Below, in pieces: positions 1-42,005 of a DNA stretch of 42,005 bases. Position numbers and translations under genes: made by a program. The notes under the pieces were generated by a model that made no database searches, was not told the origin of the DNA, and saw nothing but the letters and a program-made list of their open reading frames with translations. Origin of the DNA: Bacteroidota bacterium (GTDB taxonomy: Bacteria > Bacteroidota > Ignavibacteria > UBA10030 > UBA8401); assembly GCA_030679145.1 (NCBI GenBank), contig JAUXTU010000017.1:1-42005 (forward strand). The letters are read 5' to 3'. Every line of letters begins with the position of its first letter. Position 1 is the first letter of the stretch.

Positions 1-201
1 TGCTTTCGATTCTGCTGCCGGTGCAGCCGGTACAGCAAATTGTGTTTGGGGCATCGCCATTTGATATGGTGACCCTGCAACAACATTTTGCGGTGCAGAT
101 TTTGTAATTCTAATTTTTTGTCCTTTTTCCTCTACCTCTATCTCATTCACATTACTTTTTTCGATCAACTCTAACAATTGCTTAACATATTTTAAGTCCA
201 T
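1..201 (-). CDS. accB: Biotin carboxyl carrier protein of acetyl-CoA carboxylase, N-terminal part (partial)
   Basis: The gene runs off the left edge, so only the first 67 residues are visible. They read MDLKYVKQLLELIEKSNVNE and continue with an acidic IEVEE stretch, a basic KIRITK stretch and an Ala/Pro-rich linker. This is the usual N-terminus of BCCP, which carries biotin for the carboxylation of acetyl-CoA in fatty-acid synthesis. The C-terminal biotinyl domain with its MKM lysine lies outside the window. The ATG at 201 is preceded by GGAGAG, a good ribosome binding site. It lies 40 bp downstream of efp on the same strand, a common efp-accB pairing, so the two are probably cotranscribed. 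Confidence 0.9.
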   Translation of the reverse strand, partial: MDLKYVKQLLELIEKSNVNEIEVEEKGQKIRITKSAPQNVVAGSPYQMAMPQTQFAVPAAPAAESKA

Positions 202-241
202 TGACTCTCCAAAAAATAAATGGATGATAACGAAGAAATGG

Positions 242-805
242 CTACTGCTTTACCCGTTCCAAATATTGACCCGTACGAACATCAACTTTAATAATATCCC
301 CTTCGTTGATGAAGAGAGGAACATTGACCATTCCCCCCGATTCTACTTTTGCAGGTTTTGTTGCACCGGTTGCAGTGTCCCCTTTAACACCGGGACCCGT
401 TTCTGTAACTTTGAGATTTACATTGAATGGAAGTTCCGCAGCAACAGGAACTGTTCCGTCGAACATAATTTCAACGATCTCTCCTTCTCGTAAAAATTTT
501 GCACCTTCTCCAAGCAATGATTCTTCTACCGGAATCTGTTCAAATGTTTCCTGATCCATAAAATTGTAACTCTGCCCGTCGTGATAGAGATATGAATATT
601 TCTTCCTCTCAACTCGAACAACTGTTATTTCTTCACCGGAACGAAAACGGTTCTCCACAAGTCGTCCGTGACGCATATTTCTCATCTTTACCTGATAAAA
701 TGCTCGAAGGTTTCCTGGTGTGCGGTGTTGGTGCTCTTCTACAATGTGTAATTCATTGTTGAAACGAATGAAAATTCCATTCTTAAGATCTGCGGTAGTT
801 GCCAT
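242..805 (-). CDS. efp: Translation elongation factor P
   Basis: The 187-aa protein has the normal EF-P length and three-domain layout: a KOW-like N-terminal domain, an OB domain containing FDGTVPVAAELP, and a C-terminal OB domain ending in VDVRTGQYLERVKQ. EF-P relieves ribosome stalling at polyproline stretches. The domain I loop reads HRTPGNLRAF (residues 27-36). Aligned on PG and AF, Asn32 sits where E. coli has the modified Lys34, and an Arg lies at 34. No modification enzyme gene (epmA, epmB, earP) is in view. The start ATG at 805 has AAGGAA about 14 nt upstream, a rather long spacing. It is followed closely by accB. Confidence 0.95.
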   Translation of the reverse strand: MATTADLKNGIFIRFNNELHIVEEHQHRTPGNLRAFYQVKMRNMRHGRLVENRFRSGEEITVVRVERKKYSYLYHDGQSYNFMDQETFEQIPVEESLLGEGAKFLREGEIVEIMFDGTVPVAAELPFNVNLKVTETGPGVKGDTATGATKPAKVESGGMVNVPLFINEGDIIKVDVRTGQYLERVKQ

Positions 806-828
806 ATAATATCGTAAATTCCTTTAGA

Positions 829-924
829 GCGTGTGTGAAAATAGAGTTTCAAGACGTTTCAATCTTCATTTTTTAGATCAAAAACCGAAACCATCATTCA
901 GAGAACGCTAATTCTCACACACGC
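829..924. repeat. Inverted-repeat element upstream of efp
   Basis: GCGTGTGTGAAAAT at 829-842 and ATTCTCACACACGC at 911-924 form a 13/14-match inverted repeat enclosing about 68 bp. The inner right part also holds GAGAACGCTAATTCTC. It lies just upstream of the efp start, so it could be a dispersed palindromic element or a structured leader; the sequence alone does not decide. The gene-poor stretch 806-1138 contains this element and the next palindrome and nothing else that I recognise. Confidence 0.5.
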
Positions 925-1029
925 CCTTTACTTTAAGCTAAAATTGAATGATTTTATAACAAAAGTTAATAAATATACCCAGAATGACCAAGATAGTCAA
1001 GGAAAGGTAATGGCTTAAATAAAAAACCA

Positions 1030-1094
1030 CGTCATGCCGAACTTGTTTCGGCATCTTAACATTAGGAAAGATGCTGACATTCGTCAGCATGACG
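1030..1094. repeat. Double-hairpin palindromic repeat
   Basis: The outer arms CGTCATGC (1030-1037) and GCATGACG (1087-1094) pair. Inside are two further hairpins: ATGCCGAA with TTCGGCAT, and ATGCTGA with TCAGCAT, separated by a GCATCTT/AAGATGC pair. This nested architecture is typical of small dispersed intergenic repeats (REP or MITE-like). An open frame starting at 1034 crosses it and is not credible as coding there. Confidence 0.65.
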
Positions 1095-1138
1095 ATTTTT
1101 ATTTCCAAATTAAGTTACAAGTCAAGGAAAGTTCCGTT

Positions 1139-1537
1139 ATGCAGATTAATAGAGCAGAAGACAGAAGTCAAAAGTTAAAAGTTAAAAGTGAGAAGTCCAA
1201 AGTTGGAAGCCTGGGGATGGTTGGTTTTTGGATTTTGATGTTTGGAATTTCCCTTACTGGATGTAATTCTCAACAAACAAAATCGTATGATAAATCTACA
1301 CTCATTACCTACGCTGAGTTGACGCTGTTGTATGAAAAAGAAAAAATGGTGAACAAACAGACCGATTCGTCGTACGTGATTAAAGTGAATGAATTTTTTG
1401 CAAGCAAAGGTTTGCAGCAGGATGAATTCAAAAGGAGAATTGAAACTATATCTCAAAACGACGAGGAATGGAAGATTTTTATTCAGGATGTTTCTACTGC
1501 GATGGATAGTTTGAAGCGGAGTGAGGTGGAAAAGTAG
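1139..1537 (+). CDS. Putative small lipoprotein, DUF4296-like
   Basis: From ATG 1139, preceded by AAGGAAAG about 7 nt away, the product is 132 aa. A basic stretch is followed by the hydrophobic segment MVGFWILMFGISLTGC, whose LTGC is a lipobox, so export and lipidation are likely. The mature part is helical and charged, with YAELTLLYEKEKMVNKQ and FFASKGLQQDEFKRRIE. This loosely recalls DUF4296 lipoproteins of Bacteroidota, which is a pattern impression and not a search result. An alternative start is ATG 1217, directly before the hydrophobic segment, with GGAAG upstream; then the basic N-terminus, encoded by a simple AGTTAAA-type repeat, would be untranslated. Function unknown. Confidence 0.5.
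   Translation: MQINRAEDRSQKLKVKSEKSKVGSLGMVGFWILMFGISLTGCNSQQTKSYDKSTLITYAELTLLYEKEKMVNKQTDSSYVIKVNEFFASKGLQQDEFKRRIETISQNDEEWKIFIQDVSTAMDSLKRSEVEK
1164..1206. repeat. Simple imperfect AAAGTTAAAAGT repeat tract
   Basis: The stretch repeats GAAGTC/AAAAGTT/AAAAGTG/AGAAGTCC-type units about every 8 to 10 bases. It falls within the basic N-terminal region of the predicted lipoprotein and may mean that the real start is downstream at 1217. Similar AAATTAAAAATTAAAAGTC text occurs within valS near 9288. Confidence 0.4.
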
Positions 1538-1636
1538 ATTGTGATATACAATCATCAGCATTTGTAGATTTCCATATTTCCTTTTTAGTCTTAATAATTA
1601 AAGACATTATTGTTGTTCTCATATATTGGAGAAAAA

Positions 1637-2224
1637 ATGAAAAAAATCAATGTTTTTTTATCAGGTTTGTTTTTAACTCTGTTGTTGGTTGGAAATTCTT
1701 TTTCACAAAGCAATAAAACTGACCTATTAGGTTATCAAGAATTTACATGGGGTTCTTCTCGTAATACAGTTGAATCAATCTTGAAAAAGCAAAAATCTAA
1801 AATAATTTCCTCGAAAAAATCGGAAATTGAAATAGAATCAAAAATTGAAATCAATGATTTCCCGTCATCAATTAACGTAACAAAAAGATTCTTTTTTGTA
1901 AATAATGCTTTCGCAAACGTGGTTGTAATGTATAATAAATCAATTTCGATTACACGAACAAAGAGAATTTATGATAACTTTTTTTCTCAACTTAATAAAA
2001 AATATGGAGTTGCAGATCAAGATTCGATTATTGATAAAGGTACAGTATTGGTACGTTTCTCTGTTTGGAAATTCAAAAGTGGACATATTTTATTGCGATC
2101 GATAGAATTATCTGAGGATAGTGCACTTAAAGAAATTGAAAATGTTTCAATAGTATATGCTAATAAAGATTTAACTGAAAAAGAGGAAAAGGATAGAGAA
2201 AAGAAAATATTAAACGAATTTTAG
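1637..2224 (+). CDS. Hypothetical secreted protein
   Basis: The chosen ATG at 1637 has GGAGA 5-6 nt upstream and gives a clean signal peptide, MKKINVFLSGLFLTLLLVGN followed by SFSQ, with likely cleavage after the Ser/Gln region. The mature protein of about 170 aa begins with LLGYQEFTWGSSRNTVESIL. The short FTWGSS segment followed by a helix is seen at the start of several uncharacterised periplasmic domains. A basic and acidic low-complexity stretch (KKSEIEIESKIEI) follows, and the C-terminus is charged. No enzymatic motif was recognised. It stands alone between short intergenic regions. The AT content appears higher than in the housekeeping genes around it, which fits an accessory gene. Confidence 0.6.
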   Translation: MKKINVFLSGLFLTLLLVGNSFSQSNKTDLLGYQEFTWGSSRNTVESILKKQKSKIISSKKSEIEIESKIEINDFPSSINVTKRFFFVNNAFANVVVMYNKSISITRTKRIYDNFFSQLNKKYGVADQDSIIDKGTVLVRFSVWKFKSGHILLRSIELSEDSALKEIENVSIVYANKDLTEKEEKDREKKILNEF

Positions 2225-2330
2225 AATTTCATAAATTATACAGTAAAATTTTTCAGTAAAAAATTTTAATCCAACTATTTGGCACATGGCAAGAGAGTAG
2301 TTCTTTTATGTTATCCGATTAAATAAACTT

Positions 2331-2840
2331 ATGGCTAAACTCTTTAGAGATATCGATGAAATATTGCCTTATATGAAAACCACGGCAGTTCCTACAGAAT
2401 TCCTAACTGAAATTGGTAGGGTTACAGTGAACTTTGCGATTTTAGAAAGAGAATTATCTTTTTTAGTTGAAAAGGTTTTGGATAACACAGAAAAAATTTC
2501 ATTAGTCAGTACAAGTGAACTATCATTTCGTTTACTGGTATCGTTAGCTACAGCATTAGTAAAAGAAATTGCGTCAATTGAGAAGGCGCAAGAATTTTCA
2601 AAATTGACAACCTTTTTGCTGGAATTGGAAACCAAAAGAAATAATATTATACATTCTTTGTGGGGTTCATCTTCTGAAAAAGTTATTCGATCAAAATATA
2701 CTTCAAAGATCAAACACGGTCTTAGGTTTCAGCGTGAAGAACTGAAAGTTGAAGATATTGAAAAAATCGCATTAGATATTTCTTTGGCTGCCTATAAAGT
2801 TTCTATTTTCAATCATAAAGTTAAAACCGTCCTAAGCTAA
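2331..2840 (+). CDS. HEPN-like helical protein with RNNIIH motif
   Basis: The 169-aa product is predicted to be almost wholly helical and has no signal peptide. It contains FAILERELSFLVEKVL (35-50) and, after a second helical hairpin, TKRNNIIHSLWG with R103 and H108 in R-x4-H spacing. An R-x4-6-H motif preceded by an acidic helix (LLELE) is the hallmark of HEPN domains, many of which are RNases in toxin-antitoxin or defence systems. HEPN assignment is inference from this motif. No nucleotidyltransferase (MNT) partner is adjacent. No convincing Shine-Dalgarno precedes the ATG. It could also be a non-catalytic helical protein. Confidence 0.5.
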   Translation: MAKLFRDIDEILPYMKTTAVPTEFLTEIGRVTVNFAILERELSFLVEKVLDNTEKISLVSTSELSFRLLVSLATALVKEIASIEKAQEFSKLTTFLLELETKRNNIIHSLWGSSSEKVIRSKYTSKIKHGLRFQREELKVEDIEKIALDISLAAYKVSIFNHKVKTVLS

Positions 2841-2877
2841 CAATCATTTTGACTCAAAACAACCCACTCAAAAAAAC

Positions 2878-3030
2878 CTAAACCACTTCCCCCATCACAA
2901 ACGGCTTCTCTTTTTTACTCTTTAACAACCATACCATCGCATCAACATTCTCTTTATCAACGATAAAGATCAACCCAACACCAAGATTAAATGAGTGTGT
3001 CATATCGTATTCCGGTAGTTGCCTTACGGT
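2878..3030 (-). pseudogene. Degraded duplicate of the purM 3' end
   Basis: About 150 bp match the last 50 codons of the intact purM at 3363-4358 without a gap and end with their own in-frame stop (TAG). The translated remnant includes QLPEYDM, FNLGVGLIFIVDKENVDAM and EKPFVMGEVV; by eye about three quarters of residues are identical to the intact copy. Similarity starts sharply at the stop codon and fades out after about 3028, just before a palindrome. The upstream part of the gene is absent, so this is a fragment and not a functional enzyme. Confidence 0.8.
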
Positions 3031-3038
3031 TTAAAACA

Positions 3039-3092
3039 GACATCCCCGAAATCTCAGCTTGTCCGCCTTCGGCGGAAGATTTCGGGGATGTC
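3039..3092. repeat. Nested palindrome with 16-bp perfect stem
   Basis: GACATCCCCGAAATCT (3039-3054) pairs perfectly with AGATTTCGGGGATGTC (3077-3092). The loop contains a second hairpin, TCCGCC-TTC-GGCGGA (3062-3076). There is no T-tract, so it is not a classical terminator. It sits between the purM fragment and the orphan hicB and may be a dispersed repeat marking a rearrangement junction. Confidence 0.7.
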
Positions 3093-3099
3093 GAAACTA

Positions 3100-3324
3100 C
3101 TATACAGCAGAAACCTGATATGATAACGGTTTATACTTTGGCTGGGGAATTTGTTTTTTATGTTTCTTCGCGCTTAGAAGCCAAGCATTTTTGGCAGCAA
3201 GGACTTCACGCAATGCGTCATACGGTGAATCCCCAAAGGCAGAGCAATGTCGTAAATCCGGTATATCAGCAATATACCCGTGGTCTTCTTCGCTGTAAAA
3301 GATGTTAATGTGATAATCCTTCAT
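3100..3324 (-). CDS. HicB-family antitoxin, orphan
   Basis: The 74-aa product has the partial RNase-H-like fold typical of HicB/UPF0150 proteins: YHINIFYSEEDHGYIADIPD, then CSAFGDSPYDALREVLAAKN. The conserved GYIADIPDL and ALxEV elements are both present. HicB normally neutralises the mRNA interferase HicA, but no HicA-like ORF is next to it; the upstream neighbour is purM. The C-terminus is short and Pro/Lys rich, without an evident DNA-binding domain. Upstream at about 3330-3358 is text resembling CTTTGCGTCTT-type dispersed repeats. It lies between the two purM 3' ends, which suggests acquisition together with them. Confidence 0.7.
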   Translation of the reverse strand: MKDYHINIFYSEEDHGYIADIPDLRHCSAFGDSPYDALREVLAAKNAWLLSAKKHKKQIPQPKYKPLSYQVSAV

Positions 3325-3362
3325 AAAATTCTTTTTGTCTTAGCGGCTTTGTGTGAGATTTA

Positions 3363-4358
3363 TTAAACCACTTCCCCCATCACAAACGGTTTTTCGCTTT
3401 TACTCTTTAATAACCGTATCATTGCATCAACATTCTTTTTATCGACAATGAATATCAATCCAACGCCAAGATTGAATGTGCGGGTCATATCATATTCCGG
3501 CACCTGTCCAACGGATTGGATCAGATCATAAATAAACGGACGCTGCCAGGCAAACCAATCGATCTTTAATTTCAATCCTTTGGGAAGAATGCGCATTGTG
3601 TTGCCAATAATTCCTCCGCCGGTAATATGCGACATTCCTTTTGCAAGATTTTTATTTGTCACAGCTTGAATTGGTTTTAAGTACGAACGATGCACAGCAA
3701 GAAGGGCATCGCCAAGTGTTCCGTTCAATTCAGCAAATTTTTTCTTCAACGAAATCTTAGGAATCAAAACATGGCGAGCAAGTGAATATCCATTCGTGTG
3801 GAGTCCGGCAGAAGAAAGACCAATCAACACATCACCTTTTTTGATATTCTTCCCATTCACAATTTTCTTTTTATCAACCACACCGACGATCGTTCCGGCA
3901 ATGTCAAATTCTCCTGCAGGATAAAAGCCGGGCATTTCTGCCGTTTCGCCGCCGATAATAGAGCATCCATTTTCTTTACACGCTTTTGCAAATCCGTTGA
4001 TCACTTGTTCGGTAACGGTTGGGGCAAGTTTTCCGGTCGCAAAGTAATCCATAAAATACAACGGAGCAGCACCGCAGACTGCGATATCATTTACGCAATG
4101 ATTCACCAAGTCTTGTCCAACGGTGTCGTATCTCTTCATTGCAAAAGCGATCTTCAGCTTTGTTCCAACGCCGTCAACACTTGAAACCAATACCGGTTCT
4201 TTTAGTTTTGGAAATTTTGCTTCGTAAAATGCTCCAAACATTCCAATATCGGTGAGAACATTTTTGGTAAAGGTTGAACGGACTGATTTTTTGATACGCC
4301 GAACAACTTCTTCGCCAGCATCAATATTAACGCCTGCTTTTTTATATGTTTGAGCCAA
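3363..4358 (-). CDS. purM: Phosphoribosylformylglycinamidine cyclo-ligase (AIR synthetase)
   Basis: This 331-aa protein makes aminoimidazole ribotide from FGAM with ATP in purine synthesis. It belongs to the PurM/SelD/ThiL fold. Visible family motifs are GVNIDAGEEVVRRI (9-22), VDGVGTKLKIA (61-71), NHCVNDIAVCG (86-96) and GGETAEMPGFY (136-146), followed by the C-terminal GGGIIGN and FNLGVG segments. The length is normal. The ATG at 4358 is the first sensible start. It is divergent from the toxin-antitoxin pair, with a short 74-bp gap. Its last 50 codons are duplicated 480 bp away at 2878-3030. Confidence 0.97.
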   Translation of the reverse strand: MAQTYKKAGVNIDAGEEVVRRIKKSVRSTFTKNVLTDIGMFGAFYEAKFPKLKEPVLVSSVDGVGTKLKIAFAMKRYDTVGQDLVNHCVNDIAVCGAAPLYFMDYFATGKLAPTVTEQVINGFAKACKENGCSIIGGETAEMPGFYPAGEFDIAGTIVGVVDKKKIVNGKNIKKGDVLIGLSSAGLHTNGYSLARHVLIPKISLKKKFAELNGTLGDALLAVHRSYLKPIQAVTNKNLAKGMSHITGGGIIGNTMRILPKGLKLKIDWFAWQRPFIYDLIQSVGQVPEYDMTRTFNLGVGLIFIVDKKNVDAMIRLLKSKSEKPFVMGEVV

Positions 4359-4432
4359 TTGATGTTCCTTTCATAGTTGCATAAGAATATAAAAAAAATT
4401 AAGTTATATAAGAAATTATGAAAGGATTCCAC

Positions 4433-4621
4433 ATGACGGAAACGAAGCAAAAAGCAATTGATCTCATCAAGTCGCTCCCTGACCAATCAACGATTGATGA
4501 TATTATCAGCGAATTGCATTTCAAAATTCAGGTTGACACTGGATTGCAGCAGCTTGATAATGGAAAAGGAATTCTGCATTCAGAAGTTGAAAAACGATTT
4601 GAAAAATGGCTGACAAAATAA
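4433..4621 (+). CDS. Small antitoxin of a RelE/ParE-type pair
   Basis: The 62-aa product MTETKQKAIDLIKSLPDQST continues with IDDIISELHFKIQVDTGLQQLD and ends in SEVEKRFEKWLTK. Helical, charged proteins of this size with a DDII.EL.FK core regularly precede RelE/ParE toxins in Bacteroidota and related phyla. Its stop overlaps the toxin start by 16 bp, which supports translational coupling. ATG 4433 is chosen because AAGGA lies about 7 nt upstream; an ATG five codons earlier (4418) lacks such a site. Assignment depends mainly on context. Confidence 0.75.
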   Translation: MTETKQKAIDLIKSLPDQSTIDDIISELHFKIQVDTGLQQLDNGKGILHSEVEKRFEKWLTK

Positions 4622-4893
4622 GATGGTCACCTCGGGCATCCGATGATCTGGAAGCAATTTGTAATTATATTGCCCGTGATTCGGAGCGTTATGCTGCAAT
4701 TTTTGTTCAAAACGTATTCCAAATCATCAACCATATTCCTCACTTTCCTCTTTCCGGCAGAATTGTCCCTGAATACAATAATGAAAATCTTCGCGAAAAA
4801 ATATTCGGAAATTATAGAATCGTTTATAGACTTAAGAATGAAATAATTGAAATTGTAGCGATTCATCATGGCGCAAGAATTTTCACAATATAA
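4606..4893 (+). CDS. RelE/ParE-family toxin
   Basis: The 95-aa protein carries the ParE/RelE pattern: an N-terminal WSPRASDDLEAICNYIARDS helix hairpin, the middle FPLSGRIVPEY turn, and the C-terminal strands REKIFGNYRIVYRLKNE and IEIVAIHHGARIF. Members inhibit gyrase or cleave mRNA on ribosomes; this sequence does not reveal which. The Arg in NYRIVY and the HHGAR end are conserved in the family. It overlaps the antitoxin gene by 16 bp, and the two form a complete type II module. Confidence 0.88.
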   Translation: MADKIRWSPRASDDLEAICNYIARDSERYAAIFVQNVFQIINHIPHFPLSGRIVPEYNNENLREKIFGNYRIVYRLKNEIIEIVAIHHGARIFTI

Positions 4894-4900
4894 TCCCTTC

Positions 4901-4929
4901 TTGTAAAACTTTTCAATTGTGGCTATATT
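4901..4929 (+). promoter_or_regulatory. Possible sigma70-like promoter for a leaderless FAH-hydrolase transcript
   Basis: TTGTAA (4901-4906) and TATATT (4924-4929) are separated by exactly 17 bp. Expected initiation about 7 nt after the -10 box would fall at about 4936, only 2 nt before the ATG at 4938. That ATG has no ribosome binding site. This is a motif reading only; promoters of this phylum often deviate from sigma70 consensus. Confidence 0.35.
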
Positions 4930-4937
4930 GTTCCACT

Positions 4938-5594
4938 ATGAAAATGATAGCTCTCCTTCACTCAAACAAAAAGATCCGCGCAAACAACATCTTTTGCGTC
5001 GGTCAAAATTATGCCGACCATGCAAAAGAAATGGGGGGCATTCCGCAAAAGGAACCGATCATTTTCTTGAAGCCGACTTCTGCAATCATTGAGAATGGAG
5101 AAAAAATTGTCATCCCCAAAATGTCGAACAATGTTCATCACGAAGTTGAATTGACCGTGTTGATCGGCAAACAAGGGAAAAATATTCCACAATCTGAAGC
5201 ATTGAATTATGTTGCCGGCTACGGAGTCGGTTTGGATATGACAATGCGCGATAAACAGTCCGAAGCAAAGAAAGCCGGAAATCCCTGGGCGGTTGCGAAA
5301 GGATTTGATACATCGGCGGCACTCTCTCCTTTTATAGAAGCATCAAAAATTTCAAATCCGCAAGATTTGGAAATCAAACTTAGTGTCAATGGGACTTTGC
5401 GGCAACATTCCAACACAAAGAATATGATCTATACAATTGACGTTCTCATTTCATACCTATCTTCGGTCTTTACGCTGGAAGAGGGAGATATTATTTATAC
5501 CGGAACACCGGAAGGGGTCGCTCAAGTTGTTGCGGGTGATGTTCTTATTGCGGAAATTCCGGGAGTCGGCATGTTACAACATTCTGTTCTATGA
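4938..5594 (+). CDS. Fumarylacetoacetate hydrolase (FAH) family protein
   Basis: The 218-aa protein matches the YcgM-like short FAH family, metal-dependent enzymes that hydrolyse or decarboxylate 2-keto-diacids such as acylpyruvates. Motifs are IFCVGQNYADHAKEMGG, KEPIIFLKPTSAI, the metal-binding HHEVELTVLIG (E-x-E with upstream His), YGVGLDMTMRD and the C-terminal EEGDIIYTGTPEGVAQV. The ATG at 4938 begins MKMIALLHSNKKIRANNIFC; an in-frame TTG at 4917 is less likely. The stop overlaps the next start in ATGA, suggesting one operon with the channel and sensor genes. The exact substrate is unknown. Confidence 0.88.
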   Translation: MKMIALLHSNKKIRANNIFCVGQNYADHAKEMGGIPQKEPIIFLKPTSAIIENGEKIVIPKMSNNVHHEVELTVLIGKQGKNIPQSEALNYVAGYGVGLDMTMRDKQSEAKKAGNPWAVAKGFDTSAALSPFIEASKISNPQDLEIKLSVNGTLRQHSNTKNMIYTIDVLISYLSSVFTLEEGDIIYTGTPEGVAQVVAGDVLIAEIPGVGMLQHSVL

Positions 5595-6742
5595 AAAAAT
5601 TTTCTACCCTAAAACAAGTCCTTAGAATATTGAAGGGTAACCAAATCTTTCAGATGACGGTTGCCATTCTCATCGTCATTAATGTTACCGCCGCAATTGT
5701 TTATTTTTTTGAACACAGAAGCAATGCAGAACAATACAAAAATTACGGCGATGCGTTATGGTGGTCGATCGTAACTGTAGCAACGGTCGGGTATGGAGAC
5801 ATTGTACCAAAGACAGAACTCGGAAGGATCTTTGCATCGCTGACAATTCTCAGCGGCGTTATTTTAATTTCACTCTTTACCGCAACCATTTCATCGGTGT
5901 TTGTTGCGCGAAAAATTAAGGAGAGCCAAGGCTTGCAGGATATCGACTTCACAAAGCATACACTTATCTGCGGATGGAACGCACAGGTCGAAGATGTTCT
6001 TCGAATTTTTGACCGTTATCAAAATAAACAGATGCAGATCGTTCTGGTGAATGATGCACCGCCGGATAAGATCGAAGCGGTCATCAACGCGTATCAGAAT
6101 ATTGAAATAAAATTCGTCCGCGGAGATTTTTCCCGTGAAACGATTTTGAACCGTGCAAATGTTAAGTTTGCTTCGGATGCAATTGTCGTCCCTGATGCCG
6201 GAAGTGTCGGTGCGGATGAAAAGACATTGCTGTCCATTCTTACGATGAAAAGTCTCAACCCAAAATTAAAAGTGTGCGCTCATATTCTTAACAAAGAAAA
6301 CCGCCAGCACATTAAACGAGCAAATGCGGATGAAGTAATTGTGAGCGATCAACATACGGCATTCTTCCTTGCAAATAATATATTGTATCCGGGCGCAGCG
6401 CAGGTTGCCAGTGAAATGTTGGATTATGAACGTGGAAACGATGTTCACAGAATTGCTGTGCCGGAAACTTTCATCGGAAAAACATTCGGCGAATTGTATA
6501 TTGATTTCAAAAAAACAAAGAACTGGACGATTCTTGGCTTGGTGAACGAAGAAGAGACCGTGAACTTAAGCGACATTCTTTCCCACGATACATCGGCGAT
6601 CGATGCATTCATCGAGCGGAAATTCCGTGAAGCCGGAATTAATGTTGCAGAAAAATCGGGCACACGTGTTCAGGTCAATCCACCGTTTGATTATATTCTA
6701 CAGAAAAAAGATATTGCAGTCATCCTCGGGACATTAGAATGA
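5591..6742 (+). CDS. Two-TM potassium channel with RCK (TrkA-N) domain
   Basis: The 383-aa protein starts with TM1 (about 20-40, TVAILIVINVTAAIVYFF), then the pore loop WWSIVTVATVGYGDIVPKTE with the K+ filter TVGYGD (65-70), then TM2 (about 82-104). A cytosolic RCK domain follows from about 121 (FTKHTLICGWN), and a TrkA-C-like region fills the C-terminal third (about 270-383). The glycine motif is the CGWN variant instead of GxGxxG, so nucleotide binding may be altered. It forms K+-selective tetrameric channels in the inner membrane. ATGA overlaps join it to the FAH gene upstream and the cyclic-nucleotide-binding gene downstream, which suggests that the latter regulates it. Confidence 0.93.
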   Translation: MKKFSTLKQVLRILKGNQIFQMTVAILIVINVTAAIVYFFEHRSNAEQYKNYGDALWWSIVTVATVGYGDIVPKTELGRIFASLTILSGVILISLFTATISSVFVARKIKESQGLQDIDFTKHTLICGWNAQVEDVLRIFDRYQNKQMQIVLVNDAPPDKIEAVINAYQNIEIKFVRGDFSRETILNRANVKFASDAIVVPDAGSVGADEKTLLSILTMKSLNPKLKVCAHILNKENRQHIKRANADEVIVSDQHTAFFLANNILYPGAAQVASEMLDYERGNDVHRIAVPETFIGKTFGELYIDFKKTKNWTILGLVNEEETVNLSDILSHDTSAIDAFIERKFREAGINVAEKSGTRVQVNPPFDYILQKKDIAVILGTLE

Positions 6743-7251
6743 AAACACTTGATATAGAATTTTTAGAAAAGATCCCGTTATTTGTTGGATTACAGAGATC
6801 GGAAATGGAGCAAATCCGTTCCATTATGACAGTTCGAACGATCATTGAAGGATCATTCATCATCAGAGAGAATGAACAAGGGCACGAAATGTTCATTCTT
6901 TTAGATGGAGAAGTTGAAGTCTCCCGCACACTCTTGCTAAAGATATCCGGCAGCGGAATGGATCAGCGTGATAAATTATTGAACAAACTGACTGCGAATG
7001 ATTACGCATTTTTTGGTGAAATGGGATTATTCGACGAAAAATATGAACGTTCTGCAAGTGTTATTGCAAAAACGCGATGTTCTGTTGCAGTTCTGGAAAG
7101 AGATACGTTTTTTAAATTGGCTGAAAGTGATAAAGGAATTGGATATGTTATTCTAAAGAATATTCTAAAGATCGTTAGCGACAGACTTGAAAAAACCTCA
7201 AAGGATGTTTTGAAACTAACAACTGCATTGAGTTTAGCGCTGGAACGGTAA
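6739..7251 (+). CDS. Stand-alone cyclic nucleotide-binding (CNBD) protein
   Basis: The 170-aa protein is a single cNMP-binding domain: IPLFVGLQRSEMEQI, GSFIIRENEQGHEMFILLDG (39-57), and the phosphate-binding cassette FGEMGLFDEKYERSASV (92-108). The cassette keeps the Gly-Glu and Arg-Ser-Ala needed to hold the cyclic phosphate. No helix-turn-helix follows, so it is not a CRP-type regulator; the C-terminus is a helix (ILKIVSDRLEKTSKDVLKL). Its start overlaps the channel stop in ATGA. The arrangement suggests a detached regulatory subunit for the channel. That role is inference. A terminator follows 25 bp after the stop. Confidence 0.88.
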   Translation: MKTLDIEFLEKIPLFVGLQRSEMEQIRSIMTVRTIIEGSFIIRENEQGHEMFILLDGEVEVSRTLLLKISGSGMDQRDKLLNKLTANDYAFFGEMGLFDEKYERSASVIAKTRCSVAVLERDTFFKLAESDKGIGYVILKNILKIVSDRLEKTSKDVLKLTTALSLALER

Positions 7252-7275
7252 TAGAAATTTTAAAAAGAAACTTAC

Positions 7276-7303
7276 AAAATCCCGCCAAAAAGCGGGATTT
7301 TTT
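7276..7303 (+). terminator. Rho-independent terminator after the channel operon
   Basis: AAAATCCCGC and GCGGGATTTT form a 10-bp stem with a 6-nt loop, followed by further T residues. It lies 25 bp after the CNBD gene and before the PIN toxin gene. The symmetrical A and T tracts would allow action in both directions. Confidence 0.9.
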
Positions 7304-7335
7304 GTCCATTTTTTTTTATTTTGTTGTAATCTATA

Positions 7336-7806
7336 ATGGAAAAGCCTCGTGTTTATATTGATACTTCTGTTTTTGGCGGTTGTTTTGAACCGGAATTTGA
7401 GATTTGGTCGAATGGTTTGATGGATGATTTTAAAAATGGAATTTATTCCCCCGTAGTTTCGCAAGTAGTAGCAAATGAAATTTCCAAAGCACCCTCGTTT
7501 GTTAAAGCAAAGTATGCTGAACTATCGATCTATAATTTGGAAATTTTGCCGCTTACAAATGAAGTGTATTCACTTGCGGAAACATATAAATTGAAACAAA
7601 TTCTTTCACCAAAATATTTTGAAGACCTACTGCATATTGCAATCGCAACAATTAATAATATTGACATTCTCGTCAGTTGGAATTTTAAACATATTGTCCA
7701 CTTTGAAAAAATAAAACTATTTAATGCTGTAAACTTAGAGTTAAGCTATAAAACAATAAATATCTTTTCTCCAAGGGAGGTAACTACGTATGAAAAAGAA
7801 AATTAA
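7336..7806 (+). CDS. PIN-domain toxin, VapC-like
   Basis: The 156-aa protein shows the acidic residues of PIN-domain nucleases: D9 in VYIDTSV, E48 in VVANEIS, E96-D97 in YFEDLLHIAIA, and the SWNFKHI segment (114-120). PIN toxins cut tRNA or rRNA with Mg2+. The VYIDTSVFGG start and SWN.KH segment mark the subfamily often encoded before a small antitoxin-like gene. The stop overlaps the next gene by 17 bp. No clear ribosome binding site precedes the ATG, whereas the downstream gene has a very strong one, so the partner may be made in excess. Confidence 0.85.
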   Translation: MEKPRVYIDTSVFGGCFEPEFEIWSNGLMDDFKNGIYSPVVSQVVANEISKAPSFVKAKYAELSIYNLEILPLTNEVYSLAETYKLKQILSPKYFEDLLHIAIATINNIDILVSWNFKHIVHFEKIKLFNAVNLELSYKTINIFSPREVTTYEKEN

Positions 7807-7972
7807 TGCTGTTGAAATGGTTCGAAAGATAAGAGATGCGAACTATGAAATTATTAAAGATATGAAACCAGATGAAGTGATAGCATATTTTCAAAAATCA
7901 AGCGATGAGTTTCACAAATCACTAAAGAAAGTAGCTGAACCAAAAGCGAAATACAGAACATCAAAATCGTAA
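7790..7972 (+). CDS. Small antitoxin-like partner of the PIN toxin
   Basis: The 60-aa protein MKKKINAVEMVRKIRDANYE continues with IIKDMKPDEVIAYFQKSSDEF and a basic tail. Short proteins with the NAVEMVRKIRD start are commonly found directly after this PIN subfamily, so an antitoxin role is likely by context. It has no recognisable DNA-binding fold. AAGGGAGGT at 7773-7781 is a near-perfect Shine-Dalgarno 8 nt before the ATG. Toxin-first order is the reverse of most vapBC loci. Confidence 0.72.
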   Translation: MKKKINAVEMVRKIRDANYEIIKDMKPDEVIAYFQKSSDEFHKSLKKVAEPKAKYRTSKS

Positions 7973-7981
7973 ATTATTCGA

Positions 7982-10672
7982 ATGACTGAATTACCAAAAC
8001 AATATAATCCTCAAGAATCAGAAGATAAGATCTATCAACGATGGGAATCGAACGGATTTTTCCACGCACAAATCAATCCCGATAAACAAGCACACACCAT
8101 TGTCATTCCCCCGCCAAACATCACCGGCATTTTACACATGGGTCACATTCTGAACAATACGCTTCAGGATGTGTTCACTCGGTGGAAACGGATGCAGGGA
8201 TTCGAAGCATGCTGGATTCCCGGAACTGACCACGCAGGAATTGCAACTCAAAATGTCGTCGAAAAAGCATTGCGTAAAGAAGGAACATCGCTGCGCGAAC
8301 TTGGACGAGAAAAATTTCTTGAGCGTGTTTGGGACTGGCGGACACAATACGGCGGAACGATCAACAAACAATTACGAAAGCTCGGCATCTCGTGCGATTG
8401 GGAGCGTGAGCGCTTTACGATGGATGAAGGACTTTCCAATGCTGTAAAGGAAGTGTTCGTCCAGCTCTTTGACAAAGGATTGATCTACAAAGGAAAATAT
8501 ATCGTCAATTGGTGTCCGCGTGAACAGACAGCATTGAGCGATGACGAAGTGAACGGAGTTGAAAGCAAAGGTCATCTCTGGCATATCAAATATCAAATTG
8601 AAAATTCCGATGAATTCATTATTGTTGCAACAACTCGTCCCGAAACAATGCTCGGCGATACTGCTGTAGCAGTAAATCCAAAAGACGAACGTTATAAAGA
8701 TCTTGTCGGAAAAAATGCGATCGTTCCAATTGCGAATCGATCAATTCCAATTGTTGCAGATGATTTTGTCGATCCCTCATTTGGAACCGGAGCAGTGAAA
8801 GTAACACCAGCACACGATCCGAACGATTATCAAACAGGAATTCGTCTAAATCTTCCCCAAATAATAGTAATGGATACTTCGGCAAAAATGAATAATAATG
8901 TGCCGCCGAAATATCAAGGGCTTGATCGATACGAATGCCGTCGGGAATTATTGCGCGACCTGGAAAATACGGGGCACTTAGTAAAGACCGAAGATCACTT
9001 GCACAATGTCGGGCATTGTTACCGTTGCGACACGGTGATCGAACCATATCTTTCCGACCAATGGTTTGTGAAGATGAAACCATTAGCAGAGCCGGCGCTA
9101 AAAGTTGTGCTTGATGGAACAATAAAATTTTATCCGGAGCGGTATACTAAAACTTATGAGAATTGGATGACCAACATTCGAGATTGGTGTATATCTCGCC
9201 AATTGTGGTGGGGTCATAGAATTCCTGCATATTATTCTCCCGACGGAAATGTTACAGCTGCACGCTCATTAAATGAAGCATTTGAAAAATTAAAAATTAA
9301 AAGTCCGAATATTAAGAAAGAAGAAATCCGCCAAGATGACGATGTGCTCGACACATGGTTCTCATCCTGGCTCTGGCCTTTCTCCGTCCATAACTGGCCT
9401 GAAGAGACCGATGAACTGAAATATTTTTATCCGACCGATGTTCTTGTAACTGCGCCGGATATTATTTTCTTTTGGGTAGCACGAATGATCATGGCTGGTT
9501 TGGAATTCAAAGGTGAAGTTCCTTTCAAACATGTGTACTTCACAAGTTTAATTCGTGATGCTCAAGGACGGAAGATGAGCAAATCGCTCGGCAATTCTCC
9601 CGATCCGATCGATGTGATACAAACGTACGGTGCCGACGCATTGCGATTTACTGTTCTCTTCATCGCTCCCGTCGGACAAGATGTTCTCTATGATAATGAG
9701 AAATGCGAGATCGGCAGAAATTTTGCGAATAAGATCTGGAATGCCGGACGCTTTTTAATGATGCATAGAGATCAATTAACAATTGGCAACGAACAATTAA
9801 CAATTGTAGGTTCGCAAAATTCAACTGATCTTACAGACCAATGGATTTTATCGCGATTCGGTTCAACCGTACGCGATGTTACAAAAGCAATGGATGAGTT
9901 CCGTGTGAATGATGCGGTGAAATTACTGTATGAATTTCTTTGGAAAGATTTCTGTGATTGGTATGTTGAGTTCGTAAAGAACAGATTACAGGAAACTTCC
10001 GATCAGCATTTAAAACGTGCAATCATCAATCGTGCATTGAAGATCTACGAAGAGACGTTGAAAATGCTTCATCCATTTATGCCGTTCGTTACGGAAGAGA
10101 TTTACCAGCATCTCGCTGATCGAAAACCGGATGAAACAATCATGCGTACAATGATTCCGCAGATTTCGCAGATAGAATTGCAGATTGATAATGATATTGA
10201 AAAACAGATGGATTTTCTGCAAAATGTCATTACGGCTGTCCGGCAAATACGAAGTGAGATGAATATCTCATATTCAAAGAATATAGACTTTGTAGCAAGC
10301 TGTCACGATTTTGATAAAATGACCATCCTTGAAAACAACAAAAACTCACTTCAGAAACTTCTGAAACTTGAGAATATCAGCATAGGGATGGCGCTTCCAA
10401 AACCTGGATATGCTGCAAGTTCAGTCGTAAATGGTCAAGAAATTTTCATTCCATTAAAAGGAATAATTGATACCGGCATTGAACGTGATCGATTACAAAA
10501 GGAGATCGATCGGCTTGAAGGACAGTTGCACGGAGTGATGGCAAAGTTGAACAATGACAATTTCGTCAGCAAAGCTGCTCCGGAAGTTCTCGACAAAGAA
10601 AAAAATAAACAGCAAAACTTTGAACAAACGATTCAGAAACTGAAAGTTAATCTGGAGCAGCTTTTTGGATAA
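7982..10672 (+). CDS. valS: Valyl-tRNA synthetase
   Basis: The 896-aa class I enzyme charges tRNA-Val. The HIGH-type signature is PPPNITGILHMGH (HMGH at 52-55). The editing domain contains ATTRPETMLGDTAVAVNP and TGAVKVTPAHDPND. The catalytic loop is KMSKSLGNSPDP (KMSKS at 531-535). The anticodon-binding domain has FCDWYVEFVK, and a C-terminal coiled coil (about 825-896, IERDRLQKEIDRLEGQL) binds tRNA. Two short simple-repeat-derived stretches interrupt the usual text: LKIKSPNIKK near 9290 and QLTIGNEQLTI near 9775. Translation probably overlaps the next frame by 8 nt. A strong terminator-like hairpin follows 16 bp after the stop. Confidence 0.97.
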   Translation: MTELPKQYNPQESEDKIYQRWESNGFFHAQINPDKQAHTIVIPPPNITGILHMGHILNNTLQDVFTRWKRMQGFEACWIPGTDHAGIATQNVVEKALRKEGTSLRELGREKFLERVWDWRTQYGGTINKQLRKLGISCDWERERFTMDEGLSNAVKEVFVQLFDKGLIYKGKYIVNWCPREQTALSDDEVNGVESKGHLWHIKYQIENSDEFIIVATTRPETMLGDTAVAVNPKDERYKDLVGKNAIVPIANRSIPIVADDFVDPSFGTGAVKVTPAHDPNDYQTGIRLNLPQIIVMDTSAKMNNNVPPKYQGLDRYECRRELLRDLENTGHLVKTEDHLHNVGHCYRCDTVIEPYLSDQWFVKMKPLAEPALKVVLDGTIKFYPERYTKTYENWMTNIRDWCISRQLWWGHRIPAYYSPDGNVTAARSLNEAFEKLKIKSPNIKKEEIRQDDDVLDTWFSSWLWPFSVHNWPEETDELKYFYPTDVLVTAPDIIFFWVARMIMAGLEFKGEVPFKHVYFTSLIRDAQGRKMSKSLGNSPDPIDVIQTYGADALRFTVLFIAPVGQDVLYDNEKCEIGRNFANKIWNAGRFLMMHRDQLTIGNEQLTIVGSQNSTDLTDQWILSRFGSTVRDVTKAMDEFRVNDAVKLLYEFLWKDFCDWYVEFVKNRLQETSDQHLKRAIINRALKIYEETLKMLHPFMPFVTEEIYQHLADRKPDETIMRTMIPQISQIELQIDNDIEKQMDFLQNVITAVRQIRSEMNISYSKNIDFVASCHDFDKMTILENNKNSLQKLLKLENISIGMALPKPGYAASSVVNGQEIFIPLKGIIDTGIERDRLQKEIDRLEGQLHGVMAKLNNDNFVSKAAPEVLDKEKNKQQNFEQTIQKLKVNLEQLFG
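9773..9806. repeat. Two copies of CAATTAACAATTG within valS
   Basis: The 13-mer CAATTAACAATTG occurs at 9773-9785 and 9794-9806, a 21-bp period that keeps the frame and encodes QLTI twice. Each copy can fold as CAATT/AATTG. It looks like a small dispersed repeat inserted into a surface loop between the catalytic and anticodon domains. Confidence 0.55.
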
Positions 10673-12503
10673 TAAAACGCAAAATACAAAGCACGGTCAA
10701 ACAGTAATTGACCGTGCTTTTTTATTTTCTGAATTGCAGAAAGAACATACGGTTCTCTTGGAATCATCGCGTCAAGATGAGAAGAATAACAAGAATCTAT
10801 TGTTCTCCTCTCCTATCGCTATTCTTTCAGCTAATAATCTGTCTGAAATTCCAATGCTCTTCGCTTCGATTGAAAAGCACATTAAAAATAAAAAGTGGAT
10901 TGCAGGTTACATAAGCTATGAGTGCGCGTATCATTTTGAGAGTAACATTGTAGATAATTTTCATAATAATTCCTCCTTTCCTTTACTGTGGTTTGGTGTA
11001 TACGACTCACCGGTTCAAATTCAAAAAGAGAGTTTGGATGTAATCATTCCCGACTCACAATCAAGAATTGAAAATCCTCGGCTGCTCATCGATGATCAAT
11101 CCTATAAAAAGTCGATCGAACAGTTGAAAGAGTATATTGTCAATGGCGATACGTATCAAGTTAATTTCACCAATCGATTTGAGTTTGATATTACCAGTGA
11201 TGCCGCAGAGTTATATTTCTCGTTGCGAAAAAAACAACACGTTCCATACGGAGCGTTTATCAATTTAGGCAATGCTCAAATTCTATCCTTTTCACCGGAA
11301 TTGTTTTTCAAAAGAAACATTAATTCGATTTCAACGAAGCCAATGAAAGGAACTGTTAAACGAGGCAGAACGCTGGATGAAGATTACGCCAACGAAGAAT
11401 GGCTCCGCAATGACGAGAAGAATAGAAGTGAAAATCTAATGATCGTTGATCTGTTGAGGAACGATATTGGGAGAATTTGTGAAACAAGTTCAGTTGAAGT
11501 TGAAAATATGTATTCCATTGAACGGTATGAAACGGTCATTCAAATGACATCAACCGTCACCGGTTTGCTAAAGACAAACACTTCGTATTACGATATTTTT
11601 AAATCACTATTCCCTTGTGGGTCAGTTACGGGTGCTCCAAAGATCCGAACGATGCAGATAATCAATGAATTAGAAAACCATCGTCGAGGCGTGTATTGCG
11701 GAGCAATCGGATTTATTTCTCCCGATAACGAAGCGGTATTTAACGTTGCAATTCGTACCATAGAATCACAAAATGGAAAAGGAACAATGGGAGTCGGAAG
11801 TGGTATCGTATCCGATTCCGAACCTCATCAAGAACTGGAAGAATGTAAATTAAAAGCTGCATTTTTACTGAATGATGAGCCGGATTTTCAATTGCTTGAG
11901 ACAATTTTATGGGATGGGAAGTTTATATTTTTCGATAATCATTTAATGCGAATGAAGAATTCGGCAGATTATTTTTCGTTCGATTTTCAACAAAACAAAA
12001 TCTTTGATGCTATTTTTTTAGCTGAGCGTTCATTTGATCGCCGAAAAAAATATCGTGTACGCCTTTTACTTTCAAAAAATAGCGAGCCATTTGTTGAAGC
12101 TTTTGAGTTATTGGAATCCTCTGTCAACAACCAGATAAAAATTGCACCAGTGCGGACTAATTCTGCTGATCGTTTTTTGTTCCATAAAACGACTAACAGA
12201 AAAATATACGACCGATATTCTGTCCTGGCAAAAGAAGAAAACCTTGCTGATTATATTTTCCTTAATGAGAGAGACGAAATCACCGAAGGTTCTATCACCA
12301 ATATTTTTATTGAAAAAGATGGGAAACTGTTCACCCCTCCACTTTCCAGTGGGTTATTATCGGGAGTATATCGACAAGAAGTTTTACGGACAAACCAGCT
12401 TGCCAGTGAAATGATACTAACTATTAGCGATTTACACGCGGCTGATACCATTTATATCTGTAATTCCGTGCGCGGCTGGCAGAAAGTAACACTTTGCGAA
12501 TAG
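10665..12503 (+). CDS. pabBC: Fused aminodeoxychorismate synthase component I and aminodeoxychorismate lyase
   Basis: The 612-aa protein fuses PabB (about 20-400) and PabC (about 405-612), steps from chorismate to p-aminobenzoate for folate. PabB motifs are AGYISYECAYHFE, FTNRFEF, TKPMKGTVKRGRT (about 225), MIVDLLRNDIGRICE and SVTGAPKIRTMQI (about 320). PabC, a class IV PLP protein, shows LLETILWDG, FHKTTNRKIYDRY with a likely PLP lysine, and DEITEGSITNIF. No pabA is nearby. The first possible start is TTG at 10665, overlapping valS; the next in-frame option is TTG 10734. No ATG precedes the conserved TVLLESSR segment. A terminator-like hairpin lies over codons 8-19, so expression may be attenuated. 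Confidence 0.92.
   Translation: MDNKTQNTKHGQTVIDRAFLFSELQKEHTVLLESSRQDEKNNKNLLFSSPIAILSANNLSEIPMLFASIEKHIKNKKWIAGYISYECAYHFESNIVDNFHNNSSFPLLWFGVYDSPVQIQKESLDVIIPDSQSRIENPRLLIDDQSYKKSIEQLKEYIVNGDTYQVNFTNRFEFDITSDAAELYFSLRKKQHVPYGAFINLGNAQILSFSPELFFKRNINSISTKPMKGTVKRGRTLDEDYANEEWLRNDEKNRSENLMIVDLLRNDIGRICETSSVEVENMYSIERYETVIQMTSTVTGLLKTNTSYYDIFKSLFPCGSVTGAPKIRTMQIINELENHRRGVYCGAIGFISPDNEAVFNVAIRTIESQNGKGTMGVGSGIVSDSEPHQELEECKLKAAFLLNDEPDFQLLETILWDGKFIFFDNHLMRMKNSADYFSFDFQQNKIFDAIFLAERSFDRRKKYRVRLLLSKNSEPFVEAFELLESSVNNQIKIAPVRTNSADRFLFHKTTNRKIYDRYSVLAKEENLADYIFLNERDEITEGSITNIFIEKDGKLFTPPLSSGLLSGVYRQEVLRTNQLASEMILTISDLHAADTIYICNSVRGWQKVTLCE
10688..10730 (+). terminator. Strong terminator-like hairpin inside the pabBC 5' end
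   Basis: AAAGCACGGTCAA (10688-10700) and TTGACCGTGCTTT (10708-10720) form a perfect 13-bp stem with a 7-nt loop, followed by TTTATTTT. By sequence it is an intrinsic terminator for valS. It lies within the reading frame of pabBC if translation begins at TTG 10665, so it would also work as an attenuator whose folding depends on ribosome movement from valS into pabBC. Confidence 0.85.
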
Positions 12504-12533
12504 CGTTTTTTTCCTTACTTTCTAGTGAGACAC

Positions 12534-12568
12534 ATATCCGAAGCGTTAATCACTTCGGATATTTTTTC
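12534..12568 (+). terminator. Rho-independent terminator after pabBC
   Basis: ATATCCGAAG (12534-12543) pairs with CTTCGGATAT (12553-12562) over a 9-nt loop and is followed by TTTTTTC. It lies 30 bp after the pabBC stop and separates it from the T9SS cargo gene. Confidence 0.88.
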
Positions 12569-12604
12569 ATAGCCCATAATTTCAATCCATAACAACGAGG
12601 TACA

Positions 12605-14296
12605 ATGAAAAAGACTCTGGTGTTTATCTTCACCACCGTTACCTTCCTCCCTGCTCAAACAAGCTACAATGTATCATTGTACGGCCAAATGAATAAATAT
12701 GGAATAAATCCATTATCGAATAATTATTCCGAAGTTTGGGGTTGGACAGATACGGTGAAGAATAGAGAATATGCTTTTATTGGAAGTCCGCTTGGAACAT
12801 CGGTTGTCGATATAACAGATCAACCCGTAAAAGAGGTTTCTTTTTTGATCGGACCCACAACGAATAATGGCAATAAATATCATGAATTTCGAACATATAA
12901 AAATTATTTATACATCGGTTCTGAAGGAACTGACATTAATCGCAATGCCGGAATACAAATTGTCGATCTCAGCACACTCCCGGATTCTGCATCATTCAAA
13001 AAAGCATACGTATGGATTGATACAGCAAGTTCAAAATCATATTACACGGCACATACCGTTAGTATTGAAAAGAATTTCTTATATGTAAACGGAGGGACCT
13101 TCGGCGGAACGAGAATCTTGGATATTTCTGATCCGTTAAACCCGTTACAGGTTGGTTCATATGGAAAAGGTAACCGACCGTACGTTCATGACGTGTATAT
13201 CAAAAATGATACACTGTATGCCGCTGCCATTAACAAAGGGACAATTGATATTGTTGATCTGACTACAAAAAGGAATATTCTTGACACAGGAGCAATCGGA
13301 AATAAAGACAAAGCGATTATTCGAAGTCTGCCAGTTATTCCCGAAGGTAGTACTCACCAAGTGTGGTTAAGTGAGGACTCTAGATATATGTTTGTGGCAA
13401 CCGAAACATCGGGTGGACATTTACATATCTACGATATTTCAAACAGAACTAATCCAATTCAAATTGCAACTTGGACTTCTGATCCCACAAAAAGTATTCA
13501 TAATGTGTTTGTCAAAGGGAATTTTCTCTACATCGCATATTACAAGGACGGGTTAAGAGTTTTGGACATCGCAAACCCCGCGATTCCTATCGAGGTTGCT
13601 TTCTACGACACTTATACCATCGTTGATGGGAGCACTAATCCTTACAAGGGAGCGTGGGGAGCATATCCTTATTATGCTTCAGGAAAAGTAGTTGTATCAG
13701 ATATGAATACTGGATTGTATGTATTCGATGTCAACGAAAAAAAAGGGGGACGAATAACCGGAGTTGTACGAGACGCAGCAACAAATCAAGTTCTATCAGG
13801 TGTTGAGGTGTTGGTTGAAGAAATGGGAAGAAAATATACAACAGATGTTGCCGGAAGTTTTCTCTACGGCTCGGCAGAAGGAAAACATACAATCAAATTT
13901 TCTAAGAACGGATATCTTGCAAGAGTTGATACGGTTTCTACTAAACCAGCACAACTTGATACGTTCAATGTTACATTAACATCCGGTTCAATAACTTCTG
14001 TGTCTGAGTTTAAGAGAGAGAATGAAATTCCTGTCAGTTTTGGATTAGCACAAAATTTTCCAAATCCATTCAATCCTTCCACGGTTATAATTTTTTCTAT
14101 AGAGAAACCAAGCGACACTTCACTCCGAATTTTTGATGTATTAGGGAAAGAAGTAGCTGTAGTAATCAATCAATTTACAGAAACAGGCAGCTATACAATA
14201 AATTTTGATGCGAAACAGTTGTCTAGCGGGATTTATTTTTATAGATTATCATCAGGAACCAATACTTCTATTAAAAAAATGATCGTTGCAAAATGA
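12605..14296 (+). CDS. Choice-of-anchor-B/LVIVD-repeat secreted protein with T9SS sorting domain
   Basis: The 563-aa protein has a short signal peptide (MKKTLVFIFTTVTFLPAQ), then a region of about 360 aa with repeated IxVxDISxxxNPxxxG-type strands (SVVDITDQP, RILDISDPLNPLQVGSY, LHIYDISNRTNPIQIA, LRVLDIANPAIPIEVA). This is the choice-of-anchor-B/LVIVD family, probably a beta-propeller. A carboxypeptidase-like regulatory beta domain follows at about 383-460 (GRITGVVRDAATNQVLSGVE). The type A sorting domain (about 480-563) contains NFPNPFNPSTVI and ends in SSGIYFYRLSSG and KKMIVAK. It should be exported by Sec and then T9SS to the surface. Its stop overlaps the deoC start. Confidence 0.9.
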   Translation: MKKTLVFIFTTVTFLPAQTSYNVSLYGQMNKYGINPLSNNYSEVWGWTDTVKNREYAFIGSPLGTSVVDITDQPVKEVSFLIGPTTNNGNKYHEFRTYKNYLYIGSEGTDINRNAGIQIVDLSTLPDSASFKKAYVWIDTASSKSYYTAHTVSIEKNFLYVNGGTFGGTRILDISDPLNPLQVGSYGKGNRPYVHDVYIKNDTLYAAAINKGTIDIVDLTTKRNILDTGAIGNKDKAIIRSLPVIPEGSTHQVWLSEDSRYMFVATETSGGHLHIYDISNRTNPIQIATWTSDPTKSIHNVFVKGNFLYIAYYKDGLRVLDIANPAIPIEVAFYDTYTIVDGSTNPYKGAWGAYPYYASGKVVVSDMNTGLYVFDVNEKKGGRITGVVRDAATNQVLSGVEVLVEEMGRKYTTDVAGSFLYGSAEGKHTIKFSKNGYLARVDTVSTKPAQLDTFNVTLTSGSITSVSEFKRENEIPVSFGLAQNFPNPFNPSTVIIFSIEKPSDTSLRIFDVLGKEVAVVINQFTETGSYTINFDAKQLSSGIYFYRLSSGTNTSIKKMIVAK

Positions 14297-15204
14297 TGAC
14301 CACCATTGATATACCAAATTTTCGGATGAGTCCCGTCGTTGATCAAGTTGGTGTAGAAGAACGTGTTGCGAGATTTACGACTCGCAGCATTAAAAAATCA
14401 TCGAAACTTCAGGCATTGAAGCTTGCGTTGAATATGATCGACCTTACCACACTAGAAGGAAAAGATACTTCAGGTAAGGTAAAACAAATGTGTTACAAAG
14501 CGGCGCATATGTGCGACCAGCTTCAAGATATTCCAACGGTTGCTGCTGTCTGTGTATATCCAAATCACGTTCGAACTGCAAAAACCGCGCTCACCGGTAC
14601 AGGAATAAAAGTGGCATCGGTTGCAACTGCCTTCCCCAGCGGAAATACAACTCGTGAAGTAAAACTATCGGATGTACGATTTGCAGTTGACGAAGGCGCA
14701 GATGAGATCGATATGGTGATCTCCCGCGGAGAATTTTTAGAAGGAAACTACAGTTTTGTGTTTGACGAAATCTCCTCAATCAAAGAAGTGTGCGGTTCTT
14801 CCCGATTAAAAGTGATCCTAGAAACCGGCGAACTTTCTACGCTCGATAACATCCGACGAGCAAGTGATATCGCAATTTATGCCGGTGCAGATTTCATCAA
14901 AACATCGACTGGAAAAATCCAACCCGCCGCTACAATGCCTGTGACTCTCGTTATGCTTCAAGCGATCAAAGATTATTATTATAAGACCGGAAAAATTGTC
15001 GGGATGAAACCTGCCGGCGGAATCTCATCATCAAAGTTAGCGATCCATTATTTGGTGATGGTCCACGAAACTCTCGGCGACAAATGGCTTACCAATGAAT
15101 GGTTCAGATTTGGCGCCAGCAGTCTTGCGAACGATATTTTAATGCAGATTGCAAAAGAAAAATATGGAACGTATCAAGGAAAAGATTATTTTTCCAATGA
15201 CTAA
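14293..15204 (+). CDS. deoC: Deoxyribose-phosphate aldolase
   Basis: The 303-aa TIM-barrel aldolase cleaves 2-deoxyribose-5-phosphate to acetaldehyde and glyceraldehyde-3-phosphate. The Schiff-base lysine lies in GADFIKTSTGK (K203) and the second conserved lysine in GMKPAGGI (K239). Other family text is MIDLTTLEG, AAVCVYPNHV, VATAFPSGNT and EIDMVISRG. It is longer than the roughly 220-260 aa E. coli-like enzymes, with about 45 additional N-terminal residues. ATG 14293 overlaps the previous stop; the second ATG follows directly. Two aldehyde dehydrogenase genes follow on the same strand, so the acetaldehyde released may be oxidised by the neighbouring product. Confidence 0.95.
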   Translation: MMTTIDIPNFRMSPVVDQVGVEERVARFTTRSIKKSSKLQALKLALNMIDLTTLEGKDTSGKVKQMCYKAAHMCDQLQDIPTVAAVCVYPNHVRTAKTALTGTGIKVASVATAFPSGNTTREVKLSDVRFAVDEGADEIDMVISRGEFLEGNYSFVFDEISSIKEVCGSSRLKVILETGELSTLDNIRRASDIAIYAGADFIKTSTGKIQPAATMPVTLVMLQAIKDYYYKTGKIVGMKPAGGISSSKLAIHYLVMVHETLGDKWLTNEWFRFGASSLANDILMQIAKEKYGTYQGKDYFSND

Positions 15205-15225
15205 GCTCTTTTTGAGAATATTATT

Positions 15226-16710
15226 ATGAATAAAACAAAAACATCAGAACAGCCGGATACATCGTTGAATTTTTTCAATGATTGGAAATATGCTCCCGCG
15301 CCGGAAAGTAAAGACCATATTCAATTGAAAAAACAATATGGACTTTTTATTAATGGTGAGTTTGTTCCGCCGACAAGCAAAAAATATTTTGATACGATTA
15401 ACCCGGCAACAGAAGAAAAATTGGCGGAGATTGCTGAAGCAGACGAAAAAGATGTTGACCTTGCAGTAAATGCTGCAGCAAAAGCATATAATAATGTTTG
15501 GAAGAAGATGCCCGGTAAAGAGCGGGCAAAATATATCTACCGAATTGCTCGAATGATCCAGGAACGAGCGCGAGAATTTGCGGTTATAGAAACGATGGAT
15601 GGCGGAAAACCAATCCGTGAATCGAGAGATATTGATGTTCCGCTCGCGGCAAATCATTTTTTTTATTATGCCGGCTGGGCTGATAAATTAAATTATGCAT
15701 TCCCAAATCGAAATCCGCAGCCGCTCGGCGTTGCCGGACAAATTATTCCATGGAACTTTCCTCTGCTGATGGCGGCGTGGAAAATTGCTCCTGCTCTCGC
15801 AACCGGAAATTGCGTTGTTCTTAAACCTGCAGAGACAACTTCTCTTACCGCATTGAAACTTGCAGAAATAATTGCTGAAAGCGGATTGCCCAACGGTGTC
15901 GTAAATATTGTTACCGGATTTGGAAAAACGGGAGCAGCAATCGTCAATCATCCGAAAGTAAATAAAGTTGCTTTCACCGGAAGCACTGATGTCGGCAAGA
16001 TCATTCAAAAAGCGATTGCCGGAACATCAAAACGAGTCACATTGGAACTCGGCGGTAAAGCGGCAAACATTGTTTTTGATGATGCTCCGATCGATCAAGC
16101 GGTTGAAGGAATTGTGAATGGTATTTTCTTCAATCAAGGTCACGTTTGCTGCGCAGGTTCACGTTTGTTGGTGCAGGAAGGTGTTGCCGATATCGTGATC
16201 AGAAAATTGAAAGACCGGATGGAAACACTTATCGTCGGCGACCCGTTGGATAAGAATACCGATATTGGAGCGATCAATTCCAAAGAACAATTATTGAAAA
16301 TACAAGAATATATAAAAATAGGAATCAATGAAGGAGCTGAACTTCACCAAAGTTCTTGTTCACTTCCCAACAAAGGATTTTTCTGCAAGCCAACATTATT
16401 CCTTAATACTTCGCAATCACATCGACTTGTTCAAGAAGAAATTTTTGGACCAGTACTCGCAGTCCAAACATTCCGAACTGTTGAGGAAGCAATTGAAAAA
16501 GCGAATAACATCCCTTATGGACTTTCCGCTGGAATTTGGACAGACAAAGGATCTAAAATTTTCAATCTTACCACAAAAATGCGGGCGGGAGTTGTGTGGG
16601 CAAATACTTACAACAAGTTCGACCCAACATCGCCGTTCGGCGGATACAAAGAAAGCGGTTTCGGACGTGAAGGGGGTTTACATGGACTTCTTCCCTATCT
16701 TAGTTTATAA
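15226..16710 (+). CDS. NAD(P)-dependent aldehyde dehydrogenase
   Basis: The 494-aa enzyme oxidises an aldehyde to an acid. It shows IIPWNFPLLMAAWKIAPALA and VVLKPAE for cofactor binding, FTGSTDVGK, the general-base Glu in LELGGK, and the catalytic loop FFNQGHVCCAGSR; the first Cys (about 308) aligns with the ALDH nucleophile. EEIFGPVLAV and PFGGYKESGFGRE are also present. The C-terminus stops early at GGLHGLLPYLSL, without the usual final oligomerisation strand. It is 21 bp after deoC and 17 bp before the half-length homologue; the three probably form one functional unit acting on the product of DeoC or a related aldehyde. Confidence 0.93.
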   Translation: MNKTKTSEQPDTSLNFFNDWKYAPAPESKDHIQLKKQYGLFINGEFVPPTSKKYFDTINPATEEKLAEIAEADEKDVDLAVNAAAKAYNNVWKKMPGKERAKYIYRIARMIQERAREFAVIETMDGGKPIRESRDIDVPLAANHFFYYAGWADKLNYAFPNRNPQPLGVAGQIIPWNFPLLMAAWKIAPALATGNCVVLKPAETTSLTALKLAEIIAESGLPNGVVNIVTGFGKTGAAIVNHPKVNKVAFTGSTDVGKIIQKAIAGTSKRVTLELGGKAANIVFDDAPIDQAVEGIVNGIFFNQGHVCCAGSRLLVQEGVADIVIRKLKDRMETLIVGDPLDKNTDIGAINSKEQLLKIQEYIKIGINEGAELHQSSCSLPNKGFFCKPTLFLNTSQSHRLVQEEIFGPVLAVQTFRTVEEAIEKANNIPYGLSAGIWTDKGSKIFNLTTKMRAGVVWANTYNKFDPTSPFGGYKESGFGREGGLHGLLPYLSL

Positions 16711-16727
16711 TAATTTGGAATATCACA

Positions 16728-17609
16728 ATGTCACGAATCGAAGTTCTTAAGACATATAAAATATATATTGGCGGTCAGTTTCCGCGAACTGAAAGCGGAC
16801 GATATTATTCCCTGACCAATAAGAAAAATGAGCCGATCGCAAATGTCAGTCTTAGTTCCAGAAAAGATTTTCGGAATGCCGTTGTTGCAGCACGATCTGC
16901 GTTTGGCGGTTGGTCTTCACGCGCAGCTTTTAATCGCGGGCAGATACTGTACCGCGTTGCCGAAATGATGGAAGGACGAAAAGATCAGTTCGTTAAAGAA
17001 TTGATTCTTCAGGGAAGTACGAAAAAATCTGCCGAAGCGGAAGTAACAATGGCTATCGATAGATTAGTGTATTACAGCGGTTGGTGCGATAAATATATGC
17101 AAGTGTTCGGAACAGTAAATCCTGTTGCTTCTTCCCATTTTAATTTTTCAGTTCCTGAACCGACCGGTGTTGTTGCAATAATTGCTCCCGAAGAAAGTTC
17201 ATTATTAGGATTGATCTCTGTTGTTGCGCCATGCATCGCCGGCGGGAACACGTGCGTAGTTCTCTCGTCAAATAGTAAACCGCTTTGCTCGGTAACGTTT
17301 GCTGAAGTCCTCGCAACATCCGATGTTCCAGGAGGTGTTGTAAATATCATTACGGGAATAAGCAGTGAACTATACACCCATTTTTCAAATCATATGGATG
17401 TCAATGCGGTCATCTATTGCAGAGAAAATTCCGAAGAGAAAAAAATAATCGCACAAAATTCTTCGTTAAATGTAAAACGTACTTTCTTTTGGACCAAAGA
17501 TTGGCTAAAATCAGAAAGTGAGAATCCATATTTGATGCTTGATCTTCAAGAGATCAAAACAACGTGGCATCCAATTGAAAATATCGGTATTGCAGGAGCA
17601 AAATATTAA
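16728..17609 (+). CDS. Half-length aldehyde dehydrogenase homologue lacking the catalytic domain
   Basis: The 293-aa protein aligns with the N-terminal half of ALDHs: YIGGQFPRTESGRYY, FGGWSSRAAFNRGQILYRVA, EPTGVVAIIAPEESSLLGL and GGVVNIITG. The position of the cofactor-binding KPAE reads SSNSKP, the GSTxVG segment is lost, and the sequence ends before the catalytic Cys region in an unrelated tail (WHPIENIGIAGAKY). It therefore cannot be an ordinary dehydrogenase. The frame is clean and codon use looks normal, so it is probably maintained and not decaying. Its context after deoC and a complete ALDH suggests a structural or regulatory subunit. That role is inference. Confidence 0.85.
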   Translation: MSRIEVLKTYKIYIGGQFPRTESGRYYSLTNKKNEPIANVSLSSRKDFRNAVVAARSAFGGWSSRAAFNRGQILYRVAEMMEGRKDQFVKELILQGSTKKSAEAEVTMAIDRLVYYSGWCDKYMQVFGTVNPVASSHFNFSVPEPTGVVAIIAPEESSLLGLISVVAPCIAGGNTCVVLSSNSKPLCSVTFAEVLATSDVPGGVVNIITGISSELYTHFSNHMDVNAVIYCRENSEEKKIIAQNSSLNVKRTFFWTKDWLKSESENPYLMLDLQEIKTTWHPIENIGIAGAKY

Positions 17610-18138
17610 AACGGTATATTCCATATTCTTTATTTTTATTCTGACTTCTCTTTGGATAGGTTGCTCGTCATCCAATGAAACGGTTGACGATGAATCTATG
17701 TTAGAATCGATGGAAGAGGATACTTCAACTGTTGAAACGCCTGTTGTTCAGAACCAAGAACCGAAATCAGATAACAAAACTGTACAATCAAATCAGCTGT
17801 TCTCAGTTCAGTCAGATACTCTAGATATCCAGCCTAAACGGAAACAGAAAAAAACTGCCCCTTCATCAATTTCGGTAAAATCATCACCTCCGAAAAAATT
17901 TTATACCGTTGATGTCGGTGCATTCCGGTTGCAAAGCAATGTGCGGCGGCATCAGGAGCAATTGGCAATACGATTCAAACTTCCAGTAATAGTATTTGTT
18001 GACACCACAATCCACCTCACCCGCGTATGCGTCGGAAATTTTTCATCAAAGAAATCTGCAACAGATTTCCTAACAATGATGAAAACTAAATATCCGAAAG
18101 ATTACCCCGATCCGTGGGTCTCCCAATTGACCAAATGA
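17605..18138 (+). CDS. SPOR-domain lipoprotein
   Basis: From a probable ATT start at 17605 the product is 177 aa: MKTVYSIFFIFILTSLWIGC has an ideal lipoprotein signal ending in a WIGC lipobox. A Ser/Thr/Glu-rich linker follows (about 25-95), then a SPOR domain of about 75 aa starting at FYTVDVGAFRLQSNVRRHQE, with a VGNFSSKKSATDFL second half. SPOR domains bind denuded septal peptidoglycan glycans. AGGAG (17594-17598) lies 6 nt before ATT, and ATT overlaps the stop of the preceding gene. No ATG or GTG is available in frame; TTG 17590 is the main alternative. The stop overlaps the next gene in ATGA. Confidence 0.8.
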   Translation: MKTVYSIFFIFILTSLWIGCSSSNETVDDESMLESMEEDTSTVETPVVQNQEPKSDNKTVQSNQLFSVQSDTLDIQPKRKQKKTAPSSISVKSSPPKKFYTVDVGAFRLQSNVRRHQEQLAIRFKLPVIVFVDTTIHLTRVCVGNFSSKKSATDFLTMMKTKYPKDYPDPWVSQLTK

Positions 18139-18671
18139 AACACTTAGCGATTCAATTATTCGTTCTACTATCCGCCTGTTCGGCAGTAATATTTGCTCAA
18201 TCGTCCACTGGTTTAGATTCGTTGTATGAACCGCGAAAAGAGAGGTTGAGTACGTTTGAACGATCTTTCAAACCGTCATTTTACGATACTGAAGTATATC
18301 TTTATGGAAAGAATGACTCTGCGAGGATATTTGGAAAAGCAATAGATCAACTTACTTCTGCTCCGCCGGAAACCTTGCAAGGATTCCGAATTCAAATTCT
18401 TGCGACGAATCATTTTGATGAAGCAAATACAACCCGTAGTACATTCAGTTTAACATTCCCTGAACTATGGGTGTACCTTGTATTCGAGGCACCAACTTAT
18501 AAAATACGTGTTGGAGATTTTTCAAACAGAGCCGAAGCAAAAACATTGCTCGAACAATTCCAATCGCAAGGTTTTAAAACCGCATGGATCGTTCCTGACC
18601 GCATTATCAGAAATCAACCACCGAAACCACCGCTCCCTGCGGTTATTGATAGTACCTCAATAGGAAATTGA
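18135..18671 (+). CDS. Secreted SPOR-domain protein
   Basis: The 178-aa protein starts with a signal peptide (MKHLAIQLFVLLSACSAVIF, cleavage near FAQ). A spacer containing EPRKERLSTFERSFKPSF follows, then a C-terminal SPOR domain starting at LQGFRIQILATNHFDEANTT, with YKIRVGDFSNRAEAKTLLEQ and a Pro-rich tail. The chosen ATG 18135 overlaps the preceding TGA in ATGA. It is the second of two consecutive SPOR proteins, so both are likely periplasmic peptidoglycan-binding factors. The stop abuts the convergent gene at 18672 with no gap, and no terminator is visible there. Confidence 0.85.
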   Translation: MKHLAIQLFVLLSACSAVIFAQSSTGLDSLYEPRKERLSTFERSFKPSFYDTEVYLYGKNDSARIFGKAIDQLTSAPPETLQGFRIQILATNHFDEANTTRSTFSLTFPELWVYLVFEAPTYKIRVGDFSNRAEAKTLLEQFQSQGFKTAWIVPDRIIRNQPPKPPLPAVIDSTSIGN

Positions 18672-20345
18672 CTATCTCGCTTCAAAGAGTACTCCATCAA
18701 CCGGCCAGCGAGGGCGAACGCGAATCGTATCCGCATAATTGAAAAATTGTTCTGCTCGGACGAATGGAAACACTTTTCCTGCATCATTGATCAGATTTTT
18801 GTTCACATCATCAAAAGCTTTTAAAGTGTAGCGACCTTCCGGAAGTTGCGTGAACGAAAATTTCCCTATCTCAGATGTTTTTGTTCTTACAACCGGCTGT
18901 TTCTTGTCAGTAACATTTTGTGCTTCGATGATCGGGAATCTTCCAATGAACCCCGTAAAAGCTCCCTCGATGCTTCCCAAATTTTCAGGATCACTTATTG
19001 TAAAACTAAATGATGAAACACTATCTTTTCGAAAATTAGAAAAGGGGTCTTTTAGCTGATTCCAATGCAATCGTAAAAGGTAACGCTCATTCACCAAAAA
19101 TTTTGTTTTTGATTTCACTGAAAATGCCGCAGGATTCAATACCTTTAACTGAATTGGAACTTGTGAACTATCCTTTTTACGCAATAGCGAAACTGTAGAA
19201 TCTCTTATTGGTAACTGCAGCATATCGGAAAATTCAAAAACCAGTTCATTATGCGGAAATATTGGCGAGGTTGAGTCTTTGATCGTTGAGAAAACAATCG
19301 ACGGAGGAATAGTATCATTCACAGTTGAACCGGTAAACTGCTTTGTTTGTGCAATGGGTGTAATAACAAACCCTGCTTTGTCTTTTACTCCATCCACTTT
19401 AAGCAGATACAAAGAATCGGCTTTCTGCTTTTCTGTTAACACTGTAAATGTGTTGAATTGATATCCTTTCGGAAAATAATTCAATACTGACAATGATTTT
19501 TGTCCCGCAGTATCGAGAATTTGAAAACTTTTTATTGAAACAGATGAAGAATCCAACGGTTCACTGAACTGCACAAAGACATGCCGATTATCTGTGGATT
19601 GTGCAGACAATATCCTTGGCGGTGTTGTATCTTCCTTTGCTATAATGAATTTAATGCCGGATTTCAATGTATCGATGGTTGTGATCACTACATCATCTGT
19701 TGTTCCTGCCGCATCTGTTTCGGGATCATATATTAAATTTCTATATTCATCACGAACTGCAAATAACCGATACTTTCCTGCAGCTAAATTTATCAATTCA
19801 AAATTTCCCGTTGCTCCGGCTTGTGTCAGATAATCCGGTTTAGAAATTGCAGGGTTCAATGTGTCAGGATTAATGTCATTCAGTCGATAGGAATAGATCA
19901 ACACGCCATCCGGTTTTTCATCATACACTTTTCCGGTGATCAGTCCATTATCAATCTTGTCACCTGTTGAGAATGAAATAGAAAATGCTTTTGCCATTCT
20001 ATTTCCCGCGCGAACATCAACGACATCTGTTCCAACAGAAACAACATACGTGGTATTCTTCCGTAATTCTTGATTGAACAAAATCGTCAATTCCGTACCG
20101 CTCCAGTCATATTCCACATTTTCGATACTCGGAGAAATGAAGATAGCACCTTCAACCGAGCGCCGATCGACGTATTCACTGAATTCAATACTGACACTAC
20201 CTCCCGAAAAATTAATTGAATTCGGTTTCGGAGAGACGGAAATGATCACCGGCGGTTCTGAATCAGCAGGACCCCCCTCAGGAAGTCGCTGGCCGGCACA
20301 GGCAATGAGCAAAAATGGAAGAACAAATATTATAAAGTATTTCAT
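18672..20345 (-). CDS. Ig-like (SbsA/Big_5) domain lipoprotein
   Basis: The 557-aa protein begins MKYFIIFVLPFLLIACAGQR with an LIAC lipobox, so it is a lipoprotein. Residues about 30-130 are an SbsA-type Ig-like domain (PPVIISVSPKPNSINFSGG, IEFSEYVDRRSVEGAI). Further beta domains include TPPRILSAQSTDNRHVFVQF and TVNDTIPPSIVFSTIKDST. Two stretches resemble prealbumin-like or carboxypeptidase-regulatory repeats (GNFELINLAAGKYRLFAVRD and GKFSFTQLPEGRYTLKAFDD). Such multi-domain lipoproteins are common in Bacteroidota envelopes; their function is not known. It is divergent from porQ. Confidence 0.85.
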   Translation of the reverse strand: MKYFIIFVLPFLLIACAGQRLPEGGPADSEPPVIISVSPKPNSINFSGGSVSIEFSEYVDRRSVEGAIFISPSIENVEYDWSGTELTILFNQELRKNTTYVVSVGTDVVDVRAGNRMAKAFSISFSTGDKIDNGLITGKVYDEKPDGVLIYSYRLNDINPDTLNPAISKPDYLTQAGATGNFELINLAAGKYRLFAVRDEYRNLIYDPETDAAGTTDDVVITTIDTLKSGIKFIIAKEDTTPPRILSAQSTDNRHVFVQFSEPLDSSSVSIKSFQILDTAGQKSLSVLNYFPKGYQFNTFTVLTEKQKADSLYLLKVDGVKDKAGFVITPIAQTKQFTGSTVNDTIPPSIVFSTIKDSTSPIFPHNELVFEFSDMLQLPIRDSTVSLLRKKDSSQVPIQLKVLNPAAFSVKSKTKFLVNERYLLRLHWNQLKDPFSNFRKDSVSSFSFTISDPENLGSIEGAFTGFIGRFPIIEAQNVTDKKQPVVRTKTSEIGKFSFTQLPEGRYTLKAFDDVNKNLINDAGKVFPFVRAEQFFNYADTIRVRPRWPVDGVLFEAR

Positions 20346-20512
20346 ATGGCTAAGTATAGGAATAATTCACTTTAGATAAAAATATTGAATTTTATTCAAG
20401 AGATAATTACATTGTTCTATGAACGATTGATACAGTTGAACCACATATTTTGTGTGATCTCACATATCCTACACAAGTGCAACGTTTCAATGTATTGATC
20501 TATGGAGAACCG

Positions 20513-21460
20513 ATGACGCGACAGAACTTTGTATTTATAATTATTGCTTTCCTGCTCATTCCAATAACGCTTTTTTCAGGCGACCGACCGACATACCAAT
20601 TTCTTCAAAACGATGTGAGCGCACGGGCTTCCGCAATGGCGGGAAGTTTCGTTTCCATATCCGGTGATCCAGCCGGAATTTTCTATAACCCGGCAACGAT
20701 CGGTACTTCTGCGGCTCCCCTTGCCGCATTTGGATATACTAGTCATCTCTTGGATTTTAAATCGGGTTTTGCAGCATACACTCAGGAGATTGAAGAGGTA
20801 GGTGTTATTGGCGTTGGAGTTAATTATTTCAGCTATGGATCATTTGACGGAGTCAATGATCAAGGGGTTGAAACGGGAACCTTTAATGCCGGTGATATGG
20901 CTTTATCTCTTTCACTCGCACGTCCGTTTGAAGAGAACCTTTATTATGGAATAACCGGAAAATATATCTATTCATCAATTGCTGATGCAAACTCATCGGC
21001 ACTTGCAGTAGATTTTGGTTTACTCTATCTGATTCCGGGTGATGACCCAATGTCACTTGGAATTTCAATTGCAAATATCGGCGGACAGATTGATCCTTAC
21101 ATCGATACAAAAGAATCACTTCCATTTGAAATCAAGGTTGGTGGATCTATCAAACCCCAACATCTTCCGCTAACTTTAAATGTTAACTTTCACAAATTGA
21201 ATGAAGAACACAATTCATTTTTGGATACATTCACATATTTTACAGTTGGCGGAGAGTTCACATTAAGTAAAGCACTGCGCTTCCGATTTGGCTACAACAA
21301 TGAACGGAGAAAAGAATTGAAGATCGGTACATCCTCAGGAATGGCTGGATTCTCATTTGGCGGTGGATTAGTTTTGAAGAACATTAGACTTGATTATAGC
21401 TTCAACTCTTTCGGAAAGATCGGCAGCATTAACCGAATCACAATAGGTTTAGATGTATAA
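20513..21460 (+). CDS. porQ: Type IX secretion system protein PorQ-like outer-membrane barrel
   Basis: The 315-aa protein has a signal peptide (MTRQNFVFIIIAFLLIPITL, cleavage near FSG). TYQFLQNDVSARASAMAGSF and FYNPATIG follow, matching the PorV/PorQ/UPF0164 family of FadL-like barrels. NYFSYGSFDGVNDQGVETGT and FEENLYYGITGKYIYSSI are characteristic of the PorQ branch. PorQ is associated with type IX secretion in Bacteroidota, which fits the two cargo proteins in this window. ATG 20513 is chosen because GGAGA lies 6 nt upstream. A bidirectional terminator follows. The 166-bp divergent gap upstream shows no other gene. Confidence 0.85.
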   Translation: MTRQNFVFIIIAFLLIPITLFSGDRPTYQFLQNDVSARASAMAGSFVSISGDPAGIFYNPATIGTSAAPLAAFGYTSHLLDFKSGFAAYTQEIEEVGVIGVGVNYFSYGSFDGVNDQGVETGTFNAGDMALSLSLARPFEENLYYGITGKYIYSSIADANSSALAVDFGLLYLIPGDDPMSLGISIANIGGQIDPYIDTKESLPFEIKVGGSIKPQHLPLTLNVNFHKLNEEHNSFLDTFTYFTVGGEFTLSKALRFRFGYNNERRKELKIGTSSGMAGFSFGGGLVLKNIRLDYSFNSFGKIGSINRITIGLDV

Positions 21461-21485
21461 TCACTGATTCGCGAATGTTTTAAAC

Positions 21486-21520
21486 AAAAAAATCCCGCGC
21501 ATTCAACGCGGGATTTTTAT
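21486..21520. terminator. Bidirectional rho-independent terminator between porQ and the ZIP gene
   Basis: AAAAATCCCGCG (21488-21499) pairs with CGCGGGATTTTT (21507-21518) over a 7-nt loop. A and T tracts on both sides would end transcription of the converging genes in both directions. Confidence 0.92.
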
Positions 21521-21539
21521 TTTCGGGAATATTTTATTG

Positions 21540-22298
21540 TCAATGCGGAAGAATTCCTTTAAGAAACATTGCACTTCCGTAATACATCATCATTCCGACA
21601 AAAACAACCAATGACAAAATTCTATTTTCAGATCGATTGATCTCCGGAATCAGATCGCTTGCACCAACATACAAAGCCGCACCCGCAGAAAAAGCAAATG
21701 CATAACCGGTGATTTTGGGATCGACATTTTGTAGGAAAAAGATCATAAGAATTCCCAGCATGGTTGCCACTGCAATTCCAATTGAAGCTTTCAACGCAGT
21801 TTTTCTCGTTTGTTGTGAAGCAAGCATGATGGAAGCGATGGTCAATCCTTCCGGAAATTTATGAAGAAGAATTGCGACAAAGATGAGAATCCCTAACGAA
21901 AGATCATAGTACATCCCTGCAGAGATTGCGAGGCCGTCAAAAAATGCGTGGATAAACAATCCCCAGAACGCCGAATATCCAGCAATGGTCGGAATCATAA
22001 CATGAGAATGAGTTTCTTCGCCAAAATGCAGATGTTCAACGATCGTATGTTCCACAAAATGGATGATACTGAACCCTGCCAGCATACAAAGCGGAGCCAT
22101 ACTGCCAATATTCTCGATACTCTCCGGCAGCAGATCGATCATAACGAGTGCCAATAAAAATCCTGCACCAAGAGCAATAAGATATTCCTGAATCTTTCGA
22201 GAGATGTCGCGTTTCCATGCTACGAATGCACCGCCAAGGATTTCAGCAGACGATGCAAGAAGTCCTGCAAGGATAATATAAATTGTTACGTCACTCAT
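21540..22298 (-). CDS. ZIP-family metal transporter
   Basis: The 252-aa inner-membrane protein has about eight hydrophobic helices. The ZIP metal-site helices read FIHAFFDGLAISAG (TM4) and ILLHKFPEGLTIAS (TM5), with the H-x3-D-G and H-x3-E-G pairs that bind Zn2+ or Fe2+. A His-rich loop, HTIVEHLHFGEETHSH, lies between TM3 and TM4. It imports divalent metal. Its ATG overlaps the stop of the TPR gene in ATGA, so it is the last gene of a minus-strand operon that begins upstream of 24402. Confidence 0.93.
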   Translation of the reverse strand: MSDVTIYIILAGLLASSAEILGGAFVAWKRDISRKIQEYLIALGAGFLLALVMIDLLPESIENIGSMAPLCMLAGFSIIHFVEHTIVEHLHFGEETHSHVMIPTIAGYSAFWGLFIHAFFDGLAISAGMYYDLSLGILIFVAILLHKFPEGLTIASIMLASQQTRKTALKASIGIAVATMLGILMIFFLQNVDPKITGYAFAFSAGAALYVGASDLIPEINRSENRILSLVVFVGMMMYYGSAMFLKGILPH

Positions 22299-23446
22299 TG
22301 AAAGTATGGACTCTTCAGATATTGCTGTGCAAGTTCGTGGGAATTTTCAAACTTCTTCATCCGCTGTACTTTTTGATATTGCATTATAGCATAGTTTCGT
22401 TTTTTTTGAATGTCATAGATCATTCCAATGCGCAAATTTGTCATTGTCATAAAAGGAGAACCATCATCCTTATCAATGTTGCGCGAAAGTTCATCGCATT
22501 GATAGAAATATTTCAATGCCAGATCATAATTGAAAATATTCATCGAAACCATACCAAGATAATATAATGCTTCCCGTTTTGCAAAATCGTTATATCCTCG
22601 AATATTTTTGACACAGCGTTCAAGTATTTCTGAAAATGCTGCTGATGATTCTCCATACTTTAAAAGAACGAACGAGCTCCGTCCAACATAGCGGTGAAAG
22701 ACAACATTATTTGGAAATTGCTTTAAGAGCGATGTTGAAAGATTGTATGCCTTTTCATACTGCCGTTCATAATTATAATACAACTGCAGCAGAAAATATT
22801 TTGCTTCAAGAGATGCAAACTTAGCCTTCTCTGATGCCTTTATTAATTGCTCTATTCCCTTCAGCTTATCCCCCGTGGGAAAGAAAACCATCACCGGTTT
22901 AACAAGAGGATATTTTTCGGGAATTGTTGAAGCATAATAGTTATAGATACCGATTCCTAAAAGGATATCATAATTATTTGGCGCAATTTTGTAAGCTTTT
23001 TGAACTATTGGAAGTGCTTGGCGTCCTGCATTAGCAGCTTTGATCCAACTGCTCCGATTTGCACGTAATCGCCCCTGAAATCCTAACGCTCCTCCCTTAA
23101 AGAAGAGTGCTGCAACATCATTTTCATTGATATGCAAAATACTGTCACACAGTTCAATGACATCATCCATTTTTTGAATAAAGATATCATCCATAGACTC
23201 ATCATCGATCGTCATTAAAATCTTCCACCAATCGATCATTCCCAGAAAAAATTTTCCGGCTGGATGCGAAGGATAATTTCTTGCGAGAGAGGAAAATTCT
23301 AATTCTGCTTTCTCAAATTCAAGATTGTATACTGCATTGATACCACGCTGTGCTTGAGCGTCAAAATCCGGTGAAGTTATCCACTGTGATGATAAAACCG
23401 ATGAAAACAGAATCACTAAAAGAAAAGATTGTTTCACTGCATTCAT
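22295..23446 (-). CDS. Secreted tetratricopeptide-repeat protein
   Basis: The chosen ATG at 23446 gives 383 aa with a signal peptide (MNAVKQSFLLVILFSSVLSS, followed by QW). Several TPR-like helical hairpins follow: INAVYNLEFEKAELEFSSLA, NDVAALFFKGGALGFQGRL, FASLEAKYFLLQLYYNYERQ, YLGMVSMNIFNYDLALKYFY and LRIGMIYDIQKKRNYAIMQY. It is likely a periplasmic protein-protein interaction scaffold. A longer in-frame version from 23509 would overlap the CPBP gene and lacks a signal at its N-terminus. It is coupled to the ZIP gene by an ATGA overlap; no direct functional link is evident. Confidence 0.82.
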   Translation of the reverse strand: MNAVKQSFLLVILFSSVLSSQWITSPDFDAQAQRGINAVYNLEFEKAELEFSSLARNYPSHPAGKFFLGMIDWWKILMTIDDESMDDIFIQKMDDVIELCDSILHINENDVAALFFKGGALGFQGRLRANRSSWIKAANAGRQALPIVQKAYKIAPNNYDILLGIGIYNYYASTIPEKYPLVKPVMVFFPTGDKLKGIEQLIKASEKAKFASLEAKYFLLQLYYNYERQYEKAYNLSTSLLKQFPNNVVFHRYVGRSSFVLLKYGESSAAFSEILERCVKNIRGYNDFAKREALYYLGMVSMNIFNYDLALKYFYQCDELSRNIDKDDGSPFMTMTNLRIGMIYDIQKKRNYAIMQYQKVQRMKKFENSHELAQQYLKSPYFQ

Positions 23447-23454
23447 TTGGTGAT

Positions 23455-24396
23455 TCAAGGAGTATCTTGAGTTTGAGGTATCAACGATTGTTTCCGATCT
23501 TCTCTCCATTGTTCATAACTCCAAAAACCCTCTGCGGTGGTTATCCATTTCCATTGTACTATAACGAAGGTTCCAATAATAAGCATAATAGTTGCTAACG
23601 CACCTCCTTCCGGTCCAAACGCCCCGCCGGTAAGCCACTCGGGACCGGATACGATCGCTTTGCCTATTTGCTCTTTATCCGAAGTAGTTCCGCTTACCGG
23701 AAACGAATAGACAAACCCTTGAAAAAAATTCCATGATATGTGTAATCCGATTGGAAGCCATAATGCTTTTGTCTTAAAATACGCAATTGATAACCAAATC
23801 CCGGCAAGTCCTACGTTAATAAGCCCGAACAATGAGACATTTGGATTTTTGAAGTGTGCAAATGCAAAGAGTAATGCAATCGTGAGCGTAGCGATAGTTT
23901 TGTTTGTTCCTTCAACAAATACTTGGAAAATATATCCGCGAAAAAGGAACTCTTCGCCATATCCTACGGCAATGTAGAGCAATATACTATTGAGAAAGAT
24001 CAATAATCCTTGTTGGATTGTAATATCACGAAATTCGATATGAACCATTCCAAACGAGTATTCAAAGACAAAGATCAAGGACATCATTCCTGATCCAAGT
24101 AATAGTCCTTGGAACAGTTCTTTCCCCGAATGAGTTTGTAATCTCAAACCAATAGAAACAAAAGGACGTTTATCGATGAATCTCAGCACCAGCCACCCAG
24201 CCACTGTCATTGTAAAATATGCGATATATGTCCCGGGAGTCTGCACGTTGAAATCCGGAATTCTCTTTAAGAGTGCACCGATTGGAGCGGCTATTCCGAT
24301 ACTGCACACTGTAGTGATCAATAAAAATATTCCAATCCGCCAGCCGGATCGCAAATAGTTCAATTCCGAATTAACAAAGATATCTTTCCATTTCAT
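23455..24396 (-). CDS. CPBP-family intramembrane glutamic protease
   Basis: The 313-aa membrane protein contains about eight hydrophobic segments and the Abi/CPBP motifs: GYGEEFLFRGYIFQ (EExxxR), LLFAFAHFKNPN (FxxxH), and HISWNFFQGFVYS (HxxxN). In Rce1-like members these residues bind water for peptide cleavage. The substrate is unknown; bacterial homologues include bacteriocin-immunity and prenyl-protein-type proteases. ATG 24396 is the chosen start; an in-frame TTG 24402 would overlap the stop of glyQS. It is probably cotranscribed with glyQS upstream and the TPR gene downstream. Confidence 0.88.
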   Translation of the reverse strand: MKWKDIFVNSELNYLRSGWRIGIFLLITTVCSIGIAAPIGALLKRIPDFNVQTPGTYIAYFTMTVAGWLVLRFIDKRPFVSIGLRLQTHSGKELFQGLLLGSGMMSLIFVFEYSFGMVHIEFRDITIQQGLLIFLNSILLYIAVGYGEEFLFRGYIFQVFVEGTNKTIATLTIALLFAFAHFKNPNVSLFGLINVGLAGIWLSIAYFKTKALWLPIGLHISWNFFQGFVYSFPVSGTTSDKEQIGKAIVSGPEWLTGGAFGPEGGALATIMLIIGTFVIVQWKWITTAEGFWSYEQWREDRKQSLIPQTQDTP

Positions 24397-24398
24397 GA

Positions 24399-25820
24399 TC
24401 AAATTCTTTCTAGAAGATAATCTCTTACTTTGTCCATTCCAATACGTTCCTGTTTCATAGAATCACGTTCACGAACCGTTACAGTTTGATCTTGCAATGT
24501 TTGAGAATCAACGGTAAAGCAATATGGTGTTCCAATCTCATCTTGTCTTCGATATCGACGACCGATTGCACCACTGTCATCGTAGAATACTCTGAAATAT
24601 TTTTGCAGCTCCTTCGTCATTTTCTTTGCTATATCATCCATCCCGTCACGATTGACAAGGGGAAGAATAGCAGCTTTCATCGGTGCAAGTTTGGGATGAA
24701 GATGAAGAACTGTCCGAATTTCACCTTCAACCATCTCTTCATCATATGAAGCACAGAGAAATGCCATGAACGAGCGGCTAGCACCAACCGATGTTTCAAT
24801 AACAAACGGAACAAATTTTTCTTTCGCCTGTTCATCAAAATATTTCATCGCTTTGCCGGAGAATTGTTCGTGCTGTGAAAGATCGAAATTTGTTCGGCTG
24901 TGAATCCCTTCAACTTCTCCCCATCCGAATGGAAATTTGAACTCTATATCAAATGCAGCTTTGGCATAATGAGCAAGTTTCTCATGTTTGTGCCATTGCA
25001 GATTCTCTGGTTTCATTCCGAGTTCAAGGAACCATTTCATTCGTTCTTCACGCCAATATTCAAAGAATTTATCCTCTTCGCCTGGTTTCACAAAATACTG
25101 CATTTCCATCTGTTCAAATTCTCGTGTACGGAAGAGAAAATTCTTTGTATTAATCTCGTTACGAAACGCTTTACCGATCTGAGCAATACCAAACGGAAGT
25201 TTTTGGCGCGAAGCATTCTGCACATTCAAAAAGTTGACGAATATTCCCTGCGCTGTTTCGGGACGAAGATAGACAACGCTGTTTGTATCTTCCACAGGAC
25301 CGACAAATGTTTTGAACATCAAATTGAATTGGCGGGCTTCGGTAAATGTTCCTTTATTTCCGCAATTCGGACAAGCAACGCTTTTAATTGCTTTTGCAAT
25401 TGCTTCATCACTTGAGAAGCGGCTTGCAAATTCATTGGAAATTTTTTCGTCAGATTGCTGCCCTTCAAATTCTCCAGGGAACACTTCACGCAACACATCT
25501 TTTTTCTTCTTTGCTGAAAGTTCATCCATCAACACATCAACGCGGTAACGGGCTTTGCATTGCTTGCAATCAACCATCGGGTCGGTAAAATTAGCAACGT
25601 GACCGGATGCTTCCCACACTTTCGGATGCATCAAAATTGATGCGTCAATTCCCTCAATATCATCGCGAAACGTCATTGACCGCCACCAAGACTGTTTCAA
25701 ATTATTTAATAATTCAACTCCTAATGGACCGTAATCCCAGCATCCATTAAGTCCGCCATAAATTTCACTGGATTGGAAAACAAAACCGCGGCGCTTTGCA
25801 AGTGAAACGATCTTTTCCAT
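24399..25820 (-). CDS. glyQS: Glycyl-tRNA synthetase, dimeric class II type
   Basis: The 473-aa enzyme is the alpha2 class II type. It starts MEKIVSLAKRRGFVFQSSEI and shows NGCWDYGPLGVELLNNL (26-42). A zinc-ribbon-like insertion has C85-x2-C88 and C150-x2-C153. Motif 2 text is VVYLRPETAQGIFVNF and IAQIGKAFRNE, and motif 3 is ETSVGASRSFMAFL. The C-terminal anticodon-binding domain starts near HLHPKLAPMKAAILP. ATG 25820 is the only suitable start. It lies 5 bp downstream of the small membrane-anchored protein gene and just before the CPBP gene. Confidence 0.97.
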   Translation of the reverse strand: MEKIVSLAKRRGFVFQSSEIYGGLNGCWDYGPLGVELLNNLKQSWWRSMTFRDDIEGIDASILMHPKVWEASGHVANFTDPMVDCKQCKARYRVDVLMDELSAKKKKDVLREVFPGEFEGQQSDEKISNEFASRFSSDEAIAKAIKSVACPNCGNKGTFTEARQFNLMFKTFVGPVEDTNSVVYLRPETAQGIFVNFLNVQNASRQKLPFGIAQIGKAFRNEINTKNFLFRTREFEQMEMQYFVKPGEEDKFFEYWREERMKWFLELGMKPENLQWHKHEKLAHYAKAAFDIEFKFPFGWGEVEGIHSRTNFDLSQHEQFSGKAMKYFDEQAKEKFVPFVIETSVGASRSFMAFLCASYDEEMVEGEIRTVLHLHPKLAPMKAAILPLVNRDGMDDIAKKMTKELQKYFRVFYDDSGAIGRRYRRQDEIGTPYCFTVDSQTLQDQTVTVRERDSMKQERIGMDKVRDYLLERI

Positions 25821-25825
25821 GATTG

Positions 25826-26278
25826 CTATTTGATTGACTTCTTTGCTAATGGTGAAACTCCCTTCTTTGCGATTGTAACCGGTTCTTTACTAAACAAAAA
25901 ACTTTTTAAGATAATATCGTTGTTCTTCACCTGCACTGTGGAGGATTTCTCCTTGCTGTTTTCCATTGAGACAATATCCGCTTCAAATTCTTCTAACGAA
26001 TCTTTCATAGCGCGCACAAACAATAAAGGATCGAACGATTGCGGCATTAATACTCTCACGTCATTTCTATTTTTTATAGGACGGATGTTCCCTTTTTTGA
26101 TCCCAAGAGTCCGCAATGTTGTATCAGCCATTGCATAAACACGATCTCCTGAAATCTGTTGTTTGCTCGACTGAATTAACGAGAACGTCTCTCCACCGGG
26201 GTCGCCAGATTCGCGAACAATCGTAAGAATAATTGCCGTTACTGCCAGGATCGCTATAATTATTATTCGTTTATCCAT
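25826..26278 (-). CDS. Small membrane-anchored hypothetical protein
   Basis: The 150-aa product has an N-terminal anchor, MDKRIIIIAILAVTAIILTI, followed by a soluble, presumably periplasmic, domain. That domain contains RVYAMADTTLRTLGIKKGNI and a segment rich in charge (DSLEEFEADIVSMENSKEK). I do not recognise a family. Its start overlaps the stop of the PHP phosphatase gene by one base, and glyQS follows 5 bp after its stop, so it is embedded in an operon. The conserved spacing argues that it is real. Confidence 0.7.
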   Translation of the reverse strand: MDKRIIIIAILAVTAIILTIVRESGDPGGETFSLIQSSKQQISGDRVYAMADTTLRTLGIKKGNIRPIKNRNDVRVLMPQSFDPLLFVRAMKDSLEEFEADIVSMENSKEKSSTVQVKNNDIILKSFLFSKEPVTIAKKGVSPLAKKSIK

Positions 26279-27075
26279 TAGATTGATACTTCGCTTCGTT
26301 GTCGTTTTGTATAAATAGAAATTTTCCCTTTGCCGTATTTTTCTACCAATTGTTTTGCAAGATCAAAATCTCTGCCAACATCAGTCGGCGTATGCGCATC
26401 CGAACCTATCGTCAAAGGGATCCCATATTCCGATAATATCTTGAGAATTTTTTCACTTGTATACATCTCTTTCACAGGCTTCCGTAAACCGGAAGTATTG
26501 ATCTCAACTGACATTCCTGAAGTCTTCACTGCTTTGAATGTTTCACGCAGAATCTCTTCCATATCTTTGGTTGGACGATGCCCGAATTTTTTTACAAGAT
26601 CACAATGTCCGATGATATCAAACAATCCACATTGAGCAGATCGTTTGATGTGATCATAATAATCTGTATAGATTTCATTCACATCCTTCACATCATAGTT
26701 CGCAACAAATTGAGGATCGTCAAATCCCCACGTTCCCAGATAGTGAACTGACCCGATGATGTAATCAAAATCACTTTTGCTGTTAAATTCTTTAACCCAT
26801 TGTTCAGTCCCCGGGAAGAAATCACCTTCCAATGCAAATTTTATTGTGATCTGTTTTTTATATTTTTCTTGCAGTGAAAGAACGGTCGGTTTATATTCAT
26901 TCCAGAATTGGTCTTCCAACATTCTAACAGCAAGATCCCAGTTGTTAGGCATTGGTGTATGATCAGAAAGACCAATCTCATTCAAACCGATTTTAATAGC
27001 ATGTTGAACATACTCTTCAAGGGTTCCATCAGCATGTTTACAAAGATAATTATGAGTATGATAATCAGCGAGCAT
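26278..27075 (-). CDS. Histidinol-phosphatase, PHP family
   Basis: The 265-aa enzyme has the PHP metal-binding motifs in order: DYHTHNYLCKHADGT (H-x-H), EIGLSDHTPMP, the central IIGSVHYLG, DIIGHCDLVKKFG, and the C-terminal IGSDAHTP. This matches the HisJ/HisK type, which dephosphorylates histidinol phosphate in histidine synthesis. No other his genes are nearby, so a different small phosphoester cannot be excluded. ATG 27075 overlaps the 3' end of the DUF2520 gene by 11 bp. Confidence 0.88.
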   Translation of the reverse strand: MLADYHTHNYLCKHADGTLEEYVQHAIKIGLNEIGLSDHTPMPNNWDLAVRMLEDQFWNEYKPTVLSLQEKYKKQITIKFALEGDFFPGTEQWVKEFNSKSDFDYIIGSVHYLGTWGFDDPQFVANYDVKDVNEIYTDYYDHIKRSAQCGLFDIIGHCDLVKKFGHRPTKDMEEILRETFKAVKTSGMSVEINTSGLRKPVKEMYTSEKILKILSEYGIPLTIGSDAHTPTDVGRDFDLAKQLVEKYGKGKISIYTKRQRSEVSI

Positions 27076-27889
27076 TTTTCCCCTTTACCAATCGTGTTGT
27101 TTCAATCCCTAATACTGAATAGAGCATCGCAAGATGGTTCAGCGAAGGAATGGATAATGCTTTAATATGTTTTTTGATTGTTTCTGTATCTCCTCGCACA
27201 ATCGGTCCTGTAAGTGCCGCTGCCGGCGAAGAATGTATTGCATTATGTATTGTTTGAAGAATTAATGGTGAATATATTTTCCAGATATTCTTCTTCGGGA
27301 TACGAATATGATCCGAAAGTTCTTCAACGACTGAAAGCAATGTTATCAAATAGTTCGATGCAAAGACAGCTGCGGCATGATATAGCGGTTTATCTTTTTT
27401 AGCAATCGTGAAAATATTCATACGTAATTTATTTCCAAGTACACGAGCCGTAGCAATTGCTTTTTTATCTCCTTCAACAGCACACCAAATATTTTTTAGA
27501 GGTGTTTCATTTTTTGAACGTGAGAAAGTCTGCAACGGATGAAATGAAGCAACCACTGCACCTCTTTTTCTCACCGCTGCAAGTTCGTCGCTGGTCAATG
27601 CGCCGGAAGTATGAAATACCGTTTTGCTTTTTAATAATCTCGGATTTTTTCCAAGCAATACCGCTGTAATCCGAATTCTATCATCGGGTACTGCGATAAT
27701 AATAATTTTCGATAATAAGCTATTAACAGTTAGAGTGCCAAAATTATTGCAATGTACTTTCTTAGCAAGAGAACGTGCAGACTTGCCGCTTTCAGAATAG
27801 ATCCCATCAATCTTTACTCTATTGTAAAACAAAGCAAGGGCTATTGAACGTCCAACAGCCCCTGCACCAACAATCGTTACAGATTTCAC
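27065..27889 (-). CDS. Rossmann-fold protein with DUF2520 C-terminal domain
   Basis: The 274-aa protein starts with an NAD(P)-binding fold (VTIVGAGAVGRSIALALF, residues 4-21). IIIIAVPDDRI and the F-H-T-S-G-A segment (VFHTSGALTSDEL) follow. The C-terminal helical domain begins ASFHPLQTFS and continues with YHAAAVFASNYLITLLSVVE, the text typical of DUF2520. The fold resembles pyrroline-carboxylate and ketopantoate reductases; the true substrate is not known. It is the first gene in the operon that leads to the phosphatase and glyQS. Confidence 0.88.
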   Translation of the reverse strand: MKSVTIVGAGAVGRSIALALFYNRVKIDGIYSESGKSARSLAKKVHCNNFGTLTVNSLLSKIIIIAVPDDRIRITAVLLGKNPRLLKSKTVFHTSGALTSDELAAVRKRGAVVASFHPLQTFSRSKNETPLKNIWCAVEGDKKAIATARVLGNKLRMNIFTIAKKDKPLYHAAAVFASNYLITLLSVVEELSDHIRIPKKNIWKIYSPLILQTIHNAIHSSPAAALTGPIVRGDTETIKKHIKALSIPSLNHLAMLYSVLGIETTRLVKGKNAR

Positions 27890-27893
27890 AATA

Positions 27894-28859
27894 TTATTTT
27901 ATCAATAAAAGTTTTTTAACAATTACAGCACCTGCTGATTGCAGTCGATAATAGTATATACCGCTTGGCATTGTTATAGCGTTCAATTCATATTTATATG
28001 TTCCGGCTCCCATCGACTGATTGATCAACGTTGTGTTTTCTTTTCCGAGACCATCAAATAATGTCAACCGCACGTCACCTGATATTGGTACGGAGAACTG
28101 TATCGTTGTCGTAGGATTGAAAGGATTTGGAAAATTCTGTTCCAATGAAAATAATTTTGGAGCTGACGAAACTTGTTTTACCAAACTAGATGTAGTGTAC
28201 TGAATGATCAATTGAGGTCGATTTGCAGCAGTGGCAATCTCCCGCGAGTCAAATCGTTTCGAAGATTTTACAGATTCATTCCCAATAAGTATCCATCCAA
28301 AGTTTGTTGCGGGAGCAGACACCCAAGCTTTAACATCGTTCAGTAATAAAGCGTCAGTCCATTCACATGTTCCAAGAACATCGACGATATTTGCCGCACT
28401 TGGTTGAGTGACGTAATCACCACCTGGAGTTGTCCAATTTTGAGAGCTGAAAAATCTATGCTTCCATGTTGCATCATTAGTTGTTGCAGATACCCCACTC
28501 CCTTCATTTGCACTTGCATCAGATGTTCCCTCTCCCCAGTCTGCAGTTAGTTTATGCACATTAATATTTGATTCACCATCAGCATTTTTAGATAGATTCA
28601 TTTTTAATTTTGCAGATGTAATTGTAGCATTGCCCGGCAGTTTTCCTGTAAGGTCAAATTTTACCACTGCACGACGAAGATTGTTTGCAGCTTGATTCGT
28701 CCGACCAGCAAAAAGATAAGTGCCTGCACCATTACTTAACAATCCCTCAGGATCTTGATACAATGTGTTATCCTTAGAGGCTGTAACTGTTAACGTCTCT
28801 TGTGCAAAGACCAGCATTGTGAGACAAAAAAACAGAGCAATTGACACAATAACTTTCAT
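27894..28859 (-). CDS. DNRLRE-domain secreted protein with T9SS sorting domain
   Basis: The 321-aa protein has a signal peptide (MKVIVSIALFFCLTMLVFAQ). A DNRLRE-type domain follows (about 22-225): TVTASKDNTLYQDPEGLLSN, RRAVVKFDLTG, AKLKMNLSKNADGE, and the late FDSREIATAANRPQLIIQYT. These are beta-rich domains of surface proteins. The type A sorting domain (about 236-321) starts FSLEQNFPNPFNPTTTIQF and ends SGIYYYRLQSAG and VIVKKLLLIK. It is a likely T9SS cargo. It is preceded by an 83-bp gap downstream of ppa and lies 4 bp before the DUF2520 gene start. Confidence 0.9.
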   Translation of the reverse strand: MKVIVSIALFFCLTMLVFAQETLTVTASKDNTLYQDPEGLLSNGAGTYLFAGRTNQAANNLRRAVVKFDLTGKLPGNATITSAKLKMNLSKNADGESNINVHKLTADWGEGTSDASANEGSGVSATTNDATWKHRFFSSQNWTTPGGDYVTQPSAANIVDVLGTCEWTDALLLNDVKAWVSAPATNFGWILIGNESVKSSKRFDSREIATAANRPQLIIQYTTSSLVKQVSSAPKLFSLEQNFPNPFNPTTTIQFSVPISGDVRLTLFDGLGKENTTLINQSMGAGTYKYELNAITMPSGIYYYRLQSAGAVIVKKLLLIK

Positions 28860-28942
28860 ATGATGTTCCTTATATATGTGATCAAAGTGAATTTACTAAT
28901 ATAATGTAACAATTTTTCCAGCATGTGGAAAGTCGTTTTATA

Positions 28943-29470
28943 TTACTTTTTCTTTGTTTTTAAATATTGTTCGTGTCCATGTTTCACTGCTTCCAAAGCA
29001 ACTAACACATTATCCCAACCAAAACTTTCCACATGTTTATTTTCTAGCAGTTTATAGCTCGTAAAGAAATGCTCAATTTCAATAAGGAGATGCTTTGGAA
29101 CATCTGTTACATCATTGATATTTCGATATGTCGGATCATTTACCGCTACTGAAAGGAGTTTATCATCCAATCCTTTTTCATCCTTCATTCGCAAAATACC
29201 GATCGGTTTTACTTCAACAAGTACGCCTGTGAACAACGGCTGGTTGATAAAAATCAAAATATCGAGAGGATCACCATCGTCCCATAACGTGCTTGGAACA
29301 AATCCATATGCTTCAGGATAATGCATTGAAGAATACAATACACGGTCAAGCTTAAAAACTCCAAGGTCAACATCATATTCATATTTATTTCTGCTCCCTT
29401 GGGGAATTTCAACGATTGCATTAATAACACGCGGGGAATTATTGCCAATAGGAAGATCTTTAAAATTCAT
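28943..29470 (-). CDS. ppa: Inorganic pyrophosphatase, family I
   Basis: The 175-aa cytosolic enzyme splits PPi with Mg2+. Conserved residues are visible in VEIPQGSRNKYEYD (substrate Lys), YPEAYGFVPSTLWDDGDPLD (metal-binding Asp), and KPIGILRMKDEKGLDDKLLS. ENKHVESFGW at the C-terminus fits the K-x-V-x2-x-x-W-type end. The ATG at 29470 is preceded by only a weak GAAAG site. An IS3-family element begins 11 bp upstream, so the native promoter, if upstream, has been displaced by 1.35 kb. Confidence 0.94.
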   Translation of the reverse strand: MNFKDLPIGNNSPRVINAIVEIPQGSRNKYEYDVDLGVFKLDRVLYSSMHYPEAYGFVPSTLWDDGDPLDILIFINQPLFTGVLVEVKPIGILRMKDEKGLDDKLLSVAVNDPTYRNINDVTDVPKHLLIEIEHFFTSYKLLENKHVESFGWDNVLVALEAVKHGHEQYLKTKKK

Positions 29471-29478
29471 ACTTTACT

Positions 29479-29481
29479 TTC
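29479..29481. repeat. Target-site duplication, left copy
   Basis: TTC lies directly outside the left end of the IS element and is repeated at 30827-30829 outside the right end. IS3-family elements make 3-5 bp duplications, so this defines the insertion. Confidence 0.7.
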
Positions 29482-29511
29482 TGAGTCGTCCTGAAATAGG
29501 TTGACCGTTAT

Positions 29512-30435
29512 TTATGAACCTCCCTTTGCAAAAAGGGAGGTTTTTTTATTCCATTTTTTAACGACAATCTTTTGTTGCCCGTGCATTTGTATCGGTGTTA
29601 ACATCGAACAACTCAGATGTGGTCGCTTCGTATTGTAAATCATAATTGACTGAGCGACATGCTGTTGTGCTATTTTTTCATCTTCAAATTTTTCATCACA
29701 ATAAAATTCATCCTTCAAAATCCCATTAACTCTCTCAGCGATAGCATTATCATACGGACTCCCGTCCTGAGTCATACTGATTTCACAATCATGACCACGA
29801 AGTTCATTGATATATAGTGAACTACAATACTGCAATCCACGATCAGAGTGGTGAAGCAGCACCCGATCAGGATACATTCTATTCTGGAATGCCATCTGTA
29901 GTGCTCTCTGTGTTGATTCTGCTTTTAAATCTTTGCTGAGTGTGTATCCCATTATTTGTTTGGAATACGCGTCAGTTACTAAATGCAAATACAGTGTCTG
30001 TTGTTCCGTGTTCATATAGGTAATATCAGCAACCCAGAGTTGTTCCGGATGAGTCAATGATATGTCTTTTGCTCGATCCGGGTATGTGCGCATCCAATGC
30101 TTAGAATCAGTTGTTTTTGTATACTTCTTCCGTTTGGTAATCAATAAGCCTTTTTCACCGATTATCTCAAAGAGTTTATCACGACCAACAGCAATCTGGT
30201 CATTCACAAAATCATCCTTATAACAGATAATACAATTTCCGTGTGCCGATTCGTGGTTGTTCCCGACGAATAGCAATTACTTTCCCGATAATCTTTTCGT
30301 TCCGAAGAGTATTAACATTTTCACTCTTCCGGACTTTGTAATAAGCTTGTTTACTAAAACCAAGATGTCGGCAACTCGAACGTATGCTTATTTGTCTTGC
30401 TTCGGCGGCCAGTTCTCGGACAACTTGGTGGCGAT
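29512..30435 (-). pseudogene. IS3-family transposase OrfB, frameshifted
   Basis: After the slippery heptamer the -1 frame reads HRHQVVRELA and then SIRSSCRHLGFSKQAYYKVR, the usual IS3 OrfB start. It continues to REQPRIGTRKLYYLL and hits TAA at 30218-30220. The rest continues in the +1 frame from KDDFVNDQIAVGRDKL. The simplest reading is a single inserted T between the TTA and AAG codons. The downstream part carries the rve integrase core with the DDE triad: D in VADITYM, D in LLHHSDRGLQYC, E in NAIAERVNG. Without a repair the full transposase cannot be made. Confidence 0.85.
29517..29547 (+). terminator. Terminator-like hairpin at the IS left end
   Basis: AACCTCCCTT (29517-29526) pairs with AAGGGAGGTT (29533-29542), followed by seven T residues on the plus strand. 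It encodes the last residues of OrfB in the opposite sense. The orientation would block rightward transcription entering the IS, but the leftward side has no T-tract, so it need not stop transcripts heading to ppa. Confidence 0.45.
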
Positions 30436-30771
30436 GTTTTTTCGTACATCCCCGCCAATATCTCGGCTCGTTATTTCTATCAACTTCTCATACACCATCA
30501 ACTTCTCTCTGGCTTCTCTTAACTCGTGTTCTAACTCTTTGATGCGTCGCTTCTGTGGGTCTTTCAAGCTTCGTCCTATAAATTTATTCTTCGGATAATA
30601 CAATCTACCATACTTTCGACACCACTGCAATATTCGGTCATGTCCTTGGATCTGATATTTTCTCGACAGATCTTTTTTGCTATATCCTCCTCGTTCATAT
30701 TCCCTCACTACTTGACGCTTCAATGCTTCACTATATTGCTTTTGACCGGGGTGCGTAATTGTTATTTTCAT
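30388..30771 (-). CDS. IS3-family transposase OrfA
   Basis: The 127-aa protein starts at ATG 30771, directly after a very strong AGGAGGAGAA ribosome binding site; a start 12 codons earlier lacks one. It has the helix-turn-helix text YSEALKRQVVREYERGGYSK followed by KDLSRKYQI and ILQWCRKYG, then a leucine-zipper-like helix (RRIKELEHELREAREKLMVY). OrfA binds the IS ends. The 3' part overlaps orfB, and the frameshift signal lies at 30436-30442. Confidence 0.92.
   Translation of the reverse strand: MKITITHPGQKQYSEALKRQVVREYERGGYSKKDLSRKYQIQGHDRILQWCRKYGRLYYPKNKFIGRSLKDPQKRRIKELEHELREAREKLMVYEKLIEITSRDIGGDVRKNIATKLSENWPPKQDK
30436..30442 (-). promoter_or_regulatory. Programmed -1 frameshift slippery site A-AAA-AAC
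   Basis: On the minus strand the orfA frame reads CGA AAA AAC, which contains the canonical heptamer A AAA AAC. Slipping by one base leads exactly into the orfB frame (CAT CGC CAC CAA). This is the standard IS3 mechanism for making the OrfAB fusion transposase. Confidence 0.8.
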
Positions 30772-30826
30772 CAGTTCTCCTCCTGTTTGTTCGTTGACTG
30801 TGGTCAACTTTTCTCAGGACGAGACA

Positions 30827-30829
30827 TTC
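30827..30829. repeat. Target-site duplication, right copy
   Basis: TTC lies directly outside the right IS end and matches 29479-29481. Confidence 0.7.
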
Positions 30830-30866
30830 TAAAAAAAAGCCCCGAGACAATTATTGCCTCGGGGCT
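30830..30866 (-). terminator. Rho-independent terminator of the envelope operon
   Basis: On the minus strand AGCCCCGAG and CTCGGGGCT form a 9-bp GC-rich stem over an 11-nt loop, followed by TTTTTTTT. It lies 22 bp after the stop of the tandem-domain lipoprotein gene, and the IS is inserted directly beyond its T-tract. Confidence 0.92.
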
Positions 30867-30887
30867 GGAATCAAAAATTATATCGAT

Positions 30888-31958
30888 CTATTTAAGTTTC
30901 AACGAGGCAACGATCTTTTCAAACGCCGGCTTGAATTCAGCCATCGGCTGATACCAGGTCAATACGATCTGATAAATGCGTTCTCCTTTTGTCACAAAGA
31001 ACACCTTTCGCTCAATATTCTTAGCCGGAGATGATGCAACGACTGTTACAGAGTTGATACCATCGATCTTATCAGAGCCGGTCGATTTCGGTTTAAATTT
31101 TGCTTTATTATCTTCAACAAATTTTTCAAACTTCACTTCACCCTTATCTGTTTTTGTCAGGAAAATTTCAAGATCGAATGTACAATCTTTTCTCAGACCT
31201 TCAACATGCAATGAATGAATCGCTCCACCTTTTTTCTCCTTTGGCATCGTTACGTCAAAATTCTGCGGGTGCTCAAACTCGACAAAATCGTTGGTAAACT
31301 TTGTTACATCCGGTGAAGGAAGCGATGCAGCATTCGGATCTTTATAAGAAACTTTTGGTTTTGGTAATTTTATAGATTCGATAATTTTTTCGAGCAACGG
31401 TTTATACACTTCAAAATATTCATTAAACCCGGAAATGCTGACGGTATAGAATGCGCTATCATGAGCGATGATCCATTTTTCTCCTCGCAAATTTGTTTCT
31501 TTCCCAACTTTAACACCGAAAGAGAATTTGACACCGGTCTCTTTTCCAAATGAAGCGGGCTGTTCGTTAGAAAGATTAAGCGGTCCATAACTGTCAACTG
31601 ATTTTGCTTTATATCCATCAAGCGTTCCAACGTTTGCATCAGCAAATCGTTCCGAACTTACTTCAATTTCCACACCGCCTTGTTCTTCATTAATTGTGAT
31701 ACTTCCTTGAGTATAGAAGTCGTAGAATTTATCAGCAACAATTTGTGAAGAATATATCTTTGTCCGTTTTGGATCGCTGTTTCGCAGCCACCCTTTGGGA
31801 TATTGAATCTCAGATCCGTTGATTGGATCTTGGTATGTTTCCCATTCCGTAATAGTTGGTAATTCAGCTTTTTTCTTGCACGATGTTATGGTCAATGAGA
31901 CCAGAACAACAACGAACAGTGTTGCCGTAAACGCACCATGTGAAAATACTTTTTTCAT
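30888..31958 (-). CDS. Lipoprotein with two tandem PsbP/DUF1795-like domains
   Basis: The 356-aa protein has a signal peptide ending in ITSC (lipobox, Cys about 27) followed by KKK. Two similar halves follow. The first (about 38-195) goes from EWETYQDPINGSEIQYPKGW to YKPLLEKIIESIKL. The second (about 215-356) goes from FVEFEHPQNFDVTMP to FKPAFEKIVASLKLK. The P-x-x-F/W start and F-x-KI--S-KL end resemble PsbP/DUF1795 domains. Function unknown. It lies 39 bp after the TPR gene and just before a terminator, so it is probably the last gene of the operon. Confidence 0.78.
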   Translation of the reverse strand: MKKVFSHGAFTATLFVVVLVSLTITSCKKKAELPTITEWETYQDPINGSEIQYPKGWLRNSDPKRTKIYSSQIVADKFYDFYTQGSITINEEQGGVEIEVSSERFADANVGTLDGYKAKSVDSYGPLNLSNEQPASFGKETGVKFSFGVKVGKETNLRGEKWIIAHDSAFYTVSISGFNEYFEVYKPLLEKIIESIKLPKPKVSYKDPNAASLPSPDVTKFTNDFVEFEHPQNFDVTMPKEKKGGAIHSLHVEGLRKDCTFDLEIFLTKTDKGEVKFEKFVEDNKAKFKPKSTGSDKIDGINSVTVVASSPAKNIERKVFFVTKGERIYQIVLTWYQPMAEFKPAFEKIVASLKLK

Positions 31959-31997
31959 AGATCACCTTTTGGTTGAGTGGTTTTATTCAAAATAGAC

Positions 31998-33719
31998 TTA
32001 TTTTCCGCAATTCATTTGTGTTGATTCTTTTTTTGCGCTCTGATTCTTTGGATTGATCTTTAATACTAGTTGATATTCGGCGCACGACCGCGCACGGATC
32101 GCTTTTGCTTCAGCTGAGGTCAATTGCAGATCACCGCTTTGAACCGCTAACATTTGGGCTAAAAACAAGTGCAATCCTTCATCTTTTTTTTCTTTTTCGT
32201 ACGTCAAGCCTTTTTCTAGCTTCTCAATGGCCCCAGGAATATTCTTGTCTTTATATTCAAATAATGCAAGAGATTTATAAGCACCAATAATGAGTTGCGT
32301 TTGCAGTACCGTTTTGGTGGGATCTGCCTTCATAATGCTGTCCGCAAGACCAATCATCAAGGTTGCATGGTATCGGCCTTTGTCAACGGAATCCTGAAGA
32401 CTATAAATTTGTACAAGCGATTGATGATATTGCGGATTGTTGGGTCGGAGCGCAACAATCCTTTTATAGTAATTTTTTGCGGTATCTATTTTATCGAGCA
32501 CAAAATATGAATACGCAGTCCAATATAGAGCCGTAATATTTTTTTGATCCTTCACAAGTAATTTTTCATACTGCACAACAGCTTTATCATATCGTTTTTG
32601 ATTCAAAAAGATAGCCGCTAATGTACCGATCGCATCGGAGTTACTACTATCCAAATTAAGTGTTTTTTCAAGAAAATTTATGGCATTGATGGTATCTTTC
32701 ACTTGAAAATATGAATACCCCATTCGATACATTTCTTCGGCACTCAACGAATCTACAATAAATGTTTTATATAGATCGAGTGATTTTTGATATTCTTTTG
32801 CCAAATAATAAGAATGTCCCAGCATTGATTTCAGTTCTTTATTCTTTGAATTCAATTTGATCGATTGTTCTAGTGCCGGAATTGCTTCTAAATAGATTTT
32901 CGCATTGTAGAGCGATACGGCATACATCTCCCACGCATCCACATTATCTTTCTTTAGCTCAGTATATTTTTTAAAGAATTCTGCTGCCTCACGCCAATAC
33001 ACTTTTGTGCGATACATTGTATATGCAGCATCATAGATCACTTTGTCGTTCGTTGGATCAAGTCTGATCGATTCCTGCAAATGCAGCATCACTTCAGTTA
33101 TTTGTGTCGCATTCAAACTGCGGTTCTTAAGTATAGAGAGTGCAAGTTTATAATGAAGGAATGCACTTGTGGAATCCAAGTGCACTGCCGTTCGTAGATT
33201 TTCAACGGCAAGGACAATAATATTTTGACGTGCATAAACTTCGGAAAGTCCGATGTACACTTCAATATTCTTTGAATCGATTTCTTTAGCCTGCGAGAAA
33301 TAGATCGAAGCTTTATCAAGTGAATCCAATTCAAGATAGGTTTGACCGAAAGCCAATGGGCATATAACACTATTTTTATGATACTTCTGTGCCATCTTGT
33401 ATTGTTTTGCAGCTTTATCCCACAAACCAAGTTTTCCGTACACACGAAGAATTGAGGCAATAGCCGGTTCAAATTCGTCATTAAAATCTAATGACCGCTC
33501 TAAAGATATTTGTGCATTCTGGATATCTCCTTTTTGCCGGAAGGTTTCTCCAAGATAGTAATGTGCTTCTGCATTTCGTGAATTTGCAGCAATAAATTTT
33601 TGGAAGGATTGAATTGCCTGATCGTATGATTTTTTTTCAAGCGCAGCTTTCCCAAGCGAAAGATCATCTTGCGCAAAACTCAATGACGTAATTAACAACA
33701 GAACGAACAAAACTCTCAT
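31998..33719 (-). CDS. Large periplasmic TPR protein
   Basis: The 573-aa protein has a signal peptide (MRVLFVLLLITSLSFAQ). About a dozen TPR units with A-x-Y-x-L-G/A-x8-A consensus fill it: AEAHYYLGETFRQKGDIQNA, EVYIGLSEVYARQNIIVLAV, AEEMYRMGYSYFQVKDTINA and ITALYWTAYSYFVLDKIDTA. The C-terminus is Cys-containing and basic. TPR arrays assemble protein complexes. It sits 15 bp downstream of the PstS-like gene and is probably part of the TonB-driven machinery. The TPR character is clear; the partner is inference from order. Confidence 0.88.
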   Translation of the reverse strand: MRVLFVLLLITSLSFAQDDLSLGKAALEKKSYDQAIQSFQKFIAANSRNAEAHYYLGETFRQKGDIQNAQISLERSLDFNDEFEPAIASILRVYGKLGLWDKAAKQYKMAQKYHKNSVICPLAFGQTYLELDSLDKASIYFSQAKEIDSKNIEVYIGLSEVYARQNIIVLAVENLRTAVHLDSTSAFLHYKLALSILKNRSLNATQITEVMLHLQESIRLDPTNDKVIYDAAYTMYRTKVYWREAAEFFKKYTELKKDNVDAWEMYAVSLYNAKIYLEAIPALEQSIKLNSKNKELKSMLGHSYYLAKEYQKSLDLYKTFIVDSLSAEEMYRMGYSYFQVKDTINAINFLEKTLNLDSSNSDAIGTLAAIFLNQKRYDKAVVQYEKLLVKDQKNITALYWTAYSYFVLDKIDTAKNYYKRIVALRPNNPQYHQSLVQIYSLQDSVDKGRYHATLMIGLADSIMKADPTKTVLQTQLIIGAYKSLALFEYKDKNIPGAIEKLEKGLTYEKEKKDEGLHLFLAQMLAVQSGDLQLTSAEAKAIRARSCAEYQLVLKINPKNQSAKKESTQMNCGK

Positions 33720-33734
33720 CTCTTTATCCTATCT

Positions 33735-34682
33735 TTATGGGGTATTCAATTGAACTAAACGTACGGGCATTGTTGCCGGAACAAGTCCGTTACTTACAAT
33801 AATCTTTTGTCCATCTGAACTTGCCGCGAACGTTATAAATCCGAGACCGACACCTTTCCCGACATTGTGGGAATAAACATAGATCGTCCGGGTAAGCGGA
33901 TAATATTTCCGATAAATGTGTGCTTGATGCGGTAAAAAATATTCTATCTCTGTTGAAGAACTATCACGCTTAAAATTCGGATCACCGATTTCCAGCGCTT
34001 TTAGGTTCTCCGGCATTTTAGAGAGCCATGATGTTCCTATAAAACCGATGACATTTGGACGTTCATTAACGATCGAAAAAATCTCCGAAGACGTTGAACA
34101 CGGATAAAACGATTGGGTCAATGAATCAGTACCTAAAACTCGTTTCTTTACGAATTCATGAACACCGCTGTTTGGGTCTCCCATCGCAACAATAATGGCA
34201 CTCGTAAGCGATGAACCTTTTACTTCAGACCATCGTCCAATTTTCCCCGAAAGAATTTTACGCAATTCAGTGATATCGAGTTTTGCAAGCGAATTTTTCT
34301 TGTTGACAACAGCTGCAACACCATCATATGCGATCTTAATAGAATCAACTTCAAGATTATTTTGAGCGATCACCATTCGCTCTTCGTCATTAAATTCTCT
34401 TGCACAGACGATCAACTTAACACTGTCATTAAGCATTTGCACGATTGCTTCGCGTGAAGTTGATGATCGGTTGACAATCTTTACCTGCTCATACATCCTT
34501 TGAAAATCTTTTACTTGAATATCAATCACCGGAAAAACATCTTCCGATGTGATCATCGTAAGACTCCCGCTGGTAAGAGTCTCACGTTTTTCATTCGAAC
34601 ATGAAGTTAGTACGGCAACAGAAATGAGAATTAGAAGTGCAACAACAAAACCGTTACGGTTATTACATCTGACGTTCTTCAT
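33735..34682 (-). CDS. PstS-like phosphate-binding lipoprotein
   Basis: The 315-aa product from ATG 34682 has a lipoprotein signal (basic start MKNVRCNNRNG, then a helix ending VLTSC). The mature part has PstS-family features: TSGSLTMITSEDV, NRSSTSREAIVQML, LIVCAREFNDEE, DELRKIL-like LDITELRKILSG, DPNSGVHEFVKKRVLG, and VIGFIGTSWLS. PstS binds phosphate for the PstSCAB ABC importer. No pstC, pstA or pstB is nearby; instead the gene follows tonB and exb genes. A longer start at 34748 would overlap the preceding gene more and destroys the signal. The 5' end overlaps the small membrane gene by 20 bp. Confidence 0.87.
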   Translation of the reverse strand: MKNVRCNNRNGFVVALLILISVAVLTSCSNEKRETLTSGSLTMITSEDVFPVIDIQVKDFQRMYEQVKIVNRSSTSREAIVQMLNDSVKLIVCAREFNDEERMVIAQNNLEVDSIKIAYDGVAAVVNKKNSLAKLDITELRKILSGKIGRWSEVKGSSLTSAIIVAMGDPNSGVHEFVKKRVLGTDSLTQSFYPCSTSSEIFSIVNERPNVIGFIGTSWLSKMPENLKALEIGDPNFKRDSSSTEIEYFLPHQAHIYRKYYPLTRTIYVYSHNVGKGVGLGFITFAASSDGQKIIVSNGLVPATMPVRLVQLNTP

Positions 34683-34878
34683 CTTCGTGCCGCTGTTTAA
34701 TCCGCAGAGAAACAAATCGATAGAGTCCATAAAGAAGAAGTACGACACCGAACATTATTCGGGATTTTTCGGGAATATTGTATTCTGCAGGGATCAGAAA
34801 GAGCACATAAAGACCCAGCACCGTAAATATTCCCGCCATAGCATAACTGAAATACACAAATATCTTATTTGGATCCAT
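34663..34878 (-). CDS. Small two-TM membrane protein
   Basis: The 71-aa product has two hydrophobic segments (about 7-29, VYFSYAMAGIFTVLGLYVLF, and about 41-57, IMFGVVLLLYGLYRFVSL) and a charged end (RIKQRHEDEERQM). I recognise no family. It lies between tonB (8 bp away) and the PstS-like gene (20-bp overlap) on the same strand, so it is translated in the operon. A role as an inner-membrane partner of the TonB system is inference. Confidence 0.75.
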   Translation of the reverse strand: MDPNKIFVYFSYAMAGIFTVLGLYVLFLIPAEYNIPEKSRIMFGVVLLLYGLYRFVSLRIKQRHEDEERQM

Positions 34879-34886
34879 CCTAAATA

Positions 34887-35618
34887 TTATCGCCCGGCAT
34901 TCAATCTAAATTTAAATGGAATAGAAACCCAAACTGAAACCGGACCGTTGTTCATGATTGCCGGAGTAAATTTCCACTTCATAGCAGCATCAATAGCAGG
35001 CTGGTTAAATAATTCTGCATCAGATTTCAATACCTGTGCTTTTTTGGGATTACCTTCTTTGTCAACCCAGATCTTCACCCAGACTGTTCCTTCAACACCG
35101 GCACGACGTGCAATTTCAGGATATACAGGCGAAGGATTGTTTCCAGGAAGCGGTTGCGGTTGTTTTTCTACCGGTACGAAATCTGGTGGCGGACCATCTT
35201 CTTCAATCCTTATGTCCTGTTCAATCTCAACGGGACCGCCTCCATCTCCTTCGCCGATTGGAGCGGTGCTCGACATTTCTTCCTGAGTTGCAATTGTCTG
35301 CTCAGGATTAATTTCTGCGTCCGGAACAGGAACAGGCGTTCCAACTGTCGGTTTTGCTGTCGGCGCTTCAACGGATACCGCGGGTGCTGTTTGAGAGTTT
35401 TGAATTGAAGGAGGCGGACCGAGATCGCTGTATTTCATAATGCGAACTGAATATACCGGTTCGTCCTCTTCCATTAATTTCCCTATGCCGTAATAAGCAC
35501 CCATACCCAACAAGTGAAAACTGCCCGCAATAATTAATGCAGTAACAGAATACTTTTGAGTTAATGTTCTCATTTCTTTGTAACCATAGGCGACACTTGG
35601 TGCAGTAGTCGTTGCCAT
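34887..35618 (-). CDS. tonB: TonB-family energy transducer
   Basis: The 243-aa protein starts with a short cytosolic stretch and one TM (about 24-45, YSVTALIIAGSFHLLGMGAY). A Pro/Glu-rich periplasmic linker follows (about 65-160), then the TonB C-terminal domain (about 163-243): SPVYPEIARRAGVEGTVWVK, WVDKEGNPKKAQVLKS and AAMKWKFTPAIMNNGPVSVW. It passes proton-motive force from ExbB-ExbD to outer-membrane receptors or to other envelope partners. ATG 35618 has AAGGAA 7-8 nt upstream. It lies directly after the second exbD gene. Confidence 0.93.
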   Translation of the reverse strand: MATTTAPSVAYGYKEMRTLTQKYSVTALIIAGSFHLLGMGAYYGIGKLMEEDEPVYSVRIMKYSDLGPPPSIQNSQTAPAVSVEAPTAKPTVGTPVPVPDAEINPEQTIATQEEMSSTAPIGEGDGGGPVEIEQDIRIEEDGPPPDFVPVEKQPQPLPGNNPSPVYPEIARRAGVEGTVWVKIWVDKEGNPKKAQVLKSDAELFNQPAIDAAMKWKFTPAIMNNGPVSVWVSIPFKFRLNAGR

Positions 35619-35642
35619 AAAAATTATTCCTTACTCTTTAAA

Positions 35643-36152
35643 TTACAACGTTCCGATGATTTTTTTATCCGCATCTAACATCGGTGCTAAACTAAATCTA
35701 GTGATACTATTGATGTTCAATTCATCCATAATATCCACCATATCAATGTACTTTGCTTTTCCATCGACTTTGATCAATGTGATTAATTTTGGATTTGCAG
35801 CATTTCGTTCTTTCAATAATTTCCCAAGATTAATCAATTTTTCTTTTCTCTCTTTCCCGTCAACTGTAACTGGGTCTTCTTCTGCTATATTCCAGAATAT
35901 TCTAAAGTCTTCTGAAATCCGAAGGGTCAACAAATTTGTCCCGGCAACTGGAACATCAATCTCTTTTGGTGGCAAGTTAATTTCCATCGTCTGGGGTTTA
36001 CTCATTGATGTCGTAAGCATAAAAAAGGTCAATAACAAAAATGCAACGTCAACCATTGGTGTCATATCTAGACGGACGGCAATTCGTTTCTTCTTTTTCT
36101 TACCGCCGTGTTTTTGTTTACCTTTCGATTGCGATAGATCTACATCTGCCAT
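35643..36152 (-). CDS. exbD: ExbD-family biopolymer transporter (second copy)
   Basis: The 169-aa protein has a basic Lys-rich cytosolic tail (GKQKHGGKKKKKRIAVRLD) and one TM with the essential Asp in DMTPMVDVAFLLLTFFMLTT. A periplasmic ExbD domain follows, with PKEIDVPVAGTN and KLITLIKVDGKAKYIDMVDI. It works with ExbB to channel protons and energise TonB. It is the second of two adjacent, different ExbDs, an arrangement common in Bacteroidota. The ATG at 36152 has GGAGT upstream. Confidence 0.93.
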   Translation of the reverse strand: MADVDLSQSKGKQKHGGKKKKKRIAVRLDMTPMVDVAFLLLTFFMLTTSMSKPQTMEINLPPKEIDVPVAGTNLLTLRISEDFRIFWNIAEEDPVTVDGKERKEKLINLGKLLKERNAANPKLITLIKVDGKAKYIDMVDIMDELNINSITRFSLAPMLDADKKIIGTL

Positions 36153-36174
36153 AGGGTGTTACTCCTAATTAAAA

Positions 36175-36630
36175 TTATTTTTCCATATTTGTTACAAGAT
36201 TAAAGCGGGTTATGTGTTCTTGTTGAAGAACTTCCATAACGCTTTGAATTACTTTGTATTCAGATTGCTGATCCGCCTTGATTACTGTACGAAGTTTTGG
36301 ATTTCTAATGCGCGATGTCCTAAGCAATTCCGGTAATTCTGCCAATGTTACTTGCATGCCTGCTTTCAGAGCGTATTGTTGTCCAAACACGGCGGCCCGA
36401 AGGTTTTGATTATCTAGACCAAGGAAAACTCCTCCATCTTTATCAACAGTAACCGTCATAACATCACTATCGGGAAGTTTAATTGCAGAATGTGATTCAG
36501 GAATAATTACTTCGGCTACATCTTGAGCTTTAAATGTTGTTGATAACATAAAAAATGTCAGCAATAAAAACCCTACATCCACCATCGGGGTCATATCAAG
36601 CTTGAATCCGACACGTTTTTTCTTTGACAT
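36175..36630 (-). CDS. exbD: ExbD-family biopolymer transporter (first copy)
   Basis: The 151-aa protein has a short basic start (MSKKKRVGFKLDMTPMVDVG) with the TM Asp and then LLLTFFMLSTTF. The periplasmic part includes ALKAGMQVTLAELPELLRTS and KLRTVIKADQQSEYKVIQSV. It follows exbB by 20 bp and precedes the second exbD by 22 bp. AGGAGT precedes the ATG. The two copies may form mixed ExbD dimers. Confidence 0.93.
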   Translation of the reverse strand: MSKKKRVGFKLDMTPMVDVGFLLLTFFMLSTTFKAQDVAEVIIPESHSAIKLPDSDVMTVTVDKDGGVFLGLDNQNLRAAVFGQQYALKAGMQVTLAELPELLRTSRIRNPKLRTVIKADQQSEYKVIQSVMEVLQQEHITRFNLVTNMEK

Positions 36631-36650
36631 ACTAACTCCTGCGAATGAAA

Positions 36651-37373
36651 TTATTCGTGTTTGGATTGCAAGTTCATCATAATATCTTTACTTGCTTCAT
36701 CGATCATATAGGTCATACCATCGATCTTTGTTGTAAAGAAGTTGTAAGCAACAATTGCAACGATCGCAATTGCAATTCCACCTGCAGTATTGATAAGGGC
36801 TTCGGAGATACCGAGGGAAAGAGCAGCCGAATCAGTTGCACCTGCTTTTGCCAGAGCAGCGAAAGAACGAATCATACCAAGCACCGTTCCAAGCAGTCCC
36901 ACCATTGTTGCAATTGAAGCAATTGTAGAAAGTGAAATAAGATTCCGTTCTAAGATCGGCATTTCAAGCATTGTTGCTTCTTCGATCACACGTTTTACTT
37001 CTTCCATTTTTTCTTTCTTGTTCAAATCTTTTTTCGGCATTAATTCCTGATATCGTTCCAAACCGGTTCTTACAATATTCGCCATTGAACCGCGTTGTGC
37101 ATCACACGCAGCGATAGCGGCGGGGATATCATTCGAGTTTAAATTAGTGACAAGTGTTTTAAGGTATTTCGGAAGCGGACCGCGACCTCCTGCTTTTTTC
37201 AGAGAAAGAAGCCGTTCAACAATATATGTTAACACCATGATCGAAAGAGCTACAAGCGCTACAACAAGAGGACCGCCGTCCTTAACAAATTGTGGCAGTG
37301 TAAATTCAAAGATCAAATATCCAAGTATAAATGCACCGAAGAGGATGACTAAGTTGAGTGTACCTTGTTTCAT
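36651..37373 (-). CDS. exbB: ExbB/TolQ/MotA-family proton channel protein
   Basis: The 240-aa protein has TMs at about 5-22 (LNLVILFGAFILGYLIFE), 34-53, about 145-170 and about 185-210. The ExbB signature is in LISLSTIASIATMVGLLGTV and MIRSFAALAKAGATDSAALS, with LGISEALINTAGGIAIAIVA. It forms the pentameric proton channel around ExbD. AAGGAG lies upstream of the ATG. It follows the STAS gene by 43 bp. Confidence 0.94.
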   Translation of the reverse strand: MKQGTLNLVILFGAFILGYLIFEFTLPQFVKDGGPLVVALVALSIMVLTYIVERLLSLKKAGGRGPLPKYLKTLVTNLNSNDIPAAIAACDAQRGSMANIVRTGLERYQELMPKKDLNKKEKMEEVKRVIEEATMLEMPILERNLISLSTIASIATMVGLLGTVLGMIRSFAALAKAGATDSAALSLGISEALINTAGGIAIAIVAIVAYNFFTTKIDGMTYMIDEASKDIMMNLQSKHE

Positions 37374-37416
37374 AGAACGACTCCTTGTAATGAAATATTT
37401 ATTGATTTAAAGTTAT

Positions 37417-37764
37417 TTACTTTGCTATTGCGTAAATCGCGTCTTCACGCTTTTCCGCTGTGGTAAAGATCGTTGAAAGCTTTGTTACGACAAAAATGTT
37501 CGTGATGCTTTTGTTAGTATTACAAAGAATAAACTTACCCTGACGATTAGTGTATGATGTGTGTGCCGAGACCAGTGCACCTATCGCCGATGAATTCAGA
37601 TACTCAACATCACCAAGATCAACTATCAGTTTGCGGTTCCCCTGTTCAAGCAATGATGCAACTGCTTTTTTAAGTTCGTCAGTTTCATCGCCTCCGACTA
37701 ACGATCCTTTCGGTTCAAGGATGACCACTGACCCATCATTAATAGACGAAGATTTAATTTTCAT
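37417..37764 (-). CDS. STAS-domain protein (anti-sigma factor antagonist type)
   Basis: The 115-aa protein is a single STAS domain: SVVILEPKGSLVGGDETDEL, RKLIVDLGDVEYLNSSAIGA (containing the D-L-x-x-V-x-Y-x-[D/N]-S-S-x-[G/A] phosphorylation motif, Ser about 58-59), and FILCNTNKSITNIFVVT. SpoIIAA-type proteins are switched by a serine kinase and bind anti-sigma factors. No kinase or sigma gene lies near it. It is the first gene of the operon with exbB, exbD and tonB. AAGGGG is 9 nt upstream of the ATG. Coupling a STAS switch to TonB energy genes is unusual. Confidence 0.9.
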   Translation of the reverse strand: MKIKSSSINDGSVVILEPKGSLVGGDETDELKKAVASLLEQGNRKLIVDLGDVEYLNSSAIGALVSAHTSYTNRQGKFILCNTNKSITNIFVVTKLSTIFTTAEKREDAIYAIAK

Positions 37765-37833
37765 TGCGAATGCCCCTTACGATGAGAATATATTGAGGGT
37801 GCTAAGACTGCCATCAATTTTAATAATATAATG

Positions 37834-37862
37834 AAGATAAAGATAGAGAAATCAAGTTGCAA
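37834..37862 (-). promoter_or_regulatory. Possible promoter of the STAS-exb-tonB operon
   Basis: On the minus strand TTGCAA (37862-37857) and TATCTT (37839-37834) are spaced by 17 bp, upstream of the STAS gene at 37764. The match is moderate; sigma70-type reading may not apply fully in this phylum. The remaining part of the 177-bp gap shows nothing else that I recognise. Confidence 0.3.
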
Positions 37863-37941
37863 TAAGAAATTTCGATGATTTTCTTAATATTCAGCATTAT
37901 ATTTTTTGACGTAAAGAATGAAAATCTACACTAATTATGGT

Positions 37942-40044
37942 TTACTGTTTAATAATTTTCCGTTTTAATTCATCAACACTATTTGTCGGAAGTTCACAAG
38001 CATAATTTTTGCACAAATATGCCGTTGGTTTCCCATCAATCAGGCGTAATTCTTTTGTAAAAGAAAGTTTTGAATCAAAAAAAACTCTCTGTGAATCATT
38101 CATTACAATTGTATTCAAATTTGGCGTGAATTCTTCGGCAATAGAATCGAGGAAAAATTCTGCATTGCTCGATTGTTCAAAAACAATCACAAGATGCTCT
38201 GGCGGCGAAAGGAAATATTCCAGCGTTGCCATTAATTGGGGCATTACTTGTGGAGATTGAACTAATAAAGTACAGAAATGCTTCAATGTTTTTTGAGCAT
38301 AATCTTTCAAAGATTGATCATTCGTCAATTCATACAGTCTGAGCAGATTCATCACTGCAATAGAATTTCCTGTTGGTTCTGCACCATCATACGCTTCTTT
38401 CATTCGTACCAGTATAGAGTCATCTTTTCCTGATGTATCGTAAAATCCACCTTCAGCCGAATCCCAAAACAGTGTGATAGTCCTCCCTGTTAATTCTTCC
38501 GCCCATTGCAGCCAACGCAGATCAAACGTTGATTGATAAAGATCCACCAGACCGTAGACCAAAAACATATAGTCTTCAAGATGAGCTTCATATTTTACTT
38601 CTCCATCACGATACCGGCGAAAAAGAATTTTCTGTTCGGGATTATATATTGTTGTGAAAATAAATTCAGCTGCACGGATTGCGGCAGTTAGGTATGCCGG
38701 TTCATGAAGTGTTCGTGATGCCCTCGCCAACGCTCCTATCATCAGTCCATTCCACGATGTAAGAACTTTATCATCACGCTGAGGACGAGGACGTTTATTT
38801 CTTACCTCAAGTAATTTCTTCTTTGACGAAGAAAGCGATAAACGAACTTTATCAGTTTTTAACGAAAATTGTACGGCTGTTTGTTCTATCGTAAACGGGT
38901 TAAACAAAATATTTTTATCAACAAATTCCTGATGCGGATCGGAAAATGCATTTCCATTTTCCTCAACACCGTAATGATAACAGAATATCTTTGATTCATC
39001 AGCGGTCAAAATAGTATCGAGCTCAGATTTTTTCCAGACATAGAATGCACCTTCAATCTTATGTCCCTCTTTTTCAAGATCGATACTATCTGCATCTTCT
39101 GCAGAAAAGAATCCTCCCTCAGCCGACGTCATATCACGAAGAACATAATCACTCGTTTCGCGTGCAACAGTCGCAAAAAATTCATCTTTGGTAATCTGAT
39201 ACGCATCGAGATATGAATTTATTAATTGCGCTTGGTCATACAACATCTTCTCAAAATGTGGAACACGCCACTGCGTATCAACAGAATAGCGATGGAAACC
39301 TCCGCCAAGATGATCGTACATTCCTCCGCTTGCCATTGCCATCAATGTGGTGAGAGACATCTTCAATGCTTCTTGATCTTTTGTGCGATAATGATACCGG
39401 AATAAAAAATTAAAAATAACCGGACGGGGAAATTTTGTTCCATTTCCGAATCCCGCAAATTTTGGATCGTATCCGGCTGCAATCTGATGATACGTTCGCT
39501 TCAAAATAATATCATCAAGTTCGGTACTTTTACTATCAACAAAATGACGATGCTGTAATGCTTTTGTTAATTCTTCTCCTGAGTTGAGAACATTATCTCG
39601 ATCGCTCTGCCATACTTCGTTTATTCTTTCAAGCAATGACGGAAATCCAGGACGATTATATCCATCGTTCGGCGGAAAATATGTTCCGCCATAAAAAGGT
39701 TTTAAATCTGGTGTAAGAAATACAGAAAGCGGCCAACCGCCCTGTCCAGTCATTGTCTGGACGGCTGTCATATAAACTTTATCAACATCCGGGCGTTCTT
39801 CCCTGTCAACTTTAATGTTCACAAAGTATTTGTTCATCAATGCGGCGATCGATTCATTCTCAAATGATTCACGCTCCATTACGTGACACCAATGACATGT
39901 TGAATAACCGATAGAAAGGAAAATCAGCTTGTTCTCCTGCTTGGCTTTTTCAAACGCTTCATTCCCCCACGGGAACCAATCGACCGGGTTGTTTGCGTGT
40001 TGTAATAGATAAGGAGATTTTTCGGTCTTAAGTTTATTAGACAT
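37942..40044 (-). CDS. YyaL/SPATA20-like thioredoxin-fold protein (DUF255)
   Basis: The 700-aa protein begins with the DUF255 thioredoxin-like domain (about 1-165): [19 protein letters not shown], the CHWC redox motif at 50-53 ([15 protein letters not shown]), and [21 protein letters not shown] long (alpha/alpha) barrel domain follows, like N-acyl-glucosamine epimerases and glycosidases, with [36 protein letters not shown] and [13 protein letters not shown]. The length is normal for the family. The precise activity is not established. No signal peptide is seen. It is followed by the promoter region of the STAS operon. Confidence 0.92.
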
Positions 40045-40046
40045 TT

Positions 40047-40080
40047 AAAGTTGAGAATGTTGTAAGGTTTAGAACGTTAA
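40047..40080. repeat. Left arm of inverted repeat flanking the four-helix-bundle gene
   Basis: Read on the minus strand it contains AAACCTTACAACATTC. The right arm on the plus strand contains AAACCTTTTAACATTC at 40507-40522. By eye the arms agree in the AAACCTT and AACATTC blocks. Confidence 0.45.
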
Positions 40081-40448
40081 TCTTTCTTTGATTTTTTTAG
40101 ATACTTAATGAAATTAGCAATTTGTGAAGAAACGATTATTGCAAGTTCAGAAAGTTCATTGAATCGTTGATCTTGAATATATTTAAGATCGTTTGCAACA
40201 ATCAGAAGGTTTCTGACTTCACCGCAAGATCCCTTTGAATAGAAGAGAAATCGCACAAACTCTTTATTATTATTTCGTTCAAATCCTTCAGCAATGTTCG
40301 ACATTACAGAAACTGATGCTCTTTGTATTTGATCTCGAAAACCAAAATCTTTTAACGCTTTCCCTTCTGAACACATAGTATAAACAGCCGTTGTAAGTAT
40401 TCTAGCCTTTTGCCATGCTTCAACTTCTTCAAAACGTTTGATAGTCAT
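40077..40448 (-). CDS. Four-helix-bundle protein (S23/IVS-encoded family)
   Basis: The 123-aa protein starts at ATG 40448 with AGGAGG 6 nt upstream. It shows the four-helix-bundle text FEEVEAWQKARILTTAVYTM, RDQIQRASVSVMSNIAEGFE, FVRFLFYSKGSCGEVRNLLI and ELAIIVSSQIANFIKYLKK. Members were first seen in 23S rRNA intervening sequences and are widely scattered in Bacteroidota and related genomes. Their role is unknown. A longer frame from 40523 would begin inside a flanking repeat. Imperfect inverted repeats flank the gene (40047-40080 and 40494-40532). Confidence 0.88.
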   Translation of the reverse strand: MTIKRFEEVEAWQKARILTTAVYTMCSEGKALKDFGFRDQIQRASVSVMSNIAEGFERNNNKEFVRFLFYSKGSCGEVRNLLIVANDLKYIQDQRFNELSELAIIVSSQIANFIKYLKKSKKD

Positions 40449-40493
40449 ATATCCTCCTAATATGAGATAGTTAAATAATTTGATTTTGAAACA

Positions 40494-40532
40494 TTTTGAA
40501 CTTTCAAACCTTTTAACATTCAAACGTTAAGA
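40494..40532. repeat. Right arm of inverted repeat flanking the four-helix-bundle gene
   Basis: ATTTTGAACTTTCAAACCTT, then TTAACATTCAAACGTTAAG. It matches the reverse complement of 40047-40080 imperfectly and lies between the gene start and the lptD stop. Confidence 0.45.
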
Positions 40533-40534
40533 AT

Positions 40535-42005
40535 TTACAGCCGATCATTATTCTGCTTTGTCAATTTAATATCCTGCAATTGCGGAGCTTTCACTTTTAT
40601 TTCAAACCGATAGCCGGAATATGGTCCGATAGGACTCCATTGAAAATTCATCAGCCAGCAATGGAGATCGCGGGAAATATTCATTTGCGGAGCGGCGAAT
40701 TGTTTTGAGACGATATCGTAACTTGATGACGCAGTGAATTTCCAGTTCTCAGTCAGATTAAAATCCAAACTGCCGCTGACATTTGCGGAGCGAAATTTTT
40801 GATTTGGATTATCTTGACTTTGTGAGAAATTAAAACTTAATGATAAACTCCACGGGATACTGAAATCCGGTTCCGGTGAATCATAAATCCCTTTATATCC
40901 GCTAAAGTTTTGATTGCGCTCATTATCGGCAACGCGTGCACTGTCATCTACATCCTGTTGTGTCTCAGGCAGTTTTTTTTCACCCCTGAGCGACGTTGAA
41001 AGACTTAGAGAAAAATATGTTAACTGTGCAATTCCTTTTCCCTGTTCTATTAGATATCGATTAACGCGGGTCTTTGCTGTTTGATCGAATTCATACAAAT
41101 TAAAATTCGCAGAACCGCCAATGCCTAGAATTGTGCCGATATCAGTTCTAAAACTGGTAGAGATTTGAGAAAACTTTAATGTATCTGCTACAAAATTATA
41201 ACTTGCAGAAGCTCCTAAATTCAATAACTGATATTTCTGTTCTTTCTCTGTTGTGTCTTTTGCTGATGTCTTCGTTTCAAAAACATTCCCTACAGACATT
41301 CCGATTGACTGCGATTCATATGCAGATGCAGAGCCATAAAGCCCTTTTGCAAAGCGATCAAATTTTTGTTCGTTCCCGAATTTATCTTTGTATCGGCCAA
41401 AATAGCCGTATTGTTTTTCTGAAAAATCAGGAATGTATGTATAACTGACTACAGGCGTAATCGTGTGCCGAAATCCCGATAATCCGGGAATTGGTGAATT
41501 TAACATTCCATACAATTTTGTTGAAATGCTTACTCCGGTTGAAAATGTACGCACCGCTGCAAAACCATATTTGTCGACAAGAATAGGTCTGCCTAATGTA
41601 TCAAGTCCTTTGTATGTAAGACTCTTGTCATACCATTTTTCATTATAACTGAATTGCGGGGCAATGGTAAAATATCCGGCTTTCGGTGCGAAGTTAAATG
41701 ATAGATTGTGATTGATCCCTTGGCGTTGATCATAGATAAACGGAAGTGTGTCTACACTTCGAGTTTTGTTATCAATTCTCTGTGCGCTCGCACCATAATT
41801 CATTCCTATCATTTCATACCATGAATAACTCGATTCTGAAGTATTCTTTTGTTTCCCGAATCTGAACGGATAACTTTGGGAATGATTGAATGAAATAGAA
41901 GGTAGCGTATTAGTAATCGAACCAGTGATAAGATTTTGCGTTCGGTTGATATTCACGCTCATACTGTTGCTCGTTCCCTCCCAATTTTTTGATAAACTTG
42001 CATTT
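40535..42005 (-). CDS. lptD: LptD-like outer-membrane LPS-assembly protein, C-terminal part (partial)
   Basis: The frame is open to the right window edge; the part seen is about 490 aa of amphipathic beta strands with alternating aromatic and polar residues. The text TGSITNTLPSISFNHSQSYP, FNFAPKAGYFTIAPQFSYNE, FRHTITPVVSYTYIPDFSEK and ENWKFTASSSYDIVSKQFAA is typical of the Bacteroidota LptD barrel, which inserts LPS in the outer leaflet. An internal ATG at 41962 is not the true start, because NASLSKNWEGTSNS continues upstream in frame. The N-terminal OstA-like domain is outside the window. The stop is TAA after KQNNDRL or nearby. Confidence 0.8.
   Translation of the reverse strand, partial: NASLSKNWEGTSNSMSVNINRTQNLITGSITNTLPSISFNHSQSYPFRFGKQKNTSESSYSWYEMIGMNYGASAQRIDNKTRSVDTLPFIYDQRQGINHNLSFNFAPKAGYFTIAPQFSYNEKWYDKSLTYKGLDTLGRPILVDKYGFAAVRTFSTGVSISTKLYGMLNSPIPGLSGFRHTITPVVSYTYIPDFSEKQYGYFGRYKDKFGNEQKFDRFAKGLYGSASAYESQSIGMSVGNVFETKTSAKDTTEKEQKYQLLNLGASASYNFVADTLKFSQISTSFRTDIGTILGIGGSANFNLYEFDQTAKTRVNRYLIEQGKGIAQLTYFSLSLSTSLRGEKKLPETQQDVDDSARVADNERNQNFSGYKGIYDSPEPDFSIPWSLSLSFNFSQSQDNPNQKFRSANVSGSLDFNLTENWKFTASSSYDIVSKQFAAPQMNISRDLHCWLMNFQWSPIGPYSGYRFEIKVKAPQLQDIKLTKQNNDRL

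Follow-up and report, generated by a model that had tools for sequence, protein, structure and literature searches.

A conserved ExbB-ExbD-TonB gene block with a PstS-fold lipoprotein and a TPR protein in Bacteroidota: a possible Ton energiser with accessory proteins

Profile searches and the sequence itself gave the gene order STAS, ExbB, ExbD, ExbD, TonB, SMP, PstS', TPR, LIPO in the window, the whole 42,005-nt stretch of DNA that was analysed. All genes of the block lie on the minus strand and the coordinates are positions in the window:

37833..37864 (-), promoter-like block TATTGCAACTTGATTTCTCTATCTTTATCTTC, upstream of STAS; conserved footprint
37417..37764 (-), STAS-domain protein, 115 aa, anti-anti-sigma type; PF01740, E 4e-15
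36651..37373 (-), ExbB/TolQ-type proton channel; PF01618, E 2.6e-32
36175..36630 (-), ExbD paralogue 1; PF02472, E 3e-23
35643..36152 (-), ExbD paralogue 2; PF02472, E 5.5e-26
34887..35618 (-), TonB; PF03544, E 2.9e-21; TIGR01352, 67 bits (cut-off 27.1)
34663..34878 (-), SMP, 71 aa, two hydrophobic segments; from sequence and hydropathy
33735..34682 (-), PstS', PstS-fold lipoprotein; PF12849, E 1e-26; LTSC lipobox
31998..33719 (-), TPR protein, 573 aa; PF07719, E 9e-33, and other TPR models
30888..31958 (-), LIPO, lipoprotein of two similar domains, PsbP-like; from internal repeat, model and Foldseek
30838..30866 (-), strong intrinsic terminator closing the block; 13-pair stem, 8 GC, T-run

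SMP is shorter than the length limit of the open reading frame list and was read directly from the sequence, and the start of PstS' was taken as the ATG at 34682, where the list had a GTG at 34748. The gaps between the genes, from STAS to LIPO, are 43, 20, 22, 24, 8, -20, 15 and 39 bp. As none exceeds 43 bp there is little room for the independent promoters that would speak against a single unit, though promoters inside genes are possible, and by their layout the genes from STAS to LIPO form an operon-like block. The sequence at 37833-37864 is common to the window and seven related loci in a footprint comparison; it matched once in the window and in none of 100 shuffles. The promoter-like block was called from this footprint because a sigma-70 style scan gave 16 sites against a shuffle mean of 24.4, i.e. 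fewer than in the shuffles. An earlier sequence-only reading of this DNA had named these genes in this order, on one strand and with short gaps, and all were found, with gaps from -20 to +43 bp. The same reading had noted the absence of PstCAB and of a TonB-dependent receptor; profile searches likewise found neither a pst permease nor a receptor of this kind in the block, and located both elsewhere in the genome.

The STAS protein scored 59.7 bits with TIGR00377, above the cut-off of 53.45, and its Asn-Ser pair (N57-S58) was invariant in 16 aligned sequences. Ser58 is presumably the phosphoacceptor, as in SpoIIAA; no partner kinase or sigma factor is encoded in the block. SMP matched no Pfam family above its cut-off. 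The N-terminus of the TPR protein is signal-peptide-like, as judged by eye. The two halves of LIPO are alike (hhalign probability 96, E 3e-9), which bears out its description as a tandem-domain lipoprotein. Its structure model has a pLDDT of 84.9 and its best Foldseek matches were PsbP proteins (E 3e-6), covering one domain.

According to the sequence-only reading the order Exb-Ton-PstS-TPR occurs in other Bacteroidota, and a survey confirmed this. Of 40 relative loci, taken one per genome from the 42 best-scoring of 59 relatives searched (G043 and G055 being skipped), 37 carried all six core genes together, and two of the three exceptions were cut off by a contig end. They were also together in 68 of 80 named-genome loci, a set that partly overlaps the relatives and leans towards close ones, as it was scanned without the wider alignment A2, and in 22/40 stronger and 5/20 weaker loci of a phylum-wide set, for which loci were selected on E-value and family from the 305 genomes, among 395, that matched. 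An SMP homologue lay immediately 5' of PstS' in 38/40 relative loci and STAS lay upstream of the block in 36/40. Seven named loci (L247, L250, L256, L266, L269, L270 and L276) had the order SMP-PstS'-TPR-ExbB-ExbD-ExbD-TonB; the halves have changed places but remain linked. A chance neighbourhood was rejected because the genes stay together in different families and even when the halves are swapped. On these gene orders the block is widespread in Bacteroidota, Bacteroides finegoldii included. In a set of 18 genomes chosen by hand (G203 and a second match of G073 being left out), 11 had no ExbB of this type and none of these 11 had a Ton-linked PstS'.

The claim of a complete Ton motor protein set was upheld: ExbB (PF01618), ExbD (PF02472, twice) and TonB (PF03544) were all over the Pfam cut-offs. 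None of the window proteins reached the NCBIfam equivalog cut-offs for exbB, tolQ, ExbD or tolR, and Ton and Tol are not told apart by these models; below the cut-offs, ExbB fitted tolQ better than exbB, and both ExbD proteins fitted tolR better than ExbD. Genome-wide, the MotA_ExbB profile matched twice, once in the window and once in a set on contig C10. The C10 channel fitted tolQ best, its ExbD fitted ExbD_2 slightly better than tolR, and its transducer was just above the Pfam cut-off for TonB_C and below that of TIGR01352. Profiles thus do not assign the C10 set to Tol or to Ton, and a second Ton motor is one possibility. The whole genome also has 8 TonB_C matches in seven frames, one weak match to TolB_N (E 1.8e-4) and 19 matches to PF00593, the weakest at the cut-off, for TonB-dependent receptors, none of which is linked to the block. 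Because there are 19 receptor matches and only one other MotA/ExbB locus, the block is probably the general Ton motor of its genome. The missing receptor had been taken to suggest a distinct system; given the 19 unlinked matches, it is no sign of one.

The chance that C10 encodes a second Ton motor, together with the closer fit of the window channel to tolQ, tempers confidence in a Ton energiser and raises that in a Tol-Pal-like envelope machine, which would serve outer-membrane integrity or division and not mainly nutrient uptake. The Tol-Pal genes are laid out as tolQ-tolR-tolA-tolB-pal-cpoB, an order that the block resembles, and the sub-cut-off fits of its channel and both ExbD proteins to Tol models point the same way. 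The C10 set, however, could be the Tol one, and in Riemerella anatipestifer loss of tonB2 impairs the use of hemin and iron, in the accessible part of the published account (PMC4446302). Such a machine is therefore considered unlikely.

The structure model of PstS' (pLDDT 89.5) superposed on PDB 4gd5 with Z 31.1 and an rmsd of 1.5 over 241 residues, and by this comparison the PstS fold is present. With TIGR02136, PstS' scored 117.8 bits and did not reach the cut-off of 206.6, while the other PstS of the genome scored 267.1. The latter belongs to a separate pstSCAB-phoU locus on contig C57. Use of PstS' by a pstCAB elsewhere would have weighed against the earlier proposal; the pstSCAB of this genome has a full PstS of its own. 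In the alignment the phosphate loops GSxT, G[ST]G and SGT are replaced in PstS' by TSED, TSRE and SGV. These patterns are those of pst-linked PstS proteins of the phylum (loop 1 of E. coli PstS is GATF, not GSxT). They were kept in 11/11, 11/11 and 11/11 pst-linked proteins and in 0/81, 0/81 and 7/81 Ton-linked ones, L137, which has TonB, SMP and TPR neighbours, having been moved by hand from an initial twelve pst-linked to the Ton-linked group; without this move the pst-linked counts are 11/12. Among 14 unclassified PstS proteins the three loops were kept in 2, 0 and 2. The alignment positions of E. coli Asp56 and Arg135 do not help to tell the groups apart, with Ser in 11/11 and Arg in only 5/11 of the pst-linked proteins.

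Since two loops of all 11 pst-linked proteins are missing from all 81 Ton-linked ones, the alignment makes phosphate sensing by PstS', which the sequence-only reading had considered as a ligand sensor, unlikely; another ligand is possible. Several cleft positions are still well conserved though the loops are lost, and the site therefore looks re-purposed. Within the Ton-linked family S46, E47, A79, R95, N171 and S172 rank in the 87th percentile of conservation or higher, which, with the intact fold, would suit a live binding protein for a non-phosphate ligand that it senses or receives from TonB-dependent receptors, TPR acting as the relay. We regard this as rather doubtful: conservation is middling or low (percentiles 0.10 to 0.83) at other positions in and beside the cleft loops, R95 and S172 are likewise conserved among pst-linked PstS proteins, pstC/A (the only permease genes sought) lay within 7.5 kb in 0/40 relative loci, and E47 and R77, a suspected contact, could lock the cleft.

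One family, f16, separates the block into parts. TonB-SMP-PstS'-TPR occurs there without ExbB within 7.5 kb in 18/18 loci, and STAS-ExbB-ExbD-ExbD occurs at a separate place in all four genomes checked. On this gene order the f16 operon is split, STAS going with ExbB-ExbD, and PstS' and TPR with TonB. STAS, which had seemed an additional gene at the head of the block, is no peculiarity of this genome, given this and its place upstream in most relatives. An L,D-transpeptidase-like gene is present in 18/18 f16 loci (Pfam YkuD shown for L137), which would favour the Tol-Pal-like machine.

The f16 loci also bear on a role in phosphate acquisition, in which PstS' would be an alternative phosphate protein that feeds PstCAB and is energised by TonB. 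In 16/18 of them pstCAB lies upstream on the same strand, with pstC/A within 7.5 kb in 14/18. The loops, however, are lost in the f16 member L137 as well, a second and stronger PstS-type match was found in 21/21 f16 genomes, the window's own genome has its full pst locus, and pstC/A are near the block in none of the 40 relatives. This role is very improbable; the loss of the loops and the existence of a separate pst locus were the grounds for ranking phosphate transport by PstS' low. The position of the f16 unit downstream of pstCAB leaves room for some link to phosphate.

Other loci lack one half. In three of three f27 genomes, orthologous ExbB-ExbD-ExbD-TonB has no adjoining SMP, PstS' or TPR; two of these genomes have a PstS of the same clade at another site (L166, L168). 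At L128, L144 and L148 PstS'-TPR is present and no Ton gene was recognised in the neighbourhood, although a divergent TonB may be missed, and L131, L134, L138 and L147 (4/40 stronger phylum loci) have PstS doublets with no Ton gene nearby. Both the f27 motor and the PstS'-TPR loci speak against the reading favoured here.

Set beside the observed gene content and order, their conservation, the modular split, the loss of the phosphate loops and the separate Pst system, the reading that we favour, at a probability of roughly one in two, is a general-purpose Ton energiser of a Bacteroidota (Ignavibacteria-related) bacterium, with SMP, PstS' and TPR as accessories of TonB. ExbB and its pair of different ExbD subunits would draw on the proton gradient to power TonB, perhaps along with the unlinked TonB paralogues, and these would open the unlinked TonB-dependent receptors of the genome. 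SMP would lie next to TonB in the inner membrane; PstS', lipid-anchored and with its phosphate cleft rebuilt, would act with TonB; and TPR would be a periplasmic scaffold. We infer that the three hold TonB, or set its position, in the periplasm and take no part in phosphate transport. STAS would be part of the ExbB-ExbD half, whose activity or production it may control.

A more specific version is put forward tentatively, as possible but short of likely: in Bacteroidota, SMP, PstS' and TPR may form a so far undescribed complex that partners TonB in the periplasm. A phosphate-binding protein would there have become a working part of a force-transducing machine (a TonB clamp or a sensor of envelope load), while STAS would switch the ExbB-ExbD half.

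Glycans, heme and vitamins reach Bacteroidota through TonB-dependent receptors, on which these bacteria depend. The block looks like a motor of the standard type for outer-membrane nutrient uptake joined to uncharacterised envelope proteins, and is widespread in the phylum. The conserved accessories that accompany the motor genes, among them a binding protein apparently re-purposed away from phosphate, give a defined list of genes for study. They also advise caution in annotating PstS' as a phosphate ABC transporter protein, as was done for the binding protein beside tonB2 in the Riemerella paper, in the part of it that was available (PMC4446302).

That system is the closest by published gene order in the portion available: exbB2-exbD21-exbD22-tonB2 is followed by a phosphate-type binding protein gene, as in the window, though the protein is named there as a neighbour only (PMC4446302). 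It differs in having a leucyl-tRNA synthetase gene upstream, and the same portion makes no mention of STAS, SMP, TPR or LIPO. Also in Riemerella, transposon insertions in an exbD gene and a TPR gene, which may or may not lie in this block, nearly abolish hemolysis, in the accessible part of a second account (PMC7881567). The literature searched, which covers Bacteroides tonB work incompletely, yielded no work on the PstS-like or TPR partner and no experiment touching SMP, PstS' or TPR. Bacteroides finegoldii UHF62_RS03335-03310 (RefSeq) is like the window in having ExbB-ExbD-ExbD-TonB-substrate-binding protein-TPR on one strand, with equally non-canonical loops in its PstS'; it differs in that no STAS, SMP or LIPO was recognised in its operon. 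Canonical PstS (TIGR02136, PDB 4gd5) has its fold in common with PstS', whereas PstS' is below the TIGR02136 cut-off, lacks the pst-linked loops and has no linked PstCAB in the window block. Tol-Pal differs in its TolB and Pal domains, neither of which was found in the block with Pfam, and the C-terminal domain of the window TonB is over the TIGR01352 cut-off; the two are alike in that a motor, a transducer, a lipoprotein and a TPR protein are encoded in one operon.

The operon described from the sequence alone, STAS-ExbB-ExbD-ExbD-TonB-PstS-like-TPR without an ABC permease, held up as a gene block: the named genes were found in order on the minus strand, with short gaps and a terminator at the end. 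The block and its flanks are as follows.

30888-37764, minus strand: nine genes, read from 37764 as STAS, ExbB, ExbD, ExbD, TonB, a 71-residue small membrane protein (SMP), a PstS-like lipoprotein (PstS'), TPR and a tandem-domain PsbP-like lipoprotein (LIPO)
29512-30807, minus strand: IS3-like element with two transposase ORFs, beginning about 30 bp past the operon terminator
37942-40044, upstream of the operon: DUF255 (thioredoxin-like) gene

From STAS to LIPO the intergenic gaps are 43, 20, 22, 24, 8, -20, 15 and 39 bp. The start of PstS' is most likely ATG 34682, which gives the 20-bp overlap with SMP; the ORF list has a GTG further upstream. The terminator, a 13-pair stem followed by a T-run, begins 21 bp past LIPO. 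A block 5' of STAS, TATTGCAACTTGATTTCTCTATCTTTATCTTC, is largely kept when the window is compared with seven loci from its genus and family, among which most of the remaining upstream region is not conserved. With up to three mismatches it was matched once in the window and not at all in 100 shuffles, and we take it to resemble a Bacteroidota promoter. A sigma-70 consensus scan was not informative, giving 16 sites against 24.4 in shuffles. We infer that STAS to LIPO form a single transcript.

PstS' was searched for in 60 genomes (the organism's own and 59 relatives) and matched in 57. Gene order was then compared in 40 loci from the 42 best-matching relatives, labelled with profiles built for this analysis, and in 80 loci kept from 249 relatives found in a scan of named genomes, a set that overlaps the first. 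This survey, suggested by the sequence-only reading, showed that the core block of six genes (ExbB, ExbD, TonB, SMP, PstS' and TPR) recurs, being complete in 37/40 relative and 68/80 named loci. Of the three exceptions among the relatives, two are cut off by a contig end and one has an SMP that overlaps a long PstS' call. STAS lies upstream in 36 of the relative loci and LIPO downstream in 18; in the named set the counts were TPR adjacent 80/80, SMP 76/80, STAS 41/80 and LIPO 17/80. The named set takes in Pontibacter, Ohtaekwangia and Bacteroidales MAGs, as well as a single record filed under each of KSB1, Latescibacterota and Eisenbacteria. Across the phylum the PstS' profile matched 305 of 395 genomes at 1e-15, canonical PstS among them. 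The 40 stronger loci fetched had all six genes in 22 cases, an adjacent TPR in 33 and TonB in 32, and the 20 weaker ones had all six in 5 and pstC/A nearby in 10. A DUF255 gene was also seen upstream in 11/40 relative loci, close relatives throughout. Six loci (L246, L251-L254 and L274, filed as Flammeovirgaceae, Parachryseolinea, Ohtaekwangia, Dawidia and others) have a second ExbB-ExbD pair after the TPR gene.

The operon can be rearranged and split. Seven named loci read SMP-PstS'-TPR-ExbB-ExbD-ExbD-TonB, the halves being exchanged with linkage kept. All 18 loci compared in family f16 (L277-L294) have TonB-SMP-PstS'-TPR without ExbB inside 7.5 kb, and in 4/4 genomes checked STAS-ExbB-ExbD-ExbD is at a separate locus; thus STAS stays linked to ExbB, and PstS', SMP and TPR to TonB. 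The same 18 loci carry an L,D-transpeptidase-like gene (YkuD domain shown for the f16 member L137) and 16 of them pstCAB upstream, several kb off in two. In family f27, ExbB-ExbD-ExbD-TonB lacks adjoining SMP, PstS' and TPR in 3/3 genomes, apart from one weak SMP match on the opposite strand; two of the three carry elsewhere a PstS of the clade encoded beside Ton genes (Ton-linked). Among 18 genomes chosen by hand, the ExbB type of the window was missing in 11 (best E 1.7e-25 to 1.5e-19). Ton-linked PstS' was seen in none of these 11 (G203 not fetched and a second match in G073 left out); eight had their best PstS' match beside pstC/A and two had no match. In L131, L134, L138 and L147 (families f40 and f25), two PstS-like genes of the same clade stand in tandem and no Exb/Ton gene was recognised nearby.

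A structural model of PstS' (mean pLDDT 89.5) superposes on phosphate-binding proteins, best on 4gd5 (Z 31.1, rmsd 1.5, 241 residues). Its loops were aligned with those of E. coli PstS, 11 PstS encoded beside pstC/A (pst-linked), 81 Ton-linked proteins, L137 with both kinds of neighbour being assigned to these by hand, and 14 unclassified proteins.

Loop motifs by class of protein
Class: GSxT; G[ST]G; SGT
pst-linked: 11/11; 11/11; 11/11
Ton-linked: 0/81; 0/81; 7/81
Unclassified: 2/14; 0/14; 2/14

As E. coli PstS reads GATF in loop 1, the motifs describe the PstS of this phylum. The columns of E. coli Asp56 and Arg135 did not discriminate. In a FastTree tree the Ton-linked proteins form one group (support 0.76), which takes in 12 of the unclassified proteins and none of the pst-linked PstS. 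The lipid-anchor Cys is present in 82/83 of the Ton-linked set plus Bacteroides and Prevotella. In the cleft, S46, E47, A79, R95, N171 and S172 have conservation percentiles of 0.88, 0.93, 0.87, 0.98, 0.90 and 0.94, and the remaining positions in or next to the loops 0.10 to 0.83. R95 and S172 are common to canonical PstS; R77 is invariant in 29 members of the order and Arg in 54/81 of the wider set. Judged from these alignments, the cleft is not simply decaying, and we read it as re-purposed: it may accept another ligand or be held by internal contacts.

SMP has two hydrophobic segments and matched no Pfam family over cut-off. The two halves of LIPO are alike, and its best Foldseek matches are PsbP proteins, covering one domain; it is mostly confined to the home family, with further matches in L089, L132, L258 and L260. 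The STAS protein passes the anti-sigma antagonist superfamily model and its Asn-Ser is invariant in the alignment, the serine presumably being a phosphoacceptor as in SpoIIAA.

The window is an entire contig of a genome of 3.83 Mb in 123 contigs. Among named genomes it is closest to MAGs listed under Ignavibacteriae, Ignavibacteriales or Bacteroidetes, and the organism is therefore an Ignavibacteria-related member of the Bacteroidota. Another contig, C57, carries a complete pstS-pstC-pstA-pstB-phoU run, whose PstS exceeds the TIGR02136 cut-off of 206.6 bits (267.1); PstS' falls under it (117.8). The genome has 19 TonB-dependent receptor matches, eight TonB_C matches in seven frames and two MotA_ExbB matches, one in the window and one in a set on contig C10 (L045 4937-12350). 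That set comprises a channel, ExbD and a transducer, preceded by a 999-residue TPR protein, an unassigned 583-residue protein and a SPOR-domain protein. It may be a second Ton motor: its scores (tolQ 109.1, ExbD_2 64.5, tolR 57.1 and TIGR01352 25.2 bits, the last against a cut-off of 27.1) do not separate Tol from Ton. The window channel likewise scores higher with tolQ (114.2 bits) than with exbB (73.3), both under cut-off, and the window TonB passes TIGR01352 at 67 bits. Because a clear TonB is encoded there, we read the window operon as the general Ton motor of the genome. The Ton motor of E. coli is likewise encoded apart from its receptors.

The wider proposal of a distinct envelope system stands in part: the motor is ordinary, and the conserved accessory set with its re-purposed PstS, whose proteins would act on TonB, is a variant worth testing. 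Among known systems, loss of exbD2 impairs growth of Flavobacterium psychrophilum under iron restriction (work cited in PMC9331221), and Bacteroides fragilis has six TonB proteins, of which TonB3 serves many receptors (cited in the review PMC11658791). In Prevotella sp. oral taxon 299, ExbB-ExbD-ExbD is followed by an array of six TonB-profile ORFs (TonB and five others; L296 2047-6727), about 2 kb unlabelled and then PstS'-TPR on the same strand. In Bacteroides finegoldii the RefSeq annotation gives ExbB-ExbD-ExbD-TonB-substrate-binding protein-TPR, an order like that of the window operon.
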